Source: Paracoccaceae bacterium (GTDB taxonomy: Bacteria > Pseudomonadota > Alphaproteobacteria > Rhodobacterales > Rhodobacteraceae). From it: DNA of 64,000 nt. The notes beneath the pieces were generated by a model. It was not told the origin of the DNA. It ran no database searches and worked only from the letters and a program-made list of their open reading frames with translations. Location: assembly GCA_022843025.1 (NCBI GenBank), contig JALHOL010000007.1:124001-188000 (forward strand). Direction: 5' to 3'. Positions 1 to 64,000 of the stretch are shown in pieces. Each line of letters starts with the position of its first letter. Within the stretch, counting starts at the first letter, position 1. The position numbers and the translations under genes were made by a program.

Positions 1-492
1 GATCGACTTGCCGCCCGTCGCCACGATGACCGAGTCCGCGCGCACCGGGCCACGGGCCGTTTCCACCTCAAACCCGTTTGCCACCTGCCGCACCGCACCG
101 AGGCTGGCCTCAAGCCAAAGCTCCACCCCGGCCGCCGTCATGTCGCGCAGAAGCATGGACACGATCTGCATGGCCGATCCGTCGCAAAAGAGCTGCCCGA
201 GGGTTTTTTCGTGCCAGGCGATCCCCGCCGCATTGACCCGTGCGATGAAATCCTGCGCCGTATAGCGCCGCAAGGGCGACAGGGCAAAGCGCGGGTTCTT
301 CCCAAGGAACCGCTCCACCCCCATCCCCGTGTTGGTGAAGTTGCAGCGCCCCCCGCCCGAAATGCGGATCTTCTCACCCGCCGCCTTGGCGTGATCCACA
401 ACCAGAACGCGGCGGCCCCTGCGACCCGCCTCGATGGCCGCGAACATACCTGCCGCGCCCGCCCCCAGAACCATGACATCCGTCTTGTGCAT
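1..492 (-). CDS. HI0933/BaiN-type NAD(P)/FAD-dependent oxidoreductase (N-terminal part only)
   Basis: The minus-strand frame starts at the ATG at 490-492 and stays open to the window edge (164 codons), so the C-terminus lies outside. The N-terminus has a dinucleotide-binding GAGAAGMFAA motif of a Rossmann fold, followed by the ISGGGRCNFTN signature typical of the HI0933/BaiN (AoA/RdsA) flavoprotein family, and ends in an ATGGKS stretch. Family members bind FAD and act on small metabolites or act as flavin reductases; the exact substrate is usually unknown. It is transcribed away from the tRNA-Gln gene that follows. The family is clear from these motifs, but the substrate cannot be inferred. 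Confidence 0.85.
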   Translation of the reverse strand, partial: MHKTDVMVLGAGAAGMFAAIEAGRRGRRVLVVDHAKAAGEKIRISGGGRCNFTNTGMGVERFLGKNPRFALSPLRRYTAQDFIARVNAAGIAWHEKTLGQLFCDGSAMQIVSMLLRDMTAAGVELWLEASLGAVRQVANGFEVETARGPVRADSVIVATGGKSI

Positions 493-594
493 GGCTTTCC
501 CTAACCGCTTGGAACGGGCGGCACAATCATGCTGAAATTCCGCTCACACCCTCTTGCACCCCCCCCCGGCCTTCGCTAAACACCGCCGCACGGT

Positions 595-669
595 TGGGGC
601 GTCGCCAAGTGGTAAGGCATCGGTTTTTGGTACCGACATACCTAGGTTCGAATCCTAGCGCCCCAGCCA
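595..669 (+). tRNA. tRNA-Gln (anticodon TTG)
   Basis: A cloverleaf can be drawn by eye. The acceptor stem TGGGGCG pairs with CGCCCCA. The anticodon arm TCGGT/ACCGA encloses the loop TTTTGGT with anticodon TTG. The T arm contains GGTTCGAATCC. Discriminator G and an encoded CCA end the gene at 669. It decodes CAA/CAG glutamine. Sequence downstream (670-1800) is lower in GC and holds gene fragments, so this tRNA 3' end is a plausible historic integration site, although no second copy of the tRNA 3' end was found nearby. Confidence 0.96.
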
Positions 670-819
670 GCCACGAACAGCGTTCGTGTCAAAAATTCTT
701 TCTTATACTTTATCGATGACAAGCCGCTACGGGTGCCCCAAGGGCTGCCCCAGAGGTTGACCTAATCTAGCCGATGAAGAAGGTTGCACGAACAGCGAGT
801 TTTCCACTGACAGGCTTTA

Positions 820-1203
820 ATGAGACAGCTTTTCGTTGCTTTCAACGACCTTGATCCAGACGGCATCGCAGAGATTCTCTCCATCGGGGAACTCTGGTGC
901 CGTAACTCGTCGGCAAATCAATCTTCTCTTCAGCATTTGGCGAGCAAGGGGGTCTTGCATGCCAGTCCTGGAGAGGTATCGAGCTTCTCAGAAACGGCAA
1001 GCTTGCGGAGCGTTTTACACGACATTCTTTTGCATTACGGACCCGAAAAAACATCCGGGCCATTCTCGGGACCTTTGGAAATGATCAAGGTGATGGGCGT
1101 GCCGTTTGAGCTTTTTTCAACTGAGTTGCTGGACGACTTCGGCCTCGTTGCTCACCTTGATGGTGATCAGGCCGTGCTTAGCAGAAAAAATAGAAAGCCG
1201 TGA
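820..1203 (+). CDS. hypothetical protein, 127 aa, unrecognised
   Basis: This open frame of 127 codons has an AT-richer composition and codon usage unlike its neighbours. No signal peptide or membrane segment is visible. The middle part (about residues 20-75) is helical and could be a small DNA-binding or interaction domain, but no motif is diagnostic. The upstream GACAGG at 807-812 gives only a weak ribosome binding site. It sits in the variable stretch just downstream of tRNA-Gln, which suggests accessory DNA. It may be a real small gene or a fortuitous frame; I do not recognise the family. Confidence 0.4.
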   Translation: MRQLFVAFNDLDPDGIAEILSIGELWCRNSSANQSSLQHLASKGVLHASPGEVSSFSETASLRSVLHDILLHYGPEKTSGPFSGPLEMIKVMGVPFELFSTELLDDFGLVAHLDGDQAVLSRKNRKP

Positions 1204-1407
1204 TCATGGACCAGCCGCATCGGGATTCAGAGCGGACAGCACCGCAGCGCCGTCAGCATCGGTCAGTGCCTCGCTGATCTCGTGTTGAAGGATGGCGTGG
1301 GGGACTGAGTGCACGCCACCCACATGATCCAGACTGTAGGCGAGGATTGCTTTTCTTAGTCTGGGTAAGGAAAGGACAGGTTCGGGGATGGGTGATAGCG
1401 GGGAGCA
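1204..1407 (-). pseudogene. possible 3' fragment of an unknown gene
   Basis: On the minus strand an open frame without a usable start runs from after a TAA (1408-1410) to a TGA at 1204-1206. The predicted peptide includes LRKAILAYSLDHVGG and LQHEISEALTDADG and has coding-like GC-rich third positions, ending next to the stop of the 820-1203 frame. It looks like the C-terminal remnant of a gene whose 5' part is gone. Upstream (1400-1530) is a pyrimidine-rich, low-complexity stretch with no coding character. The evidence is only the look of the peptide, so confidence is low. Confidence 0.25.
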
Positions 1408-1529
1408 TTAGGTATAAGTAATGGAATACCAACAAGAATCCCCCCTCAATCCCAGAGCAGCAGTTCCTCCCTACACACTCCTCCCCCCTAACGATCATAG
1501 GGAACAACCACCCCTCCTGCTCTATCCTC

Positions 1530-1808
1530 CTACCCCTCTATCCGAGCCATGTAGCCCTCCGAGCGGGGAGCCTGTCGCCACGCGATAAAGTCCGCCCGGT
1601 GGTCGGCCTCGATTTCGTCCAGCCCAAGCGCCTCGGTCGACACCGGCAAGGGACGACCAACAATAGCCTCCGACGCCTCGGCCATGACGCGCTTCAGTTC
1701 CCCAACACGGGTATCCGGTCGGTCAGGCGAGACGGAAAGGTGCGGGACGCGCTTGCAGAAGGGATCCGCACAAGTGCGGCCAAAACGCGTTATCGAAACT
1801 TGCTCTGT
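1530..1808 (-). pseudogene. possible 5'-truncated gene remnant
   Basis: A minus-strand frame runs from the end of the VPLPA-CTERM gene to a TAG at 1530-1532, about 93 codons. The peptide carries RFGRTCADPFCKRVPHLS, then an acidic helical stretch, and ends GYMARIEG. Only one internal ATG is in frame (giving 49 aa), and no start lies near the 5' end. Codon bias looks coding. The paired cysteines in TCADPFCKRV might bind metal. The most economical reading is the C-terminal remnant of a longer gene, cut where the VPLPA-CTERM gene now ends. The family is not recognised. Confidence 0.3.
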
Positions 1809-1809
1809 T

Positions 1810-2499
1810 TCAGTGGGCCATAGCCCCCGATGCGCCCCGACGGCGGCGCAGGGCGGCCAGTGTGGCGAAGGCGCCGATCAGCAGCAGGCCGCCCGCCGGA
1901 AGCGGGACGACCGCAGCATCATAGCGAACGGTCAAACCCTCGATCCGGACCTGATCCGAATTCCCCCGAACCCCGACCCCAAAGACTAGGCCCGCAGGTA
2001 TGGGGTCGGCAAAGGTATAGACCCGCTGCCCATTGGTCGGCGTGAGGAAGGCCAACTGAAACCCAAGCGGCTCTCCAAGGAAGAAGTCGAAGACATCATT
2101 GGTGTCGTTGTTGAAGAACCTAATGCTCTCCAACGATACACCGGCGGAGAATGAGAACTTCAAAAGCTCATTGTCGACGTTGGAAGCGGAACCACCGTCG
2201 AGCAGCGGGCTGGAGCAACCACCGGACGCGCCAACAAGCAAGGTGCCGCAAACGCCGAGGCCATTCGTGCCCCGGTTTATCTGGACGTTCGCGTTGATCG
2301 TTTCGGGTGCCGTATAGCGATAGCCGCTGACCGTCAGGCCGACACCGCTTTGCGAAAACGAAAGCGAGTCAGCTGTCACGTTCGGGCCGGTGAAATCGTA
2401 GGAAAAAGTGATCGGTGCGGCAGATGCAGCGGCAGATAAAAGCGCCAAAGGACCAGAGACCAGCAGCACCTGAATTAGTTTCCCAAGCATCGTATCCAT
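1810..2499 (-). CDS. VPLPA-CTERM sorting domain-containing secreted protein
   Basis: The protein is 229 aa. The N-terminus is a classical signal peptide (hydrophobic core LLVSGPLALLSAAASAA, likely cleavage after the Ala run). The C-terminus has VPLPAGGLLLIGAFATLAAL followed by a basic RRRR cluster: the motif, transmembrane segment and basic tail of the VPLPA variant of PEP-CTERM sorting signals, which is common in Rhodobacterales and is thought to be processed by a rhombosortase or exosortase-like enzyme. The middle is a beta-rich, Asn/Ser-rich ectodomain of unknown function. A cell-surface or matrix role is inferred. No sorting enzyme is encoded in the window. Confidence 0.85.
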   Translation of the reverse strand: MDTMLGKLIQVLLVSGPLALLSAAASAAPITFSYDFTGPNVTADSLSFSQSGVGLTVSGYRYTAPETINANVQINRGTNGLGVCGTLLVGASGGCSSPLLDGGSASNVDNELLKFSFSAGVSLESIRFFNNDTNDVFDFFLGEPLGFQLAFLTPTNGQRVYTFADPIPAGLVFGVGVRGNSDQVRIEGLTVRYDAAVVPLPAGGLLLIGAFATLAALRRRRGASGAMAH

Positions 2500-2808
2500 C
2501 CCCCATCAGACTGCGGCAGCAGCTTTCCCGATAGACTACACCCGTAGCGCCGCAGACAAGACATAGGAATTTTTGCACGTGTTGCTTTGCAACCCTCGGT
2601 TCGCTGTGGCGCTTTGCAAAACTCCGCCCTCGCCCATTGCGTGCAACCCATCGCAAGATGGGTGTAACCTTTCACACCCGCAGCCCTCCAAACCCCGCGA
2701 ATCGCCTTTGCAACAAAGGCAATCATGGCCCTGATTCAGCCTGGAGTGAGGCTTCTGGCCAGAACACAGGACGGACCCGAGGGAGTGTCGCCCCAGCTTT
2801 TCGAAGGC
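2500..2808. other. intergenic region
   Basis: About 300 bp between the start of the VPLPA-CTERM gene and the true end of the broken acyltransferase gene. It presumably holds the VPLPA-CTERM promoter. One perfect 7-bp hairpin with a 3-nt loop lies at 2704-2720, but no T-tract follows it. No convincing gene is seen. Confidence 0.4.
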
Positions 2809-3801
2809 TCAGGATGCTGCAGGTACTTGGGTGGTGCTTCGTACCAAACGCAGGATCGGTCTTTCCCAGATCACATAGTAGACCACACCAGCCAGCAGAC
2901 AGGTCACCACAGATGCAGCCAATGCGGTAATCCAATCCGCGTTGATCAGGGCAAAAAGTCGCGACGTCAGGGACAGTAGCGGATTGTGGATCAGCTAGAT
3001 CGCATAGGACGCTGCACCGCCAAAGACCATCCACCGCGGCACCGAAAATGCGCCTGACCTTTCGGTTCGGCAGAGCCAAGGGATCAAAGCGGCAATCGCA
3101 AAACCAATCAGCCAACTTCCTTCCCGCTGCCCGCCTGCCAAGCAGAACAGAAGGATAAGCAAGAATGAACTGCCCAGTGAAATCGCTAACGACACCGCCC
3201 TACCAGAAAGGAATAGCCATGCAGCTGCCACTCCAGCGATAAACTCGATGTTGATGGGGGCCAAGGCCAGCCGGAGCAGTGGGACATCGGGCAAACCAGC
3301 TATCGCACAGGCAAATATGGCAACGCCCCAGACCGCCAGACCCAATTCCACCGATCCCACCAAGAAAAACAACGCCGCGTAGATCATGTAGAAGACGAGC
3401 TCGTGCTGTAGGGTCCAGGCAACGGCCAGAACAGGAGGCAAGGACGTTGGAAACAATGTCCAACTGGAAAGCCAGCCCCATTCCCTCGAACTGTCGCTAA
3501 GTGTGGGCATAAGCGTGTATGCGAGGGCTAGCCCGACTGCGATTGGCCAGTAGGGCAAGAAAATCCGTTTCAACCGTTCAAACGCAAAGCGCCCAGCAGG
3601 GCGCGGGGCCACGCTCATCGTGTAATGAATGATGAAGCCAGAAAGCACGAAGAAAAAGTCGACGCCCAGATACCCATAGGCCAACACGGTCTGCACCCAT
3701 TGGGGCGGCGCAGCAACGAGTGCTGTCACGCTGATCACGGCATGGTGCAGGACCACCGCAAAGGCAGCAATGAAACGCCCAGCCTGAAGTGAGTTGATCA
3801 C
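2809..3801 (-). pseudogene. acyltransferase-3 family protein interrupted by an in-frame amber codon
   Basis: The frame opens with MINSLQAGRFIAAFAVVLHH, which contains the R-x10-H signature of the acyltransferase-3 (OafA/YrhL-like) membrane family, and continues through about eight hydrophobic segments. After 268 codons a TAG (2995-2997) follows SYAI. In the same frame the protein continues LIHNPLLSL..., another membrane segment and ERPILRLV to a TGA at 2809-2811, for 330 codons in total. Family members usually have Tyr or another hydrophobic residue in this SYAI-x-LIHNP segment, so a Tyr-to-amber change explains the break. The product would be missing its last helix. The enzyme would O-acylate a surface glycan. 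A sequencing error is possible. Confidence 0.8.
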
Positions 3802-4174
3802 TTAGTGTCCCCTTGTCCAGAAAGGGTCGGACGGATGATCTTGCGCTAAGCCCGTGCGCTCGACAGTAACAAAGGTGAATGACAAGTCGAGTCGCGTCCT
3901 AACCCTGACTTTCGCTGTGCATCACCCCGGATCCAGCCCGGGATAGTTTGTCGCAATTGTCGAAGAAACCGCTGGCGACCCGATCGGTTGCCTAGGCGAA
4001 CCTTCGGGGCAGATGCAAAAGCGTGAACAAACCCCCGGTTTTGGCGTGAATTGTCAAATTCTGCGCGCAGTTAGCCATATGCCCGCCACAGTTCAGGGCT
4101 TGAACTGGGGCGTTAACAAGCATTTACCAATACGGGATCGTCCCGTTTTGGGGATGACTGTCACGGAAGTGAAC

Positions 4175-6586
4175 ATGCAGACGATGGCACTCACAGCGAC
4201 CGGAGTGGTTCGGACCAACTCGCTGAATTTCGTTGAACAGGTCTTCGCGCTTTACGACGCGCATGTCCCACTGGTCATGCTGTCGGATGAGGCGCAGGCG
4301 GGAAACTTGCCGGGCATCACGGTCGACCGCTGCATTGTGCCGGTCGAACGGACAGGCTGGTTCACCGCACGGCATCCCATTGTTGACACCGATCAGATCG
4401 CCCAGATCAGCTATACGTCGGGCACCGAGGGGCAGCCCAAGGGCATCGTGCTGACGCATGCGAACCTTGCCGATGCGACCCGGCGGATCATCGACGCGAT
4501 GCAGATGACCGACGAGATCCGCGAATATGTTGGTGTTCCTGCCACTTACAGCTTTGGCCTTGCCCGCTATCGCGCCATCAGCGCGGTGGGCGGTCAGGCC
4601 TATATGCCACCGCGCGGCTTTGATCCGGCCGAACTGGCCCGGATGCTGGCGGCGGGTCAGGTCAATGCGCTGTCTGCCGTGCCCACCCTCCTGCGTATCC
4701 TGCTGGCTTCGCCCGAGTTGATGGGCGATGCGGGCAGCCAGTTGCGCTGGATGGAAATCGGGTCACAGCAAATGACCGCCGATGAGAAGCGGGCCATCCG
4801 GGCCATGTTCCCCAAGGCGCGGATAGTGCAGCATTACGGTCTGACCGAAGCCTCGCGCAGCACCTTTCTTGCGCTATCAGACGTTTCGGATGACCAGCTC
4901 GACTCGGTCGGTCGCCCCATCGGGAACACCGAAGTGGCCCTCGACAATGAAGGGCGCATCCGCATTCGCGGCCCCCATGTTGCCCAATCGCGGATTGATG
5001 CCGAAGGCCTGCACACCCTACTTAATGCCGAGGGTTGGCTTCAGACTAACGACCTTGGGCATCTGTCTGACGGCTATCTTTATTTCGATGGCCGCGCGGA
5101 TGACCTGATCAACTGCGGTGGTGTGAAGATCGTTCCGGATCAGTTGGAGGCCGTGCTGCGCGCGCGCCTTGCACCGGGCGCGCAGATCTGCGTGGCCCGG
5201 ATACCCGATGCAGACCGGGGCGATGGCGTTCTGGTCGCGATCGAAGGCGATGCCAAGGACACCGATCACGTGCGGCGTCTGGCCGACAGCGCCTTGCGTG
5301 ACATGGGCGTTGCGGCGGGTGGCGCATTGCAGGTGATGGCAGTGGACGCTATCCCGCGCACCGGAACGGGCAAGGCGCAGCGGCGCGTGCTCGCCGATCG
5401 TTTCACGGCGGAAAAGGACAAGTCCGCCCAGACGCGCGCCAAGGCGGGGGCCATCACCGATGTGCGATCCCTGTTCGAACATGAATTTCCTGGGCAAAGC
5501 ATCGGTGACACGGACACGTTTGAAACCCTGGGCGGCGACTCGCTGCATTACATCAAGTTTTCCATGGCTTTCGAAAAGCGCTTCGGCGCTTTGCCGGAAA
5601 AATGGGAAACGCTGACCACCGCCGACTTGCAGAACCGTGTTTCCGGATCGGCGAAGTCGTCATGGCTGCCGCTGGAAACCGTGACCTTGACGCGGTCCTT
5701 CTTCATTCTGTGTATCCTTGGGCTGCATAGCAATGCGTTCATCTACAGTTCAAACTGGGGCGCCGCCTATTTCCTGATCATGTTGGCGGGCTATTCGGTT
5801 GCACGTTTTCAACTGCCCGAAATCATCCGGACAGGCAGCGTGCGCACCTTGCTAGGGACGGTGCGGTCCGTGGCCATTCCCACCATTCTGGTTATTGCCG
5901 TGCTGGAGATCGTCACGCAGCCCTTTGACCCGCTTCAGCTGCTGCTGATCTCCAACTTTGTAGACCCGAAGAATATGGAAGGTTTCCTTTTCTATTTCGC
6001 GGAGTTCTACATCCAGTTGCTCTTGCTGACCGCGTTGCTGTTTTCAGTTCCACGCGTGCGCGCGTCATTCCGCGACCGTCCGATGGTCAGCGCGCTTGTC
6101 TTGCTGATTTCGGTCGTGGCGCTTGATCGCAGCATCGAATCCTTCTGGAACACCGACTACAACTATCACCGCACGCCGTGGCATTACGCCTGGGCCTTCG
6201 TGATCGGCATGGTGATGGCCAATGCCAAGGACCTTCCGTCGCGCCTGCTGGCGCTGACGGTCGCGCTGATCGCCGTGCTGATCGAATGGCAGCTCACCTC
6301 GGCGGCCTTCTACGTAGGCGGGGGCTGTGTGCTGGTGATCTTTGTGCGGTCCATCCGCGTGCCGGCGCAGGCAAAGATGCTGATCGCGAATATCGCGGCG
6401 GCGTCGATGTTCATCTATCTTGGTCACGAGGTGATCATTGAATTGATCATCAAGATTTTCGGCGAAAACAGGCCGTGGCTGGCGCTGACGGTGTCTATCG
6501 TCGCCGGTATCATGGGCATGCAGATCTATTCTTATTTGGAGCGGCGCTTCTTCGAAGTCAGGAAAGTCTGGAAGGAACAAACCTAG
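4175..6586 (+). CDS. adenylation-carrier protein-membrane acyltransferase fusion
   Basis: The protein is 803 aa from the ATG at 4175, chosen because GGAAG lies five bases upstream; a longer in-frame start at 4013 has no good ribosome site and would translate promoter-like sequence. Three parts are visible. Residues about 1-430 are an AMP-binding (ANL) domain with the P-loop motif YTSGTEGQPKG at residue 80 and the C-terminal catalytic lysine in RTGTGK (Lys400); its N-terminal lobe is unusually short. Residues about 435-500 are an acyl/peptidyl carrier domain with GGDSL, Ser456 being the phosphopantetheine site. Residues about 510-800 are a polytopic membrane domain that opens with RSFFILCILGLH, the R-x10-H motif of acyltransferase-3 enzymes. 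I infer that an acyl or amino-acid group is activated, loaded on the carrier and passed to a surface acceptor, comparable to DltA-DltC-DltB but in one chain. The substrate is unknown. Confidence 0.8.
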   Translation: MQTMALTATGVVRTNSLNFVEQVFALYDAHVPLVMLSDEAQAGNLPGITVDRCIVPVERTGWFTARHPIVDTDQIAQISYTSGTEGQPKGIVLTHANLADATRRIIDAMQMTDEIREYVGVPATYSFGLARYRAISAVGGQAYMPPRGFDPAELARMLAAGQVNALSAVPTLLRILLASPELMGDAGSQLRWMEIGSQQMTADEKRAIRAMFPKARIVQHYGLTEASRSTFLALSDVSDDQLDSVGRPIGNTEVALDNEGRIRIRGPHVAQSRIDAEGLHTLLNAEGWLQTNDLGHLSDGYLYFDGRADDLINCGGVKIVPDQLEAVLRARLAPGAQICVARIPDADRGDGVLVAIEGDAKDTDHVRRLADSALRDMGVAAGGALQVMAVDAIPRTGTGKAQRRVLADRFTAEKDKSAQTRAKAGAITDVRSLFEHEFPGQSIGDTDTFETLGGDSLHYIKFSMAFEKRFGALPEKWETLTTADLQNRVSGSAKSSWLPLETVTLTRSFFILCILGLHSNAFIYSSNWGAAYFLIMLAGYSVARFQLPEIIRTGSVRTLLGTVRSVAIPTILVIAVLEIVTQPFDPLQLLLISNFVDPKNMEGFLFYFAEFYIQLLLLTALLFSVPRVRASFRDRPMVSALVLLISVVALDRSIESFWNTDYNYHRTPWHYAWAFVIGMVMANAKDLPSRLLALTVALIAVLIEWQLTSAAFYVGGGCVLVIFVRSIRVPAQAKMLIANIAAASMFIYLGHEVIIELIIKIFGENRPWLALTVSIVAGIMGMQIYSYLERRFFEVRKVWKEQT

Positions 6587-6658
6587 GGGATCGCCGGTTC
6601 ACGCGATCCCCGCGCTGCCGAAATAGACACGGCCAAGACGACCGCCATTCTATGTGAT

Positions 6659-7648
6659 CTAGACCGTGTCGCTGTCGAGATAGCTTAGATACCAACGCCG
6701 CGCATCGGCGGCCGGGGCCGCCACCGCCGTCAGGGGGCGTGCGCCGAACCAGATATCGATCGGTCGCAGACGTTCGGGCAGCGGCACAAAACCCGCCTTG
6801 CGCAGGGTGCGGTAATTCGGTGACCACGGGTAGGACCAGGCCAGCACAAGCTCTGCCCCCCGATCCCGCATCCGCCCCAGTTCCGAAGCCAAAAGCCCAT
6901 CCAGATCGCGCTGTCCCATCGCCTCGAGCAGGTAGCCGATGCGCCCGCCATGCTTTGTCGCCTCGGTCGTGGCGACAAAGGCGCCGCGATCCCCTTCTGA
7001 CGCAACAACCCGATAGCCCCCGGCTGCGGGCCCGGTGAAAAGGCGTTGGTTTAGAAACGCGCGGTCCCGGCTGACCGCGCAACCCGTTTCGGGTGCAAGG
7101 CCGGACCAGAGCGCATCAGCCCAATCACCAAAACCAGTGATCGGCGTCAGGTGCTGATCCGCCGTGAAGGAAAGCGGAAAGTCAAAAGGCAGGCGAAACT
7201 TGCGCAGCAGAAATCCAGCCCGAAGTGGCTTGATTAGAAACGGCACCTGCCCAAGGGGCGCCCAGCCCATCTTGCCGAACCATGCCGGGGCCGCGTTGCT
7301 GTTGGGAAACCCCCAAACCAGATCAGCCCCCTCATCCCGGGCGAACCGGTCATAGGCCTGCGCCAGACGGGTGAACACGCCCTGCCCCCGCGCCTGTTCC
7401 AGCACAAAGGAATCCACGGCTTGCATCGCTGTGGCCGGATGCCCCGACAGGTTCAGCCGCGACCGGATATAGGCGGAAAGACCGACCACGTCGCCATTCC
7501 GGCGCGCCACGGCAAAAGGCCGGGGATTGGCCTGAAAGGCCCAGTCAATCGCGGCCCGCCCCGCCTTGCCCCGATCCATGCCAGAGGCGGCATAGGCCGC
7601 GAGGATATCCTCGCCCAGCCCTTCTATGGAAATCGCAATGTCTGTCAC
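6659..7648 (-). CDS. GNAT-family N-acetyltransferase
   Basis: The protein is 329 aa and soluble. The acetyl-CoA binding signature is seen at QARGQGVFTRLAQAY (motif A, about residues 90-105), preceded by a beta strand DSFVLEQ and followed by WGFPNSNAAPAWFGKMGW. The second half (about residues 190-310) has a further GNAT-like alpha/beta arrangement with NYRTLRKAGFVPLP, so this may be a double-GNAT protein. Its start overlaps the stop of the upstream polysaccharide deacetylase by 4 bp (ATGA), so the two are translationally coupled. It probably modifies an amino sugar or sugar nucleotide in cell-surface polysaccharide metabolism; the substrate is inferred from context only. Confidence 0.75.
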   Translation of the reverse strand: MTDIAISIEGLGEDILAAYAASGMDRGKAGRAAIDWAFQANPRPFAVARRNGDVVGLSAYIRSRLNLSGHPATAMQAVDSFVLEQARGQGVFTRLAQAYDRFARDEGADLVWGFPNSNAAPAWFGKMGWAPLGQVPFLIKPLRAGFLLRKFRLPFDFPLSFTADQHLTPITGFGDWADALWSGLAPETGCAVSRDRAFLNQRLFTGPAAGGYRVVASEGDRGAFVATTEATKHGGRIGYLLEAMGQRDLDGLLASELGRMRDRGAELVLAWSYPWSPNYRTLRKAGFVPLPERLRPIDIWFGARPLTAVAAPAADARRWYLSYLDSDTV

Positions 7649-8595
7649 CTGATGTCTTCCATAGCGCAGGACATCATGCCGAACCGGCTGCGCAGATCGC
7701 GAAAATGCGCAAGAATATTTGACAGACCCTGCAAATTGGCCTCGATCTCGCGGCCAAAGTTATGCGGGTGCCACCACAGGTGATATCCCTTGCCCTGCCT
7801 TGCCGCCGCCGTCATGCCCCGCTTGATCGTGGCGATGTGAAGCGGGTGCAAGGGTGCCAGCTTGCCCGCGCAGGGGCGCAGGAACCGGCTGGCAGGCACA
7901 TCGACAAGGCCTTTCCGTACCGCCGGATCAAAGACTTGCGATCCAAGCGCGCCGGAATAGGCATCCAGCAATCGCAACGCCCGTCTGGGCCGCGTTTGCC
8001 CCGCGCCGGGCAAGGCGCGATAGGCCCAACCTGATGCATTGCCCCGAAAATGCGTCAGGCCAAGCGCCTTGCACACCGCAAGGCTTTCATCGGAATACTG
8101 ATTGCGCGGAAAGACGATGGATTTTAGCGTCACGCCCCGCCGCCGCGCCAGCGTGAAAGCTGCGGTCAGGTCAGCGCGCAGGGCATCGGCCGTTTGCCCG
8201 TCTTCAAGGCAATAGTAATGCGACAGCGTATGCGTCCCGATCTCTTGCCCCGGTGTCTGGCTGATCCGGTCGACCAGCGAGGCGGCAAAGGAATAGGGAT
8301 CGCGCCGTTCGTCCGGGCCCACCTCATCAAGATAGGCATAGTTTGACAGGCGCGGGTCGCGATAGGCCGGGCGTTCGTCGGGCAGGCTGGCCAGCAATTC
8401 TTCTTTCGTTTCGCAGAACAGAAAGCCCACGGTGGCCCATGTTGCGCGGATGCCGCCCGCAGCGAACATGTCCAGCATCCGGGGAATCGCCTCGCGTGCA
8501 CCCAGAATGTTCTGGCCATAGCTCTGGCGATCCTCGGTGTCGCGCACACCCCAGAGAAGCTCGAAATCCAGGGAAATGACCAGTCTGCCGACCAT
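7645..8595 (-). CDS. polysaccharide deacetylase family protein (NodB homology)
   Basis: The product is 316 aa from the ATG at 8595. A GTG at 8634 would add 13 residues, but the conserved family start is at the GRLVISLDFELLWG block. Carbohydrate esterase 4/NodB features seen are the catalytic Asp-containing SLDFE near the N-terminus, the metal-binding IGTHTLSHYYC segment and the C-terminal HLWWHPHNFG block. The enzyme would remove N-acetyl groups from a polysaccharide or cell-wall glycan. No signal peptide is obvious. It is coupled to the downstream GNAT gene, which makes a deacetylate/re-acetylate pair on the same glycan plausible. It diverges from, and is unlinked to, the histidine kinase that follows on the same strand. 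Confidence 0.8.
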   Translation of the reverse strand: MVGRLVISLDFELLWGVRDTEDRQSYGQNILGAREAIPRMLDMFAAGGIRATWATVGFLFCETKEELLASLPDERPAYRDPRLSNYAYLDEVGPDERRDPYSFAASLVDRISQTPGQEIGTHTLSHYYCLEDGQTADALRADLTAAFTLARRRGVTLKSIVFPRNQYSDESLAVCKALGLTHFRGNASGWAYRALPGAGQTRPRRALRLLDAYSGALGSQVFDPAVRKGLVDVPASRFLRPCAGKLAPLHPLHIATIKRGMTAAARQGKGYHLWWHPHNFGREIEANLQGLSNILAHFRDLRSRFGMMSCAMEDIR

Positions 8596-8719
8596 GCAAC
8601 GAAACCCGATGTTTGCTTTTGTTAACGCGCGCACCCTGCCTTTCCCCCGCCCCCACGTCCAGTGCCGAGATGGATGCGCACCAACCTTCGCCTCGGCAGG
8701 GTGCCGTTGATCCGCTTGA

Positions 8720-9880
8720 TCAGACCGCAGGCGTGGCGGTAGTGTTCAGGGGCAGGTCCACCCAGAACCGGGTGGCGGCCTCGGTGCTGCTGAAATCGAT
8801 CACGCCACCAAGGGTTTCCACAAGATGTTTGGCGATGGACAGGCCAAGGCCGCTGCCTTGCTTGCGGCGGACATCGGTGGATTCCCCCTGCACAAAGGGT
8901 TCAAACAGAAAGGGGCGCATGGACTCGGGGATGGGGCGGCCCTGATTTGTGACCGTAATCCGCAGCTTGCCGTTCACGGGCCCCGCCTCGATCTGAACCA
9001 AACCTTCAGCGTCGGAATACTTGATCGCATTGGAAATCAGGATGCGCAGAACACGGCCCAGCTTTTCAGGGTCCGTCGCGATGGACAGCGCGCCGGTGCC
9101 AAGATCGGCCTGCAACCGGATGGAGGCCGCCGCCGCCTTGGCCTGAACCGCCGTCAGCACCGTATGCAGGATGTCCTTGGCGTCCACCTGTTGCACGGCG
9201 AGGGTATCCGTCCCGGCGCGCATGGAGTCCATTTCCAGAATGTCATCCAGCAGCGATTTCAGCCGCGCCGCGTTCTTTGACGCCACGGCGATCAGCTGCT
9301 GGTCCCGCTCGGCCATTCCGGCCCGCGAAAATTGCTCCAACAACGCCAAGGCACCCATGATCCCCGTCAGCGGCGTGCGCAATTCGTGGTTCACCGTGGT
9401 GATGAATTCGCTTTTCAGATGGTCGAGCCTGCGGGCCGCCGTCACATCCACGATCTGCGAGATATACATCATCGGCCGGTCATCCGGATCGCGCACCACA
9501 GTCAGGCTGAGCAGTCCGGTCAGAATGGACCCATCGGCGTGGATATACCGCTTTTCCAGCGTGACGCTTTTTTGATGTGTGGCGACCATGTTCCGCGCCA
9601 GCCGGATCGTGGCTTCGCGGTCATCCGCATGGGTCACCCGTTTGAAGCCCGCCTCCATCAGTTCCTGCTTGGAATAGCCCAGAAAGTTGCACAGCGCCGG
9701 GTTCACATCGATCCAGCTGCCATCGATCCGGGTCAGCGCCATCCCGATGGGCGAATGCTCCATCGAGGCACGGAATTGCCGCTCGCTGGTTTGCAGGGCG
9801 ACGAATGCATCTTCCGACGGGCTAAAGTTTTCCAGAAGACGGGGCATCGCTGCCGGGTCCATGCTCAAGTCGTCGGCCAT
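8720..9880 (-). CDS. PAS-domain sensor histidine kinase (soluble)
   Basis: The protein is 386 aa without transmembrane segments. Residues about 30-150 form a PAS domain with a PAC-like tail (MEHSPIGMALTRIDGSW, LEKRYIHADGS, ISQIVDVT). The HisKA phospho-acceptor helix is at NHELRTPLTGIM. The HATPase domain has the N box SNAIKYSD and the G box GSGLGLSIAKHLVE. It therefore autophosphorylates in response to a cytoplasmic or ligand/redox cue and passes the phosphate to a response regulator. No partner regulator is adjacent, so it is an orphan kinase here. The start is the ATG at 9878-9880 (MADDLSMDP). Confidence 0.88.
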   Translation of the reverse strand: MADDLSMDPAAMPRLLENFSPSEDAFVALQTSERQFRASMEHSPIGMALTRIDGSWIDVNPALCNFLGYSKQELMEAGFKRVTHADDREATIRLARNMVATHQKSVTLEKRYIHADGSILTGLLSLTVVRDPDDRPMMYISQIVDVTAARRLDHLKSEFITTVNHELRTPLTGIMGALALLEQFSRAGMAERDQQLIAVASKNAARLKSLLDDILEMDSMRAGTDTLAVQQVDAKDILHTVLTAVQAKAAAASIRLQADLGTGALSIATDPEKLGRVLRILISNAIKYSDAEGLVQIEAGPVNGKLRITVTNQGRPIPESMRPFLFEPFVQGESTDVRRKQGSGLGLSIAKHLVETLGGVIDFSSTEAATRFWVDLPLNTTATPAV

Positions 9881-10158
9881 TCGGGGGAGTGCCTTATGCG
9901 TCTTTTATCAATTGGTCAGATAGTTAGCGCAGCAAGGCGAAGTTAACAGGTCTGAACTCGCCTTTCGCGGGAACTGTCACATCAAAACCGCAGCGTCTGG
10001 ATTCGGCCCCTCGCCGGGATTTAGATTCGCGTCGATGGCCACAGCAAACACTGCCCAAGACGCGCACAGTTGCCCCCTCTGCCCTGCGTTGCCCCCGGGC
10101 GGTTGGCCTGATAGCTTTTTCCTACGGATATGTTTTCATTTTTGAAACGGGGACGGCG

Positions 10159-10413
10159 ATGGGTATCGAAAGCCTTTTGGTGATGTTGTTTGTAGGTGCT
10201 GTTGCGGGTTGGCTTGCGGGCAAGCTGGTCGCGGGCGGAGGTTACGGCCTGCTCGGCAATATCGTGATCGGCATTCTGGGTGCCGTGGTGGCCAGCTTCG
10301 TGCTGCCGCAGATCGGCTTTGGCCTTGGCGGCGGCGTGTTCCCCGCCATCATCCATTCCACCATCGGGGCGGTGATCCTGCTTTTCGTGATCCGGCTGAT
10401 CAAGCGGGCGTAA
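10159..10413 (+). CDS. GlsB/YeaQ/YmgE family stress-response membrane protein
   Basis: The product is 84 aa with three hydrophobic segments and the glycine-rich GWLAGKLVAGGGYGLLGNI block that defines the transglycosylase-associated (GlsB/YeaQ) family. These are small inner-membrane proteins linked to envelope and osmotic stress; the biochemical role is not established. A ribosome site (GGGGACGG) lies just upstream of the ATG. It is monocistronic: a strong terminator follows 29 bp after the stop, and nrdJ on the other strand ends just beyond. Confidence 0.85.
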   Translation: MGIESLLVMLFVGAVAGWLAGKLVAGGGYGLLGNIVIGILGAVVASFVLPQIGFGLGGGVFPAIIHSTIGAVILLFVIRLIKRA

Positions 10414-10442
10414 GCCGCGCCTGCCCAAAGCGCTGAATGGGA

Positions 10443-10480
10443 AACGGCCCCCGCCTCGCAGCGGGGGCCGTTTTCTTTTC
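10443..10480 (+). terminator. rho-independent terminator after the GlsB-like gene
   Basis: A perfect 12-bp stem (AACGGCCCCCGC pairing with 10461-10472) with a 6-nt loop is followed by a T-rich run at 10471-10480. It lies between convergent genes and may also serve nrdJ from the other strand. Confidence 0.85.
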
Positions 10481-10500
10481 CGGGTTGACGTTCGGTCAGA

Positions 10501-13500
10501 TCAGCTGCACCCGCTCGTGCCGCCGCAGGTGTTGCACTTCATGCAGGTGCCGTTGCGCACCAGCGTGTAGTTGCCGCACTCGCCGCAGGGATCGCCTTCA
10601 TAGCCCTGCATCTTGGCCTTGGTCCGGGCGTCCATGCTTACCGTGCCGGTGGAAATTGCCGTGGCAGACATGGTCAGCGTGGTTTCCGGCACCAGCGTGT
10701 TCAGCGCGGCGACCGGGTCGGTGCCGGTGGCGAAAGCAGTCGCCCCCATCCCGCCCTGGAACACCACAAGCTCTTGCGGCAGGCGCTTGCGCAGATAGCC
10801 GGTCGAAGAGATGGAGCGCAGCAGTTCTACTGATTTTGACGCGGCCGACTCGCTCACTTCGCCGAAGTTGCGCTTGCCCTCATCCTCGCCCCGGCCAAGG
10901 TCATCGAAGGCATGGCCTTGCGGTTTGACATGGGCCAGATCGGTGCGGTCCAGATAGCTCACCGCCAGCTCGCGGAAGATGTAGTCAAGGATCGACGTCG
11001 CGTTCTTGATCGAGTCGTTGCCCTGCACCATGCCCGCCGGTTCAAAGCGGGTGAAGGTGAAGGCCTCAACGAACTCTTCCAGCGGCACGCCGTACTGCAG
11101 ACCCACCGACACCGCGATGGCGAAGTTGTTCATCATCGCCCGGAAGCCAGCGCCTTCCTTGTGCATGTCGATGAAGATCTCGCCCAGCCGCCCGTCGCCG
11201 TATTCGCCAGTCCGCAGATAGACCTTGTGACCGCCGACGATGGCCTTCTGGGTGTATCCCTTACGACGTTCCGGCAGCTTTTCGCGGTTGGTGCGGATCA
11301 CTTCCTTGTAGATGATCCGCTCCACGATCTTTTCGGCCAGCACGGCGGCCTTTTCCTGCGCCGAGCCCGAAGCGAGGATTTCCTCGGCCTCTTCGTCATC
11401 CTCGACCAGCGCGGATGCCAGCGGCTGCGACAGCTTCGATCCATCGCGATAGAGCGCGTTGGCCTTGATCCCCAGCGACCAGGACAGTTCATAGGCCGCC
11501 AGCGTTTCTTCGATCGAAGCCGAGTTCGGCATGTTGATCGTCTTGGAGATCGCGCCCGAGATGAAGGACTGCGCCGCCGCCATCATGTGGATATGCGATT
11601 CCACCGACAGGTACCGCTTGCCCGTCTTGCCGCAGGGGTTGGCGCAATCGAAGACCGAATAGTGTTCGGGCTTCAGGAAAGGCGCGTTCTCCAGCGTCAT
11701 CGTTCCGCAGACATGATCATTCGCGGCGTCGATCTGGGCCTTGGTAAAGCCAAGGTGACGCAGCAGATCAAAGGTCGGATCGGCCAGCTTTTCTGCCGGG
11801 ATTCCCAGCGTGCCCTTGCAGAACTCTTCCCCCAGCGTCCACTGGTTGAACACGAAGCGGATGTCGAAAGCCGAAGGCAGCGCTGCGTCGATCTTTTCCA
11901 GCTCGCGCGGGCCGAACCCATGCCCGATCAGCGCGGTGTGGTTGATGCCGGGGCAGTTGCCAAGCGACCCGTGACCCACGGCATGGGCCACAATCTCGGC
12001 CACCTGCGACGACGGATAGCCCAGCATCTCCAGCGCGGCAGGAACCGACTGGTTGATGATCTTGAAATAGCCACCACCGGCCAGCTTCTTGAACTTCACC
12101 AGCGCGAAGTCCGGCTCGATCCCGGTCGTGTCGCAATCCATCACAAGGCCAATGGTGCCCGTGGGGGCGATAACCGTGGTCTGGGCGTTACGATAGCCAT
12201 GCGCCTCACCCAGCGCCAGCGCCTCGTCCCAAGCGGATTTCGCAAGGGCGACAAGGGTTTGGTCGGGGCAGTTCGCGCTGTCCAGCGCAACCGGATTGAC
12301 GTTCACCGCCTCATATCCCGTGGTCGCGCCATGGGCGGCGCGGCGGTGATTGCGGATCACGCGCAGCATGTGATCGGCGTTGCGCTTGTAGCCGGGGAAA
12401 GCACCCAGTTCAGCCGCCATCTCGGCGGAGGTGGCATAGGAAATCCCGGTCATCAGCGCGGTCAGCGCCCCGCACAGGGCGCGGCCTTTTACCGAGTCAT
12501 AGCCCAGACCCATGTTCATCAGCAGACCGCCGATATTGGCATAGCCAAGGCCCAGCGTGCGGAAGTCATAGGACCGCTGCGCAATCTCCTTTGACGGGAA
12601 TTGCGCCATCATCACCGACACTTCCAGCGTCACCGTCCACAGGCGGGTGGCGTGCATGTAGGCGGTGCTGTCGAACTGGCCGTCCTTGTAGAAGGTCAGC
12701 AGGTTCATCGAAGCCAGGTTGCAGGCCGTGTCATCCAGGAACATGTATTCCGAGCAGGGGTTGGAACCCCGGATCGGGCCATCTTCCGGGCAGGTGTGCC
12801 AGGCGTTGACGGTGTCATGGAACTGAATGCCGGGGTCGGCACAGGCCCAGGCGGCGTGGCCAACCTGATCCCACAGATCGCGCGCTTTGATCGTCTTGGC
12901 AGTCTTGCCATCGGTGCGGCGGATCAGCGCCCAATCGGCATCGTCCTTGACCGCTTTCAGGAAGGCATCCGTCACGCGGACCGAGTTGTTGGAATTCTGG
13001 CCCGACACGGTGATGTAGGCTTCCGAGTCCCAATCGGTGTCATAGGTCGGGAATTCGATCGAGGTGAAGCCCTGACGCGCATATTGCAGGATGCGGTTGG
13101 TATAGGTGTCGGGGATCATCGCCTTCTTGGCCGATTTGATCGCCGCCTTCAGCGCCGGGTTCTTGGCCGGATCCACCGAATCTTCCGCCGAGCCATCCCA
13201 CTGGCGGATCGCGGTGAAGATCTCGTTCAGTTTCACTTCATGCGCCTTGGAGCCTGCCACCAGCGAGGCGACCTTCTGCTCTTCGATCACTTTCCAGTTG
13301 ATGAACTGCTCGATATCGGGGTGATCCATGTCACAGATCACCATCTTGGCCGCGCGGCGCGTGGTGCCGCCCGATTTAATGGCGCCCGCCGCGCGGTCAC
13401 CGATCTTGAGGAACCCCATCAGGCCGCTGGACTTGCCGCCGCCCGACAGTTTTTCGCCTTCGCCGCGCAGGGACGAGAAGTTGGTGCCGGTGCCGGAGCC

Positions 13501-14181
13501 GTATTTGAACAGGCGCGCTTCCCGCACCCACAGGTCCATAATCCCGCCATCGTTCACCAGATCATCGGAAACCGACTGGATGAAGCAGGCATGGGGCTGG
13601 GGGTGTTCATAGGCGCTGTCGGATTTCGTCAGCTTGCCGGTCTGGTAGTCTACATAGAAATGCCCCTGCGCCGGACCATCGACGCCGTAGGCCCAATGCA
13701 GACCTGTGTTGAACCACTGCGGGCTGTTCGGCGCGGCCATCTGGCGGGCCAGCATAAAGCGCATCTCATCAAAATAGGCGCGGGCGTCGGATTCGGTGCT
13801 GAAATAGCCACCCTTCCAGCCCCAATAGGCCCAGGCGCCGGCAAGACGGTCAAACACCTGCTTGGCCGAGGTTTCACCCGTGAAACGCTCACCTTCCGGC
13901 AGTTCGGACAAAGCGGCCTCGTCGGGGACAGAGCGCCACAGGAATTCCGGAACGCCCTTTTCCTTCACGCGCTTCAGACGGGCCGGGATGCCTGCCTTGC
14001 GGAAATACTTCTGGGCCAGAACGTCGGATGCGACTTGGCTCCAGCCTTCGGGAACCTCGACGGCATCATTGCGAAATACGACCGTGCCATCCGGGTTGCG
14101 GATTTCCGACGTCGTCTTGGCAAAGGCCATGGCCCCATAAGCGCCGGTCACTTCGGTCGTAAATTTGCGTTCGATTTTCAT
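10501..14181 (-). CDS. nrdJ: vitamin B12-dependent (class II) ribonucleotide reductase NrdJ
   Basis: The protein is 1226 aa, the usual length of the large adenosylcobalamin-dependent reductases of alphaproteobacteria. It reduces ribonucleotides to deoxyribonucleotides for DNA synthesis with or without oxygen. Visible features are the active-site loop [19 protein letters not shown], the substrate-binding [20 protein letters not shown], the [19 protein letters not shown] block, and a C-terminal zinc-type cysteine cluster CGECGNYTL...[10 protein letters not shown] repeated acidic spacer separates the catalytic core from the TSCPD-like region ([22 protein letters not shown]). No B12 riboswitch was recognised upstream, but an NrdR-like site is present. 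Confidence 0.97.
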
Positions 14182-14588
14182 CTCTGCCCCGTCTCCAAAT
14201 GCTGGCGGGGCCTGCGCCCCGTCCGATGTTGAACCTATGCGGTTGACAACGCTTCGCCTCCCCCTGCCCTATGGGCACAGGATCAGGGCAACACGGTGGT
14301 TGCCCGTTTCTGTGGGGTTGGAACCTAATTGTTGCTGACCACTAGATGTTGTGGCCTTCCCGCTCTCTTCGTCAAACTGTCGTAAAGTGATGGTGTGATC
14401 AACGGGAATTTTGGGGGGTCACTGGCGATTTTTCGCTTGACGATTTTCCTGCAACAGGGGCACCGCCAGCCCCCCGCCTGTGGGCAAAGCGGGGGAAAAG
14501 ACCGGGACAACACAACCTGCAGCCCAAGATTATCACGCTGTTGTGCAGGTTTGGCGTGGGCTGTTCAACGCGTCTGTGAATGGCGCAA
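14182..14588. other. intergenic region upstream of nrdJ
   Basis: About 400 bp holding the nrdJ promoter and leader. A small GC hairpin (CGGGGC/GCCCCG) at about 14205-14220 lies just upstream of the nrdJ start. The NrdR-like boxes are described separately. No gene and no clear cobalamin riboswitch core were seen. Confidence 0.4.
14339..14385 (-). promoter_or_regulatory. possible tandem NrdR boxes upstream of nrdJ
   Basis: A good match to the NrdR box lies at 14339-14354 (CCACTAGATGTTGTGG, which keeps the conserved C-W-A-x-A-T-x-T-W-G core). A weaker partner lies exactly 31 bp away at 14370-14385 (CAAACTGTCG core, two mismatches). NrdR, the ATP/dATP-sensing repressor of ribonucleotide reductase genes, is known to bind paired boxes about 31 bp apart. 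The pair is about 160-200 bp upstream of the nrdJ start. The assignment is by eye only. Confidence 0.4.
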
Positions 14589-15509
14589 TCACCCCTCGTG
14601 CGGCGGATGAGCCGATTCTGCGGGCTTTGGGGTGCGACGATTGATCAGCACAATCCCCACGCCCACCAACGCGGCTGCCCATAAAAGCGCCGGAGTCACC
14701 GACTCACCCAGGAACATCCAGCCCAAAAAAATGGCAAGGATCGGGGTCAGAAAGGAAAAGCTGGCCACCGTCGCCGCCGGATAGACCGACAACAGCCAGA
14801 GCCAGCCGATGAACCCCCCCGCCACAACGATAGACGACTGAAAGATCAGCCCCACTATATGTAGCGACGTGACATCGCGGATCAGCGGCCCGAAGAACGG
14901 GGACGCCAGAAGCAGGATTGGGGCAGAGACGAGCACCATCCAGAACAGTTGCATTTCGGGCCCGGCTGCACGCAGGCGCGAGGCACGGGCGACAATCGCG
15001 GTGCCTGCCCAACCCAACGCCCCACCCAGCGCCAGCAGATCGCCCGTAAGACTGCCCTCGGTATCCGCACTGCGCGACAGGATCGCCCAGGCCGTGCCCG
15101 CAAAGGCCAACGCCAGCCCCGCCAGCCGGGCCACAGTCAGCCTTTCCCCCGGCAGCAGGAAATGAGCCAGAAGCGCAAACCAGACTGGCATGGAGTAGAA
15201 GATGACCGAGGCCCGGCTGACCGCGGTCAGATCCAGCGCCAGAAACAGGCAGAGGAATTCGGCCGCAAAGACCGTGCCGATCAGCAGCCCCGGCCACAGA
15301 TCCGCCCGCGACAGCTGCGGCGGGCGCCCCCGCCAGATCAGCCACAGCGCCACAAATCCCACCGCCAGCGCCGACCGTAGCCCCGCAAAGAACACCGGCT
15401 GCAACCCCGTATTCACCCATTTCACAAGGATCTGGTTGAACGCCAGCAGCAGCGTCACAGCCAGCAGGGCCGTGCCACCAAAGGCATCCAGCCTGTCTTT
15501 CCGGTTCAT
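14589..15509 (-). CDS. DMT-superfamily (EamA) transporter
   Basis: The product is 306 aa from the ATG at 15509, which follows a GGCAGGG ribosome site; the longer upstream reading would start at a TTG and lacks membrane character. About ten transmembrane helices are arranged as two EamA repeats, with the family pattern LIWRGRPP after helix 2 and FLTPILAIFLGWMFLGE near helix 9. It is an inner-membrane metabolite or amino-acid exporter of unknown substrate. It is divergent from the fur-like gene, with about 140 bp between starts. Confidence 0.85.
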   Translation of the reverse strand: MNRKDRLDAFGGTALLAVTLLLAFNQILVKWVNTGLQPVFFAGLRSALAVGFVALWLIWRGRPPQLSRADLWPGLLIGTVFAAEFLCLFLALDLTAVSRASVIFYSMPVWFALLAHFLLPGERLTVARLAGLALAFAGTAWAILSRSADTEGSLTGDLLALGGALGWAGTAIVARASRLRAAGPEMQLFWMVLVSAPILLLASPFFGPLIRDVTSLHIVGLIFQSSIVVAGGFIGWLWLLSVYPAATVASFSFLTPILAIFLGWMFLGESVTPALLWAAALVGVGIVLINRRTPKPAESAHPPHEG

Positions 15510-15646
15510 CGCGCCCTGCCCTTTTCCTTGCCTGCCAGCAGCCTGTGGGCGAGCAACGGGCGGAGTCAACTTGCTAAACTTTAGCACTGGCCCCCTTTGG
15601 CCGGATCACGTAAATCCCGGTAAAGGGAACGGGAACGAGGCATGAG

Positions 15647-16057
15647 ATGGCGGATATCATCGCCCGTTGCGAGGCCAAGGGCCTGCGCATGACAGACCAG
15701 CGCCGGGTCGTGGCCCGTGTCATCGGCGAATCCGAAGATCACCCCGATGTCGAAGAGCTGTATGCCCGCGCCGCCAAGGTGGACCCCAAGATCTCTATCG
15801 CCACCGTGTATCGCACCGTGAAACTGTTCGAAGAGGCCGGCATCCTCGACAAGCTGGAATTCGGCGATGGCCGCGCCCGCTATGAAGATGCCGAACGTGA
15901 CCACCACGACCATCTGATCGACGTGAACTCGGGCGATGTGATCGAATTCGTCGACCCCGATATCGAAGAACTGCAAGAGCGTATTGCCGCCCGGCTAGGG
16001 TACAAGCTTGTCGGCCACCGGCTGGAACTGCTGGGTATTCCCATCAAGAAATCCTGA
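15647..16057 (+). CDS. Fur-family metalloregulator (Fur/Mur type)
   Basis: The protein is 136 aa. It has an N-terminal winged-helix domain (RMTDQRRVVARVI, ISIATVYRTVKLFEEAGI) and a C-terminal dimerisation domain with the metal ligands in the ERDHHDHLIDV segment. Apart from one cysteine near the N-terminus it lacks the CxxC zinc motifs of canonical Fur, which is typical of the alphaproteobacterial Fur/Mur group that responds to manganese or iron. It likely represses metal-uptake genes elsewhere. The downstream transporter gene begins 2 bp after its stop, so the two form an operon. Confidence 0.88.
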   Translation: MADIIARCEAKGLRMTDQRRVVARVIGESEDHPDVEELYARAAKVDPKISIATVYRTVKLFEEAGILDKLEFGDGRARYEDAERDHHDHLIDVNSGDVIEFVDPDIEELQERIAARLGYKLVGHRLELLGIPIKKS

Positions 16058-16059
16058 TC

Positions 16060-16968
16060 TTGGACCAGACCGCCGAACAGGCCCGGTCCAATCTGCGCGG
16101 CATTATCCTGATGCTTGCGTCCATGGCGCTGTTCGCGGTCGAGGACATGTTCCTGAAATGGGCGGCGGCAGACCTTCCCGTTGGAATGGTCATCTTTGTC
16201 GCCGGGGCCTTCGGCGCACCGGTCTTTGCCATTATGGCGCGGATGGGCGGGCAGCGGGTGCTGACGCGGGCCGCGCTGCACCCTTGGGTGATCCTGCGCA
16301 ATCTGGGCGAGATGGCTGGAACCTACGCCTATATTCACGCGCTGGCCCTTGTGCCGCTATCGACCGTATCCGCGGTGCTGCAGGCCATGCCGCTTGCTGT
16401 GACGCTGGGCGCGGCGCTGTTCATGGGCGAAACCGTGGGTTGGCGCCGCTGGGCTGCCATCGCGGTGGGATTCGCCGGGGTGCTGGTGGTGATCCGCCCG
16501 GGGCTGGACGGTTTCCGCCCCGAGGCCACATGGGTTCTGGTCACCGTGGCGGCACTTGCCTTGCGCGATCTGGCCACGCGGGCGGTGCCAAAGGACTGCA
16601 CCACCGCGCAAGTGTCCTGCTGGGGGCTGATGTCGGTGGCGCTGTTGGGTGCGGCGATGATGGTGCCGGGGGGCGCGGTAATCCCTGATTCCGGGCAAAT
16701 CGGCGTGCTGTTCGGCGCGTTGGTCTTTGGGACGGCGGGCTATTGGGCCGTGGTCGCCGCCAGCCGTACGGGCGAAGTATCGGTCGTGTCGCCCTTTCGT
16801 TACGCGCGGCTGCTATTCGCCATTCTGATCGGGGCATTTGTCTTTGACGAAATCCCCGATGCGCTGACGCTGATCGGGGCCGTGCTGATCATCGGGTCGG
16901 GGCTCTATGCGCTTGCCTGCGAACGGGCGCGCAAACGCGCCCTTTCCTTGCAAGGCAGCAGCGTTTAA
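16060..16968 (+). CDS. DMT-superfamily (EamA) transporter
   Basis: The product is 302 aa, read from a TTG at 16060 immediately after the fur-like stop; the next ATG (16111) would cut into the first membrane helix. Ten transmembrane helices form two EamA repeats (FMGETVGWRRWAAIAVGFAG after helix 4, and DEIPDALTLIGAVLIIGSG near the end). It is an inner-membrane exporter of unknown substrate. The tight linkage to the metalloregulator suggests shared transcription and perhaps metal-responsive expression. Confidence 0.83.
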   Translation: MDQTAEQARSNLRGIILMLASMALFAVEDMFLKWAAADLPVGMVIFVAGAFGAPVFAIMARMGGQRVLTRAALHPWVILRNLGEMAGTYAYIHALALVPLSTVSAVLQAMPLAVTLGAALFMGETVGWRRWAAIAVGFAGVLVVIRPGLDGFRPEATWVLVTVAALALRDLATRAVPKDCTTAQVSCWGLMSVALLGAAMMVPGGAVIPDSGQIGVLFGALVFGTAGYWAVVAASRTGEVSVVSPFRYARLLFAILIGAFVFDEIPDALTLIGAVLIIGSGLYALACERARKRALSLQGSSV

Positions 16969-18294
<1,326 letters not shown>

Positions 18295-18300
18295 TTTGGC

Positions 18301-18345
18301 CGTGCAGCAGGCGGTGCAGCCACCTGTGCAGCAGAACGTGCATAC
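18301..18345 (+). repeat. 45-nt element with four GTGCA boxes at 12-nt spacing (3' of eno)
   Basis: GTGCA occurs at 18302, 18314, 18326 and 18338, an exact 12-nt period, starting 7 nt after the eno stop and ending before its terminator. A second copy, about 36 of 45 positions identical and with the same spacing, lies at 51862-51906 on the minus strand just downstream of the ureohydrolase stop, in the same orientation relative to its gene. It is outside any credible reading frame. The function is unknown; a 3'-UTR RNA element or an iterated protein-binding site are both possible. Confidence 0.7.
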
Positions 18346-18361
18346 CAGAGCCAGACAAACC

Positions 18362-18390
18362 AAGGCGCGCGGATGACCGCGCGCCTTATT
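18362..18390 (+). terminator. rho-independent terminator after eno
   Basis: A perfect 11-bp stem (AAGGCGCGCGG with 18377-18387) has a 4-nt loop ATGA and is followed by TTATTGT. It separates eno from the convergent FAD oxidoreductase gene and could act in both directions. Confidence 0.8.
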
Positions 18391-18392
18391 GT

Positions 18393-19463
18393 CTAGGCAA
18401 AGAACCGCGCCGGGCGGAAGTCTTCCAGCGCGGCTTGCGGGCCATCCCCCATCACCTCGGCCGCCAGCAGGTTCGCCACTTGGGGCGCAAGCGTTGCACC
18501 GGAATGCATCACCGCCATCGACAGGCCTGGCAGGACCGGGCCGATGGCAGGCAGGCCATCCCCGGGCACCGGGCGGAGGGCAAAGGTGATCCGGTCGGGG
18601 CGGATATCAGCGCCGGGCAACAGCCCGCGCAAACGGGCCAGCGTTGCAGCCATGAGTGTGGCCGGGTCTGCGGTCGCCTCGGCACTGTCGGACTGATGCG
18701 CCGCGGCGGCGGGCGCGATCAGCCGCCCCGCCGCGTCTTGTCGGACCTCCTGCTCTGGCGTCGCAAGGATATGGCTCAAAAAACGCGGCAGCGGCTGGCT
18801 GCGAAAGATCGCGCCGGGGCGATGCAGCATCGGCAAGGTCAGGCCAAGCGTTTCCAACAGCGCAGGCGTGCCGGTGCCGGTGGCCAGAATCACATGATCG
18901 GCGAACAGCCTGTCTTGCCCAGAACGGATACCGATCACCCTGCCCTGCGCGGTGACCAACGCCTCGGCCCGCGTTCCGGTGATGACGGTGGCAGCACGGG
19001 CGGTGGCAGCAGCCAAAAGCGCCTCGGTCAGGGAGACAAGATCAACGGCATGTTCGGTCGGGAACAGCAGGGCGCGGTCGGGCGGTTCGGCCAAATGCGG
19101 TTCCAAAGCGGCGATCCCAGCCCGGTCAAGAAGGCGCAGCGGATAGCCCAACCGGGCAAGCGCGGCATGCTGACGGTCGAACCCTGCGCCGCTGTCTTCA
19201 TACCAGATGCAGGATTGCGGCGTCGGGTCCAGACCTAGATCCCGCGCCAGCGCCTGATGCGCCTGCATCGCAGCATAGCGCAGGTGGAAATGCGGCTCTG
19301 ACAGAAAGAAGCTGGCATTGACCCAGCCGAAACTGCGCCCTGAAGCACCACCCGCCGGAAGCCCCGCATCCAGGCAGGTGACGGCCGCACCAAGGCAGGC
19401 CAGCCGATGCGCCAGCGCAGCGCCCATGATGCCCGCGCCAAGGATCAGGATGTGGGGTTGCAT
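18393..19463 (-). CDS. FAD-dependent oxidoreductase (DAO/glycine-oxidase-like)
   Basis: The product is 356 aa from the ATG at 19463, preceded by AAGGAGA; the upstream 80 codons of open frame are not supported. The N-terminal Rossmann motif is HILILGAGIMGAALAHRL, then a DAO-fold core with GWVNASFFLSE and a C-terminal flavin-contact segment RPVPGDGLPAIGPVLPGLS plus HSGATLAPQVANLLAAEV. Such enzymes oxidise D-amino acids, sarcosine or related amines with FAD. The substrate is not predictable. It is divergent from the cupin gene, with only 48 bp between the two start codons, so their promoters overlap. Confidence 0.83.
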   Translation of the reverse strand: MQPHILILGAGIMGAALAHRLACLGAAVTCLDAGLPAGGASGRSFGWVNASFFLSEPHFHLRYAAMQAHQALARDLGLDPTPQSCIWYEDSGAGFDRQHAALARLGYPLRLLDRAGIAALEPHLAEPPDRALLFPTEHAVDLVSLTEALLAAATARAATVITGTRAEALVTAQGRVIGIRSGQDRLFADHVILATGTGTPALLETLGLTLPMLHRPGAIFRSQPLPRFLSHILATPEQEVRQDAAGRLIAPAAAAHQSDSAEATADPATLMAATLARLRGLLPGADIRPDRITFALRPVPGDGLPAIGPVLPGLSMAVMHSGATLAPQVANLLAAEVMGDGPQAALEDFRPARFFA

Positions 19464-19511
19464 GGCATCTCCTTTTGCCCATGGTGGCATTGACGCAAGC
19501 GCGAGGAAAGC

Positions 19512-19940
19512 ATGGATCAGGCAGACCGCATCATTGCAGAGCTGGGCCTGCAACCCCATCCCGAAGGCGGCTGGTATCGCGAGACGTGGCAAGGCCCCGC
19601 GCAGGACGGCCGCGCTGTCGGGACGGCGATCTATTTCCTGCTGAAGGCCGGGGAACGGTCGCATTGGCACCGCGTCGATGCGGGCGAGGTCTGGCTTTGG
19701 CACGCGGGATCACCGTTGGACCTGCTGATGGCCGAGGCGGATGCCGGGCCGTTGGCCGTGCATCGGCTTGGCCCCGATATTCTGGCCGGGGAACGACCGC
19801 AGGCGGTGGTGCCCGCCGGATGGTGGCAGGCAGCCGAGGCGCGGGACGGCTGGGCGCTGGTCAGTTGCTGCGTCGCGCCGGGCTTCCGGTTTGCAGGTTT
19901 TGAACTGGCAGCGCCCGGATTCACCATCGCGGGGCGGTGA
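19512..19940 (+). CDS. cupin-fold DUF985 family protein
   Basis: The protein is 142 aa. The characteristic LGLQPHPEGGWYRETW opening, TAIYFLLKAGERSHWHRVDAGEVW and WWQAAEARDGWALVSCCVAPGF blocks define DUF985, a RmlC-like cupin family. SHWHR together with the glutamate in GEVW are the likely cupin metal ligands. The biochemical role of the family is not known. GCGAGGAAAGC upstream supplies the ribosome site. It is divergent from the FAD oxidoreductase and followed by the hairpin cluster at 19952-20070. Confidence 0.85.
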   Translation: MDQADRIIAELGLQPHPEGGWYRETWQGPAQDGRAVGTAIYFLLKAGERSHWHRVDAGEVWLWHAGSPLDLLMAEADAGPLAVHRLGPDILAGERPQAVVPAGWWQAAEARDGWALVSCCVAPGFRFAGFELAAPGFTIAGR

Positions 19941-19951
19941 GGACGGGGAAG

Positions 19952-20070
19952 GCGAAGTTTGACACAAACTTCGCGCCGATTTCTGACGCAGAAATCGGGG
20001 GCGCAAGGCCGGGATGGATGCGCCCGGAATTTGCGTCAAATTCCGCCGCGATTTCTGCGTCAAAAATCGC
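19952..20070. repeat. cluster of four stem-loops carrying TGACGCA/TGCGTCA-like cores
   Basis: Four perfect hairpins lie in 119 bp: 19952-19974 (9-bp stem, loop GACAC), 19976-19998 (10-bp stem around TGACGCA), 20025-20045 (8-bp stem, loop GCGTC) and 20048-20070 (7-bp stem around CTGCGTCAA). All centre on variants of one short palindromic core. They fill the gap between the DUF985 gene and rarD. The appearance is of a REP/BIME-like intergenic repeat. A degenerate relative lies at 58724-58765. Confidence 0.7.
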
Positions 20071-20137
20071 TTTCCGTTATTGCTACGGGTACAATTCTGC
20101 ATTGGTGCTTTGCGGTTGGCTTGGATAGCAGGGTCGC

Positions 20138-21040
20138 ATGAGCGATCCTGTCCCCACCCAGCCCAAGAATGAGGACAGCCCCAAGGGCCTCGTCCTTGCC
20201 ATCAGCGCCTATCTGCTGTGGGGGTTTCTGCCCATCTACATGAAGGCCCTGTCGGATGTTCCGGTGCTGGAGGTGCTGGCCCATCGCGTGATCTGGTCGG
20301 TGCCTGTCGCCGGGGCAATCCTGATCTGGCTGGGGCGCACATCGGACCTGCGCGCCGCCCTGCGCAGCCCCCGGATGATCGGGATGGCCGCGCTGACAGC
20401 GGCGCTGATTTCCGTGAACTGGGCGATCTATGTCTGGTCGATCCAATCCGGTCAGGCGCTGGAGGCGGCGCTGGGATATTACATCAACCCGCTGTTTTCG
20501 GTGTTCCTCGGCGCGGTTCTTCTGAAGGAACGGCTCAGCCGCCCGCAATGGGCTGCGATTGCGCTGGCCGCGCTGGCGGTGCTGGTGCTGACTTATGAAG
20601 CGGGCCGCGTGCCCTTTGTAGCGCTGGGGCTGACTGTGTCCTGGGGCATCTATGCCTATCTGAAAAAGCGCCTCCCGCTAGGGCCGAACCAAGGGTTTAT
20701 GCTGGAAGTGCTGATCCTGTCACCGCTGGCGATTGGCTGGGTGATCTGGATTGCTGCGCGGGGTGAGATGGTCTTTCTGACCGATGCCAAGGTTACGGTT
20801 CTGCTGCTGCTGGCCGGGGTGGTGACGGCAGTTCCCCTGATGCTTTATGCCAACGGGGCGAAACTGCTGCGGCTGTCGACCATCGGCATCCTGCAATACA
20901 TTGCGCCGACGATGATCTTCCTGACGGCGGTCTTCGTGTTCGGCGAACCCTTCGGCACAGCGCGGGCGATTGCCTTCCCGATGATATGGGCGGCGTTGCT
21001 GATCTATACCGGATCGATGCTGCGGCGAAAGCAGGCCTAA
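20138..21040 (+). CDS. rarD: RarD-type EamA-family permease
   Basis: The product is 300 aa with ten transmembrane helices. Family hallmarks are the first helix block [53 protein letters not shown] and [19 protein letters not shown], which match RarD (chloramphenicol-sensitive protein family) rather than generic EamA proteins. It is an inner-membrane transporter of unknown substrate. It ends convergently with anmK, overlapping by 4 bp. Confidence 0.9.
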
Positions 21041-22131
21041 TCCGGCCGGCTGATCTGCCCGCCGCCCACCAATGCGCCCACGCCCGTGGTGGCCGGCCCA
21101 GAGGTCGCCATGCCGCGTGCCACGCGCACGGCAAGAAAGGCGAAGGCCTGCGCCTCCAGCATGTCGCCATCCAGCCCCGCCGCCTCGACCGGTTCGACCT
21201 CGGCGCGCAGGCGGGCGGCCAGTTCGGCCATCATCCGCGCATTGTGCCGCCCGCCCCCAGTGACAAGCACCCGGGTCACCGGCACGGGGAAATGCTCTGC
21301 CCCGCGCGCCACAGCGGCGGCAGCCGCGGCGGTCAGGGTAGCAGCGGCATCGGCAAGGGGCAGGTTGCCCATATCAAGGCTGCTGTGAAAATCGTTCCGG
21401 TCCAATGATTTGGGCGGCATCTTGTGGAACCACGGATGGGCGAGGAAAGCCTCTAGCCGTGCCTCATCCACCCGGCCCGCCTGCGCCGTTTCCCCCTGCG
21501 GATCCATCGGCTGGCCTGTCCGGGCCTGCATCAGATCGTTCAGCGGCGCATTGGCGGGGCCTGTGTCAAAAGCCAAAAGCGCGCCATGGCTTTCCGGTGC
21601 GCTTTGGCGTGGGTCGATCCAGGTGATGTTGCCCACACCGCCCAGGTTGAGGATGGCCAGCGGCTGATCCGCCCCGATATGGCGCGCGCAGGCAAAGTGG
21701 AAGAATGGCACCAGCGGTGCCCCCTGCCCGCCAAGCGCCACGTCGGCAGACCGGAAATCCCACACCACCGGCAGGCCCAGCACCCGCGCCAGCAGTGCCC
21801 CATCGCCCGCCTGATGCGTGCCGCGCCCTCGCGGATCATGTGCCAGCGTCTGGCCGTGGAAACCCACGACATCAACGCCGGAAAACCGCGAAAGCAACTC
21901 GGCATGGGCAGATTCGACGACCTCGGCCGCCGCGGCCACGCCCTCATCGCCGGGCCAGCGGCCAAGGGCGGCGCGGATGGTGGCCTGTTCGGTGGCGGTG
22001 TAGGGGCGAAAGGCGGTTGGGCCAAACTCCAGAATGCGTTCGCCATCCGTCAGCAGCATGGCCGCATCGACACCGTCCAGCGACGTGCCCGACATCGCCC
22101 CCAGGGCCCAGATCGCGCCGCCGCTTCGCAT
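21037..22131 (-). CDS. anmK: anhydro-N-acetylmuramic acid kinase
   Basis: The protein is 364 aa. It phosphorylates and hydrolyses 1,6-anhydro-MurNAc to MurNAc-6-phosphate, recycling peptidoglycan turnover products in the cytoplasm. Seen motifs are the ATP-binding [14 protein letters not shown] at the start, [32 protein letters not shown] (catalytic Asp in this block) and the C-terminal [12 protein letters not shown]. Length and motif order are normal. It is divergent from tyrS with about 60 bp between the starts. Confidence 0.97.
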
Positions 22132-22190
22132 CTTCCCCTTGGCCCCCGCCCCGGCTATACCCCACGCGCATCATAAAGCACGGGTGACCC

Positions 22191-23441
22191 ATGACCTACC
22201 ATCCGAAATCTGAATTCATGCGCGTGATGATCGAGCGCGGCTATCTGGCCGACTGCACCGATTATCAGGCGCTGGATGAGGCTTTGATCGCGGGGGTCGT
22301 GCCTGCCTATATCGGCTATGACGCGACGGCAGCCAGCCTGCATGTGGGCCACCTGCTCAACATCATGATGCTGCGCTGGCTGCAAAAGACCGGGCACAAG
22401 CCGATCACCCTGATGGGGGGCGGCACCACCAAGGTGGGCGATCCGTCCTTTCGGGCCGAAGAACGCCCGCTGCTGACGCCTGCGCAGATCGACAGCAATA
22501 TCAGCGGCATGCAAAAGGTGTTCGCCCGCTACCTCGCCTATGGCGAGGGGGCGACCGATGCGATCATGCTGAACAATGCGGAATGGCTGGACAGCCTGAA
22601 CTACCTCGATTTCCTGCGCGATATCGGGCGGCATTTTTCCGTCAACCGGATGCTGTCTTTTGAAAGCGTCAAGTCTCGGCTGGACCGGGAGCAATCCCTT
22701 TCCTTCCTCGAATTCAACTACATGATCCTGCAAGCCTATGATTTCCTTGAACTGCACCGCCGCTATGGCTGCCGTTTGCAGATGGGCGGCAGCGATCAGT
22801 GGGGCAATATCATCAACGGGATCGACCTGACCCGCCGCGTGCTGGAGGCCGAGATTTTCGGCCTGACATCCCCGCTGCTGACCACCAGCGACGGGCGCAA
22901 GATGGGCAAATCGCAGGGTGGCGCGGTCTGGCTGGATGGCGGGATGCTGTCGCCCTATGAATTCTGGCAATTCTGGCGCAACACGACCGATGCCGATGTT
23001 GGCCGGTTCCTGAAGCTTTATACCGAGCTTCCGGTCGCGGAATGTGATCGGCTGGGCGCGCTGGCCGGGTCTGAGATCAACGCGGCCAAGATCATCCTTG
23101 CCAATGCGGTCACCACCCTGCTGCACGGGGCCGAAGCGGCTGCGGCGGCCGAGGCGACGGCGCGTGAGGTGTTTGAAAAAGGCGGCATCGGGGATGACCT
23201 GCCCACCATCACCCTCGCCCCCGAAGAAGTGGCCGATGGCGTGGGGATCGTGCAACTGTTCGTGCGCGCCGGGCTTTCGGCTTCGGGCAAGGATGCCAAG
23301 CGGCTGATTGCTGAAGGTGGGGCCAAGGTGAATGATGAAATCATCACCGATGTGGCCCTGCGCCTTGGAGCGGGCGATCTGGTGGAACCGCTGAAGCTGA
23401 CCGCCGGGAAGAAGCGCCACGCGCTGGTAACGCTGGGCTGA
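22191..23441 (+). CDS. tyrS: tyrosyl-tRNA synthetase
   Basis: The protein is 416 aa. It charges tRNA-Tyr. Class I signatures are present: HIGH as [11 protein letters not shown] and KMSKS as [11 protein letters not shown]. The tyrosine-binding region YMILQAYDF and [15 protein letters not shown] are intact. The C-terminal S4-like RNA-binding domain is at [21 protein letters not shown]. The start at 22191 (MTYHPKSEF) is conserved in related bacteria. Confidence 0.98.
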
Positions 23442-23532
23442 AGGGCGGGCGGCGTCAGCCGCCCCCCCGACCAATTTACACCCTGCCTTGTGTCCCCCGC
23501 GTGCTAGCCTCCCTGTCAGGGAGGACCACGCC

Positions 23533-25089
23533 ATGACCATTCACCAAAGCCCGCTGCCCGATGTGGCGCTGCGCGACATCTCGATCACAGACCGCGTGCT
23601 GATGGGGCTGCAAGCCGATCCGGGGCGGGTGGTCGCCGTGGATGGGCCCAGCGGGGCCACCATGACCGGCGCGCGAATGGAGGCGGCGATCCGCGAATTG
23701 GCGGGCGGGTTGCAGGGCCTTGGCATCAGGCCGGGATCGGTGGTGGCGGTGCTGGCCCCGAACTGCCCGGATTATGCGGTGGTCTTTCACGCCGTGGCGC
23801 TGGCCGGGGGCACGGTCACCCCGATCAACCCCACCTATACCGCGCCCGAAGTGGCCCATCAGCTGCGCGATGCAGGTGCGGTGCTGCTGGTGACCGTGCC
23901 TGCCATGGTGCAGGTCGCACAGGCGGCGGCAGAGGGGACAAAGATATCCGAGGTGCTGGTGATCGGCACAGCCGACGGCCTGCGCGGGATCGACACGCTG
24001 CGCGGGCCTGCGATGGCGGCGCAGGTGGCGGTTGATCTGGATACCTTTCCGGTCGTGCTGCCCTATTCATCCGGCACCACGGGCCTGCCCAAGGGCGTGG
24101 TCCTAAGCCACCGCAATCTGGTGGTGAATGTCGATCAGGTGCAGGCGATGCTGGACATTCGCGCAGGCGACAGCACGGTGGCCTTTTTGCCGTTCTTCCA
24201 CATCTACGGGCTGAACGTGCTGATGAACCCCTTCCTTGCGGCGGGCGCGCGGATCGTCACCATGCCGCGTTTCGATCTTGAGGCGTTTCTGACGCATATC
24301 CAGACCCACCGCCCACGCCACATCCTTGTGGCCCCGCCGGTGGCGATTGCGCTGGCCAAGCACCCGATGGTGGACAAGTTCGATCTGTCATCGATCGAGA
24401 CGTTGATCTCTGCCGCTGCCCCCCTTGGCGTGGAAACCGCCGAGGCGGTGGGCCGCAGGTTGGGCTGCCGTGCGGTGCAAGGCTATGGGATGACAGAGCT
24501 GAGCCCGATGTCGCATTGCGTGCCACCGGGCAAGCTGCGCCCCGGATCGGTGGGGGTGGCGACGCCGAATACCGAATGGAAGATTGCTGATCCGGACACC
24601 GGTGCCGCCCTGCCCGTGGGCGATGAGGGCGAGGTCTGGGTGCGCGGGCCGCAGGTGATGCTGGGCTATCTGGGCAACCCCGAGGCAACTGCGCGCAGCC
24701 TGACGGCGGATGGCTGGCTGCGGACAGGTGATCTGGGGGTGGCGGATGCGGAAGGATATCTCTTCATCCGCGACCGGCTGAAGGAGCTGATCAAGGTCAA
24801 AGGCTTTCAGGTCGCCCCGGCCGAGGTGGAGGCGGAATTGCTGGCCCATCCGGATGTGGCCGACGCTGCCGTAATCGGCGTGGCCGATGATGAGGCGGGC
24901 GAGGTGCCGGTGGCCTTTGTGGTGCCCGCGCCGGGTGTGGCCTTTGACGAAGGCGCGGTGCTGACCCATCTGCGCGGGCGGCTGGCCAGCTATAAGGTGC
25001 CCCGCGTGGTGCATCTGGTGGAAGTGGTTCCCAAGTCCGCCTCGGGCAAGATCCTGCGCCGTGTTTTGCGCGACCGGTTGGCAGAATAG
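23533..25089 (+). CDS. AMP-dependent acyl-CoA synthetase/ligase (4-coumarate-CoA ligase-like)
   Basis: The product is 518 aa from the ATG at 23533, preceded by CAGGGAGGACC. It is an ANL-superfamily enzyme forming an acyl-AMP and then an acyl-CoA. Motifs seen are the P-loop PYSSGTTGLPKGVVLSHRN, VQGYGMTELSPMSH, WLRTGDLGVADAEGYLFIRDR and the C-terminal catalytic lysine in PKSASGKILRR. The motif spelling is closest to 4-coumarate/fatty-acid CoA ligases. The substrate is not predictable. It converges on the cyclophilin genes across a terminator. Confidence 0.9.
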   Translation: MTIHQSPLPDVALRDISITDRVLMGLQADPGRVVAVDGPSGATMTGARMEAAIRELAGGLQGLGIRPGSVVAVLAPNCPDYAVVFHAVALAGGTVTPINPTYTAPEVAHQLRDAGAVLLVTVPAMVQVAQAAAEGTKISEVLVIGTADGLRGIDTLRGPAMAAQVAVDLDTFPVVLPYSSGTTGLPKGVVLSHRNLVVNVDQVQAMLDIRAGDSTVAFLPFFHIYGLNVLMNPFLAAGARIVTMPRFDLEAFLTHIQTHRPRHILVAPPVAIALAKHPMVDKFDLSSIETLISAAAPLGVETAEAVGRRLGCRAVQGYGMTELSPMSHCVPPGKLRPGSVGVATPNTEWKIADPDTGAALPVGDEGEVWVRGPQVMLGYLGNPEATARSLTADGWLRTGDLGVADAEGYLFIRDRLKELIKVKGFQVAPAEVEAELLAHPDVADAAVIGVADDEAGEVPVAFVVPAPGVAFDEGAVLTHLRGRLASYKVPRVVHLVEVVPKSASGKILRRVLRDRLAE

Positions 25090-25091
25090 CA

Positions 25092-25118
25092 AAAGGGGGC
25101 CGCAAGGCCCCCTTTCGA
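25092..25118 (+). terminator. rho-independent terminator between convergent genes
   Basis: A 10-bp stem (AAAGGGGGCC with 25106-25115) has loop GCAA. The A-rich and T-rich flanks make it usable from both strands, serving the acyl-CoA ligase and the cyclophilin operon. Confidence 0.8.
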
Positions 25119-25136
25119 CAGATTCGGTCCAAAGCC

Positions 25137-25745
25137 TTATTCGGCGACGGTGACTTTTGCCATGTAATCGGGCGCATCCACCGCGCCATTGGCGGCCTGA
25201 TCGCCCTTCTTGATGGCGTCGACCACCTCCATCCCCGAAATCACCCGGCCCACCACGGTATATTGCCCGTCCAGATGCGGGGCCGGGGCGAACATGATGA
25301 AGAACTGGCTGTTGGCAGAGTTCGGGTCCATCGACCGCGCCATGCCAACCACACCACGATCAAAGGTCATCGACGAAAACTCGGCCGCCAGATCGGGCTT
25401 GGCCGATCCGCCCATGCCCGCGCCGGACAGATCGCCGCCGGTCTTGCCGAATTCGACATCCCCGGTCTGCGCCATGAAACCGTCGATGACGCGGTGGAAC
25501 ACCACGCCGTCATAGGCGCCTTCCTGTGCCAGCGCGGTGATCTGCGCCACGTGGTTCGGGGCCACGTCCGCCGCCATGTCGATCACGATGGAGCCTGTGG
25601 TGGACCCTGCCACCTCGATCACCAGATTCGGGCCGGGACCATCGGTCACGTCCTGCGCCACGGCGGATTGGCTCAGCGCGAAACCGCCAAGCGCGGCAAG
25701 GCCAAGGGCGAAAAGCCCCCCTGCGATGAACCGATCACGCGACAT
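25137..25745 (-). CDS. periplasmic cyclophilin-type peptidyl-prolyl isomerase
   Basis: The protein is 202 aa. A signal peptide is visible (AGGLFALGLAALGGFALSQS, cleavage near SAVAQ). The cyclophilin core has [32 protein letters not shown] and SQFFIMFAPAPHLDGQYTV. It catalyses cis-trans isomerisation of proline bonds during folding in the periplasm. Its start overlaps the end of the upstream cytoplasmic cyclophilin gene by 11 bp, so the two are co-transcribed and probably arose by duplication. Confidence 0.93.
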   Translation of the reverse strand: MSRDRFIAGGLFALGLAALGGFALSQSAVAQDVTDGPGPNLVIEVAGSTTGSIVIDMAADVAPNHVAQITALAQEGAYDGVVFHRVIDGFMAQTGDVEFGKTGGDLSGAGMGGSAKPDLAAEFSSMTFDRGVVGMARSMDPNSANSQFFIMFAPAPHLDGQYTVVGRVISGMEVVDAIKKGDQAANGAVDAPDYMAKVTVAE

Positions 25746-26244
25746 CGGCAGCCACCCGAACGGTGATCATGCGGTCCGGGCTGGCCGGCGGCTCACCCCG
25801 GGTGATCTTGTCGACATGTTCCATCCCCGAAATCACCCGGCCGTAAACGGTGTATTGCCCGTTCAGGAAATGGTTGTCGGAAAAGTTGATGAAGAACTGG
25901 CTGTTGGCCGAATTCGGGTTCTGCGACCGGGCCGCGCCAAGCGTGCCGCGATCATGCGGCAGCTTGCTGAATTCGGCAGGCAGGTCCGGGTGGGCCGATC
26001 CGCCCGTTCCGGCACGGCGCAGATTGAAGTTGTTTTCCATGTTGCCGTTTTCAACATCACCCGTCTGGGCCATGAAGCCGTCGATCACACGGTGGAAGGC
26101 AACATTGTCATAGGCCTTTTCACGGGCCAGCGTCTTCATCCGCTCTGCGTGTTTGGGCGCAACGTCTGCAAGCAGTTCGATGACCACTTCGCCATCCTTC
26201 AGCGTCAGGATGATGGTGTTTTCTGGATCTTTGATATCGGCCAT
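25735..26244 (-). CDS. cytoplasmic cyclophilin-type peptidyl-prolyl isomerase
   Basis: The protein is 169 aa, starting [15 protein letters not shown], with no signal peptide. Cyclophilin motifs are [35 protein letters not shown] and [19 protein letters not shown]. It is the cytoplasmic partner of the secreted isomerase that overlaps its 3' end; the two share most active-site segments. It acts in protein folding. It is divergent from pgk. Confidence 0.93.
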
Positions 26245-26381
26245 GGGGGGAATCCTCTGGTTTCTTTGCGCGGGAACCTAATGGTGCGGGGCGGCCATGG
26301 AAAGGGTCAAAGGCTGCGACATGGGCAACAGGCATGGTTGACGGGGCGCGCGAACGGGCGGAAACAGGGGCAAATCCTGTG

Positions 26382-27584
26382 ATGGAGGCGAGCTTGGGCT
26401 GGAAAACCTTGGACGACGTGGCACTGGCGGGCAAAACCGTGCTGGTGCGGGTGGATATCAACGTGCCGATGGAGGCGGGTCGGGTGACCGATGCCACCCG
26501 CATCGAAAAGATCGTCCCCACGGTCGAGGATATCATCGCCCGGGGCGGCAAGGTTGTGCTGCTTGCGCATTTCGACCGACCCAAGGGCAAGATCGTCCCG
26601 GAAATGAGCCTGTCGCATGTTTTCCCCGCATTGGAGGCGGCGCTGGGGCGCAAGGTCGTGTTCGGGGCGGATTGCGTGGGCGATGTGGCCGCAGCGGCCA
26701 TCGCGGCGGCGGCAGCGGGGGATGTGGTTCTGCTGGAAAACACCCGATTCCATCCGGGTGAGGAAAAGAATGACCCTGCCCTAGCGCAAGGCATGGCAGC
26801 GCTGGGCGATGTCTTCGTCAATGATGCCTTTTCCGCCGCGCACCGCGCCCACGCCTCGACCGCCGCTCTGGCACATCTGTTGCCCGCAGCGGCAGGCCGG
26901 TTGATGGAGGCCGAGCTGCGCGCGCTTGAGGCGGCCTTGGGCAACCCCGTGCGCCCGGTCGTGGCCGTGGTCGGCGGGGCCAAGGTTTCCACCAAGCTGG
27001 ACCTGTTGGGAAATCTGGTGACCAAGGTCGATCATCTGGTGATCGGCGGCGGTATGGCCAACACCTTCCTTGTCGCGCAGGGCGTGGAAGTGGGCAAATC
27101 GCTGGCCGAACGCGACATGGCCGATACGGCGCGCGAGATTTTGGCCAAGGCACAGGCAGCGGGCTGCACCATCCACCTGCCCGTCGATATCGTTGTGGCG
27201 CGCGAATTCAAGGCGGGCGCGGCCAATGAAACCCTGCCCGTGGCGCAATGCCCGGCGGATGCGATGATTCTGGATGCAGGCCCGGCCACGGTGGCCGCAC
27301 TAGTGAAGGTGTTCGAGGCGTCGAAAACCCTGATCTGGAACGGCCCCCTTGGCGCCTTTGAGATCAAACCCTTTGATGCCGCCACCAACGCCGCTGCACA
27401 GGCGGCGGCACGGCTGACCAAAGCAGGCGCGCTGGTGTCGGTCGCGGGCGGCGGCGATACCGTGGCTGCCCTGAACGCGGCCGATGCGGCCGATGATTTC
27501 ACCTTTATCTCCACCGCAGGCGGGGCCTTCCTGGAATGGATGGAAGGCAAGGAATTGCCCGGCGTGGCCGCGTTGATGGTCTGA
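26382..27584 (+). CDS. pgk: phosphoglycerate kinase
   Basis: The product is 400 aa from the ATG at 26382; an in-frame start at 26334 would add 16 residues without family support. It transfers phosphate between 1,3-bisphosphoglycerate and ADP in glycolysis. Seen signatures are [67 protein letters not shown] and the C-terminal [11 protein letters not shown]. It is followed 119 bp later by class I aldolase in the same direction, a glycolytic pair. Confidence 0.97.
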
Positions 27585-27703
27585 AATTCCGGGCATCTGA
27601 AAAAGGTGCCCGAAAATCCTTTTCCGTTGGCGCTAACTGCATTGCCGGGCGTGTTTGCCGTGGGATATGTCCGCATCAGGCACGTTCCACGGGGAGAGCA
27701 GAC

Positions 27704-28597
27704 ATGACCACCGCCGCGATGACCGCAAAGATGCGTGAGGGCCGGGGATTCATCGCCGCCCTCGACCAGTCCGGCGGATCAACCCCCAAAGCGCTGCGCC
27801 AATATGGCATCGCCGAGGGCGCATGGTCCGATGAGGCGGGAATGTTCGACCTGATGCATGCGATGCGCGCCCGCATCATCACCTCGCCCGCCTTTACCGG
27901 CGAAAAGGTGATCGGGGCCATCCTATTCGAACAGACGATGGATCGCACTGTCGAGGGCATCCCGACCGCCCAATTCCTGTGGGAAAAGCGCGGCGTCGTT
28001 CCCTTTCTGAAGATCGACAAAGGGCTGGAGGCCGAGGCCGACGGCGTTCAGTTGATGAAACCGATTGCGGGGCTGGAGTCGCTGCTGGCACGGGCTGTTG
28101 CCGCCGGTGTGTTCGGCACCAAAGAACGCTCTGTCATCAATGCCGCAAATGCCAAGGGCATCAAGGCGGCAGTGGCGCAGCAATTCGCGCTTGGCCAACA
28201 GGTGATCGCGGCAGGCCTGATGCCGATCCTTGAACCGGAAGTGACCATCTCGATCCCCGACAAGGCGGATGCCGAGGCGTTGCTGCGCGATGCCATTCTC
28301 GCGGAACTGGACGCGCTGCCCGATACCCAACAGGTCATGCTGAAACTGAGCCTGCCGACAGTGGACAATTTCTATCTACCGCTGGTCGACCATCCGCGTG
28401 TGCTGCGGGTGGTGGCCCTGTCCGGCGGTCATGCGCGGGACGCAGCCAATGCCATCCTTGCCCGCAACCGGGGCGTCATCGCCAGTTTCAGCCGCGCGCT
28501 GACCGAAGGGCTAAGTGCGCAGCAATCCGACGCAGAGTTCAACGCAATGCTGGGCAAGGCGGTCGAGGGGATCTGGGCCGCATCCATCGCGGGGTAA
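27704..28597 (+). CDS. class I fructose-bisphosphate aldolase
   Basis: The product is 297 aa from the ATG at 27704 (GGGGAGAGC upstream); the open frame extends 56 codons further upstream without coding support. It matches the short class I aldolases: the [19 protein letters not shown] opening, [13 protein letters not shown] with a candidate Schiff-base or substrate lysine, and [11 protein letters not shown]. It cleaves fructose-1,6-bisphosphate to the triose phosphates without a metal. Being next to pgk supports a glycolysis/gluconeogenesis role. Confidence 0.92.
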
Positions 28598-28757
28598 CGC
28601 TGCGGTTTGTTCCGGCGCCTGCGGGTCTGTGGCACGGATGCCCCATTTGCCCGCAGGTTCCGGGCAAGATGCCCCCTGCCCCTTGGACTGGGACCGGGAT
28701 TGTGATTCAGTCTAGACAACGCGCCCCCGTCAGAGGGGCGAAAGATGGCGAGAGCAG

Positions 28758-29060
28758 ATGAACCAGACCTCCACCCGCCCGTCCCTTGGGGCCATGGCCT
28801 ATTTCCTTCTGGCCTTCACGCTGGGCAGTTATTTCACCTTTGCCGCCGTGCAGGGCGATTACGGCGTTTTCCGTCAGGTAGAGATCGCGGCCGAAGCCGA
28901 AGGGTTGAAGATCGAACGCGACAGGCTGGCCCTTGAACTGGCCGAAATGCAGAATCGCACGATGCGCCTGTCGGATGAGTTTCTGGATATTGACCTGCTG
29001 GACGAACAGGCCCGCGAAGTGCTGGGCTATGTCCGCGCCGATGAGATCGTGATTCACTAG
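28758..29060 (+). CDS. FtsB/DivIC-type septum formation initiator protein
   Basis: The protein is 100 aa. One transmembrane helix (about residues 13-32, AYFLLAFTLGSYFTFAA) is followed by a coiled coil (about residues 40-75, with EAEGLKIERDRLALELAEM) and a short C-terminal segment, ending VRADEIVIH. This is the bitopic FtsB/DivIC layout used in the divisome with FtsL and FtsQ. Its position just before the pyruvate dehydrogenase operon is common in alphaproteobacteria. A terminator follows at 29175. Confidence 0.88.
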   Translation: MNQTSTRPSLGAMAYFLLAFTLGSYFTFAAVQGDYGVFRQVEIAAEAEGLKIERDRLALELAEMQNRTMRLSDEFLDIDLLDEQAREVLGYVRADEIVIH

Positions 29061-29174
29061 CGCCTCGTCCCTGGCCTCCCCCGGCCCCCCTTTCTAAACA
29101 CCTCACCGCACAGCGGCAAAACGCTGCTTGGCGCCTGCCTGCGAGCCTTTCCTCTGCTGCATGGCAGCCATGCG

Positions 29175-29202
29175 CCGGCCCGTGACGCGGGCCGGTTTTT
29201 TG
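29175..29202 (+). terminator. rho-independent terminator before pdhA
   Basis: An 8-bp stem CCGGCCCG pairs with CGGGCCGG, with a 5-nt loop, followed by six T. It isolates the FtsB-like gene from the pdh operon. Confidence 0.88.
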
Positions 29203-29284
29203 CTTTGACCCAATAAACCCCGATGAAGTATAGGTCGTTTAACGTTGAACTACTTTATGGACAGCCGAGGGGAGGATACCGCCG

Positions 29285-30274
29285 ATGGCCACGAAGAAAG
29301 CAGCCGACCGACCGAACGTGTCGAAGGAAGACCTGCTGAAATACTACCGCGAGATGCTGCTGATCCGGCGGTTCGAGGAAAAGGCGGGCCAGCTTTATGG
29401 CATGGGCCTGATCGGCGGGTTCTGCCACCTGTATATCGGGCAAGAAGCGGTGGTCGTCGGTCTGGAAGCGGCGGCCAAGGAAGGCGACAAGCGCATCACC
29501 AGCTATCGCGACCATGGTCACATGCTGGCCTGCGGGATGGACCCCAAGGGTGTGATGGCCGAACTGACCGGGCGCATCGGGGGCTATTCCAAGGGCAAGG
29601 GTGGCTCCATGCACATGTTCTCCAAGGAAAAGCATTTCTACGGCGGCCATGGCATCGTCGGCGCGCAGGTGCCGCTGGGTGCGGGTCTTGCCTTCGCCGA
29701 CAAATATCTGGGCAATGACAACGTCACCTTCACCTATTTCGGAGACGGCGCCGCGAACCAGGGGCAGGTCTATGAGACCTACAACATGGCCGAGCTGTGG
29801 AACCTGCCGGTGATCTTTGTCATCGAAAACAACCAGTACGCCATGGGCATGAGCGTGAAACGCTCGACCAAGTCGACCACCTTCTTCGGGCGCGGTATCG
29901 CCTATGGCATCCCCGGCGAACAGGTAGACGGCATGGATGTGCTGGCGGTCAAGGCGGCGGGCGAAAAGGCCGTGGCGCACTGCCGCGCCGGCAACGGCCC
30001 CTACATTCTGGAAATGATGACCTACCGCTATCGCGGCCATTCCATGTCTGACCCGGCGAAGTATCGCACCCGCGAGGAAGTGGAAAAGATGCGCAGCGAA
30101 AAAGACGCCATCGAACATGTCCGCGACCTGCTGTTGCAGGGCGGCCTTGCATCGGATGACGATCTCAAGGCCATCGACAAAGAGATCAAGGCGACGGTCA
30201 ACGAAAGTGCCGAATTCGCCAAGGAAAGCCCGGAGCCGCCGCTGGACGAGCTCTGGACCGATATCTACGCGTAA
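29285..30274 (+). CDS. pdhA: pyruvate dehydrogenase E1 component, alpha subunit
   Basis: The protein is 329 aa. With E1 beta it decarboxylates pyruvate using thiamine diphosphate and loads the acetyl group on the E2 lipoyl arm. The ThDP-binding motif is [23 protein letters not shown], summarised by its GDGA start and NN partner. [18 protein letters not shown] is the phospho-loop region. An excellent ribosome site (GGGGAGGA) precedes the ATG. An imperfect GTTTAAC/GTTGAAC palindrome at 29237-29250 lies in the promoter region and might be an operator. First gene of pdhA-pdhB-pdhC. Confidence 0.97.
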
Positions 30275-30288
30275 GGGGGGAAAGACAG

Positions 30289-31662
30289 ATGGCAACGCAA
30301 GTTCTGATGCCCGCGCTTTCTCCGACGATGGAGGAAGGCACGCTGGCCAAATGGCTGGTGAAAGAGGGTGACACGGTCAAATCCGGCCAGATCATCGCCG
30401 AGATCGAAACCGACAAGGCGACGATGGAGTTCGAGGCTGTTGATGAAGGCATCATCGGCAAACTTCTCGTGGCTGAGGGCACGGCGGCGGTGAAGGTGAA
30501 CACCCCCATCGCCGTGCTGGTGGAAGAAGGCGAATCCGCCGACGCAGCCCCTGCCCCGGTTGCCGCCAAGGCCGCCCCCGTGGCAGCCGCCGCCGCAGCC
30601 CCGGTGGCCGCGCAGGCCGCAGCCCCCGCCCCCGTGGCTGCCGCTGGTTGGCCCCATTCCGACCTGCCCGAAGGCGTGCCCACCAAGACCATGACCGTGC
30701 GGGAAGCCTTGCGCGAGGCGATGGCCGAAGAAATGCGCGCCGATCCGACCGTATTCCTGATGGGGGAAGAGGTTGGCGAATATCAGGGTGCTTACAAGAT
30801 CTCGCAAGGGTTGCTGGATGAGTTCGGTGCAAAGCGCGTGGTGGATACGCCCATCACCGAACATGGCTTTGCCGGTATTGCCGTCGGCGCAAGCTGGGGC
30901 GGGCTGAAGCCCATCGTCGAATTCATGACCTTCAACTTCGCCATGCAGGCGATTGACCACATCATCAACTCGGCGGCCAAGACGCTTTATATGTCGGGTG
31001 GCCAGATGGGCAGCCCGATGGTTTTCCGTGGGCCGAACGGCGCGGCCGCGCGTGTGGGTGCACAACACAGCCAGGATTACGCGGCATGGTATTCCGCCAT
31101 CCCCGGCATCCGCGTCTGCATGCCCTATTCGGCAGCCGATGCGAAAGGCCTGCTGAAATCCGCGATCCGCGATCCGAACCCGGTGATCTTCCTGGAAAAT
31201 GAAATCCTTTACGGTCGGTCTTTCGAAGTTCCGGCCGAGGGCGATTTCACAATCCCCTTCGGCAAGGCATCGATCCTGCGGTCGGGCACGGATGTCACCA
31301 TCGTCTCTTTCGGCATCGGGCTGACCTATTCGCTGCAAGCCGCCGAAGAACTGGCGAAAGAGGGCATCAGCGCCGAGGTGATCAACCTCCGCACCCTGCG
31401 CCCCATCGACTATGACACGGTGCTGGCTTCGGTGATGAAGACCAACCGCTGCGTGACGGTCGAGGAAGGCTTCCCCGTTGGCTCCATCGGCAACCATATC
31501 GGGGCTACGATCATGCAGCGCGCCTTTGATCATCTGGATGCCCCGGTGATCAACTGCACGGGCAAGGATGTGCCGATGCCCTATGCGGCCAACCTTGAAA
31601 AACACGCCCTGACGACCACCGCCGAGGTGATCGCCGCCGTCAAATCTGTCTGCTACCGGTAA
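30289..31662 (+). CDS. pdhB: pyruvate dehydrogenase E1 component, beta subunit, with N-terminal lipoyl domain
   Basis: The protein is 457 aa, about 120 longer than a bare E1 beta. Residues 1-80 are a lipoyl domain with the lipoylation site in [11 protein letters not shown]. An Ala/Pro-rich flexible linker follows (about residues 85-125), then the E1 beta core ([47 protein letters not shown]). This layout is typical of alphaproteobacteria. The lipoyl domain is about 90 percent identical to that of the E2 gene downstream. It sits 14 bp after pdhA. Confidence 0.97.
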
Positions 31663-31672
31663 GGAGGGGAAA

Positions 31673-32977
31673 ATGGCTGTTCAAATCCTGATGCCCGCCC
31701 TCTCCCCCACGATGGAAGAAGGCACGTTGGCGAAATGGCTTGTGAAAGAGGGCGACGCCGTCAAATCCGGCCAGATCATCGCCGAGATTGAAACCGACAA
31801 GGCCACGATGGAATTCGAGGCCGTCGATGAAGGCGTGATGGGCAAGATCCTGATCGCCGAAGGCACAGCAGGGGTAAAGGTCAACACCCCCATCGCCGTG
31901 CTGGTGGAAGATGGCGAATCCGCCGATGCTGCCCCGGCCCCGGCCAAAGCCGCCGCCCCCGCCGCCCCGGCCCCGGTTGCGGCCACGCCAGCCCCGGTTG
32001 CCGCAGCACCCGCTGCCGCACCCAAAGCCGCAGGCGCGCGCGTCTTCGCCTCACCCCTCGCCCGTCGCATCGCGGCGGACAAGGGCATTGACCTGACGCA
32101 GGTGCAGGGCTCCGGCCCGCATGGCCGTATCGTCAAGGCCGATGTCGAAGGGGCAAAACCCGTCGCCGCCGCCCCGGTTGCCGCCGCAGCCGCTCCTGCG
32201 GCCCCGGCTCCGGCAGCCCCGGCCACCGGCGGCACCATGCCCGCCGGCCCGTCGACCGAAACCGTCCTGAAAATGTATCAGGGCCGCGCATTCACCGAAG
32301 TCGCCCTCGACGGCATGCGCCGCACCATCGCGGCCCGCCTGACCGAAGCCAAACAGACCATCCCGCATTTCTACCTGCGGCGTGACGTGCGGCTGGATAA
32401 CCTGATGGCCTTCCGCGAACAGTTGAACAAACAGCTGGAAGCGCGCGGCGTGAAGCTTTCGGTCAACGACTTCATCATTAAGGCCTCTGCCTTGGCGCTT
32501 CAGGCCGTGCCGGATGCCAACGCCGTCTGGGCAGGTGATCGCATCCTGAAGCTGAAACCGTCCGATGTCGCCGTCGCCGTCGCCATCGAAGGCGGCCTCT
32601 TCACCCCGGTCCTCAAGGATGCCGACCAAAAGTCGCTTTCTGCGCTGTCGGCTGAGATGAAGGATCTGGCCACTCGCGCGAAAACCAAGAAGCTCGCCCC
32701 GCATGAATATCAGGGAGGCAGCTTTGCCATCTCCAACCTCGGGATGATGGGGATCGAAAATTTCGATGCTGTCATCAACCCGCCGCACGGCGCGATCCTT
32801 GCCGTGGGCGCGGGCATCAAGAAGCCGGTGGTGATGAAGGATGGCAGCATCGGCGTGGCCACGGTCATGTCCATGACCCTGTCCGTCGATCACCGCGTCA
32901 TCGACGGGGCACTAGGTGCCCAACTGATGCAGGCCATCGTGGACAATCTGGAAAACCCGATGGCGATGCTGGCCTGA
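31673..32977 (+). CDS. pdhC: pyruvate dehydrogenase E2, dihydrolipoamide acetyltransferase
   Basis: The protein is 434 aa. The N-terminal lipoyl domain has the modified lysine in [11 protein letters not shown]. An Ala/Pro linker comes next, then the E1/E3-binding peripheral domain ([33 protein letters not shown]), a second Ala/Pro linker, and the catalytic acetyltransferase core with [11 protein letters not shown] and the C-terminal active site [11 protein letters not shown] (His and Asp). It transfers the acetyl group to CoA. E3 is not encoded in the window. A terminator follows. Confidence 0.97.
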
Positions 32978-32993
32978 CCGAACGACACAAACA

Positions 32994-33034
32994 AAAAAGC
33001 CCCCGAAAGCAAAGGCTTCCGGGGGCTTTTTAAC
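32994..33034 (+). terminator. rho-independent terminator after the pdh operon
   Basis: A 12-bp stem (GCCCCCGAAAGC with 33014-33025, one mismatch) sits between an A-run and a T-run, so it can serve both pdhC and the convergent cysE. Confidence 0.85.
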
Positions 33035-33042
33035 CTCTTATC

Positions 33043-33861
33043 TCAATCGCAGTCGACGCAACCCGTCAACTTGTGGTCCATCGAAACGGCCGGTTGCGAA
33101 CATCCCGCCTCGCCCACGATCTTGGCCGGCACGCCTGCCACCGTCTTCATCGGCGGAATGTCATGCAGCACCACAGACCCGGCCGCGATCCGCGAGCAGT
33201 TTCCGATGGTGATGTTCCCCAGAACCTTCGCCCCTGCCCCGATCAGCACGCCATTGCCGATCTTGGGATGACGGTCGCCATCCTCTTTCCCCGTCCCGCC
33301 CAGCGTTACGGAATGCAGCATGGAAACATTGTCCCCCACCACCGCCGTCTCGCCGATCACGATGGAATGGGCATGGTCAATCATCAGCCCCTTGCCCACC
33401 TTGGCCGCCGGGTGAATATCCACGCCAAACACCTCGGACACCCGCATCTGCACGAAATAGGCAAGATCCTTGCGCCCTTGTCCCCACAGCCAATGACCGA
33501 TGCGATAGGCCTGCACCGCCTGATAGCCCTTGAAGAACAGAATCGGCTGGATGAACCGATGGCAGGCCGGATCGCGGTCATAGACCGCCATCAGATCGGC
33601 CCGTGCCGCCGCCCCCAGTTCTGGGTCGCTGTCATAGGCCTGATCCGCGATCTCCCGCAGGATCTGCTCGCTCATCTCGCCGCTCGCCAGCTTCAGCGAA
33701 AACCGATAGGCCAGCGCGCGTTCCATGCTGGAATGGTGCAGCAGGCTGGAATGGATCAGCCCGCCCAAAAGCGGCTCGGCCCGGATCGCCTCTTGCGCCT
33801 CGGTGCAAACACGGTCCCAGACCGGATCAACAGCTGTCACTTTCGGTTTGATCTCGGCCAT
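33043..33861 (-). CDS. cysE: serine O-acetyltransferase
   Basis: The product is 272 aa from the ATG at 33861, preceded by GGAGGGCGCAG. It acetylates serine to O-acetylserine, the first step of cysteine synthesis. An N-terminal helical domain (VDPVWDRVCTEAQEAI) is followed by left-handed beta-helix hexapeptide repeats (GVDIHPAAKVGKG, DHAHSIVIGETAVVGDN with the catalytic His/Asp, TLGGTGKEDGDRHPKIG, GAGAKVLGNI). The reading frame is open 111 codons further upstream, through a small GTA-linked gene. cysE beside the GTA cluster is a known Rhodobacterales arrangement. Confidence 0.95.
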   Translation of the reverse strand: MAEIKPKVTAVDPVWDRVCTEAQEAIRAEPLLGGLIHSSLLHHSSMERALAYRFSLKLASGEMSEQILREIADQAYDSDPELGAAARADLMAVYDRDPACHRFIQPILFFKGYQAVQAYRIGHWLWGQGRKDLAYFVQMRVSEVFGVDIHPAAKVGKGLMIDHAHSIVIGETAVVGDNVSMLHSVTLGGTGKEDGDRHPKIGNGVLIGAGAKVLGNITIGNCSRIAAGSVVLHDIPPMKTVAGVPAKIVGEAGCSQPAVSMDHKLTGCVDCD

Positions 33862-34194
33862 ACTGCGCCCTCCATCCAGAACCTTTCTTCTACCATATAG
33901 CCGCGGAGGAGGACAGACCAACCATCGTCTTACCTTCCAGAAGAAGACAGCCTCACAAGCCGCCGCCAGCGCCAGCAGTGAAGCCGGGCCGAACGCCACC
34001 CCCAGCCGCCCCGCATCCGGCCCCAACCGCGACATGAGGCTGCCATTGCCCCAAAGCGGATGCAGCCGCCCGAAGCGGCGCATGTACCGATGCGCGGCAT
34101 GGGCCTCAGCCACCCGCGCGCCCGCATCCGCCCCCGGATCGCTCGTCAGATAAGCCGCCAGCGCAAGCAGATCGCCCAGCAACACCCGCCGCAT
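33862..34194 (-). CDS. small GTA-linked gene (DUF7742-like) in continuous frame with cysE
   Basis: The ATG at 34192-34194 overlaps the g15 stop (TGATG), indicating translational coupling. The peptide has the GDLLALAAYLTSD opening and a RRFGRLHPLWGNGSLMSRLG core, which I recall from the small proteins encoded between GTA g15 and cysE (DUF7742 family); function unknown. About 90 residues look genuine. After WKVRRWLV the frame has no stop and runs into cysE, so either the native stop was lost by a small mutation or a 383-residue fusion is made. The listed end is the codon before the cysE start, not a stop codon. Confidence 0.55.
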
Positions 34195-37100
34195 CAGGCC
34201 AACGTCACCGCGCGGAACGGCCCCGCCCCGAACCGGGCCGAAAGCTGCGCCACCTCCACGGTCACCGGCGCAGGCCCATCCACCGCGCGCAGCTCCGCCG
34301 TATAGGTCCAGTCGGGCACAGCCACCTCCACCTCGCGCAGCACCTCTGGCCCCCGACGCACGCGCAGAAGATAGGCCTCCCGCTCCTCGCCCAGCGGCAC
34401 CTCGGTCGACACCCAGCTATCCCCGTCAATCCGCGTGCGCCGCACCCAATGCAGCCGTGTCCCCGCCGCTGCCCGGTCAGCCCGCAGATGCGCCACCGCA
34501 TAGGGGCGCAGTCCGATCCCATCAAAGGCCAACCGGCGCTCTACCACATCGGGATCGTCAAACCCGCGATCCGCCGCACCAATACGCCATGTCCGCTCCA
34601 GCCCCCGCGCACCGGGTGACAGGTCAATCTGCGCCACTGCCGCCGTCATCAGAACCACCTGGCTCCCCGCAGGCCAGAAGGTCGGCATCGCCGCCTCCGT
34701 CCCGCATTGCCCGCGCAACCGCTGCGACAACTCCCACGTATCCGCGCCCACAAGGGTGGCCCCCGCAAACTGGAACAACTCCCAGCCATCCGCACTGCCA
34801 TCCCCGATGGCCGCCAGATTGGTCCCGTTCAGCACTGCCCCTTCCGCCGCCGCCGCCACGTTGCCGCTCGCGAACCGCACCCGCAGCGCAGCCCCGCGAT
34901 CCCACAGCCCCGGCCGCGCCGCCGCCATAGCGTTCTCCGTCTCGCCGATGATCGCCGCTTGCATCGTGACGCCATTCAGCGCAAAGCCATCCGCCCCATC
35001 CGCCCCCCACAGCGCCACCCGCCCCGGCCAGGGGCGCGCCGTCACGGCCAGATGCGGCGCATGGGGCACTTCCTGCCCCGTGATCAGCGGCAGGTCGAGG
35101 AACAGCGGATAAACCGGAACCGCAGGCAGAAAGGCCGCGATCCCGCCGCGCTCACCGCGGTCCGGCCCCGGCAGATACACCCCCGGCTCGACCCGCGACG
35201 CCTCAACAGACAGCGCCCCCGCCTGTTCCATCCGGTCAATGCGCCAACGCCGCCCCGCCAGCCGCACCACATCCCCCACCGCAATGCCCATCGCCGAAGG
35301 CGGCAGCGCAAACCGCGCCACATCGCGCCCAACCCGCGCCTCCGACAGCCACCGCTCCGCCATCCGCCGCGCCTCTTCCGGCAACAGCGCCAGCGGCACC
35401 TCCTGATCCAGCGCAGCCGCCCCTTCATGGTCGGCGCGCAGCACATCCGCCACCAGCCGCCGATACTCGCCCTCGGCATCCAGATAAGCCACGCGCAACC
35501 GCCCCGCTGCCTCGGCTTCGGCTGCGCGCTGCACGGTCAGCGCCGCATCATCGCCATCCATGGCAAGTCGGTCGACCGAAACCTCCGCGACAACCCGCGC
35601 GTCGCGGCGGCGAAAGGCCAGCCGCCCCTCGCGCTCCGTCGCATCAAACCCGCAGGCCAGCATCAAAGGCTGAATCGCAGCCCGCCCGGTCGTCAGACTG
35701 TCCAGCGCAAAGCCGCGCACCATGCCCTGCACCCCGTCCAGATCCGGCAAATCCAACCCTGCGCGCCCCACGATTTCCGCCAGCACAGCCTCCACCGGCT
35801 GCGCCGTCGCCCGCCCGTTCAACCAATGCCCCCGCGCATGGTTCGGCCCATCGGCCCAAACCTCCTCCCGGAGCGGAAAGGCCGGATAAGGCCGCGCGTC
35901 CCAAGCCCAGGCATAGGCATTGCCCATATCCACCATCGGCCCGCCATAGACCGGCGATACCGGATTGGCCTCCGCTTGCCCCCAATGCGCGGCCATCGCC
36001 CGGAAATACTGCATCTGGATCAGGTCATCGCGCATCCCCGCCGAGGCACGGGGCAATGCCCCCTCCGAGGATGCCGCATCATAGAACAGGTTCGGCTGAT
36101 TGGTCCCCTTGTCCACCGCCGGGCAGCCATATTCGGTGAACCAGATCGGCTTCCCAGCAGGCTCCCAAACCGTGGGCAGCGCCTGCCGCTCACCTCCGAT
36201 CCGCTCATGGTGCGGCTGTCCCCACCAGTTGCGGATATCCTTCACCCGCCAGATCCACGGCTCCCCCTCGCCATCGGTGATGGGCTCGCGCCGCTGCGCC
36301 ACCACACCCTCAGGCGAGGCATAATACCAGTCAAACCCCTCGCCCCCGGCAACATTGGCCGTCAGATAGCGCAGGTCGTGGACACCCCCCCTGGCCGCAT
36401 CCGCCTGATCCTCGCCCTCGCGCCAATCGGACAGCGGCATGTAATTGTCGATTCCCACGAAATCGACATGCGCATCCGCCCAAAGCGGGTCGAGGTTGAA
36501 GTATCGATTCCCATCCCGGTTCAGACCCGCATATTCCGACCAATCCGCCGCATAGCCGATCTTCACCGCAGGCCCCAGAATCGCGCGCACCTCTGCCGCC
36601 AGAACCCGCAACGCCGCTACGGCGGGAAAGCTGTCCCCCGCCCCCCGGATTGACGTGATCTCGCGCAGTTCCGATCCGATGCAGAACGCCTCCACCCCGC
36701 CCGCCGCTGCGCAAAGATGCGCGTAATGCAGGATGAACCGCCGCAAACCCCAATCCTGCGCAGGGCCGGAATAGTGGATCAGTTCACCCGCACGGCTGAA
36801 GTCCCCCGGCTGCGCCGCCCCGAAAAATGCGGCCACCTCCGCCTCTGCCGCCGCCGTCCGGTCCGGCGTCCCTGCCCGCCCCGGCGCCACCGACAGCGTG
36901 ATCCGCCCGCGCCAAGGCAGCGCAGGCTGATCCTCCGCCCCGCTCCATGGATCGGGCAAGCCATTGCCGGCCAACTGCTCCATCAGGATGAACGGATAGA
37001 ACATCACCCGCTGCCCGCCTGCCCGGATCGCACGGATCGCCTCGATCACCGCCGCATCCGCAGGTGTGCCGCCATAGATCGACCGGCCCTCCCGCTTCGG

Positions 37101-38084
37101 CACCTCTGCCGCCTGCGCCCGCCCGATGCCCCCCGCACGCCACGGCATCCCGATGCCATCCAGCACCGCCTGCTCCACCTTCGGGCGAATGGCGCACGCC
37201 CCGCAACGCAGATCATCCCCGAACCACGACACCACCAGCGACACCGCCCCCGCCGCGGGCAATTCCCGCCGCAACTGCGCCAGCGACACGGCCAGATCGC
37301 TCTCGCCCGCCGCGCTGTGCTGATTGGCCACCGTCCCGCCGCCAATACCACCGGGCAGCACCACCTTCTGCATCGCCAGACTGTATTCCCCCGTCCCGGG
37401 GATCAGCGCCACCGCCTTGATCGCAGGCGCAAAGGGAACCACCTGATCGGCCAAGGCCCCCTGCGCGGGGCGGATCACCTCGAACGTGAACTGCGGCACG
37501 CGGTTGCCATAGTCCGCCAGCGCCAGGTCCTCAAACACCACATAGGCCGTGCCGCGATAGGCAGGCGCCATCCCGGCACCCTCCACCGCCGCGATCTTAG
37601 GGTCCGGCAGTTGCGTCTCCGATCCCGGATAGACGCGCATCCCCAACCGCTGCGCATCCACCTCGGTCCCGTCCGCCCAGACCCGGCCAACGCCCAGGAT
37701 CTCCCCCTCGCAGAGCGCCACCGCCAGACTAACGCTATAGCTGTAGCTGGTCACCGTGGGTGCCGGCGGCGCGCCCTTGCCGCCCCCGCCCGACCGCGCG
37801 ACAATCTCGGTAAACCCCGACGCCCAGATCACCTGACCACCCACCCGCACCCGGCCCCAGACCATCGGCAGCGCCCCGCCAAGGCCCGATGTCATCAGCC
37901 GCAGCCGGTCCAGCCGCCCAGTCTCCACCGGCTCGGATCCAGCCCCGAACAGCCGCTGGTCGATCGCCCGCCCGATGGTCGCCCCCACCGCCCGCCCGAT
38001 CACCGCACCCGAAAGGCCCAGCACCGTGCCGCCAAAGCCCGCGCCTACAAAGGCCCCCGCCGCCGCAAGGATGATCGTCGCCAT
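34194..38084 (-). CDS. GTA g15: megatron/host-specificity tail protein
   Basis: The protein is 1296 aa, equivalent to RcGTA g15. It is the large baseplate/tail-tip protein that forms the distal end of the tail and contacts the recipient cell. The N-terminus is membrane-like and glycine-rich (MATIILAAAGAFVGAGFGG), the central part (about residues 400-750) is the GTA TIM-barrel-like glycoside-hydrolase-related domain (IGYAADWSEYAG, VGIDNYMPLSDWREG, PIWFTEYGCPAVDKGTNQP), and a phage-tail domain follows. The TIM barrel carries the acidic residues in WFTEYGCP expected of the family. It follows g14 after a 3-bp gap and ends coupled to the small gene before cysE. Confidence 0.95.
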   Translation of the reverse strand: MATIILAAAGAFVGAGFGGTVLGLSGAVIGRAVGATIGRAIDQRLFGAGSEPVETGRLDRLRLMTSGLGGALPMVWGRVRVGGQVIWASGFTEIVARSGGGGKGAPPAPTVTSYSYSVSLAVALCEGEILGVGRVWADGTEVDAQRLGMRVYPGSETQLPDPKIAAVEGAGMAPAYRGTAYVVFEDLALADYGNRVPQFTFEVIRPAQGALADQVVPFAPAIKAVALIPGTGEYSLAMQKVVLPGGIGGGTVANQHSAAGESDLAVSLAQLRRELPAAGAVSLVVSWFGDDLRCGACAIRPKVEQAVLDGIGMPWRAGGIGRAQAAEVPKREGRSIYGGTPADAAVIEAIRAIRAGGQRVMFYPFILMEQLAGNGLPDPWSGAEDQPALPWRGRITLSVAPGRAGTPDRTAAAEAEVAAFFGAAQPGDFSRAGELIHYSGPAQDWGLRRFILHYAHLCAAAGGVEAFCIGSELREITSIRGAGDSFPAVAALRVLAAEVRAILGPAVKIGYAADWSEYAGLNRDGNRYFNLDPLWADAHVDFVGIDNYMPLSDWREGEDQADAARGGVHDLRYLTANVAGGEGFDWYYASPEGVVAQRREPITDGEGEPWIWRVKDIRNWWGQPHHERIGGERQALPTVWEPAGKPIWFTEYGCPAVDKGTNQPNLFYDAASSEGALPRASAGMRDDLIQMQYFRAMAAHWGQAEANPVSPVYGGPMVDMGNAYAWAWDARPYPAFPLREEVWADGPNHARGHWLNGRATAQPVEAVLAEIVGRAGLDLPDLDGVQGMVRGFALDSLTTGRAAIQPLMLACGFDATEREGRLAFRRRDARVVAEVSVDRLAMDGDDAALTVQRAAEAEAAGRLRVAYLDAEGEYRRLVADVLRADHEGAAALDQEVPLALLPEEARRMAERWLSEARVGRDVARFALPPSAMGIAVGDVVRLAGRRWRIDRMEQAGALSVEASRVEPGVYLPGPDRGERGGIAAFLPAVPVYPLFLDLPLITGQEVPHAPHLAVTARPWPGRVALWGADGADGFALNGVTMQAAIIGETENAMAAARPGLWDRGAALRVRFASGNVAAAAEGAVLNGTNLAAIGDGSADGWELFQFAGATLVGADTWELSQRLRGQCGTEAAMPTFWPAGSQVVLMTAAVAQIDLSPGARGLERTWRIGAADRGFDDPDVVERRLAFDGIGLRPYAVAHLRADRAAAGTRLHWVRRTRIDGDSWVSTEVPLGEEREAYLLRVRRGPEVLREVEVAVPDWTYTAELRAVDGPAPVTVEVAQLSARFGAGPFRAVTLA

Positions 38085-38087
38085 GGC

Positions 38088-38522
38088 TCACTCCTGAACT
38101 GGAAAAGCAAAGCGCCCCACGATCCGCCGCGCCCAGGGCGCAGACAGTGGGCTCTCCACCACCCCATGCCCGGTATAGGCATGGACAAAACTCTCCCCCT
38201 CGGGGCCAAGCGCGGAAATTCCCAGATGCTTGGCCACCGCGCCCTCACGCATCCGGAACAGCAGCACCTGCCCCGGCCCCTCCTGTCCGGGCGCAACCGG
38301 CCGCAGGCACCGCGCTGCCGCCGCCCACAGATCCTCGCGCCGCCCGGCCTCTGACCAATCAGCTGTATAGGGCGGCACCACCTCTGGCTCCGCCCCCAGC
38401 ACCTCGCGCCAGACCCCGCGCAACAGGCCCAGACAATCCGTCCCCGCCCCCTTGGTGCTGGCCTGATGCACATAGGGCGTGCCGATCCAGCCCCGCGCAG
38501 CCGCCACGATCAACGCTGTCAC
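38088..38522 (-). CDS. GTA g14: NlpC/P60-type cell-wall peptidase
   Basis: The product is 144 aa from the GTG at 38522, which overlaps the g13 stop (GTGA). It is a cysteine peptidase of the NlpC/P60 fold: catalytic Cys in GAGTDCLGLLRGVW and the histidine in VAKHLGISALG. It sits in the GTA tail and is thought to cleave peptidoglycan cross-links during DNA delivery. An upstream in-frame ATG (38567) would overlap g13 without a ribosome site. Confidence 0.93.
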   Translation of the reverse strand: MTALIVAAARGWIGTPYVHQASTKGAGTDCLGLLRGVWREVLGAEPEVVPPYTADWSEAGRREDLWAAAARCLRPVAPGQEGPGQVLLFRMREGAVAKHLGISALGPEGESFVHAYTGHGVVESPLSAPWARRIVGRFAFPVQE

Positions 38523-39385
38523 GCGCCACCTGCGGCAAGGGACCGGCGCGGCGAAGCCGTAATCCAATCCTCATCCGGGACATGAGGAAATCCCCGAAAA
38601 TTACTGAAATTGCTAAACTTGTTTCGGCACGTATCGGCCAGCCGGTCACAGCCAGCCTGAACCCGCACGCTATCCCCCGGCGCAGGCAGGATCGCGGGCT
38701 CCTCCCACAACTCCACCACCCGCAGCCCCGGCTCCCAACTGTCGCGCTTGACCGATCCACCCAGCCCCGCCGCCGCGCCATCCACGAACTGCACCCGCCC
38801 CTGCCCGAACCATCCCGCCTCGAACCCGCCCTCCAGCGGCAACACCAGCACCCGCCGTTCGCGCAGCGCCTGAAGCACGAACGTCCCGCCAAAGGCCGCC
38901 GCATTCAGGTCCACCCCACAGCGCGCATCGCCCAGCACCGCATCACAGCCCTGCTGCAACACCCGCCCGCCCGTGCGGTTCAACGCCTCGCTCAACCCCC
39001 GCAACTCGGCCCGGAACTCTGCCCCCGCCTGCACCACTTCGCCCAGCGTGCCGCGAAAGCGCATCACCCGCGCCGCAATATCCTGCCAGTTCACCAACCA
39101 CTGCCGCACCTCGGCCCCGTCATATCGCCCTGCGCGCAAATCCTCTTCGCGCACCCCGGCATCCGACAACGCGCCAACCGCCTCGGAATTGTCCACCGCC
39201 AGCCCCGCAACCTGTTGCAGCGCCCGCGCCGTCAATCCTGTGCCGGCGCGGAACGTCACCCCTTCAAAGGCAAGATCGCGGTCATGGTCGGTGAACCCCA
39301 TCACCACCCCATCCCGCCGGGTCACCGCCCAGCACAGGCAGGTCGTGGTGATGCCGCCCGCCAGATGTTCCAACAGCGCATTCAC
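38519..39385 (-). CDS. GTA g13: baseplate hub protein (DUF2163)
   Basis: The protein is 288 aa. The DUF2163 core has the ITTTCLCWAVTRRDG opening and GFTDHDRDL. Four cysteines in two pairs (GCDAVLGDARCGVDL and GCDRLADTCRNKF) match the iron-sulfur cluster ligands reported for the RcGTA hub. It ends with FSNFRGFPHVPDEDW, a family signature. The coding sequence is locally AT-rich there (38590-38640). It overlaps g12 and g14 by 4 bp. Confidence 0.93.
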   Translation of the reverse strand: MNALLEHLAGGITTTCLCWAVTRRDGVVMGFTDHDRDLAFEGVTFRAGTGLTARALQQVAGLAVDNSEAVGALSDAGVREEDLRAGRYDGAEVRQWLVNWQDIAARVMRFRGTLGEVVQAGAEFRAELRGLSEALNRTGGRVLQQGCDAVLGDARCGVDLNAAAFGGTFVLQALRERRVLVLPLEGGFEAGWFGQGRVQFVDGAAAGLGGSVKRDSWEPGLRVVELWEEPAILPAPGDSVRVQAGCDRLADTCRNKFSNFSNFRGFPHVPDEDWITASPRRSLAAGGA

Positions 39386-40014
39386 AGCCGCACCTCCACC
39401 ACCGGGACGGATGGCACCTCGCCCGCCTGAAACGACGCGACGGATACCGCGATCCGGTCCGTATCGAACCGCACCGGTACGTCGAACTCGAACCCCGCCG
39501 TCACCACCGTTCCCACATCCGGCGGCAGCGCAAAGGTCACCGTCCCCGCCACCAGATCCAGCGCGTAATCCACCGTCTCGATCTGCGGATTGCCCGCCAC
39601 CGCCACCACCACCGTCCCCGCCACCGGCTTCAGGATCGGGCGGCGAAAGGCGTTGCCCTCCGGATCATAGGTCTTGGCCAGCTCGAACACCGTCCGCGCC
39701 GCATCCCCGGTCCCGATCACCTGATCCAGATCGGACACGCGCCCCGATGGTTTGCAGGATTTGAAATCCGCCCAATCCTTCCAGCGAAAGCCGAACAACT
39801 GCCCGCGCCGCGCCTCGAAAAAGCTGATCAGCGCCGCCACATCATCCAGCGACCGCAAGCCCAGCCCCGCATCATAGCGCCGCCGCGATTGCGCCCAGGG
39901 CGTGTTGCGCTCTTCAAACCCGTTGGCCAGCGTTACCACATCCGTCCGCCGCTCCGGCCCCCCCGTCGACCCGAAACTCAGGTTCGCCGGAAACCGCACC
40001 TCGTGAAACGCCAT
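39382..40014 (-). CDS. GTA g12: distal tail protein (DUF2460)
   Basis: The protein is 210 aa, the DUF2460 (phage conserved, TIGR02217-like) family. It opens MAFHEVRFPANLSFGSTGGPER and has FEARRGQLFGFRWKDWADFK. It forms the ring that joins the tail tube to the baseplate. Normal length, overlapping g13 by 4 bp. Confidence 0.93.
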   Translation of the reverse strand: MAFHEVRFPANLSFGSTGGPERRTDVVTLANGFEERNTPWAQSRRRYDAGLGLRSLDDVAALISFFEARRGQLFGFRWKDWADFKSCKPSGRVSDLDQVIGTGDAARTVFELAKTYDPEGNAFRRPILKPVAGTVVVAVAGNPQIETVDYALDLVAGTVTFALPPDVGTVVTAGFEFDVPVRFDTDRIAVSVASFQAGEVPSVPVVEVRL

Positions 40015-40023
40015 GACCCCACC

Positions 40024-40668
40024 TCACCTGTTCCGTTGCCCGCGCGCCAAGGCCCGCGCCGCCTGCGCCGCGATCTGGCTCTGGCTGCGCTGAAACCCCT
40101 GCACATCCGGCGTGCTGATGTTCATCACCACCGTCACGGCCCGCGCCCCACCGTTCCCGGCCTGCACGCCCAGCCGCCCATCTGCCCCGCGCGCCAGCGG
40201 CAAGATCGCCTCCGGTCCCGCCTCGCCCATCAACCCGATCCCGCCCCGCATCGGAAACACGCTGGGCGACGCTACTACGCCCCCGTGGGCGAAAGGCGTC
40301 ACCCGCCCTTGCGAAAACGCACCCCCCTTGGCAAAGGGCAGCACCCCCGACAGCATCCCGTTGATCCCTTCGGCCAGCGCCCCGCCAAGCGCGTTCTGCA
40401 CCGGCCGCATCGCCACCGAATAGACCGATGCCGCCATGCTTTGCGCCACGCCCTTCAACGCATCCGACAGGCGCATCCCATCAAACATCACCCCGTCAAA
40501 GGCCCGCCGCAGCCCACCACCAAGCGCACCGGAAAGCGACGTCACCTCGCGCCCGGTGAACAGCATGGTCTGCGACAGCCGCGACAGTTCCGCCTCAAAG
40601 GCCGCCGCCACCGGCACCGTCCCCTCCATCCGCGCCTCCAGCGCCGCCAGCGCCTCTGCATCCGCCAT
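40024..40668 (-). CDS. GTA g11: tail tape measure protein
   Basis: The product is 214 aa, short as in RcGTA, whose stubby tail needs only a short ruler. It is Ala/Gly-rich with a helical N-terminus and GGAFSQGRVTPFAHGGVV, FPMRGGIGLMGEAGPEAI, which is the conserved C-terminal part of tape-measure proteins. GGAGGA upstream of the ATG at 40668 is the ribosome site. Its first 74 bp overlap the end of the g10.1 frame. Confidence 0.9.
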   Translation of the reverse strand: MADAEALAALEARMEGTVPVAAAFEAELSRLSQTMLFTGREVTSLSGALGGGLRRAFDGVMFDGMRLSDALKGVAQSMAASVYSVAMRPVQNALGGALAEGINGMLSGVLPFAKGGAFSQGRVTPFAHGGVVASPSVFPMRGGIGLMGEAGPEAILPLARGADGRLGVQAGNGGARAVTVVMNISTPDVQGFQRSQSQIAAQAARALARGQRNR

Positions 40669-40852
40669 CCGTCATTCCTCCATCAGGAAAAGCCGCCGCC
40701 AGTTCTGCCAGCCGCGCCCGCGTCAGCGGGGCCACCCCTGCCTCCAGCCCCAGCATCAGCCGCAACTCCGCAGGCGTCAGCCGCCAGAACACGGCAGGCT
40801 CCAGCCGCAGCCCGCCGATCCCCGCCCGCATCAATCCGGCCCAATCAATCAT
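40595..40852 (-). CDS. GTA g10.1: tail assembly chaperone
   Basis: The protein is 85 aa, starting MIDWAGLMRAGIGGLRLEPA with the start codon overlapping the g10 stop (ATGA). WRLTPAELRLMLG is the signature of this phage tail assembly chaperone family (TIGR02216-like). Homologues usually end near the AAFPDG segment; here the frame continues and overlaps g11 by 74 bp, which is longer than usual. Chaperone pairs g10/g10.1 bind the tape measure before tail assembly. Confidence 0.85.
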   Translation of the reverse strand: MIDWAGLMRAGIGGLRLEPAVFWRLTPAELRLMLGLEAGVAPLTRARLAELAAAFPDGGMTDGGCRGAGGAGGADGGDGAGGGGL

Positions 40853-41172
40853 CCGCCCTCGCCCAGGCCTCCAAAGGCCCGCGCCAGCAATTCCGCCGCC
40901 GCCCGCGCCGCCCCCACCGGGCCGCCGCCAATCTCCACCGTCATCAAGTCGGCCGCGCGGCCCTGCCAACCGCCCCCGCGCAGCCCCGCCACCAGCAGGG
41001 CCAGCACATCCCGGCTGGAAAACCGCCCCGCCTCGAACCGGGCCACCAGATCCATCAGCGACCCTTCCCCCAGCCCCGCCTCCAGCTCTGCCAACGCCCC
41101 CAGCGTCAGCTTCGCCACATGCACCCGGCCATCCAGAACCACCTCCACCTCACCGGCAAAAGGGTTCGCCAT
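40849..41172 (-). CDS. GTA g10: tail assembly protein (GTA gp10 family)
   Basis: The product is 107 aa from the ATG at 41172, which shares one base with the g9 stop (TGATG). An alternative GTG lies one codon upstream. MANPFAGEVEVVLDG and LTLGALAELEAGLGEGSL match the GTA gp10 family, a tail tube terminator/chaperone-type component encoded before g10.1. Confidence 0.88.
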   Translation of the reverse strand: MANPFAGEVEVVLDGRVHVAKLTLGALAELEAGLGEGSLMDLVARFEAGRFSSRDVLALLVAGLRGGGWQGRAADLMTVEIGGGPVGAARAAAELLARAFGGLGEGG

Positions 41173-41585
41173 CACAGCGCCGTAAAGGCCAGAGCCCCGG
41201 CTGAGGCGAGCGATAGCTCATACGTGGCCTCGCCATTGAAGCTCCCGGCATATTCGATCGCGGTAATCTGGAACGGCCCCTCCACCACCCCGAAATCCGG
41301 GATGATCACCTGAAACTCCGGCATCTCGCCGTCAAAAAAGATCTGCCGCGCCCGCTCATCCGTGCCTGCATCGCGAAACACGCCCGCCCCGCTCACCTGC
41401 GCCGACCGCACGCCCGCACCGGCCAGCAATTCGCGCCAACCACCCGCACTCTCCAGCGATGTCACATCCACCGTCTCGGCGTTGAAACTGATCCGCGTTG
41501 CGCGCAGCCCCGCCACGGTTTCAAACTGCCCGTCCCCCGTCAGATCGACCTTCAAAAGCAGGTCCTTGCCACTCTGTACCGCCAT
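41172..41585 (-). CDS. GTA g9: major tail (tube) protein
   Basis: The protein is 137 aa, phage major tail protein of the TP901-1 type. It has QSGKDLLLKVDLTGDGQF, RATRISFNAETVDVTS, and a FQITAIEYAGSFNGEATYEL C-terminus. It polymerises into the short tail tube. Length is normal. Confidence 0.93.
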   Translation of the reverse strand: MAVQSGKDLLLKVDLTGDGQFETVAGLRATRISFNAETVDVTSLESAGGWRELLAGAGVRSAQVSGAGVFRDAGTDERARQIFFDGEMPEFQVIIPDFGVVEGPFQITAIEYAGSFNGEATYELSLASAGALAFTAL

Positions 41586-41594
41586 CGCAACCTC

Positions 41595-41993
41595 CTAGAA
41601 TTCCACCCGCACCCGAAACCGCAGGTCGATGCGCCGCACCGCCCCATCTTCCAGCCGCCGCGCCACCGCCCGCACAAACTCCACCGCCACCAGCCGCCCG
41701 ACCGGCGCAGGCAAGGCCAGCCCGTCCATCGCCGCGCAAACCGCCACCGCCGCCGCCTTGGCCGCCAGAAAGCCGTTCGCATCGCTCAAGACACTGATCT
41801 CCAGCCGATGCTCCGCCCCCGCCCCGGTCTTGTCGGATGCATCCCGCGCCTCTTCCGGCCCGATCAGCACGAATGTGCCGCCCCCGCCCCCCGGCGGCAC
41901 GGCATCCAGCACCGGCACACCGGCCAGATCCGGATGCGCCGTAAGCGCCGTGAAGATCGCCGCCTGCAAGGCCGCCGCTGCCAGATAACTCAT
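41595..41993 (-). CDS. GTA g8: tail terminator protein (DUF3168)
   Basis: The protein is 132 aa with the DUF3168 opening AALQAAIFTALTAHPDLAG and HRLEISVLSDANGFLAAKA. It caps the tail tube and joins it to the head-completion complex. Its start overlaps the g7 stop (ATGA). Confidence 0.92.
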   Translation of the reverse strand: MSYLAAAALQAAIFTALTAHPDLAGVPVLDAVPPGGGGGTFVLIGPEEARDASDKTGAGAEHRLEISVLSDANGFLAAKAAAVAVCAAMDGLALPAPVGRLVAVEFVRAVARRLEDGAVRRIDLRFRVRVEF

Positions 41994-42325
41994 CCGAAAA
42001 CCTCCTCGGCGGCGCAGACCAGATACCGCCCCGTGCCATCCCGCTCGGTCACCGCCCCGATCAGGAACAGCCGCGCCCCGTCACGAAACCGCTGCCCCGC
42101 TTTGGGCCGCAGCGTGTTCTCCTGCGGCAGCCCCCGCACCGTGATCCGCAGGCTTTGCGACACTGCCGCTGCCTCCATCGCGCCGACCATCCGCCCGATT
42201 CCGGGCCGCACCTCGGCCCAGACCGTCCCTACCGCCTGCCAGCCCTCGGCAAAGCCGCCCGCACCGTCCGCCACGCGCACCGGCGCCTCCAGCACCAGCG
42301 CGCGGTCCAGCCGCACCCGGCTCAT
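41990..42325 (-). CDS. GTA g7: head-tail stopper / head closure protein
   Basis: The product is 111 aa from the ATG at 42325, which overlaps the g6 stop (ATGA). The phage head-tail adaptor signature is VRVADGAGGFAEGWQAVGTVWAE (its core GGFAEGW) with a C-terminal LFLIGAVTERDGTGRYLVC. It closes the portal vertex after packaging. The 12 codons upstream of this ATG are not supported. Confidence 0.92.
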   Translation of the reverse strand: MSRVRLDRALVLEAPVRVADGAGGFAEGWQAVGTVWAEVRPGIGRMVGAMEAAAVSQSLRITVRGLPQENTLRPKAGQRFRDGARLFLIGAVTERDGTGRYLVCAAEEVFG

Positions 42326-42921
42326 GCCCCGCCCCCGCCCAGCACGCGCACCGTACGCCACCGTTCGATCAGCGCCTTCACTGCTGGCGGCAACCCGCTC
42401 GCGCGGTCCCCGGCATCGTGCCGCATCTCATAGAACTCCGCCGCCAGCAGCATCACCGCCTGCGCCAGATCGGGCGGCACATCGGCCCAGGCTGCGCCAA
42501 AACCCGCATCAAAACTGATCTCCACCGCGCCCCCTGTGGCAATCACGGGCAACGCCCCCGCCACCGCCACCAGCTTCGGGCGATGCGTGTCCGCCACCAG
42601 CCGAAACCGCGCAGGCTCCAGCACCACGCGCGCACCCTCTGCCCCGATCAGCGCCACCTCAACCAGCGCCGCCACCGGGGCCAGCGGCAACGCCTGCGCC
42701 GCATCACCCCGCCACCGCTCCAGCACCAGACGGAACCGCCGCAGGATCAGCGCCTTGCCAATCCGCCCCTCCACCGCCGCCAGCGCCGCGCGCAACTGGC
42801 TCTCCAGCAGCGCCGCCTGCAAGGGTGCGCCCTCAAACGCCGTCCCCAACCGCAGATGATCGGCAAGCGCCGCCACCGGCAGCACCGCACTCGGCACCGC
42901 CCCCAGTTCTTCCAGCCGCAT
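42322..42921 (-). CDS. GTA g6: head-tail connector/adaptor protein
   Basis: The product is 199 aa from the ATG at 42921, with GGAGGCAGGG just upstream; longer in-frame starts lack a ribosome site. MRLEELGAVPSAVLPVAALA and HLRLGTAFEG match the phiE125 gp8/GTA adaptor family. It binds the portal ring. Confidence 0.92.
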   Translation of the reverse strand: MRLEELGAVPSAVLPVAALADHLRLGTAFEGAPLQAALLESQLRAALAAVEGRIGKALILRRFRLVLERWRGDAAQALPLAPVAALVEVALIGAEGARVVLEPARFRLVADTHRPKLVAVAGALPVIATGGAVEISFDAGFGAAWADVPPDLAQAVMLLAAEFYEMRHDAGDRASGLPPAVKALIERWRTVRVLGGGGA

Positions 42922-42990
42922 CCCTGCCTCCATCCCAAAACCCGACCGGCCCCGCATCACCGGGGCCGGTCCACACCGCATCGGAAAGGA

Positions 42991-44193
42991 TCAGGACACC
43001 GCGAACCGCAGCAGCTTGATCGCGGCGAAATCCGTCACTTCGCCGCCCACACGCTTGGACGCATAGAACAGGACATGCGGCTTGGCGCTGAACGGGTCGC
43101 GCAGGATGCGCAGGTCGGGGCGTTCCGCGATGGTGTATCCGGCGCGGAAATCGCCAAAGGCGATGGCATGCGCGCCCGCAGCAATATCCGGCATATCCTC
43201 ACAGATCAGCACCGCATAACCCATCAGCCGCGCCGGTTCCCCTGCCGCCATCCCGTCCGACCACAGGAAACGCCCATCCGCATCCTTCATCTTCCGCACG
43301 GCGCCCGCCGTTTTGGAATTCATCACAAAGGTCGCATTGGCGCGGTATTCCGCCCCTAGCGCATAGACCAGATTGATGATGCAATCCGCCGGGTTCGTCG
43401 TCGCGAAATCCGACGCCGCACCCGATGCCACATAGCCCAGGCTTCCCCAGGCCCAGCTCGCCTGCGCCACCTTCGGCGGGGTCAGAAACCCCTTCGGCTT
43501 GTCCACCCCGTCACCCGAAACAAAGGCCGCCGATTCCGCCCGCAGGAAACGTGTGGCGATCTTGCCCGCCAGCCACCCTTCCACATCAAAGGCGCTGTCA
43601 TCCAGCAACCGCTGGCTGGCTTTCGGCATGGCCGAAAGCTCGTGCAGCCGGATCGAGATACGCTCCAGCACCGGCGTTCCCGTTTCGGCCTGCGCCGCCG
43701 CCTCCGTGGCCCAGCCCGATCCCACCTCGGACCGGTCGATCAGCACGTCGAAAGACGCCGCCTCCACCTGCACCACCTGCGCAATCGCCCGGATCGACGA
43801 TGTCGACACGAGCATCGACCGGATCGCATCCGCCGTCTGCGGATCGACCAGATAGCCGCCATCCGCCGCCACGGCAGAATTCAGCGCCTTGCCCTCCAGC
43901 GCCAGCCCGCGCAGCGCATCATCATCGCCCGTCCGCAGATAGGCGTTGAACGCCTTGCGATGCGGCGCGCCCTGTTCCATCGCCCCCGAAAGCGGCGGGC
44001 GGCCATAAGTCGTCATCTTGCGATCCAGCATCGTCATGCGCTCGTCCTGTTGTTTCACTAAAGTCTTCACTTCCCCCTGAAACGCACTGACTTCGCTCAG
44101 AAAACCCGTCAGCGCCGCCTTCACGTCCAAAACCGTCTCCATCCCGCGCGGAGTGTCATCCCCGGCGGCCATTGCCTTCGCTTCCATGTCCAT
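42991..44193 (-). CDS. GTA g5: major capsid protein (HK97 fold)
   Basis: The protein is 400 aa, the usual GTA capsid length. An N-terminal helical delta region (about residues 1-110, removed by the g4 protease in relatives) is followed by the HK97-fold shell domain: EGKALNSAVAADGGYLVDPQ, SRVRAIAQVV-like strand, ATRFLRAESAAFVSGDG, GYTIAERPDLRILRDPFSAK near the C-terminus. It builds the small capsid that packages random host DNA. Confidence 0.96.
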   Translation of the reverse strand: MDMEAKAMAAGDDTPRGMETVLDVKAALTGFLSEVSAFQGEVKTLVKQQDERMTMLDRKMTTYGRPPLSGAMEQGAPHRKAFNAYLRTGDDDALRGLALEGKALNSAVAADGGYLVDPQTADAIRSMLVSTSSIRAIAQVVQVEAASFDVLIDRSEVGSGWATEAAAQAETGTPVLERISIRLHELSAMPKASQRLLDDSAFDVEGWLAGKIATRFLRAESAAFVSGDGVDKPKGFLTPPKVAQASWAWGSLGYVASGAASDFATTNPADCIINLVYALGAEYRANATFVMNSKTAGAVRKMKDADGRFLWSDGMAAGEPARLMGYAVLICEDMPDIAAGAHAIAFGDFRAGYTIAERPDLRILRDPFSAKPHVLFYASKRVGGEVTDFAAIKLLRFAVS

Positions 44194-44216
44194 ATCCCTC
44201 GCTCAAACCCGCGCGA

Positions 44217-44747
44217 TCACCGCGCCGCCAACCCGTCCCGCGCTGCGCGCAGCACCTGCGCCAACTCCCCCAGCACCCCATCCGCCGCCTTCGCCGACAC
44301 GCGCGCCTCTGCCAGCATGGGGAATGTCACCAGCGACACTTCCCACAGGTCCACCTCCGCCAGCTGACGCCGCCCTTTCGCATCACGTTCGGCGCGCAAG
44401 GTTCTGTAACCGATGGACAATCCGTCAATCGCGCCTGCCGCCAGCAAGGCCGCCGCCTCACGCCCCTGCGCCAGATCGGTCAGCAGATGGCCCTTCACCC
44501 AAAGGCCATGCCCATCCTCGCGCACCTCATCCCACACCCCAATGGGCTGGCCCGGGTCATGCTGCCACAGCATCTTGACCCGCCTTCCGCCCGCCGCCAG
44601 CCGCGCAAGGCTCGCCTCATAGGCGCCGCGCAGCACCACGTCGCCGCCTTGGTCCGCCACGCCAAAGACCGACGCATAGCCCTCGATCCGCGCGCCCTCC
44701 ACCGCCAGCCCCGCCGCGCTGCGCGTGAATTTCCGCTCCAGTTCCAT
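44217..44747 (-). CDS. GTA g4: prohead protease (HK97 family)
   Basis: The protein is 176 aa. It is a serine protease of the U35/HK97 prohead family: EGYASVFGVADQGGDVV, LWQHDPGQPIGVWDEV (catalytic His), and AIDGLSIGYRT (catalytic Ser). It processes the capsid protein g5 encoded just downstream. Confidence 0.94.
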   Translation of the reverse strand: MELERKFTRSAAGLAVEGARIEGYASVFGVADQGGDVVLRGAYEASLARLAAGGRRVKMLWQHDPGQPIGVWDEVREDGHGLWVKGHLLTDLAQGREAAALLAAGAIDGLSIGYRTLRAERDAKGRRQLAEVDLWEVSLVTFPMLAEARVSAKAADGVLGELAQVLRAARDGLAAR

Positions 44748-44756
44748 CCTGCCCCC

Positions 44757-45014
44757 TCACCGTCCCATCGCCGCAACCACCACCGCCTCGGCCCCCTGCG
44801 CCAGCAGGAACCCCGCCACGCTGAAAACCATCACCCAGATGCGCCGCTCCAGCCGCTCCAGCGACCCCTCGATATGCGCCAGCCGGTAATCCAGCGCAGA
44901 CCACCGCTCTTCGGCCACCCGTTCATTGGCCTCGATCCGCGCCGCTGCGGCATCGAAACTGTCGAACAGGAACCGCGATCCCCCCCCCGCCCCCGGCAGG
45001 GCGCGCCCGCTCAT
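44757..45014 (-). CDS. GTA g3.5: small membrane-anchored coiled-coil protein
   Basis: The product is 85 aa from the ATG at 45014, which overlaps the g3 stop (ATGA). A helical, charged stretch (SFDAAAARIEANERVAEER, then HIEGSLERLERRI) forms a probable coiled coil, followed by a transmembrane helix WVMVFSVAGFLLAQGAEAVV. Position and layout match the short gene between portal and protease in RcGTA. Its role in particle production is not known. Confidence 0.8.
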   Translation of the reverse strand: MSGRALPGAGGGSRFLFDSFDAAAARIEANERVAEERWSALDYRLAHIEGSLERLERRIWVMVFSVAGFLLAQGAEAVVVAAMGR

Positions 45015-46198
45015 TCCCCCTCCGCCAGCGGCGGCAGACCAAGCGCCCGACGCTTTTCCGCCGCCGAAAGGAAATCCGCCGCCGCCACCCGCGCCCAGGC
45101 CGCATCCCGCTCTCCCGCCAGCGCGGGGATCAGGTCCAGATCGGGCCGCATCTCCACGGCCTCGCCGGAAAACCCCGCCAGCCAATGCGACAACGCCGCC
45201 AACACCCGCGCCGCCAGCGGCAGCACGGTCAGCCGGTAAAACGCCCGGTTCGCCTCGGCGTAATTCGCATAGGTCGCATCGCCGGGAACCCCCAGCAGCA
45301 TGGGCGGCACGCCAAAGGCCGTCGCAATCTCGCGCGCCGCTGCCTCTTTGGTCTTCTGAAACTCCATGTCGCTGGGCGAAAACCCCATCGGCTTCCAGTC
45401 CAAGCCCCCTTCCAGCAGCATCGGCCGCCCCGCATTGCGCGCGCCCTGATGGTGGCTCTCCATCTCGCTCACTAGGCGGTCATACTGATCGGCGCTCAGC
45501 ATGGATTGCCCATCCGCCCCGCGATAGACAATCGCCCCCGAAGGCCGCGCCGCATTGTCCAGCAGCGCCTTTGACCAGGCGCTCGCCGAATTATGCACGT
45601 CAATCGCCACAGCCGCCGCCTGCAAGGGCGAGAATCCGTAATGGTCATCCTGCGGGTGAAAGCTGCGGATATGGCAGATCGGGGCGACACCGGCCGTCAT
45701 GTCAAACCGATGCGTCCGCCCCCCCACCGTATAGTCAAAGGCCACCGGCCACCCATCCGCCCCCGGCACCACCGCCATCCGGTCAGATCGCAGGACATGC
45801 ACCTCGGCAGGCAGCGCCCCCACACCCGGAACCGCCTCCAGATAGGCATTCCCGCTCAGCAGCAATTGCCCATACACCGCCTCCAGCAGTTCCGCCCGTC
45901 CCTGCGATCCGTTGGGTCGCGCCAGAAGCGCGGCCAACGGATGCACCTCATAACGGCGCGCGGCATCCTGCACGACAACGGGCAGCGCCGCCGCCGCCTC
46001 GGCAATCAGCCGCACCGCGCGAAACCCCACCGGGTTGCCCATGAACCCCGTCCGCGACAGGCTGCCCACATCGCGCGGCGACCATGCCACCCGCCCCGAC
46101 GCGCCCCAGGCGATCACCCGCCCTGTCGCACTCGCCTTCACCTCAGGCACCGAATTTGCCACCGCCTCCGGCACTTTCCGCAAGAACCGCAACACCAT
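45011..46198 (-). CDS. GTA g3: portal protein
   Basis: The product is 395 aa from the ATG at 46198 (AAGGAGG upstream); an in-frame ATG at 46252 would add 18 unsupported residues. HK97-type portal features are GNPVGFRAVRLIAEAAAALP, ICHIRSFHPQDDHYGFSPLQ and the clip/wing segment FGVPPMLLGVPGDATYANYAE. It forms the ring through which DNA enters and leaves the capsid. Confidence 0.95.
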   Translation of the reverse strand: MVLRFLRKVPEAVANSVPEVKASATGRVIAWGASGRVAWSPRDVGSLSRTGFMGNPVGFRAVRLIAEAAAALPVVVQDAARRYEVHPLAALLARPNGSQGRAELLEAVYGQLLLSGNAYLEAVPGVGALPAEVHVLRSDRMAVVPGADGWPVAFDYTVGGRTHRFDMTAGVAPICHIRSFHPQDDHYGFSPLQAAAVAIDVHNSASAWSKALLDNAARPSGAIVYRGADGQSMLSADQYDRLVSEMESHHQGARNAGRPMLLEGGLDWKPMGFSPSDMEFQKTKEAAAREIATAFGVPPMLLGVPGDATYANYAEANRAFYRLTVLPLAARVLAALSHWLAGFSGEAVEMRPDLDLIPALAGERDAAWARVAAADFLSAAEKRRALGLPPLAEGE

Positions 46199-46264
46199 CG
46201 CCCATGCCTCCTTAACCGGCTGGCCCATGGCCACCGGAAATTCCCGTCCCAAACCCTGTTCAGA

Positions 46265-47608
46265 TCAAAGCGACCGCACCTGCGGTCGCTGCCAGCGCGC
46301 CGCCGCATCCAGCATCAGGTCGGTCAAGGCCCAAACCAGCGCATCCACCCGGTCCGGCGATCCCTTGCCCACGAACCCGCCCCGCGTCATCTGCGCCATC
46401 TGCGCCTCCAGCCGGCCCAGCCCCGCCAGATGCCCGACGCGCCCCTGCTCATAAAGTGCGGCAATGGGTTCAGCCCGCACCGATTTTCCCTTGCTCGCCC
46501 GCACCATCCGCAGCGGCAGGAACGGGTCCTGCTGGCGGATTACGGCCGCCACAAGATCCCCGCCCATATTCACCTCGGCCACCATGCGGTCGGCCCCGTG
46601 GCGGCGGAACGCGTCTACGGCCACCGTCGCCCAGTCAGCCGCCCCCTTGCCCTGCACTGTGGCATCTTCCAACACCACCGCCCGCCATTCCTGCGGCGGC
46701 CCGTCAAGACAGGCCCCCACCACCACAATCCCGCATTCATCTGCGCCCTCGCCCGCGCTGGCAGGCGGGTCCACCGCCACCACCACCCGCGTCAGGCCCT
46801 GAGCGGTGGCCCCTTGCGCCGCGTCGATCATCCCGCGTGACCACAGCGCCCCTTCCGCATCCTCGACCAGCAGCCCCTCCAGCTCCTCCATCCCGCGCCG
46901 GGTGCCGCCATAGCGCGCCTCCATCTCATGCAGGAAAGACGCCGCCAGATTGGCCTTGTTGGCCTCGGTCGGTGCATGGGTCACCACGGTGGACGGGTTC
47001 TTCAGGATCGCCTTCAACACCGCTACATTGCGCGGCGTCGTCGTCACCACCGCCTGCGGCGCATCCCCCAGCCGCAGCGCGAATTGCAGCATGTCCCAGG
47101 TCTCTTGCGCCTTTGGCCATTTCGCCAGCTCATCCACCCAGGCCGAATCGAATTGCGGCCCGCGCAGGCTTTCGGGATCATGGGCTGACACCACCTGCGC
47201 CACCGCCCCGTTGGGCCAGACCAGCCGCTTGCGCCCACCCTCCCAGACCGGGCGGCGATCCGGCGGCGCACAGGCAAGGATCCCGCTTTCCCCGAACACC
47301 ATCACCTCACGCACCTGATCTACCGTCTCGCCCACCAGCGCCACCCGCCGCGCCCGCCCGGCATCCAAGGGCCCCGCCCCCTCGACCATCCCGCGCACCC
47401 ATTCCGCCCCGGCCCGCGTCTTGCCCGCGCCGCGCCCGCCCATGATCACCCATGTCCGCCACGCCCCATCCGGCGCGATCTGATGCGGCAGCGCCCAGAA
47501 CTCGAACAACCACGGCAGCGCCAGAAAGGCCTCATCGCTCAGCCCGTGCAGGAAATCAGTCACCACTTCCGGAGTCGCGGAGGCGAGCCAGACGGCGCCC
47601 GATCTCAT
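46265..47608 (-). CDS. GTA g2: terminase large subunit
   Basis: The product is 447 aa from the ATG at 47608; an in-frame start at 47677 would overlap g1 more deeply. The ATPase domain has Walker A GGRGAGKTRAG and Walker B-like DSAWVDELAKW. The RNase H-like nuclease domain carries VVVAVDPPASAG and the later MVAEVNMGGD and DRVDALVWAL acidic segments. It packages about headful-size fragments of host DNA into GTA capsids. Confidence 0.95.
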   Translation of the reverse strand: MRSGAVWLASATPEVVTDFLHGLSDEAFLALPWLFEFWALPHQIAPDGAWRTWVIMGGRGAGKTRAGAEWVRGMVEGAGPLDAGRARRVALVGETVDQVREVMVFGESGILACAPPDRRPVWEGGRKRLVWPNGAVAQVVSAHDPESLRGPQFDSAWVDELAKWPKAQETWDMLQFALRLGDAPQAVVTTTPRNVAVLKAILKNPSTVVTHAPTEANKANLAASFLHEMEARYGGTRRGMEELEGLLVEDAEGALWSRGMIDAAQGATAQGLTRVVVAVDPPASAGEGADECGIVVVGACLDGPPQEWRAVVLEDATVQGKGAADWATVAVDAFRRHGADRMVAEVNMGGDLVAAVIRQQDPFLPLRMVRASKGKSVRAEPIAALYEQGRVGHLAGLGRLEAQMAQMTRGGFVGKGSPDRVDALVWALTDLMLDAAARWQRPQVRSL

Positions 47609-47885
47609 CGCGCGCAGCGTCAAGGTCGAGCGTCCGCCCTCCGACGACACCGGCAACTTGGTTGCGAAGCCTGTCAATTTTCACCCTCTCATCCATCAAG
47701 ACGGCCAGCGCCGCCTGCAGATCGCGCACCGCCTGCAGCGTGCGCCCCGATCCATCCGCCCCGCTGTCGCGCAAGGCCACCAACGCCGCCGCCACATCTG
47801 CCGCCGCCGCGTCAAAGACCCGCAACGCATGGGTCAGAAGCTGTGGCTCGGTCAGGGGCGCGCCGCCCCCGCTTGCATGTTGCAT
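47556..47885 (-). CDS. GTA g1: terminase small subunit
   Basis: The protein is 109 aa, first gene of the GTA operon. It is helical: LTHALRVFDAAAADVAAALVAL, then LQAVRDLQAALAVLMDERVKI and LDAARDEIGRRLARL. It corresponds to RcGTA g1 (TerS), which aids DNA recognition by the large terminase and is known to be non-sequence-specific in GTAs. It overlaps g2 by 53 bp. The 180-bp region upstream (47886-48066) presumably holds the GTA promoter. Confidence 0.85.
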   Translation of the reverse strand: MQHASGGGAPLTEPQLLTHALRVFDAAAADVAAALVALRDSGADGSGRTLQAVRDLQAALAVLMDERVKIDRLRNQVAGVVGGRTLDLDAARDEIGRRLARLRDSGSGD

Positions 47886-48066
47886 CTGCCACTTCGCCCT
47901 CTGCCGGCCCTCCGGCGGAAAAGGAAAAGCGGCCCCGGGTTCCCCCGTGCCGCTTGCCCACCTGTCTCATCATGCAACAATCTATAGACCGGACCGCCCG
48001 CCAAAGTCAAGCGTTTTTCCGTTCCGGATCAACAGCTTACCGAACGCAACCTTAACCGTTTCTTCA

Positions 48067-49242
48067 TCAGTCCTGCACGCCGGTCGCCGCGTCTTCGCCC
48101 CGCTCCGCCTCGATGGCCCGCCAGCGCGCGACGTTTTCGTTATGCTCTTCCAGCGTGCGGCCAAAGGCATGCCCCCCGGTGCCATCGGCCACGAAATACA
48201 GGTAATCCGTGGTATCCGGGTTCAGCGCCGCCTCGATGGACAACCGCCCCGGATTGGCAATCGGCGTCGGCGGCAGCCCGTCGATGACATAGGTGTTCCA
48301 CGGGGTCTCGCGGCGCAATTCGCTCTGCCGCAACCCGCGCCCCAACACGCCTTCACCCCGCGTCACGCCGTAGATGACCGTGGGATCCGTCTGCAACCGC
48401 ATCCCCTGCCGCATCCGGTTCACAAAGACGCTCGCCACCTGCTTGCGCTCCTCGGCGATCCCGGTCTCCTTTTCCACGATCGACGCCATGATCAACGCCT
48501 CTTCCGGCGTCTCATAAGGCAGGCCCTCGACCCGCGCCGCCCACAGCTCGGCCAGCGTGGCCGTCTGCCGCGCGGTCATCTCGGCCAGCAACGCAGCCCG
48601 GTCCGCGCCCCGCGCCACCTCATAGCTGTCGGGGGCCAACGTCCCCTCGGGTGGCACTTCGGCAATCTCGCCCGTCATGAACTCCGCCCGCTTCAGCGCA
48701 TCCACAACCTGCCAGCTGGTCACCCCTTCGGCCAGCGTGATGCGCCAGCGGATATCATCCGCCTCGGCCACATCCAGATACTCCGCCGGTGCCGCCGTCA
48801 CGGCAGGATCAAAAGCCACCACTTCGACATAGCGGTTCGTCGCCGGGTCCAGCTCACGCAGCACCACCTCGGCACTCGCGACCGAGATCCGGAAATTCAC
48901 CTCGCGGCCACAGGTGGATTGTCCCCCTGCCGTCAGACTGTCCAGAATCTGCGCCATGGATTGCCCCGGCGTCACCAGATAGGACCCGAATTTCAGCCCA
49001 TCCGCCTTGCCCGAATAATCCGCCCCGATACGAAAGATGCGCGCATCACTGACCGCACCCTGCTCCTCCAAAGCGCGGCTTACGGCGGAAAGCGATGCCC
49101 CCCGTTCCACCCGGAAACAGATCGACTGCTCCAATGGCCCCGGCCCGGCATATTCCTCCCGGCCCCAGGCCAGCAGCCCCGCCGCCGCCACAAGCGCCAC
49201 AACGAACAGCGTCAGTGCATTGGACGCAATCGCCCGCCACAT
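48067..49242 (-). CDS. mltG: endolytic murein transglycosylase MltG
   Basis: The protein is 391 aa. An N-terminal membrane anchor (FVVALVAAAGLLAWG) precedes a LysM-like region and the YceG domain with catalytic Glu in IMASIVEKETGIAEERKQ, then VFVNRMRQGMRLQTDPTVIYG and PIANPGRLSIEAALNPD. It cleaves nascent glycan strands in the periplasm. Its start overlaps the fabF stop (TGATG), so it is translationally coupled to fabF. Confidence 0.96.
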   Translation of the reverse strand: MWRAIASNALTLFVVALVAAAGLLAWGREEYAGPGPLEQSICFRVERGASLSAVSRALEEQGAVSDARIFRIGADYSGKADGLKFGSYLVTPGQSMAQILDSLTAGGQSTCGREVNFRISVASAEVVLRELDPATNRYVEVVAFDPAVTAAPAEYLDVAEADDIRWRITLAEGVTSWQVVDALKRAEFMTGEIAEVPPEGTLAPDSYEVARGADRAALLAEMTARQTATLAELWAARVEGLPYETPEEALIMASIVEKETGIAEERKQVASVFVNRMRQGMRLQTDPTVIYGVTRGEGVLGRGLRQSELRRETPWNTYVIDGLPPTPIANPGRLSIEAALNPDTTDYLYFVADGTGGHAFGRTLEEHNENVARWRAIEAERGEDAATGVQD

Positions 49243-50516
49243 CAGCCCGCCACCCCATCGGTCACGCGGCCCAGCACAAGGCTGGCATTGGTGCCACCAA
49301 AGCCGAAGGAATTGGACAGCGCCACGTCGATCTTGCGCTTGACCGCCTTGTTGGGGGCAAGGTCGAGCTTCGGCGCCACGGCGGGCGTATCAAGGTTGAT
49401 CGTCGGCGGTGCCACCTGATCCCGGATCGCCAGCACGCAGAAGATCGCCTCTACCGCCCCCGCCGCGCCCAGAAGATGCCCGATCGAGGATTTGGTCGAT
49501 GACATGGTGGCCTTGGCCGCCGCATCGCCCATCAGCCGCTCTACCGCACCCAGCTCGATCGTGTCGGCCATGGTGCTGGTGCCATGGGCATTGATGTAAT
49601 CCACATCCGCAGGCGTGAGCCCTGCCCGCTTTAAGGCCGCCGCCATGCTGCGATAGCCGCCATCGCCATCTTCGGACGGTGCGGTGATGTGATAAGCATC
49701 GCCCGACAGGCCATAGCCCAGCACCTCGGCATAGATCTTGGCCCCGCGCGCCTTGGCATGCTCATATTCTTCCAGCACCACCACACCCGCGCCCTCGCCC
49801 ATCACGAACCCGTCGCGATCGGCGTCATAGGGGCGGCTGGCCTTGGTCGGGTCATCGGCGCGTTTGGTCGACAGCGCCTTGCAGGCGTTGAACCCGGCAA
49901 TCCCGATTTCCGAAATCGGGCTTTCCGCGCCGCCGGCGATCATCACATCGGCATCGCCCCACTGGATCAGCCGCGCCGCATCGCCGATGGCATGCGCGCC
50001 GGTCGAACAGGCCGTCACCACCGCATGGTTCGGCCCCTTAAAGCCGAAGCGGATGGAAACCTGCCCCGAAATCAGGTTGATCAGCGCGCCGGGAATAAAG
50101 AAGGGCGATACCCGCTTGGGGCCCTTTTCCTTGATCAGCACCGCCGTTTCGGCAATCGACGTCAGCCCGCCGATGCCGGATCCGATCATCACGCCCGTCC
50201 GCAGCCGGCTTTCCTCATCCTCGGGCTCCCACCCGGCATCGCGCACGGCTTGCACCGCTGCCGCCATGCCATAGAGGATGAAATCATCCACCTTGCGGCG
50301 GTCTTTGGGTTCCATCCAGTCATCCGGGTTGAAACTCCCGTCGCTGCCATCGCCCATCGGGATTTCGCAGGCATATTGCGTCACCACATTGGATGCATCA
50401 AAGCGCGTGATCGGCCCGGCACCGGATTGCCCTGCCAGCAACCGGCTCCAGGTTTCCTCCACTCCGCAAGCCAGCGGCGTGACCATCCCCAGACCCGTGA
50501 CAACGACCCGACGCAT
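49242..50516 (-). CDS. fabF: 3-oxoacyl-ACP synthase II
   Basis: The product is 424 aa from the ATG at 50516 (GGGAGAGC upstream); the longer open frame upstream is read-through of non-coding sequence. Condensing enzyme of fatty-acid elongation. The Cys-His-His active site is visible: VVTACSTGAHAIGDA, NAHGTSTMADTIE, SSTKSSIGHLLGAAGAV. MRRVVVTGLGMVTPL is the family start. It is separated from acpP by the ureohydrolase and a 1.4-kb repeat region, unlike the usual fabD-fabG-acpP-fabF run. Confidence 0.97.
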   Translation of the reverse strand: MRRVVVTGLGMVTPLACGVEETWSRLLAGQSGAGPITRFDASNVVTQYACEIPMGDGSDGSFNPDDWMEPKDRRKVDDFILYGMAAAVQAVRDAGWEPEDEESRLRTGVMIGSGIGGLTSIAETAVLIKEKGPKRVSPFFIPGALINLISGQVSIRFGFKGPNHAVVTACSTGAHAIGDAARLIQWGDADVMIAGGAESPISEIGIAGFNACKALSTKRADDPTKASRPYDADRDGFVMGEGAGVVVLEEYEHAKARGAKIYAEVLGYGLSGDAYHITAPSEDGDGGYRSMAAALKRAGLTPADVDYINAHGTSTMADTIELGAVERLMGDAAAKATMSSTKSSIGHLLGAAGAVEAIFCVLAIRDQVAPPTINLDTPAVAPKLDLAPNKAVKRKIDVALSNSFGFGGTNASLVLGRVTDGVAG

Positions 50517-50872
50517 TGCGCTCTCCCGCCCAGTTGAAACCATTCGCGCGGTGATACACGCGCCCATTGCCCCACGCAACCGGCGCCCCGTTCGACAGGG
50601 CAATTGCGGCGGATTGCGCCCCGCCTCGGCAGGGTGCGCTGTCCAAAGAAGAAGGGGGCTGTCTGCCCCCTCTTGCCCCGCGCAACGCGCGGGGCAATTC
50701 ACCCCCGAGGATATTTGCGACAGAGAAGAATGGGCAGAGAAAGGGCTAAGGTCGCCGCCTTCCCCCTTTGGCTTATTGGTTTGGCAGGCCGCGATAAAGC
50801 AGAGCCCCCGTCGCAACTGAAAAGCATCAACACGGAAGGCGCACATCTGATCCTTCACCGCCTTCCCCGCGC
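50517..50872. other. intergenic region upstream of fabF
   Basis: About 355 bp without a credible gene. It holds the fabF promoter/leader and two GC-rich hairpins (a GGGGGC/GCCCCC stem near 50657-50674 and CCCCGCGC/GCGCGGGG near 50681-50699), followed by the dispersed repeat at 50702-50739. The hairpins read as a terminator-like or attenuator-like structure, but no function is established. Confidence 0.4.
50702..50739 (+). repeat. dispersed repeat with AGGATATTTG and ACAGAGAAGAATGGGC, copy 1
   Basis: The segment reads CCCCCG, AGGATATTTG, two variable bases, then ACAGAGAAGAATGGGC. An inverted copy at 55479-55511 matches nearly throughout. Both are intergenic and next to GC-rich hairpins. I have seen similar blocks in Rhodobacterales intergenic regions, but cannot name the element. 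Confidence 0.65.
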
Positions 50873-51861
50873 GTTAACCCTAACGCGTAAGCAACCAATG
50901 ACATGCTTCCAGAGGGCTGATCTGGGCGCCTTCAAGGGGTGGGCGGAGCCCCGCAAATGTTTGCCTCGCCCCGTTCAAAGGACGCGCATCCCCCATCGCC
51001 TGCCAACACCACTTCGTTAACCCTAACGCCCGATCAACGAGTTGCCCGCCTACACAGCCCGTCCAGATGTGCCGCTGAAGGCATCATAGCAGCCAACCCA
51101 AACCGCGCGCCGTCCTTCGCGCCTTCGTCCCAGGTTAACCTTAATGCCCGATAAACGAGTTGTCCGCCTACACAACCCGACCAGATGTGCCGCCAAGGGT
51201 ACCGACGTCCTCAACCCAAGCCATACGCCCGTCGCCGCGCCTCCACGCGGCGTTAACCCTCATACCTGAATGAGGAATGTCTCGTCTGCACAACCCGCCC
51301 AGACGGACAGTGGAGGTTACAGTCGCCCCCAATCCAAGCCGCGAGCGTTCCGCAGGGCCTTCACCGCGCGTTAACCCTCATACCTGATTGACGAATATCT
51401 CGCCTGCACAACCCGCCCAGTAGGACAGCCAAGGGTACAGTCGCCCCCAACCCAAGCCGCGAGCATTCCCCAGGGCCTTCACCCCGCGTTAGCCTTAACG
51501 CCTGATTGACGATTGCCCCACCCGCGCAACCCACCCAGTCGCGCAGCAGAGGCTACTGTCGCCTTCAATCCAAACCGCGAGCATTCCGCCGGGCCTTCAC
51601 CGCGCGTTAACCTTAACGCCTGATTGGCGAATGCCCCACCTGCACAACCCACCCAGTCGCGCAGCAGAGGGTACTGTCGCCCCGAGCCCAAGCCATGCGC
51701 CCTCCAACGCGCGTTACCCCAAACGCGCGCTCATCGGATGGCCCAGCTGCACAAGCCGCCCCAACGTATCGACGACGGCAAGGACACACCAGCCCAGGCC
51801 GCGCCCCTTCCGCCACCCCTTCACCCAGCGTTAACCTTAACGCCTGATGACCCCACCGCGC
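50873..51861. repeat. tandem array of about 118-bp non-coding repeats
   Basis: GTTA-start boxes occur at 51016, 51134, 51252, 51370, 51488 and 51606 with exactly 118-bp steps, then at 51713 (a 107-bp unit) and 51830 (117). A divergent first unit begins at 50873. Each unit opens with GTTAACCYTAAC or a variant, has a TGCAC box 35 bp in, then a block like CAACCCAAGCCGCGAG, and ends CCTTCACCGCGC. Neighbouring units are roughly 60-85 percent alike. Because 118 is not a multiple of three, the repeats are not protein repeats. The array fills the gap between the ureohydrolase and fabF. Function unknown. Confidence 0.85.
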
Positions 51862-51906
51862 GTATGCACAGCCGTCTGCACCGGGCGCTGCACCGCGTGC
51901 TGCACG
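51862..51906 (-). repeat. 45-nt element with four GTGCA boxes at 12-nt spacing (3' of ureohydrolase)
   Basis: On the minus strand GTGCA recurs at offsets 2, 14, 26 and 38, as in the element after eno (18301-18345), with about 36 of 45 positions shared. It begins about 25 nt after the ureohydrolase stop. It is also the last part of the 118-bp array: its final GTGCA aligns with the TGCAC box of the array units, so the two repeat systems may be related. Confidence 0.7.
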
Positions 51907-51931
51907 ACCCAAATCCGCCCAGAGCGAAAAT

Positions 51932-52891
51932 TTATCCTGCGTCCGCAACCCCTTGCGCCTGTCGGGCGATCACCCCCACCGCGCCCGCCAGAACCTGCGC
52001 TGCCACCATCGCGCCCAGCCCATCGATGTCGCGCTCGGGCATGAATTCCACCATGTCGAAGGCCACGATCCGCCCCTTCTCGGCCACCGCACCGATCAGT
52101 TCCATCACCTGCCAATAGCTCAATCCCCCCGCCGTCCGGCCAATCGCCGCCGGCATGATCGCGGGGTCCAGCGCATCGACATCCAGACAGATCACCACCT
52201 CCGCCCCTTCGGGGATCAGGTCCACCGCGCGCCAGACGCCCGCCCGCGCCACCTCACCCGCCGGGACAAACTCCACCCCCCAGGCCTGCGCATCCGCCAC
52301 ATCCGCCATCCGCGCCGAACCGATACCGCGTTGGCCCACTTGAACAATCCGCTCCACATGCCCCATCTCGCTCGCCCGCCGCATGGTGGAGGACAGGCCC
52401 CAGCGTTCGCCCTGCACCTCATCACGCCAGTCGATATGCGCGTCGATCTGCAAGATTGTCACCCGCCGCCCCGCATCTGCCAAGGCCTGCAACATCGGGA
52501 TGGGCAGGGAATCATCCCCCCCGATCAGCACTGGCACCGCCCCAGCCGCCAGAACCTGCCCCACCGCCGTCCGCAGCCGTGCCCGGTTGCCGGGGGCGTC
52601 CCCCTCTGACACCGCGATATCACCGGCATCCACCGCCACCACGCCCGGGGGCAGGATCGGCCCGCCCAGATCGAAATTCATGTGGCCAAGGTTCGCCGCA
52701 TAGGCCGCCCCCGCCGCCCGGATCGCCGCAGGCCCCCCGGCGCAATAGAACCCGACAGAGGGATAGGGCGTACATCCCGCCGCCCCCAGCAGCACGATCT
52801 GCGCGTCCACCATTGCCAGATCGCGGCAGGCGGGAAGGCCCATGAATGTTTCTACCTGCTCTGCCCCGAACATCGCCCCCAAGGTTGTCAT
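51932..52891 (-). CDS. ureohydrolase (agmatinase/guanidinobutyrase-like)
   Basis: The product is 319 aa from the ATG at 52891, with GGGAG upstream; 25 further upstream codons are unsupported. It is an arginase-superfamily manganese enzyme that releases urea from a guanidino compound. Metal-binding segments are LIGGDDSLPIP, QIDAHIDWRD and VICLDVDALDP. In most relatives the first motif is GGDHS; here the His is Asp. The substrate (agmatine, guanidinobutyrate or other) cannot be fixed. It lies between acpP and fabF, breaking a normally contiguous fatty-acid cluster. Confidence 0.85.
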   Translation of the reverse strand: MTTLGAMFGAEQVETFMGLPACRDLAMVDAQIVLLGAAGCTPYPSVGFYCAGGPAAIRAAGAAYAANLGHMNFDLGGPILPPGVVAVDAGDIAVSEGDAPGNRARLRTAVGQVLAAGAVPVLIGGDDSLPIPMLQALADAGRRVTILQIDAHIDWRDEVQGERWGLSSTMRRASEMGHVERIVQVGQRGIGSARMADVADAQAWGVEFVPAGEVARAGVWRAVDLIPEGAEVVICLDVDALDPAIMPAAIGRTAGGLSYWQVMELIGAVAEKGRIVAFDMVEFMPERDIDGLGAMVAAQVLAGAVGVIARQAQGVADAG

Positions 52892-52990
52892 CCCGCTCTC
52901 CCATTGCCATGCCACGCGTGCAGTCTCTCCCGCACCCGGTTGATTCTGCACGTCCTTTCGCGACACGCCATCGCGGCCCCGGAAATGGAA

Positions 52991-53016
52991 ACGGGCGCCC
53001 GCGATGGGGCGCCCGT
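52991..53016 (-). terminator. terminator after acpP
   Basis: A perfect 10-bp stem (ACGGGCGCCC with 53007-53016) has a 6-nt loop. Read on the minus strand it is followed by TTTCCATTTCC, so it probably ends the acpP transcript before the ureohydrolase gene. Confidence 0.6.
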
Positions 53017-53043
53017 GTCACAACAGCCTTGAACCGAAAAGGA

Positions 53044-53277
53044 TCAGGCGGCTTCCGAGATGAACTTCACCGCGTCGCCAAAGGTCTGGATCGTTTCGGC
53101 GGCGTCATCGGGGATCTCGATCCCGAACTCTTCCTCGAAGGCCATGACCAGTTCGACCGTGTCGAGCGAATCCGCGCCCAGATCGTCGATGAACGAGGCA
53201 TTCTCGGTCACCTTGTCTTCTTCGACGCCCAGATGCTCGACGACGATCTTCTTCACGCGTGCAGCGATGTCGCTCAT
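53044..53277 (-). CDS. acpP: acyl carrier protein
   Basis: The product is 77 aa from the ATG at 53277 (AGAGGA upstream). It carries growing fatty-acyl chains on the 4'-phosphopantetheine attached to Ser in [18 protein letters not shown]. Highly acidic, starting [18 protein letters not shown]. It lies between fabG and the inserted ureohydrolase. The 20 codons upstream of the chosen start are not supported. Confidence 0.98.
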
Positions 53278-53454
53278 GTCATTCCTCTTTCCGTTGCGGG
53301 ATCGCGTCCCGTTCGTTGTCCCTGCCCCGAAAGGCATCTTCTCCGCGTCCTTTTGCGGAATGACCGGGTTTCATCCCGGCCCGATCGCCGCGCCTATAGC
53401 AAGGGCGTTCCCGCAAGGCAAACGCTTTCCATGACCAAAGGTCGCAGCTCAGCT

Positions 53455-54192
53455 TCAGACCATGTCCATCCCGCCATTCACATGCAAGGTGGCCCCTGTC
53501 ACATAAGCCGCTTCCGGCGCAGAAAGATAGACCACAGCCGCAGCGATCTCGGCGGGCTCGCCCATCCGCCCCGCCGGCACCGCCGTCAGGATGCGCGCCT
53601 TCTGATCTTCGTTAAGCTTGTCAGTCATCGCCGTGGCGATGAACCCGGGCGACACGACATTCACCGTGATCCCCCGGCTTGCCACTTCGGCCGCCAGCGA
53701 TTTCGACAGGCCCAGCAGCCCGGCTTTGGCAGCGGAATAGTTCACCTGACCGCCATTCCCGGTGGTCCCGACAACCGATCCGATATTCACGATCCGCCCC
53801 CAGCGCGCCTTCATCATCCCGCGGATGGCCGCGCGGCACAGCCGGAAGGTCGCGGTCAGGTTCACGTCCATCACGCTCGCCCAATCGTCATCGCTCATCC
53901 GCATCACCAGCCCGTCGCGCGTGATGCCCGCATTGTTCACCAGGATGTCGACCGATCCCATCGCCTCGGTGGCGCGCTTGACCAGCCCCTCCACCTCTTC
54001 CGGCACCGACAGGTTGCAAGGCAGGACATGCGCCCGCCCGCCCAGTTCCGCCGCCAGCGCCTCCAGCGGCTCCACCCGCGTGCCGGAAAGGCCGACCGTG
54101 GCCCCCGCCGCGTGCAGCGCGCGCGCAATCTCGACACCAATGCCGCCAGACGCCCCGGTGATCAGCGCCGCCTTACCCGTCAGATCGAACAT
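53455..54192 (-). CDS. fabG: 3-oxoacyl-ACP reductase
   Basis: The protein is 245 aa, short-chain dehydrogenase. It reduces 3-oxoacyl-ACP with NADPH. Cofactor motif ALITGASGGIGVEIA, VNNAGITRDGLVMRM, and the catalytic Ser-Tyr-Lys set in NIGSVVGTTGNGGQVNYSAAK (Ser, Tyr, Lys visible in that block). C-terminal YVTGATLHVNGGMDMV. It is followed by acpP about 180 bp downstream. Confidence 0.97.
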   Translation of the reverse strand: MFDLTGKAALITGASGGIGVEIARALHAAGATVGLSGTRVEPLEALAAELGGRAHVLPCNLSVPEEVEGLVKRATEAMGSVDILVNNAGITRDGLVMRMSDDDWASVMDVNLTATFRLCRAAIRGMMKARWGRIVNIGSVVGTTGNGGQVNYSAAKAGLLGLSKSLAAEVASRGITVNVVSPGFIATAMTDKLNEDQKARILTAVPAGRMGEPAEIAAAVVYLSAPEAAYVTGATLHVNGGMDMV

Positions 54193-54321
54193 CCGTTCGC
54201 TCCCTTGCTTCAGAAACTGATGGTTTCCCTAGCAGCATCAATAAATCCACACCAGCCATTGCGCGATGCATCCATTTCCCTCAAATTGAGAATTGGGGGC
54301 TTATGCCAAAGGGCAAAAGCC

Positions 54322-55005
54322 ATGTTTGCTGAAGAATTGAAGGCCATTTTCCTTGCGACATTGGTCGCACTCGTATTCGGCGCCTTGCTGTATCTGCGCC
54401 TCTGGCCCCGCAAGCGACGCCGCGCGCGGCGCGCCAAGAACTACAGCACATGGAGCGGTGCCGCCGTTCCGCGCCCCCGTTTGGTGCCACAGCCGACCCT
54501 TCCGCCGGCCCCCGATCTGCACGATCCGGCCCAGCAGCTTCATGCCATCGCGCGGGTCGAATTCGAATGCATGCCCCTTTTGAACCGGCAAGAAGCCCGC
54601 CTTCTGCCGCTGCTCGAATCCACTGCCCGCGACGCACAGTCAGGCCACCGCGTGATGGCGCAAACCAGCCTTGGCGAGTTGATCCGCCCCAAGACCGGCA
54701 CCGCCAGCGAAGATGACCGAACCGCCGCCTTCGCCTCGATCAATTCCAAACGGCTTGATTTCGCGATCATCGACCGCGCCGGTCGGCTTGCGGTGGCGGT
54801 CGAATATCAGGGCAGCGGCCATCATCAGGGCACCGCCTTCCTGCGCGATGCGGTGAAACGCGAAGCGATCCGCCGCGCGGGTATCCCCTTCATCGAGGTA
54901 GAGCCCGACTTCGACCCCGCCCTCCTGCGCAGCCGCATCACGGGCCTGCTCGCACCGGCGACAGCGGCCGCAGGGGTGGCAGACCTGCACATCCGCCGCG
55001 TCTAG
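54322..55005 (+). CDS. DUF2726 domain-containing protein
   Basis: The product is 227 aa from the ATG at 54322. The same frame is open for 492 codons upstream, but that is antisense to fabG and acpP. One N-terminal transmembrane helix (IFLATLVALVFGALLYLRLW) is followed by a basic linker and the DUF2726 domain (about residues 90-210): MPLLNRQEARLLPLLE, KRLDFAIIDRAGRLAVAVEYQG and AVKREAIRRAGIPFIEVEP. The D-x-E-Y-type core resembles a restriction-endonuclease-like fold, suggesting a nucleic-acid role, but the family is uncharacterised. Only plus-strand gene within the fab region. Confidence 0.85.
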   Translation: MFAEELKAIFLATLVALVFGALLYLRLWPRKRRRARRAKNYSTWSGAAVPRPRLVPQPTLPPAPDLHDPAQQLHAIARVEFECMPLLNRQEARLLPLLESTARDAQSGHRVMAQTSLGELIRPKTGTASEDDRTAAFASINSKRLDFAIIDRAGRLAVAVEYQGSGHHQGTAFLRDAVKREAIRRAGIPFIEVEPDFDPALLRSRITGLLAPATAAAGVADLHIRRV

Positions 55006-55478
55006 CCGCGCGCCGCCATCCTCTCGCGCGCTTCGGCCTCCTCCATCGCCACATGCCCCGGCGCGGCGGCGGCAAGGTCGGCGTCGATCACGACGATCAG
55101 CCGGAACTCCTCCCACCACAGCCACATCTGCGGGTCAAACGGGCCCGCCCGGCCAAAGTATTCCTCATGAGCCATCTGCCAAAAGCGCAGGCTCCCATCG
55201 CCCTCGCCTTCCAATGCGGCAAAGGCTGCGTCGATCTCGTCAAACCGCCTCCGGCCCACGGCCACGGTTTCCATCACTGCAACGGGCCGCAGCCCCACCG
55301 TGACCGCCCACCGCATCCCCGGCACTGTCGGGTTTTCCTCGCGCCCGTCCCAGACGGTCGCCCGTTTGCGCCCCGCAATCACCAGCGCGGCCAGCCGTTC
55401 CTCGATCTCGACCGTCGATCCGAACCGGCAGCAGGGCAACCGCCCCCAGCCCGGCACCTCGATCTGCTCCTCGGCCAT
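55002..55478 (-). CDS. ASCH domain-containing protein
   Basis: The product is 158 aa from the ATG at 55478; an ATG two codons upstream falls inside the dispersed repeat. The ASCH fold, related to PUA domains, is suggested by VIAGRKRATVWDG (the GxKxxT-type motif) and the later WQMAHEEYFGRAG and WEEFRLI segments. ASCH proteins are proposed to bind RNA or act as RNA/nucleoside amidohydrolases. It ends convergently with the DUF2726 gene, overlapping by 4 bp. Confidence 0.75.
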   Translation of the reverse strand: MAEEQIEVPGWGRLPCCRFGSTVEIEERLAALVIAGRKRATVWDGREENPTVPGMRWAVTVGLRPVAVMETVAVGRRRFDEIDAAFAALEGEGDGSLRFWQMAHEEYFGRAGPFDPQMWLWWEEFRLIVVIDADLAAAAPGHVAMEEAEARERMAARG

Positions 55479-55511
55479 GCCCATTCTTCTCTGTTCAAAT
55501 ATCCTGCGGGG
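55479..55511 (-). repeat. dispersed repeat with AGGATATTTG and ACAGAGAAGAATGGGC, copy 2
   Basis: Inverted relative to the copy at 50702-50739, differing only in a few bases between the two blocks. It abuts the ASCH gene start, so its GAAGA tail could act as that gene's ribosome site. A GC-rich hairpin (GGCGCCGC/GCGGCG) follows at about 55514-55532. Confidence 0.65.
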
Positions 55512-55587
55512 AAGGCGCCGCTTGCGGCGACGTGGGGCCGCATAGGCCCCATCTCACCTGCGCAACGCCCCATCGCGCATCACCTGA

Positions 55588-56523
55588 TCAGCCCTTGGCC
55601 GCGATCACATCCTCGGGTGTCCCAACGGCGCGTGTCACCACATCGCCCGGCACGATCCGCTTGATCATGCCCGACAACGCCTTGCCTGCCCCGATTTCCC
55701 AGAACTCGGTCACGCCAGCGCCCGCCATCCACAGCACCGATTCCCGCCAGCGCACCGCGCCCGTCACCTGCGCCACCAGCAGATCGCGGATGCGGTCCGG
55801 CTCGGTTACCGCTTCGGCGCGCACGTTCACCACCACCGGCACGACCGGCTTTTCCACCACCACGGCGGCCAGCGCTTCGGCCATCACATGGGCGGCGGGC
55901 TGCATCAGCGCGCAATGGAACGGCGCGCTCACCGGCAGAAGGATCGCACGCTTGGCCCCCTTGGCCTTTGCAATCTCCAACGCCCTCTCCACCGCGCCCT
56001 TGTGGCCCGACACCACCACCTGCGCGGGGTCATTGTCATTCGCGGCCTGGCACACCTCGCCCTGCGCCGCCTCTGCGGCCACGGCGCTCGCCGTCTCGAA
56101 ATCCAGCCCCAGCAAGGCCGCCATCGCCCCAAGACCAACCGGCGTCGCCTCCTGCATGGCCTTGCCCCGGATGCGCAACAGCCGCGCCGTATCCGACAGA
56201 CCCAGCGCCCCCGCCGCACACAGCGCCGAGTATTCGCCCAGCGAATGCCCCGCCACAAAGGCCACGTCCTTGGCGATGGTGATCCCCTCCGCCTCCAGCG
56301 CCCGCAGCGCGGCAATCGACGTGGCCATCAGCGCGGGCTGCGCATTCTGCGTCAGCGTCAGTTCCGCGATATCGCCCTCCCAGATCAGCGCCGACAGCTT
56401 TTCCCCCAGCGCCGCATCCACCTCATCGAACACCGCACGCGCGGCCGGATAGGCCTCGGCCAGCGCCCGCCCCATCCCGATGGTCTGCGCCCCTTGTCCC
56501 GGAAACACGAATGCTCGGCTCAT
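55588..56523 (-). CDS. fabD: malonyl-CoA:ACP transacylase
   Basis: The product is 311 aa from the ATG at 56523. It charges ACP with malonate. Motifs are AFVFPGQGAQTIGMGRAL at the N-terminus, the nucleophile elbow AGHSLGEYSALCAAGAL, and VSAPFHCALMQPAA. It starts the fatty-acid gene set; fabG is 1.4 kb away beyond the DUF2726 and ASCH genes. The 46 upstream codons of open frame are not supported. Confidence 0.96.
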   Translation of the reverse strand: MSRAFVFPGQGAQTIGMGRALAEAYPAARAVFDEVDAALGEKLSALIWEGDIAELTLTQNAQPALMATSIAALRALEAEGITIAKDVAFVAGHSLGEYSALCAAGALGLSDTARLLRIRGKAMQEATPVGLGAMAALLGLDFETASAVAAEAAQGEVCQAANDNDPAQVVVSGHKGAVERALEIAKAKGAKRAILLPVSAPFHCALMQPAAHVMAEALAAVVVEKPVVPVVVNVRAEAVTEPDRIRDLLVAQVTGAVRWRESVLWMAGAGVTEFWEIGAGKALSGMIKRIVPGDVVTRAVGTPEDVIAAKG

Positions 56524-56723
56524 GACCTGCCCCTCTCTTGTCCTCGGGCCCTGTTCCGGCCCCCACCCCGCCTTACCCAAACCGCCCCGGCGGTGCAATC
56601 TTTCCGCCACGCAGCCCCAAACCGCCGCTGGGCATAGCCCAGAACCCGCCGCTGGCCGCAACCTTCTGTAAACCCCCCGCTGCTAGGCTCTGCACAGCCC
56701 CTCCTGCCCAGAGCCAGATCACC

Positions 56724-58163
56724 ATGACCCATAGCAGCCTACTCGACACGCGCCCGGCGGCCCCACCTGCCGCCCCCACGGCCCAGGCTGAGGTCGCCAC
56801 CATCCGCGACATCGCAACAGAGGTTGGCGCGCTTTCCGTCTCGCTGGCCGATATCTCCGGCGCGGTAGAGGATGTGGATGCCCTGATGCACCGGCAGGTC
56901 GAAACACTGCACGCCCTGCGCGGCCTGTCCGCTTCGCTGGCACGTGGCAACGGCGCCATCCGCGAAGCGGCCCGTTCGGCGCTTTCGGCCACGGTCGCCG
57001 CGCGCCAGACGGTCGCCACCGGCCTGACACGGATCGACACCGCCCTGTCGGACATCACCACGCTGGCCAATCAGGTTGCCCTCTTCGGTGACCGCATCAA
57101 CGCCCTGACCCAAGCCCTGTCCCGGGTCGCCCGCGCCGTCAGCGATATTGATGCCATTGCCCGCACCACCAACCTCCTTGCCCTCAATGCCTCGATCGAG
57201 GCGACGCGCGCCGGCGATGCGGGGCGCGGCTTCATGGTCGTCGCGCAAGAGGTGAAACACCTCTCCAGCCGCACGCAGGACGCCACGCGTGAAATTGCGG
57301 CGAACCTTGGCGATCTGACCCGCGAAATCACGGCCATCGCCGAAACCGGCAGCGCCGCCGCCGAAAACGCCGCCTTGGTACGGGGCGAGGCGGGCCGCGT
57401 CTCGCAGGTCATGGCCGAAATCGACGGCGCCGTTCTCGCCATTGCCGACCGGCAGGATCAGATCACCGAAACCACGAACACCGCCGCCGACCTTGTCACC
57501 GCCGCCGAAAAGGGCGTGCAGGGCATCGGCATGGGGGTCTCAAAGGCCGCAGGCCATCTCGGCTCGGCCAGATCCGGCCTTGCCGATCTTGTCGCCGCCA
57601 GCGAAAGGCTGGCCTCCTCCACGGCCCGTCTCGGCGTCGAAACCGTCGACACGCCTTTCATTCAGGCCGTGCAGCGGGCCGCCGCCGCCATCTCGGCAGC
57701 CTTCACCGCCGAGGTTGAGGCGGGACGCCTCCCCCTGCGTGATCTGTTCGACCGCGACTATCGCCAGATCCCCGACACCAATCCCCCGCAAATGATGGCC
57801 ACATTCACCGCAATGACTGACCGCCTGCTTCCACCCATTCAGGAACCGCTGCTCGCCCTGTCGCCCGCTGTGGTCTTTTGCGCGGCGGTGGATGTGAATG
57901 GCTATCTGCCCACCCATAACCGCGCATTTTCGCACCCGCAGCGGCCCGGCGATCCGGTCTGGAACGCCGCTAATTGCCGCAACCGCCGCATCTTTGCCGA
58001 TCGTGTCGGCCTCTCCGCCGGGCGCAACACGCGGCCTTTCCTGCTGCAATCCTATCGCCGCGACATGGGCGGCGGAACCTTCGCCCTGATGAAGGATGTC
58101 TCGGCCCCGATCTTCGTGCAGGGCCGCCATTGGGGCGGGTTGCGTCTGGCCTATCGCGTCTAA
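56724..58163 (+). CDS. cytoplasmic methyl-accepting chemotaxis protein
   Basis: The product is 479 aa from the ATG at 56724. No membrane helix is present, so it is a soluble receptor. Residues about 60-310 are a long coiled-coil signalling domain with the hairpin tip [20 protein letters not shown] and [21 protein letters not shown]-terminal sensory module (about residues 340-479) has [18 protein letters not shown] and [20 protein letters not shown], resembling the PAS-like domain found in related receptors. It signals to CheA/CheW encoded elsewhere. Divergent from fabD. Confidence 0.9.
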
Positions 58164-58249
58164 CCCCGTGATAAGCCCCGCCACCCCGTCCAAACCCCAC
58201 GACAACCCGCCACCTTGTCAGCCCGCCGCCACCATGCCATTTCCCCGGC

Positions 58250-58681
58250 ATGGCTCTGCACCAATCTCCCGCCCTACGCCGCATCCTTTATGCCATCAGC
58301 TTCGAAGCGGGCGGCATCCTGCTTTCCGCTGCCCTTCTGCTTCTGATGGCTGAAACGACGGCGGGCAGTTCGCTCGTCTTCTCGGTCCTTGCCTCCACCG
58401 TCGCCATGCTCTGGAACCTCGCCTTCAACGCGATGTTCGAGGCGTGGGAAACCCGCCAAACGACCCGAGGCCGCAGCCTCAAACGCCGCATCGCCCATGC
58501 GCTGCTCTTCGAGGCGGGCCTTGTTCTGGCCCTCCTGCCGCTGACTGCGTGGTGGTTCTCCGTGACCCTCGTTCAGGCGCTCGCCTATGAGGCCGTGCTG
58601 ATCGCAGCCTTCCTGATCTACACTTGGGCCTTCACCTGGGCCTTCGACCGCATCTTCGGCCTACCCGCCTCGGCGCGATAG
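58250..58681 (+). CDS. PACE-family efflux transporter
   Basis: The product is 143 aa with four transmembrane helices in two repeats. The PACE (bacterial transmembrane pair) signatures are RRILYAISFEAGGILLS with LWNLAFNAMFEAWE, and RRIAHALLFEAGLVLAL with YTWAFTWAFDRIF. Known members (AceI) export chlorhexidine and short-chain diamines by proton antiport. The conserved glutamates of FEA repeats are present. Monocistronic. Confidence 0.93.
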   Translation: MALHQSPALRRILYAISFEAGGILLSAALLLLMAETTAGSSLVFSVLASTVAMLWNLAFNAMFEAWETRQTTRGRSLKRRIAHALLFEAGLVLALLPLTAWWFSVTLVQALAYEAVLIAAFLIYTWAFTWAFDRIFGLPASAR

Positions 58682-58723
58682 ACCTTCGATCCCGCGATCA
58701 TCGCGCCTACCACCAGCGCCCCT

Positions 58724-58765
58724 GCAAATTCTCCGTCGAAATTTTCAGCGATCTCTGCGTCACAC
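58724..58765. repeat. degenerate copy of the TGCGTCA hairpin repeat
   Basis: This 42-bp stretch after the PACE gene resembles 20027-20066 of the hairpin cluster, sharing AAATT, CGTCGAAATT-like and GCGATCTCTGCGTCA blocks. The stems are imperfect. It supports the idea that the cluster at 19952 belongs to a dispersed intergenic family. Confidence 0.4.
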
Positions 58766-58829
58766 ATCACCCTTCTACGCAAAGGCGCAAAGCCTTGCAC
58801 TCCTGCGGCCTTTCTGTATAAGGCCCCAT

Positions 58830-58884
58830 CCTTTCCGCACTCACGTGAACCGGTGCAGCCTCTCGTGGACGGGCCGCGGAAAGG
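58830..58884 (+). promoter_or_regulatory. structured leader of the rpsF operon (possible S6:S18 autoregulatory RNA)
   Basis: A 9-bp stem CCTTTCCGC (58830-58838) pairs with GCGGAAAGG (58876-58884) and encloses 37 nt containing ACCGG. It ends about 50 nt before the rpsF start. Leaders with a CCG-bearing hairpin that bind the S6:S18 complex are known for bacterial rpsF operons; whether this one belongs to that class is inferred. Confidence 0.45.
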
Positions 58885-58932
58885 CCGAACGCCCGCCCTA
58901 TGAAATGCACCATGACAAGAACTGGAGTGAAC

Positions 58933-59406
58933 ATGGCTCTTTACGAGCATGTCTTCATCGCGCGTCAGGATCTTTCCAACACGCAAGCCGAAGGCCTCAT
59001 CGAACATTTCTCCACGGTCCTCGCAGACAACGGCGGCAAAGTCGTTGAATCCGAATACTGGGGCGTCAAGACGATGGCCTACAAGATCAACAAGAACCGC
59101 AAGGGCCACTACGCCTTTCTGAAATCGGATGCCCCCTCGGCCGCCGTTCAGGAAATGGAACGCCTTATGCGCCTGCATGATGACGTGATGCGCGTGTTGA
59201 CCATCAAGGTCGATACCCATGGCGAAGGCCCGTCCGTGCAGATGCAAAAGCGTGACGAGCGTGAACGGGGCGACCGTCCCGAAGGCGGCTTCGGCGGTGG
59301 CGAACGCCGCGAGCGCAGCTTTGGCGACCGTCCCGATCGGGGTGGCGACCGTGGCGCTGATCGTGGCGGCGACCGCGGTGGTGACCGCGGCGGCTTCCGT
59401 CGTTGA
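58933..59406 (+). CDS. rpsF: 30S ribosomal protein S6
   Basis: The product is 157 aa from the ATG at 58933, with GGAG upstream. The S6 core (residues about 1-95) is MALYEHVFIARQDLSNTQ, GVKTMAYKINKNRKGHYAF and the MRLHDDVMRVLTIKVD end. A long C-terminal tail follows (about residues 105-157), made of Arg/Gly/Asp repeats such as RGGDRGADRGGDRGG. Alphaproteobacterial S6 is often extended, but this tail is markedly RGG-like. It binds the central domain of 16S rRNA with S18. Confidence 0.97.
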   Translation: MALYEHVFIARQDLSNTQAEGLIEHFSTVLADNGGKVVESEYWGVKTMAYKINKNRKGHYAFLKSDAPSAAVQEMERLMRLHDDVMRVLTIKVDTHGEGPSVQMQKRDERERGDRPEGGFGGGERRERSFGDRPDRGGDRGADRGGDRGGDRGGFRR

Positions 59407-59432
59407 TCCCGGACAGGAAAGGACCATAAACC

Positions 59433-59660
59433 ATGGCAAACAAACCGTTTTTCCGCCGCCGCAAGGTCTGCCCCTTCTCGGGCGACAATGCTCCCGCGAT
59501 CGACTACAAGGACGTCCGTCTGCTCCAGCGTTACGTTTCCGAACGCGGCAAGATCGTCCCGTCGCGCATCACCGCAGTCTCGGCCAAGAAGCAGCGTGAA
59601 CTGGCGCAAGCCATCAAGCGTGCCCGCTTCCTCGCCCTGCTCCCCTACGCCGTGAAATAA
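59433..59660 (+). CDS. rpsR: 30S ribosomal protein S18
   Basis: The protein is 75 aa, normal length. [22 protein letters not shown] and [19 protein letters not shown] are family signatures. Forms a heterodimer with S6 on the 30S platform. Lies 26 bp after rpsF and 11 bp before rplI. Confidence 0.98.
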
Positions 59661-59671
59661 GGAAGACAGAT

Positions 59672-60244
59672 ATGCAAGTCATCCTCCTTCAGCGCGTGGC
59701 CAAGCTCGGCCAGATGGGTGAAGTCGTCAACGTCAAGGACGGCTACGCCCGCAACTTCCTCCTGCCGCAGGGCAAGGCGCTCCGCGCCAACGAGGCGAAC
59801 ATCAAATCCTTCGAAGTCAAGAAAGCGCAGCTTGAGCTGCAAAACCTTGAAACGAAGAAAGAGGCCGAAGCCGTGGGCGCCAAGCTCGACGGTCAGACCT
59901 TCGTGGTGATTCGTTCCGCATCCGACGCCGGCGCGCTCTACGGCTCCGTCACCACCCGTGACGCCGCCGAAGCCGCGACCGAGGCAGGGTTCACCGTGAA
60001 CCGCGCCCAGGTCGTTCTGGATCGCCCGATCAAGGATCTGGGTCTGCACTCGGTCTCCGTCGTGCTGCACCCCGAAGTGTCGGTCCGCATCACGCTGAAC
60101 GTCGCGCGTTCGCCGGAAGAAGCCGAACTGCAAGCCGCCGGCAAATCCATCCAGGAACTCGCCGCCGAGGCCGAAGCTGCCGCCGATTTCGAGATCGCCG
60201 AACTGTTCGACGATCTTGGTGGCGCCGCGACCGAAGACGCATAA
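59672..60244 (+). CDS. rplI: 50S ribosomal protein L9
   Basis: The protein is 190 aa, longer than the roughly 150 aa of enteric L9 because of an acidic, Ala/Glu-rich C-terminal tail (about residues 150-190), common in alphaproteobacteria. The N-terminal domain [19 protein letters not shown] with [16 protein letters not shown] binds 23S rRNA; a long helix joins it to the C-terminal domain. A terminator follows. Confidence 0.98.
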
Positions 60245-60271
60245 GCGCACCCTCTGGGACAGTGATCACAG

Positions 60272-60300
60272 GCCGCGCCGGGCAACCGGCGCGGCTTTTC
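60272..60300 (+). terminator. rho-independent terminator after rplI
   Basis: A perfect 10-bp stem GCCGCGCCGG pairs with CCGGCGCGGC, with loop GCAA, followed by TTTTCCTTT. It ends the rpsF-rpsR-rplI operon. Confidence 0.9.
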
Positions 60301-60322
60301 CTTTGGGCCAACACCCCGAAGT

Positions 60323-60395
60323 CCGTGGACTACATGATTTACTTTTGTAGTACACGCCGCTATGTACTACAAAAATCACTTTCGTAGTACACGCC
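60323..60395 (+). promoter_or_regulatory. tandem palindromic operator before the nucleotidyltransferase gene
   Basis: Two 37-bp units lie head to tail and end at the start codon (60396). Each holds an inverted repeat of GTACTAC/GTAGTAC type, for example 60364-60370 with 60384-60390. The 18-bp block at 60341-60358 recurs at 60378-60395 with one difference. Between the units, TTTTGTAGTAC and GTACTACAAAA (60343-60374) form a further 11-bp dyad. The spacing and position over the ribosome site suggest binding of a repressor, possibly the product itself. Confidence 0.65.
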
Positions 60396-61409
60396 ATGCG
60401 CCCACACAGCCACACCGCAATCGCAGCCTACATCGACCTCCTCCGTGCGCTGCGCGAGGATGACATCTCGCAGCATTCAGGCACGCCATTCCTCGAAATG
60501 CGCGGCAATCGCGGATACTGGTACGAAACCATCCGTATCGGCACGACAGTTCGCAAACGCTACATCGGCGAGGACACGCCTGAAACGGCAGACCTCATTG
60601 CACGCTCGACAGATCTTGCCGCAACCCGTGCTGACCGTGCCGCCCTGCGCACGCGCCTCGTCCGCCTTTTGCGCGCCGAGGGTTTCCTTTCGGTGGATCG
60701 CACGACAGGCTCCCTGCTTTCGGCAATGGCACGTACCGGTGTCTTCCGGCTTGGCGGAACGATCGTCGGCACTCATGCCTTCCGCCATTATGAAGGCGAG
60801 CTCGGCATCGCTTTTCCACTTGATCAGGCAGCGCAGACCGATGATCTGGACATCGCCCAGTTCGAGCGCCTCAGCCTTGCTTTGAACGACCATGTCGATG
60901 AACCACTGCCAAACCTCTTCCGCGATCTCGACTTTGACCCTGTTCCAACTCTCGACAGCCGGGCCGTCTGGCGCTGGCGTCAGTCGAACGCAGAAACGCT
61001 CATCGAATTCCTCACCCCTTCCTTCCGCCCGGAAGAAGACATCCGCGATCTGCCCGCACTCGGCGTCTCGGCCCAGTCTTTGCACTACCTCAACTACCTG
61101 ATCGCCGAACCGATCAAGGCCGCCGCCCTCTATCGTTCGGGCCTGCTGATCCAGATCCCCCGTCCCGAACGCTTTGCCATCCACAAGCTCATCGTCGCCG
61201 ATCGCCGCCGCGGCGGCCCCGATCAGATCAAATCCCGCAAGGACCGCGCCCAAGCCGCCCTCCTGATCCGCACCCTTGCAGAGGACCGCCCCGATGACCT
61301 GCGCGAGGCCTATGCCGATGCCCGCTCGCGCGGGCCCCGCTGGGAAGCCCGCATCGACGCAAGCCTCAAACGCCTGCCCGAAAGTGCTGCCCTCCTCGCA
61401 GCGCTATAG
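60396..61409 (+). CDS. orphan nucleotidyltransferase-fold protein (GSU2403-like)
   Basis: The protein is 337 aa, soluble. The nucleotidyltransferase fold is shown by GTIVGTHAFRHYEG (G-T at residues 125-126) followed by DDLDI (residues 149-153), the two aspartates expected to bind metal. The N-terminal part (about residues 1-110) is helical with a basic stretch (VRKRYIGEDT). The C-terminal part is helical, with LHYLNYLIAEPIKAAAL and FAIHKLIVADRRRGGPDQ, as in AbiEii/MNT-type proteins. I recall this architecture as the GSU2403-family nucleotidyltransferases, which are uncharacterised and sometimes toxin-like. No partner gene is adjacent. The ATG sits right after the operator, so autoregulation is plausible. 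Confidence 0.75.
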   Translation: MRPHSHTAIAAYIDLLRALREDDISQHSGTPFLEMRGNRGYWYETIRIGTTVRKRYIGEDTPETADLIARSTDLAATRADRAALRTRLVRLLRAEGFLSVDRTTGSLLSAMARTGVFRLGGTIVGTHAFRHYEGELGIAFPLDQAAQTDDLDIAQFERLSLALNDHVDEPLPNLFRDLDFDPVPTLDSRAVWRWRQSNAETLIEFLTPSFRPEEDIRDLPALGVSAQSLHYLNYLIAEPIKAAALYRSGLLIQIPRPERFAIHKLIVADRRRGGPDQIKSRKDRAQAALLIRTLAEDRPDDLREAYADARSRGPRWEARIDASLKRLPESAALLAAL

Positions 61410-61491
61410 GCGACACGCCGATGTCGTACACGCGGCTGCATCGCCCCCGCCGCCGCCCTAGCCTCCGCCCAGCCGCAACCCGGAGCGCCCC

Positions 61492-62433
61492 ATGCCCGCC
61501 CCCACCACAGCCCTGCCCCGCGACAGCGCAAGGGGCATCGCCCTTCTGGTGGCCGGCATCGCCGTCTTTTCCATCCAGGACCTGATCCTCAAACTCCTGT
61601 CCGGCGCCTATCCCCTGCATCAGGCCATGGTCCTGCGCTCGCTCACGGCGCTTCCCCTGCTTTTGCTGCTCGTCCATCGCGACGGCGGCCTTGGCACGCT
61701 CATCACCCCCGGCACCCGCGCCATGATCCTGCGCGGCGTGGTGATGTTTCTGGCCTATACCTCCTATTACCTCGCCCTCGCCGCCCTGCCGATGGCCACC
61801 ACCGTCGCACTGTATTTCTCGGCACCGCTGTTCATCACCATCCTGTCGGTCGTGATCCTCGGCGAAACCGTTGGCCCCCGCCGCTGGGTTGCGCTTTTCG
61901 CGGGCTTTGCGGGCGTGTTGATCATGGTCCGCCCCGGCGGCGACCTGTTCGACTGGGCCGCCCTCCTGCCGGTGATCGCGGGCCTCACCTATGCCATCTC
62001 CATGATCTCCGCCCGCCGCCTTGGCAGCAGTGAAACCGCCCCGGCACTGGCCTTCTGGGGCAATGCGGTCTTTCTTGTGGCTGCCATCGCCATGTCGGCG
62101 GTCCTTGGCTCCGGCGCATGGGAAAGCGACGCCCACCCCTCGCTCGCCTTCCTGCTGCGCGGCTGGGCCATGCCAACGGCCTTTGACCTGATGCTGATGA
62201 TGGCCTGCGGCGTCATCGCCGCCATCGGACTTACCCTGCTGACCCAAGCCTATCGCGTGGCCGAATCCTCGGTCGTCACGCCGTTTGAATATACCGGCCT
62301 GCTCTGGTCGGTGATCTATGGCTGGATCTTCTGGCGCGATTGGCCCGTGCTGACCGATTGGATCGGCATCGCCATCATCACCGGCGCAGGGCTTTACATC
62401 CTCTGGCGCGAAGCCCGGCAAAAGCGCGCATGA
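61492..62433 (+). CDS. DMT-superfamily (EamA) transporter
   Basis: The product is 313 aa with ten transmembrane helices in two EamA repeats: GIAVFSIQDLILKLLSGAYP near the N-terminus, LRGVVMFLAYTSYYLALAAL, ILGETVGPRRWVALFAGFAG, and the final helix WIGIAIITGAGLYILWREA. Substrate unknown. It is one of four EamA-type transporter genes in the window (with 14589-15509, 16060-16968 and rarD). It converges on tig across a terminator. Confidence 0.87.
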   Translation: MPAPTTALPRDSARGIALLVAGIAVFSIQDLILKLLSGAYPLHQAMVLRSLTALPLLLLLVHRDGGLGTLITPGTRAMILRGVVMFLAYTSYYLALAALPMATTVALYFSAPLFITILSVVILGETVGPRRWVALFAGFAGVLIMVRPGGDLFDWAALLPVIAGLTYAISMISARRLGSSETAPALAFWGNAVFLVAAIAMSAVLGSGAWESDAHPSLAFLLRGWAMPTAFDLMLMMACGVIAAIGLTLLTQAYRVAESSVVTPFEYTGLLWSVIYGWIFWRDWPVLTDWIGIAIITGAGLYILWREARQKRA

Positions 62434-62464
62434 AAAAGGGGCCGAAGGCATCGCCCTCGGCCCC
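62433..62464 (-). terminator. terminator between the DMT transporter gene and tig
   Basis: The stem GGGGCCGA/TCGGCCCC with further pairing of the GGC/GCC ends has a run of five A on the plus side. Read from tig on the minus strand it is a hairpin followed by TTTTT, so it mainly terminates tig; it may work in both directions. Confidence 0.75.
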
Positions 62465-62494
62465 GCTATTTCCACCCGCGAACGGGCGAAGCGA

Positions 62495-63829
62495 TTACAT
62501 CTCGTCCAGCGCTTCGATGGCCTTCTGAAGCTCGTCCTTGCTGACGTCCTTCTCGGTCACCTTGGCCCCGGCCATGATGTGATCCACAACCTTGTCTTCA
62601 AAGATCGGCGCGCGCAGCTGCTGCTGCACTTGCTGGTTCTTCTGCACGAACTCGAAATAGGCGCGCTCCTGGCCCGGATAGTTCCGCGCCTGTGCCAGCA
62701 CAGCCTGCGTCATCTCGGCATCCGTCACGGTCACTTCGGCCTTGCGGCCCACTTCGGCCAGCACCAGCCCCAGACGCACCCGGCGCTCGGCCAGCGCCTT
62801 GTGCTCATCCGTCGGGTCGATGGAGCCGTGGTTGTGGCCATGCTCTTCCGGATGCTCTTCATGCCACAGCTGATGCGCGATCTGCGAAGCCTCGGCTTCC
62901 ACCAGACGCGCCGGCAGATCGAACTTCACCATCGAATCCAGCTGATCCAGCAGCGCCCGCTTCAACACGGCGCGCGAGGCACCCTTGTATTCGGATTCCA
63001 GACGCTCGGCGATCTGGCCCTTCAGCGCAGCCAGATCTTCGGCACCGTACTTCTTGGCCAGCTCGTCATCCACTTCGGCGGGCTTGGCTTCCTTGACCGC
63101 CTTGATGGTGCAGGCGAACACGGCGGCTTTCCCGGCAAGGTGCTTGGCACCATATTCCTCGGGGAAGCTCACATTGACCGCCACTTCGTCGCCCACCTTG
63201 GCGCCGACCAGCTGCTCTTCAAAGCCGGGGATGAACGACTTCGATCCCAGCACCAGCGCATAATCATCGGCCGAGCCGCCATCGAACAGCTCACCATCGA
63301 CCGAGCCCTTGAAGTCGATCACGACCTGATCGCCATCCTTGGCCTTGGCACCCTTTTTGCGGTCTTCGAAATTCTGCGCGGTCGCGGCGAGGTTCTTCAG
63401 CGCCTCATCCACATCCGCATCTGCTGCCTTCACGACCAGCTTTTCCAGCGTGATCTTGCTTGCATCCACATCCGGGATCGGCGGCAGCGTCTCATAGGAC
63501 ATCTCGACGACGACATCCTGACCCTCGGCCCAGGTCTCGCCCTCGACCATCTTCACCTCGGGCTGCAGCGCGGGGCGGTCACCGGTCTTGTCAAAGTGAT
63601 CCTTCATCGCGCCGTCGATGGCATCCTGCATCGCATCGCCCAGCAGGCGCTGACCGAACTGCTTGCGCAGGATCGCCAGCGGCACCTTGCCCTTGCGGAA
63701 ACCCTTCATCTCGATCTCGGGCTGCGCCTCGACCAGCTTTTCCTGAACCTTTGCTTCCAGTTCGGCAGCGGTCACCGTGATGGTGTAGCCGCGCTTCAGA
63801 CCGTCGTTCAGGGTCTCGGTGACCTGCAT
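62495..63829 (-). CDS. tig: trigger factor
   Basis: The product is 444 aa from the ATG at 63829 (AGAAGGA upstream). The ribosome-associated chaperone has an N-terminal ribosome-binding domain ([33 protein letters not shown]), a central FKBP-type isomerase domain ([39 protein letters not shown]) and a helical C-terminal chaperone domain with a His-rich loop ([16 protein letters not shown] region). It folds nascent chains at the tunnel exit. Upstream on the same strand is tRNA-Leu. Confidence 0.97.
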
Positions 63830-63854
63830 TGTTTCGTCCTTCTCATCACATCCC

Positions 63855-63939
63855 TGGTGCGGGTGGAGGGACTTGAACCCCCACGCCTTGCGGCGCCAGA
63901 ACCTAAATCTGGTGCGTCTACCAGTTTCGCCACACCCGC
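63855..63939 (-). tRNA. tRNA-Leu (anticodon TAG)
   Basis: Minus-strand tRNA with acceptor stem GCGGGTG/CACCCGC, anticodon arm CCAGA/TCTGG enclosing TTTAGGT (anticodon TAG), a long variable arm (CGCCGCAAGGCG) typical of leucine tRNAs, T arm GGGGTTCAAGTCCC, discriminator A and encoded CCA at 63855-63857. It decodes CUA-type leucine codons. Confidence 0.96.
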
Positions 63940-64000
63940 AAATTGACCAAAACGCACACGTCTGCCCCGCCAAGGGGCAGGCCCGCGCGCGTCTTGAAAT

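Follow-up and report, generated by a model that had tools for sequence, protein, structure and literature searches.

The spacer between a fabF-type gene and an arginase-family gene in a Paracoccaceae bacterium holds a tandem array of units of about 118 bp, which raises the question of what such an array is and where it came from. We call the window the whole stretch of 64,000 nucleotides that was analyzed (contig JALHOL010000007.1, positions 124,001 to 188,000, forward strand). G000 is the genome of this window, and G011 is a second genome of the same species. A sequence-only reading of the locus had proposed an sRNA array, an iteron-like binding array, or a satellite. The features discussed below are, in window coordinates:

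49242 to 50516, minus strand: fabF-type ketoacyl synthase gene (PF00109, PF02801), on the far side of the array.
50861 to 51003, no strand: divergent first unit of 143 bp, with CGCGTTAACCCTAACGCG.
51004 to 51711, no strand: six-unit core in exact 118-bp register (unit starts 51004, 51122, 51240, 51358, 51476, and 51594).
51701 to 51817, no strand: divergent 117-bp unit with GCGCGTTACCCCAAACGCGC, the outer pair of which is gone in G011.
51829 to 51905, minus strand: copy of a dispersed element forming the last unit, with four GTGCA boxes and then CGTTAAGGTTAACG (51842-51829).
51932 to 52966, minus strand: arginase-family ureohydrolase gene (PF00491, E 4.4e-48).
18302 to 18342, plus strand: second dispersed element in the window (G000:C7:142302-142342), directly after a stop codon and sought in 19 genomes of the genus.

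The array (50861-51905) lies where it had been placed, between fabF and the arginase-family gene, and Tandem Repeats Finder scored it 270 and 412, against at most 73 for ten other rows of the window. GTTA boxes at 51016, 51134, 51252, 51370, 51488, and 51606 are spaced by exactly 118 bp. The flanking units also have the lengths first described: the boxes after 51606 follow at +107 bp (51713) and +117 bp (51830), and that of the divergent first unit (50873) stands 143 bp ahead of 51016. The TGCAC box said to lie at offset 35 in each unit is exact in three of the core's six units, replaced by TACAC in two, and absent in either form from one; beyond the core it is present at 51748 and 51865. The palindrome, likewise attributed to each unit, is broken at 51252 and 51370 (GTTAACCCTCATACC), and single units of G011 have it altered to GTATACC, GTGAACCCTCAT, or GTTACCCTTAAT. 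G000 does have the palindrome of its 51713 unit changed on both sides, but the G011 counterpart of this unit lacks the outermost pair, so the paired change is a single case and no evidence of general covariation. Units W1 to W6 share 60-86% mutual identity, and the palindrome columns are only slightly better conserved than the rest of the array (0.875 vs. 0.817). Outside the array, two units only had matches in G000, which were short (16-26 bases, E 0.4 or worse); the palindrome end of the array also had short matches elsewhere in G000. Comparison of the units with phages gave no match.

Two observations concern the neighborhood. Terminase and portal genes (PF03237, PF04860; 45011-47677) stand beside YceG-like (mltG) and fabF genes, in what we take to be the order of a Rhodobacterales gene transfer agent head cluster. 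The title of record CP059262.1 (L041) names Exiguobacterium profundum, but the record encodes a ureohydrolase of Rhodobacterales type with 70% identity to the present one; its label looks wrong.

The first proposal, an sRNA array, is unlikely: the units match no Rfam family and show neither a promoter nor a clear RNA fold, and several of them have a broken palindrome. The Rfam scan of 50000-52600 gave no match at E up to 5; the promoter scan found no sigma-70-like promoter, and terminator-like sites occurred at the shuffled rate (2 vs. 2.0). Three of the six units, each folded as plus and as minus strand, gave z-scores from -1.96 to +1.76.

Our results showed that the third proposal, a satellite, describes the array well. 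The same flanks enclose six 118-bp units in G000 and ten in G011. Three of the ten are 98-99% identical to each other, and the edge units correspond between the genomes (W1 with S1, 89%; W2 with S3, 97%; W3 with S4, 89%). Because this conspecific genome has ten units, three of them nearly alike, we regard the array as a satellite of variable copy number. Its middle has been rebuilt between the two genomes, which is ordinary satellite behavior, with inner growth and homogenization and divergence at the edges. It is usable as a strain-typing marker and is a local case of the tandem multiplication of the elements described below.

The origin of the array is suggested by its last unit. On the minus strand, this terminal element carries four GTGCA boxes at an exact spacing of 12 bp (51901, 51889, 51877, and 51865 as TGCAC on the plus strand) followed by CGTTAAGGTTAACG, and its first box lies 26 bp beyond the stop codon of the arginase-family gene. 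The 21 bases around the palindrome (ATCAGGCGTTAAGGTTAACGC, minus strand) are identical in the 51594 unit and the terminal element. In 13 of the 26 dispersed elements of type A, GTTAA lies 40 bp past the last GTGCAG, that is, 28 bp past GTGCAT; two others have 45 bp, one has 51, and ten are without GTTAA(C/G). The distance from the GTGCA-like box to the palindrome is likewise 28 bp in the array units that keep both. Because this distance is kept and the 21 bases are common to the terminal element, the array would be an amplified element end, probably grown from the end of the local dispersed element plus some 60 bp of neighboring sequence. A profile of 16 dispersed elements matched the array units through the palindrome only (best E 0.004, both strands), so the descent of the units from the local element, which we infer from the spacing and the common bases, is not proven by score. 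The second proposal, an iteron-like binding array, holds to the extent that the last unit belongs to an iteron family and the distance from GTGCA to the palindrome is kept; binding is putative. The terminal element had no match among 72,556 plasmid records, and the iteron sites are spread over the G000 contigs and the G011 chromosome, not clustered at a replication origin like plasmid-origin iterons.

The search of open-licence PubMed Central found no published description of this dispersed family. Read along the locally G-rich strand, an element has between two and four GTGC(A/C)G boxes at 12-bp steps; the final box is often GTGCATAC, and many elements continue to a GTTAAC box at least about 28 bp beyond it. 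The iteron pattern had 98 matches in G000 and 98 in G011 (control 0). We analyzed 71 elements of G000, defined by the first motif with at most one mismatch; about a dozen further iteron-pattern sites of this genome fall outside the set, and one member, L208, is probably a chance match within a gene. The iterons are common to all sub-types and the continuation differs, being GTGCATACGC in 26 of the 71, GTATGCACGCAGCG in 29, GTGCATACAAATTC in 12, and other in 4. The last box is seen both as GTGCATAC and as GTATGCAC. In the loci of G007, G009, and G018 it is often GTGGCCAC instead of GTGCATAC, and the spacers are CAAACT or CATTCT. The palindrome CGTTAACCYTAACG occurs 19 times (14 + 5) in G000 and its reversed control not at all; 12 of the 19 copies, the terminal element included, are followed by at least two TGCAC boxes in the same arrangement, and the copy at L103 has the boxes on the opposite side.

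The strict pattern was found in only three of 394 genomes of the family, from 393 genera: G000 (27 matches), G018 (4), which is of the same genus, and G165 (1); other dialects in other genera would escape this search. With a laxer pattern, the 19 genomes of the genus gave 160 matches in G007, 121 in G000, and 117 in G011, 17-50 in each of G001, G003, G004, G005, G008, G009, G016, and G018, and 0-4 in the remaining eight (reversed controls 0-8). Four of these eight, the outgroup genomes, have ATGCAC boxes 11 bp apart instead (pattern ATGCAC-N5-ATGCAS), with 61 matches in G012, 54 in G015, 43 in G017, and 37 in G002 and none in the controls; 22 loci were taken from these 195 matches for further analysis. 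G006, G010, G013, and G014 (4 of 19) had at most one match to either pattern.

Members of the family do not always have the GTTAAC box, which is less constant than the iterons: GTTAA or TTAAC lies within 95 bases downstream in only 6 of the 22 outgroup elements, and at +20..+80 in 51 of the 71 G000 elements (upstream, 18 of 71). The GTTAA offsets form a "comb" (40, 45/46, 51/52/53, 57/58, 63, 68, 77), which we set aside because it largely reflects the three sub-types, iterons that advance by 12 bp, and a palindrome with a self-spacing of 6 bp. This box, read as GTTAACC, could also make the array a binding site for CtrA or another cell-cycle regulator, and an excerpt of one study has CtrA acting at flagellar promoters of R. 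sphaeroides (PMC6180460). GTTAA is enriched downstream of the elements (47 of 71 at +20..+80 vs. 15 of 71 at -100..-40), as is GANTC (23 of 71 at +40..+120 vs. 4 of 71 at -100..-20). However, TTAA-N7-TTAA, which had been reported absent and is indeed not found in 50801-52000, is also absent from the 71 elements, which have half-sites only; GTTAACC is lost in several array units, and few elements lie in divergent spacers (5 of 64). We therefore consider a regulator array distinctly improbable. Several of the downstream GANTC sites (+40..+120) take the form GTGAGTCG.

The 118-bp array is not the only case of tandem growth in the genus. G015 has five iteron groups of ATGCAC type at 80-bp spacing (L420:917-1396), four of them with GTTAAC. 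They sit behind the orthologue of the gene that precedes the L198 element, where G000 has a single element, and this array is independent of the 118-bp one. Two elements lie 127 bp apart in G009 and 116 bp apart at L119 of G000. The fabF spacers of five relatives, read by sequence, hold an element or unrelated sequence, and that of R. ruber has two 189-bp units that are 86% alike.

The elements favor the 3' ends of genes. By an in-house codon model that misplaces some genes, 64 elements lie between two called genes, which are convergent in 28 cases, tandem in 31, and divergent in 5; the corresponding numbers for other spacers of at least 80 bp (window and G011 samples) are 20, 81, and 35. The GTGCAG strand is the G-rich one by flanking GC skew in 69 of the 71 G000 elements and in 30 of 30 G011 loci (28 elements, two of them seen twice), and the ATGCAC elements of the outgroups are on the G-rich strand at 20 of 22 loci. 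Isolated words behave differently: the G-rich strand carries 175 of 289 GTGCAG words (61%), 39 of 117 ATGCAC words in G011, and, in the outgroup loci, 4 of 13 isolated ATGCAC words. These controls rule out an artefact of composition. Gene direction is ruled out as the cause by the context classes: 27 of the 28 elements between convergent genes are on the G-rich strand, as are all 14 elements that are antisense to both neighbors.

The same 14 elements count against an RNA element (a 3' UTR motif or an sRNA array), which would account for the upstream gene being on the same strand in 49 of the 71 cases. Folding offers this reading one minus-strand unit (z -1.96) and the terminal element (z -1.75), the only dispersed element folded; the other units range from -1.07 to +1.76. 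No common hairpin was seen in the list of 71 elements, nothing matched Rfam, and the last box varies between GTGCATAC and GTATGCAC. An RNA role is very improbable.

A strand-polar site might be a directional signal for chromosome segregation or replication, of the kind of the KOPS motif GGGNAGGG, which is named for alphaproteobacteria in an excerpt of PMC2443382 and used across replicons according to a part of PMC13342612. Such a signal would fit a polarity that holds whatever the gene direction, and the KOPS motifs in the flanks are on the same strand as the element 77 times and on the opposite strand 29 times. However, GGGNAGGG is itself polarized in G011, where it switches around 0.4-0.5 Mb and within 2.532-2.552 Mb. 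With the arms set at 0.55 and 2.65 Mb, element orientation agrees with KOPS at 52 of 72 G011 sites and disagrees at 20; an alternative fit of 59 of 72 came from an optimized split. Twelve of the 20 disagreeing sites are near 0-0.55 and 1.8-2.14 Mb, two stretches in which GC skew and most elements tend to oppose KOPS. The number of elements per 0.5 Mb of G011 (9, 9, 5, 4, 10, 9, 7, and 13, with 6 in the last 0.23 Mb) has no clear rise toward the terminus. We consider a KOPS-like signal improbable, and replication polarity as a plain description is weakened, as orientation follows GC skew and not always the KOPS arms. Since the elements follow GC skew and in places oppose KOPS, their orientation was probably set with an older strand asymmetry and is no longer strictly held; with only 52 of 72 sites fitting the arms, present selection for element direction is doubtful. 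We also observed that GC skew and KOPS polarity mostly conflict at 0-0.37 Mb and 1.9-2.13 Mb of G011, a pattern that might result from inversion of segments with later re-orientation of KOPS alone.

Reading of alignments showed that 26 of 36 elements from three other species are at a position that is also occupied in G000: 11 of 16 in R. ruber (G004), 6 of 8 in G003, and 9 of 12 in G008. Of the ten uncounted, L270, L281, and L287 are unmatched, L269 is in the same neighborhood at a different place, and L271, L273, L285, L292, L302, and L303 have a weak match or match by the element alone; unmatched elements may pair with G000 sites outside the 71. In 25 of the 26 pairs (L276/L142 was omitted), boxes differ by 7-10% and the 6-bp spacers by 23-42%, by 12-bp phase; the low box figure is partly ascertained, both members having been found through the box pattern, which leaves the spacer figure unaffected. 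The flanks are mostly 70-90% identical, and 12-bp indels are present. The second element of the window (18302-18342) illustrates this. Iteron-like boxes, more or less complete, stand behind the same stop codon in eight further members of the GTGCAG group (G001, G004, G005, G007, G008, G009, G016, and G018), in the versions GTGCAG, GTACCG/GTGCCG, or GTGCCGCAAACT...GTGGCCAC, and outgroups G002, G012, and G015 have ATGCAC boxes there instead. No boxes were found at this locus in G003, and no such pair in G006, G010, G013, and G017. Spacer sequences are species-specific although positions are shared.

The same pairs bear on decayed coding sequence or a coding repeat, a reading to which the 12-bp iteron, equal to four codons, and copies within frames (L221, L285, L302) lend something. 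Orthologous elements have no excess of mismatches at the third position (0.16, 0.24, and 0.21 by codon position), and with no codon pattern the V-Q-x-x frame was rejected. The array period, 118 bp, is no multiple of three, as had been noted, and no gene is called by the codon models in the stretch that separates the fabF frame from that of the ureohydrolase. The decayed gene named beforehand as a refutation is thus not borne out by these models or by the five spacers read in relatives. This reading is extremely improbable. By eye, iteron copies are apparently inside reading frames at L221, L286, and L299, at L285 and L302, and at L251; the first group has 12-bp (four-codon) length differences between species.

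More weight belongs to the possibility that the elements are non-autonomous, REP-like mobile repeats with no host function and the array neutral debris. Entry into single-stranded DNA at the replication fork would explain the single orientation, and strand polarity, the 3' intergenic location, species-specific sequence, and confinement of the strict form to one genus, one stray match aside, are all as expected, as is an orientation that tracks GC skew better than the present KOPS arms. However, positions are common to several species, and the elements change in place by 12-bp units. The search for the Y1/RAYT transposase (PF01797) revealed none over the cut-off in any of the 19 genus genomes and one sub-threshold match in G007; the search control matched in 5 of 14 named genomes. 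We regard mobility as rather unlikely, though to be taken seriously. Were they mobile, the elements would form a REP-like family that lacks a recognized transposase.

The reading that we prefer, with moderate confidence, is that the elements are putative DNA-level sites evolving in concert and that the array is a by-product satellite. On this view, each element is a candidate site for a rapidly changing factor that binds or recombines DNA. The sites would have been placed in a single orientation with respect to strand asymmetry, would be tolerated chiefly at gene 3' ends, and would be homogenized within each species by presumed copying or conversion; the binding of a protein is likewise putative. 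Unequal crossing-over or slippage would then amplify the GTTAAC end of one copy into a tandem satellite, which may add weak sites or do nothing, and may be neutral. Should the elements prove to be protein sites, the genomes of the genus would form a natural series, their dispersed cis sites having changed in place several times, and concerted cis-trans change in bacteria would be directly testable. A bolder version, which is speculative and which we think unlikely, sees in the elements the bacterial equivalent of rapidly evolving satellite or centromere-type DNA: one-way, chromosome-wide iteron sites with many positions shared across the genus, whose sequence and even period (12 vs. 11 bp) change together from one genome to the next, presumably pursued by a putative binding protein, with local arrays as by-products.

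Among known systems, REP elements (REP/BIME/REPIN with RAYT) seem by analogy the nearest in habit. They too are dispersed intergenic repeats, mostly 3' of genes, that number roughly a hundred, cluster locally, and fall into species-specific classes. The REP-type unit is a 20-40-bp palindrome as described in a part of PMC3733652, whereas the present elements are direct 11-12-bp iterons. They also differ in keeping many positions between species and one orientation relative to GC skew, in genomes with no RAYT gene over the cut-off.

DNA uptake sequences have far more copies per genome than the present elements, which, unlike them, are iteron-based. Both are a genome-wide short signal with clade-specific dialects, as an excerpt on Neisseriaceae describes for the uptake sequences (PMC3630211). 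KOPS and architecture-imparting sequences (AIMS) are likewise strand-polar and on the G-rich strand. AIMS are octamers that become more abundant toward the terminus, in the excerpted text of PMC5993296, whereas the present sites are composite, about 75 bp long, and without such a clear rise, and KOPS coexists with them in G011. The array itself is like bacterial minisatellites (VNTRs) in its head-to-tail copies, its variable copy number, its homogenized middle, and its diverged edges. Unlike them, its unit keeps the box and the spacing of a dispersed element, and comparable arrays arose in other species.
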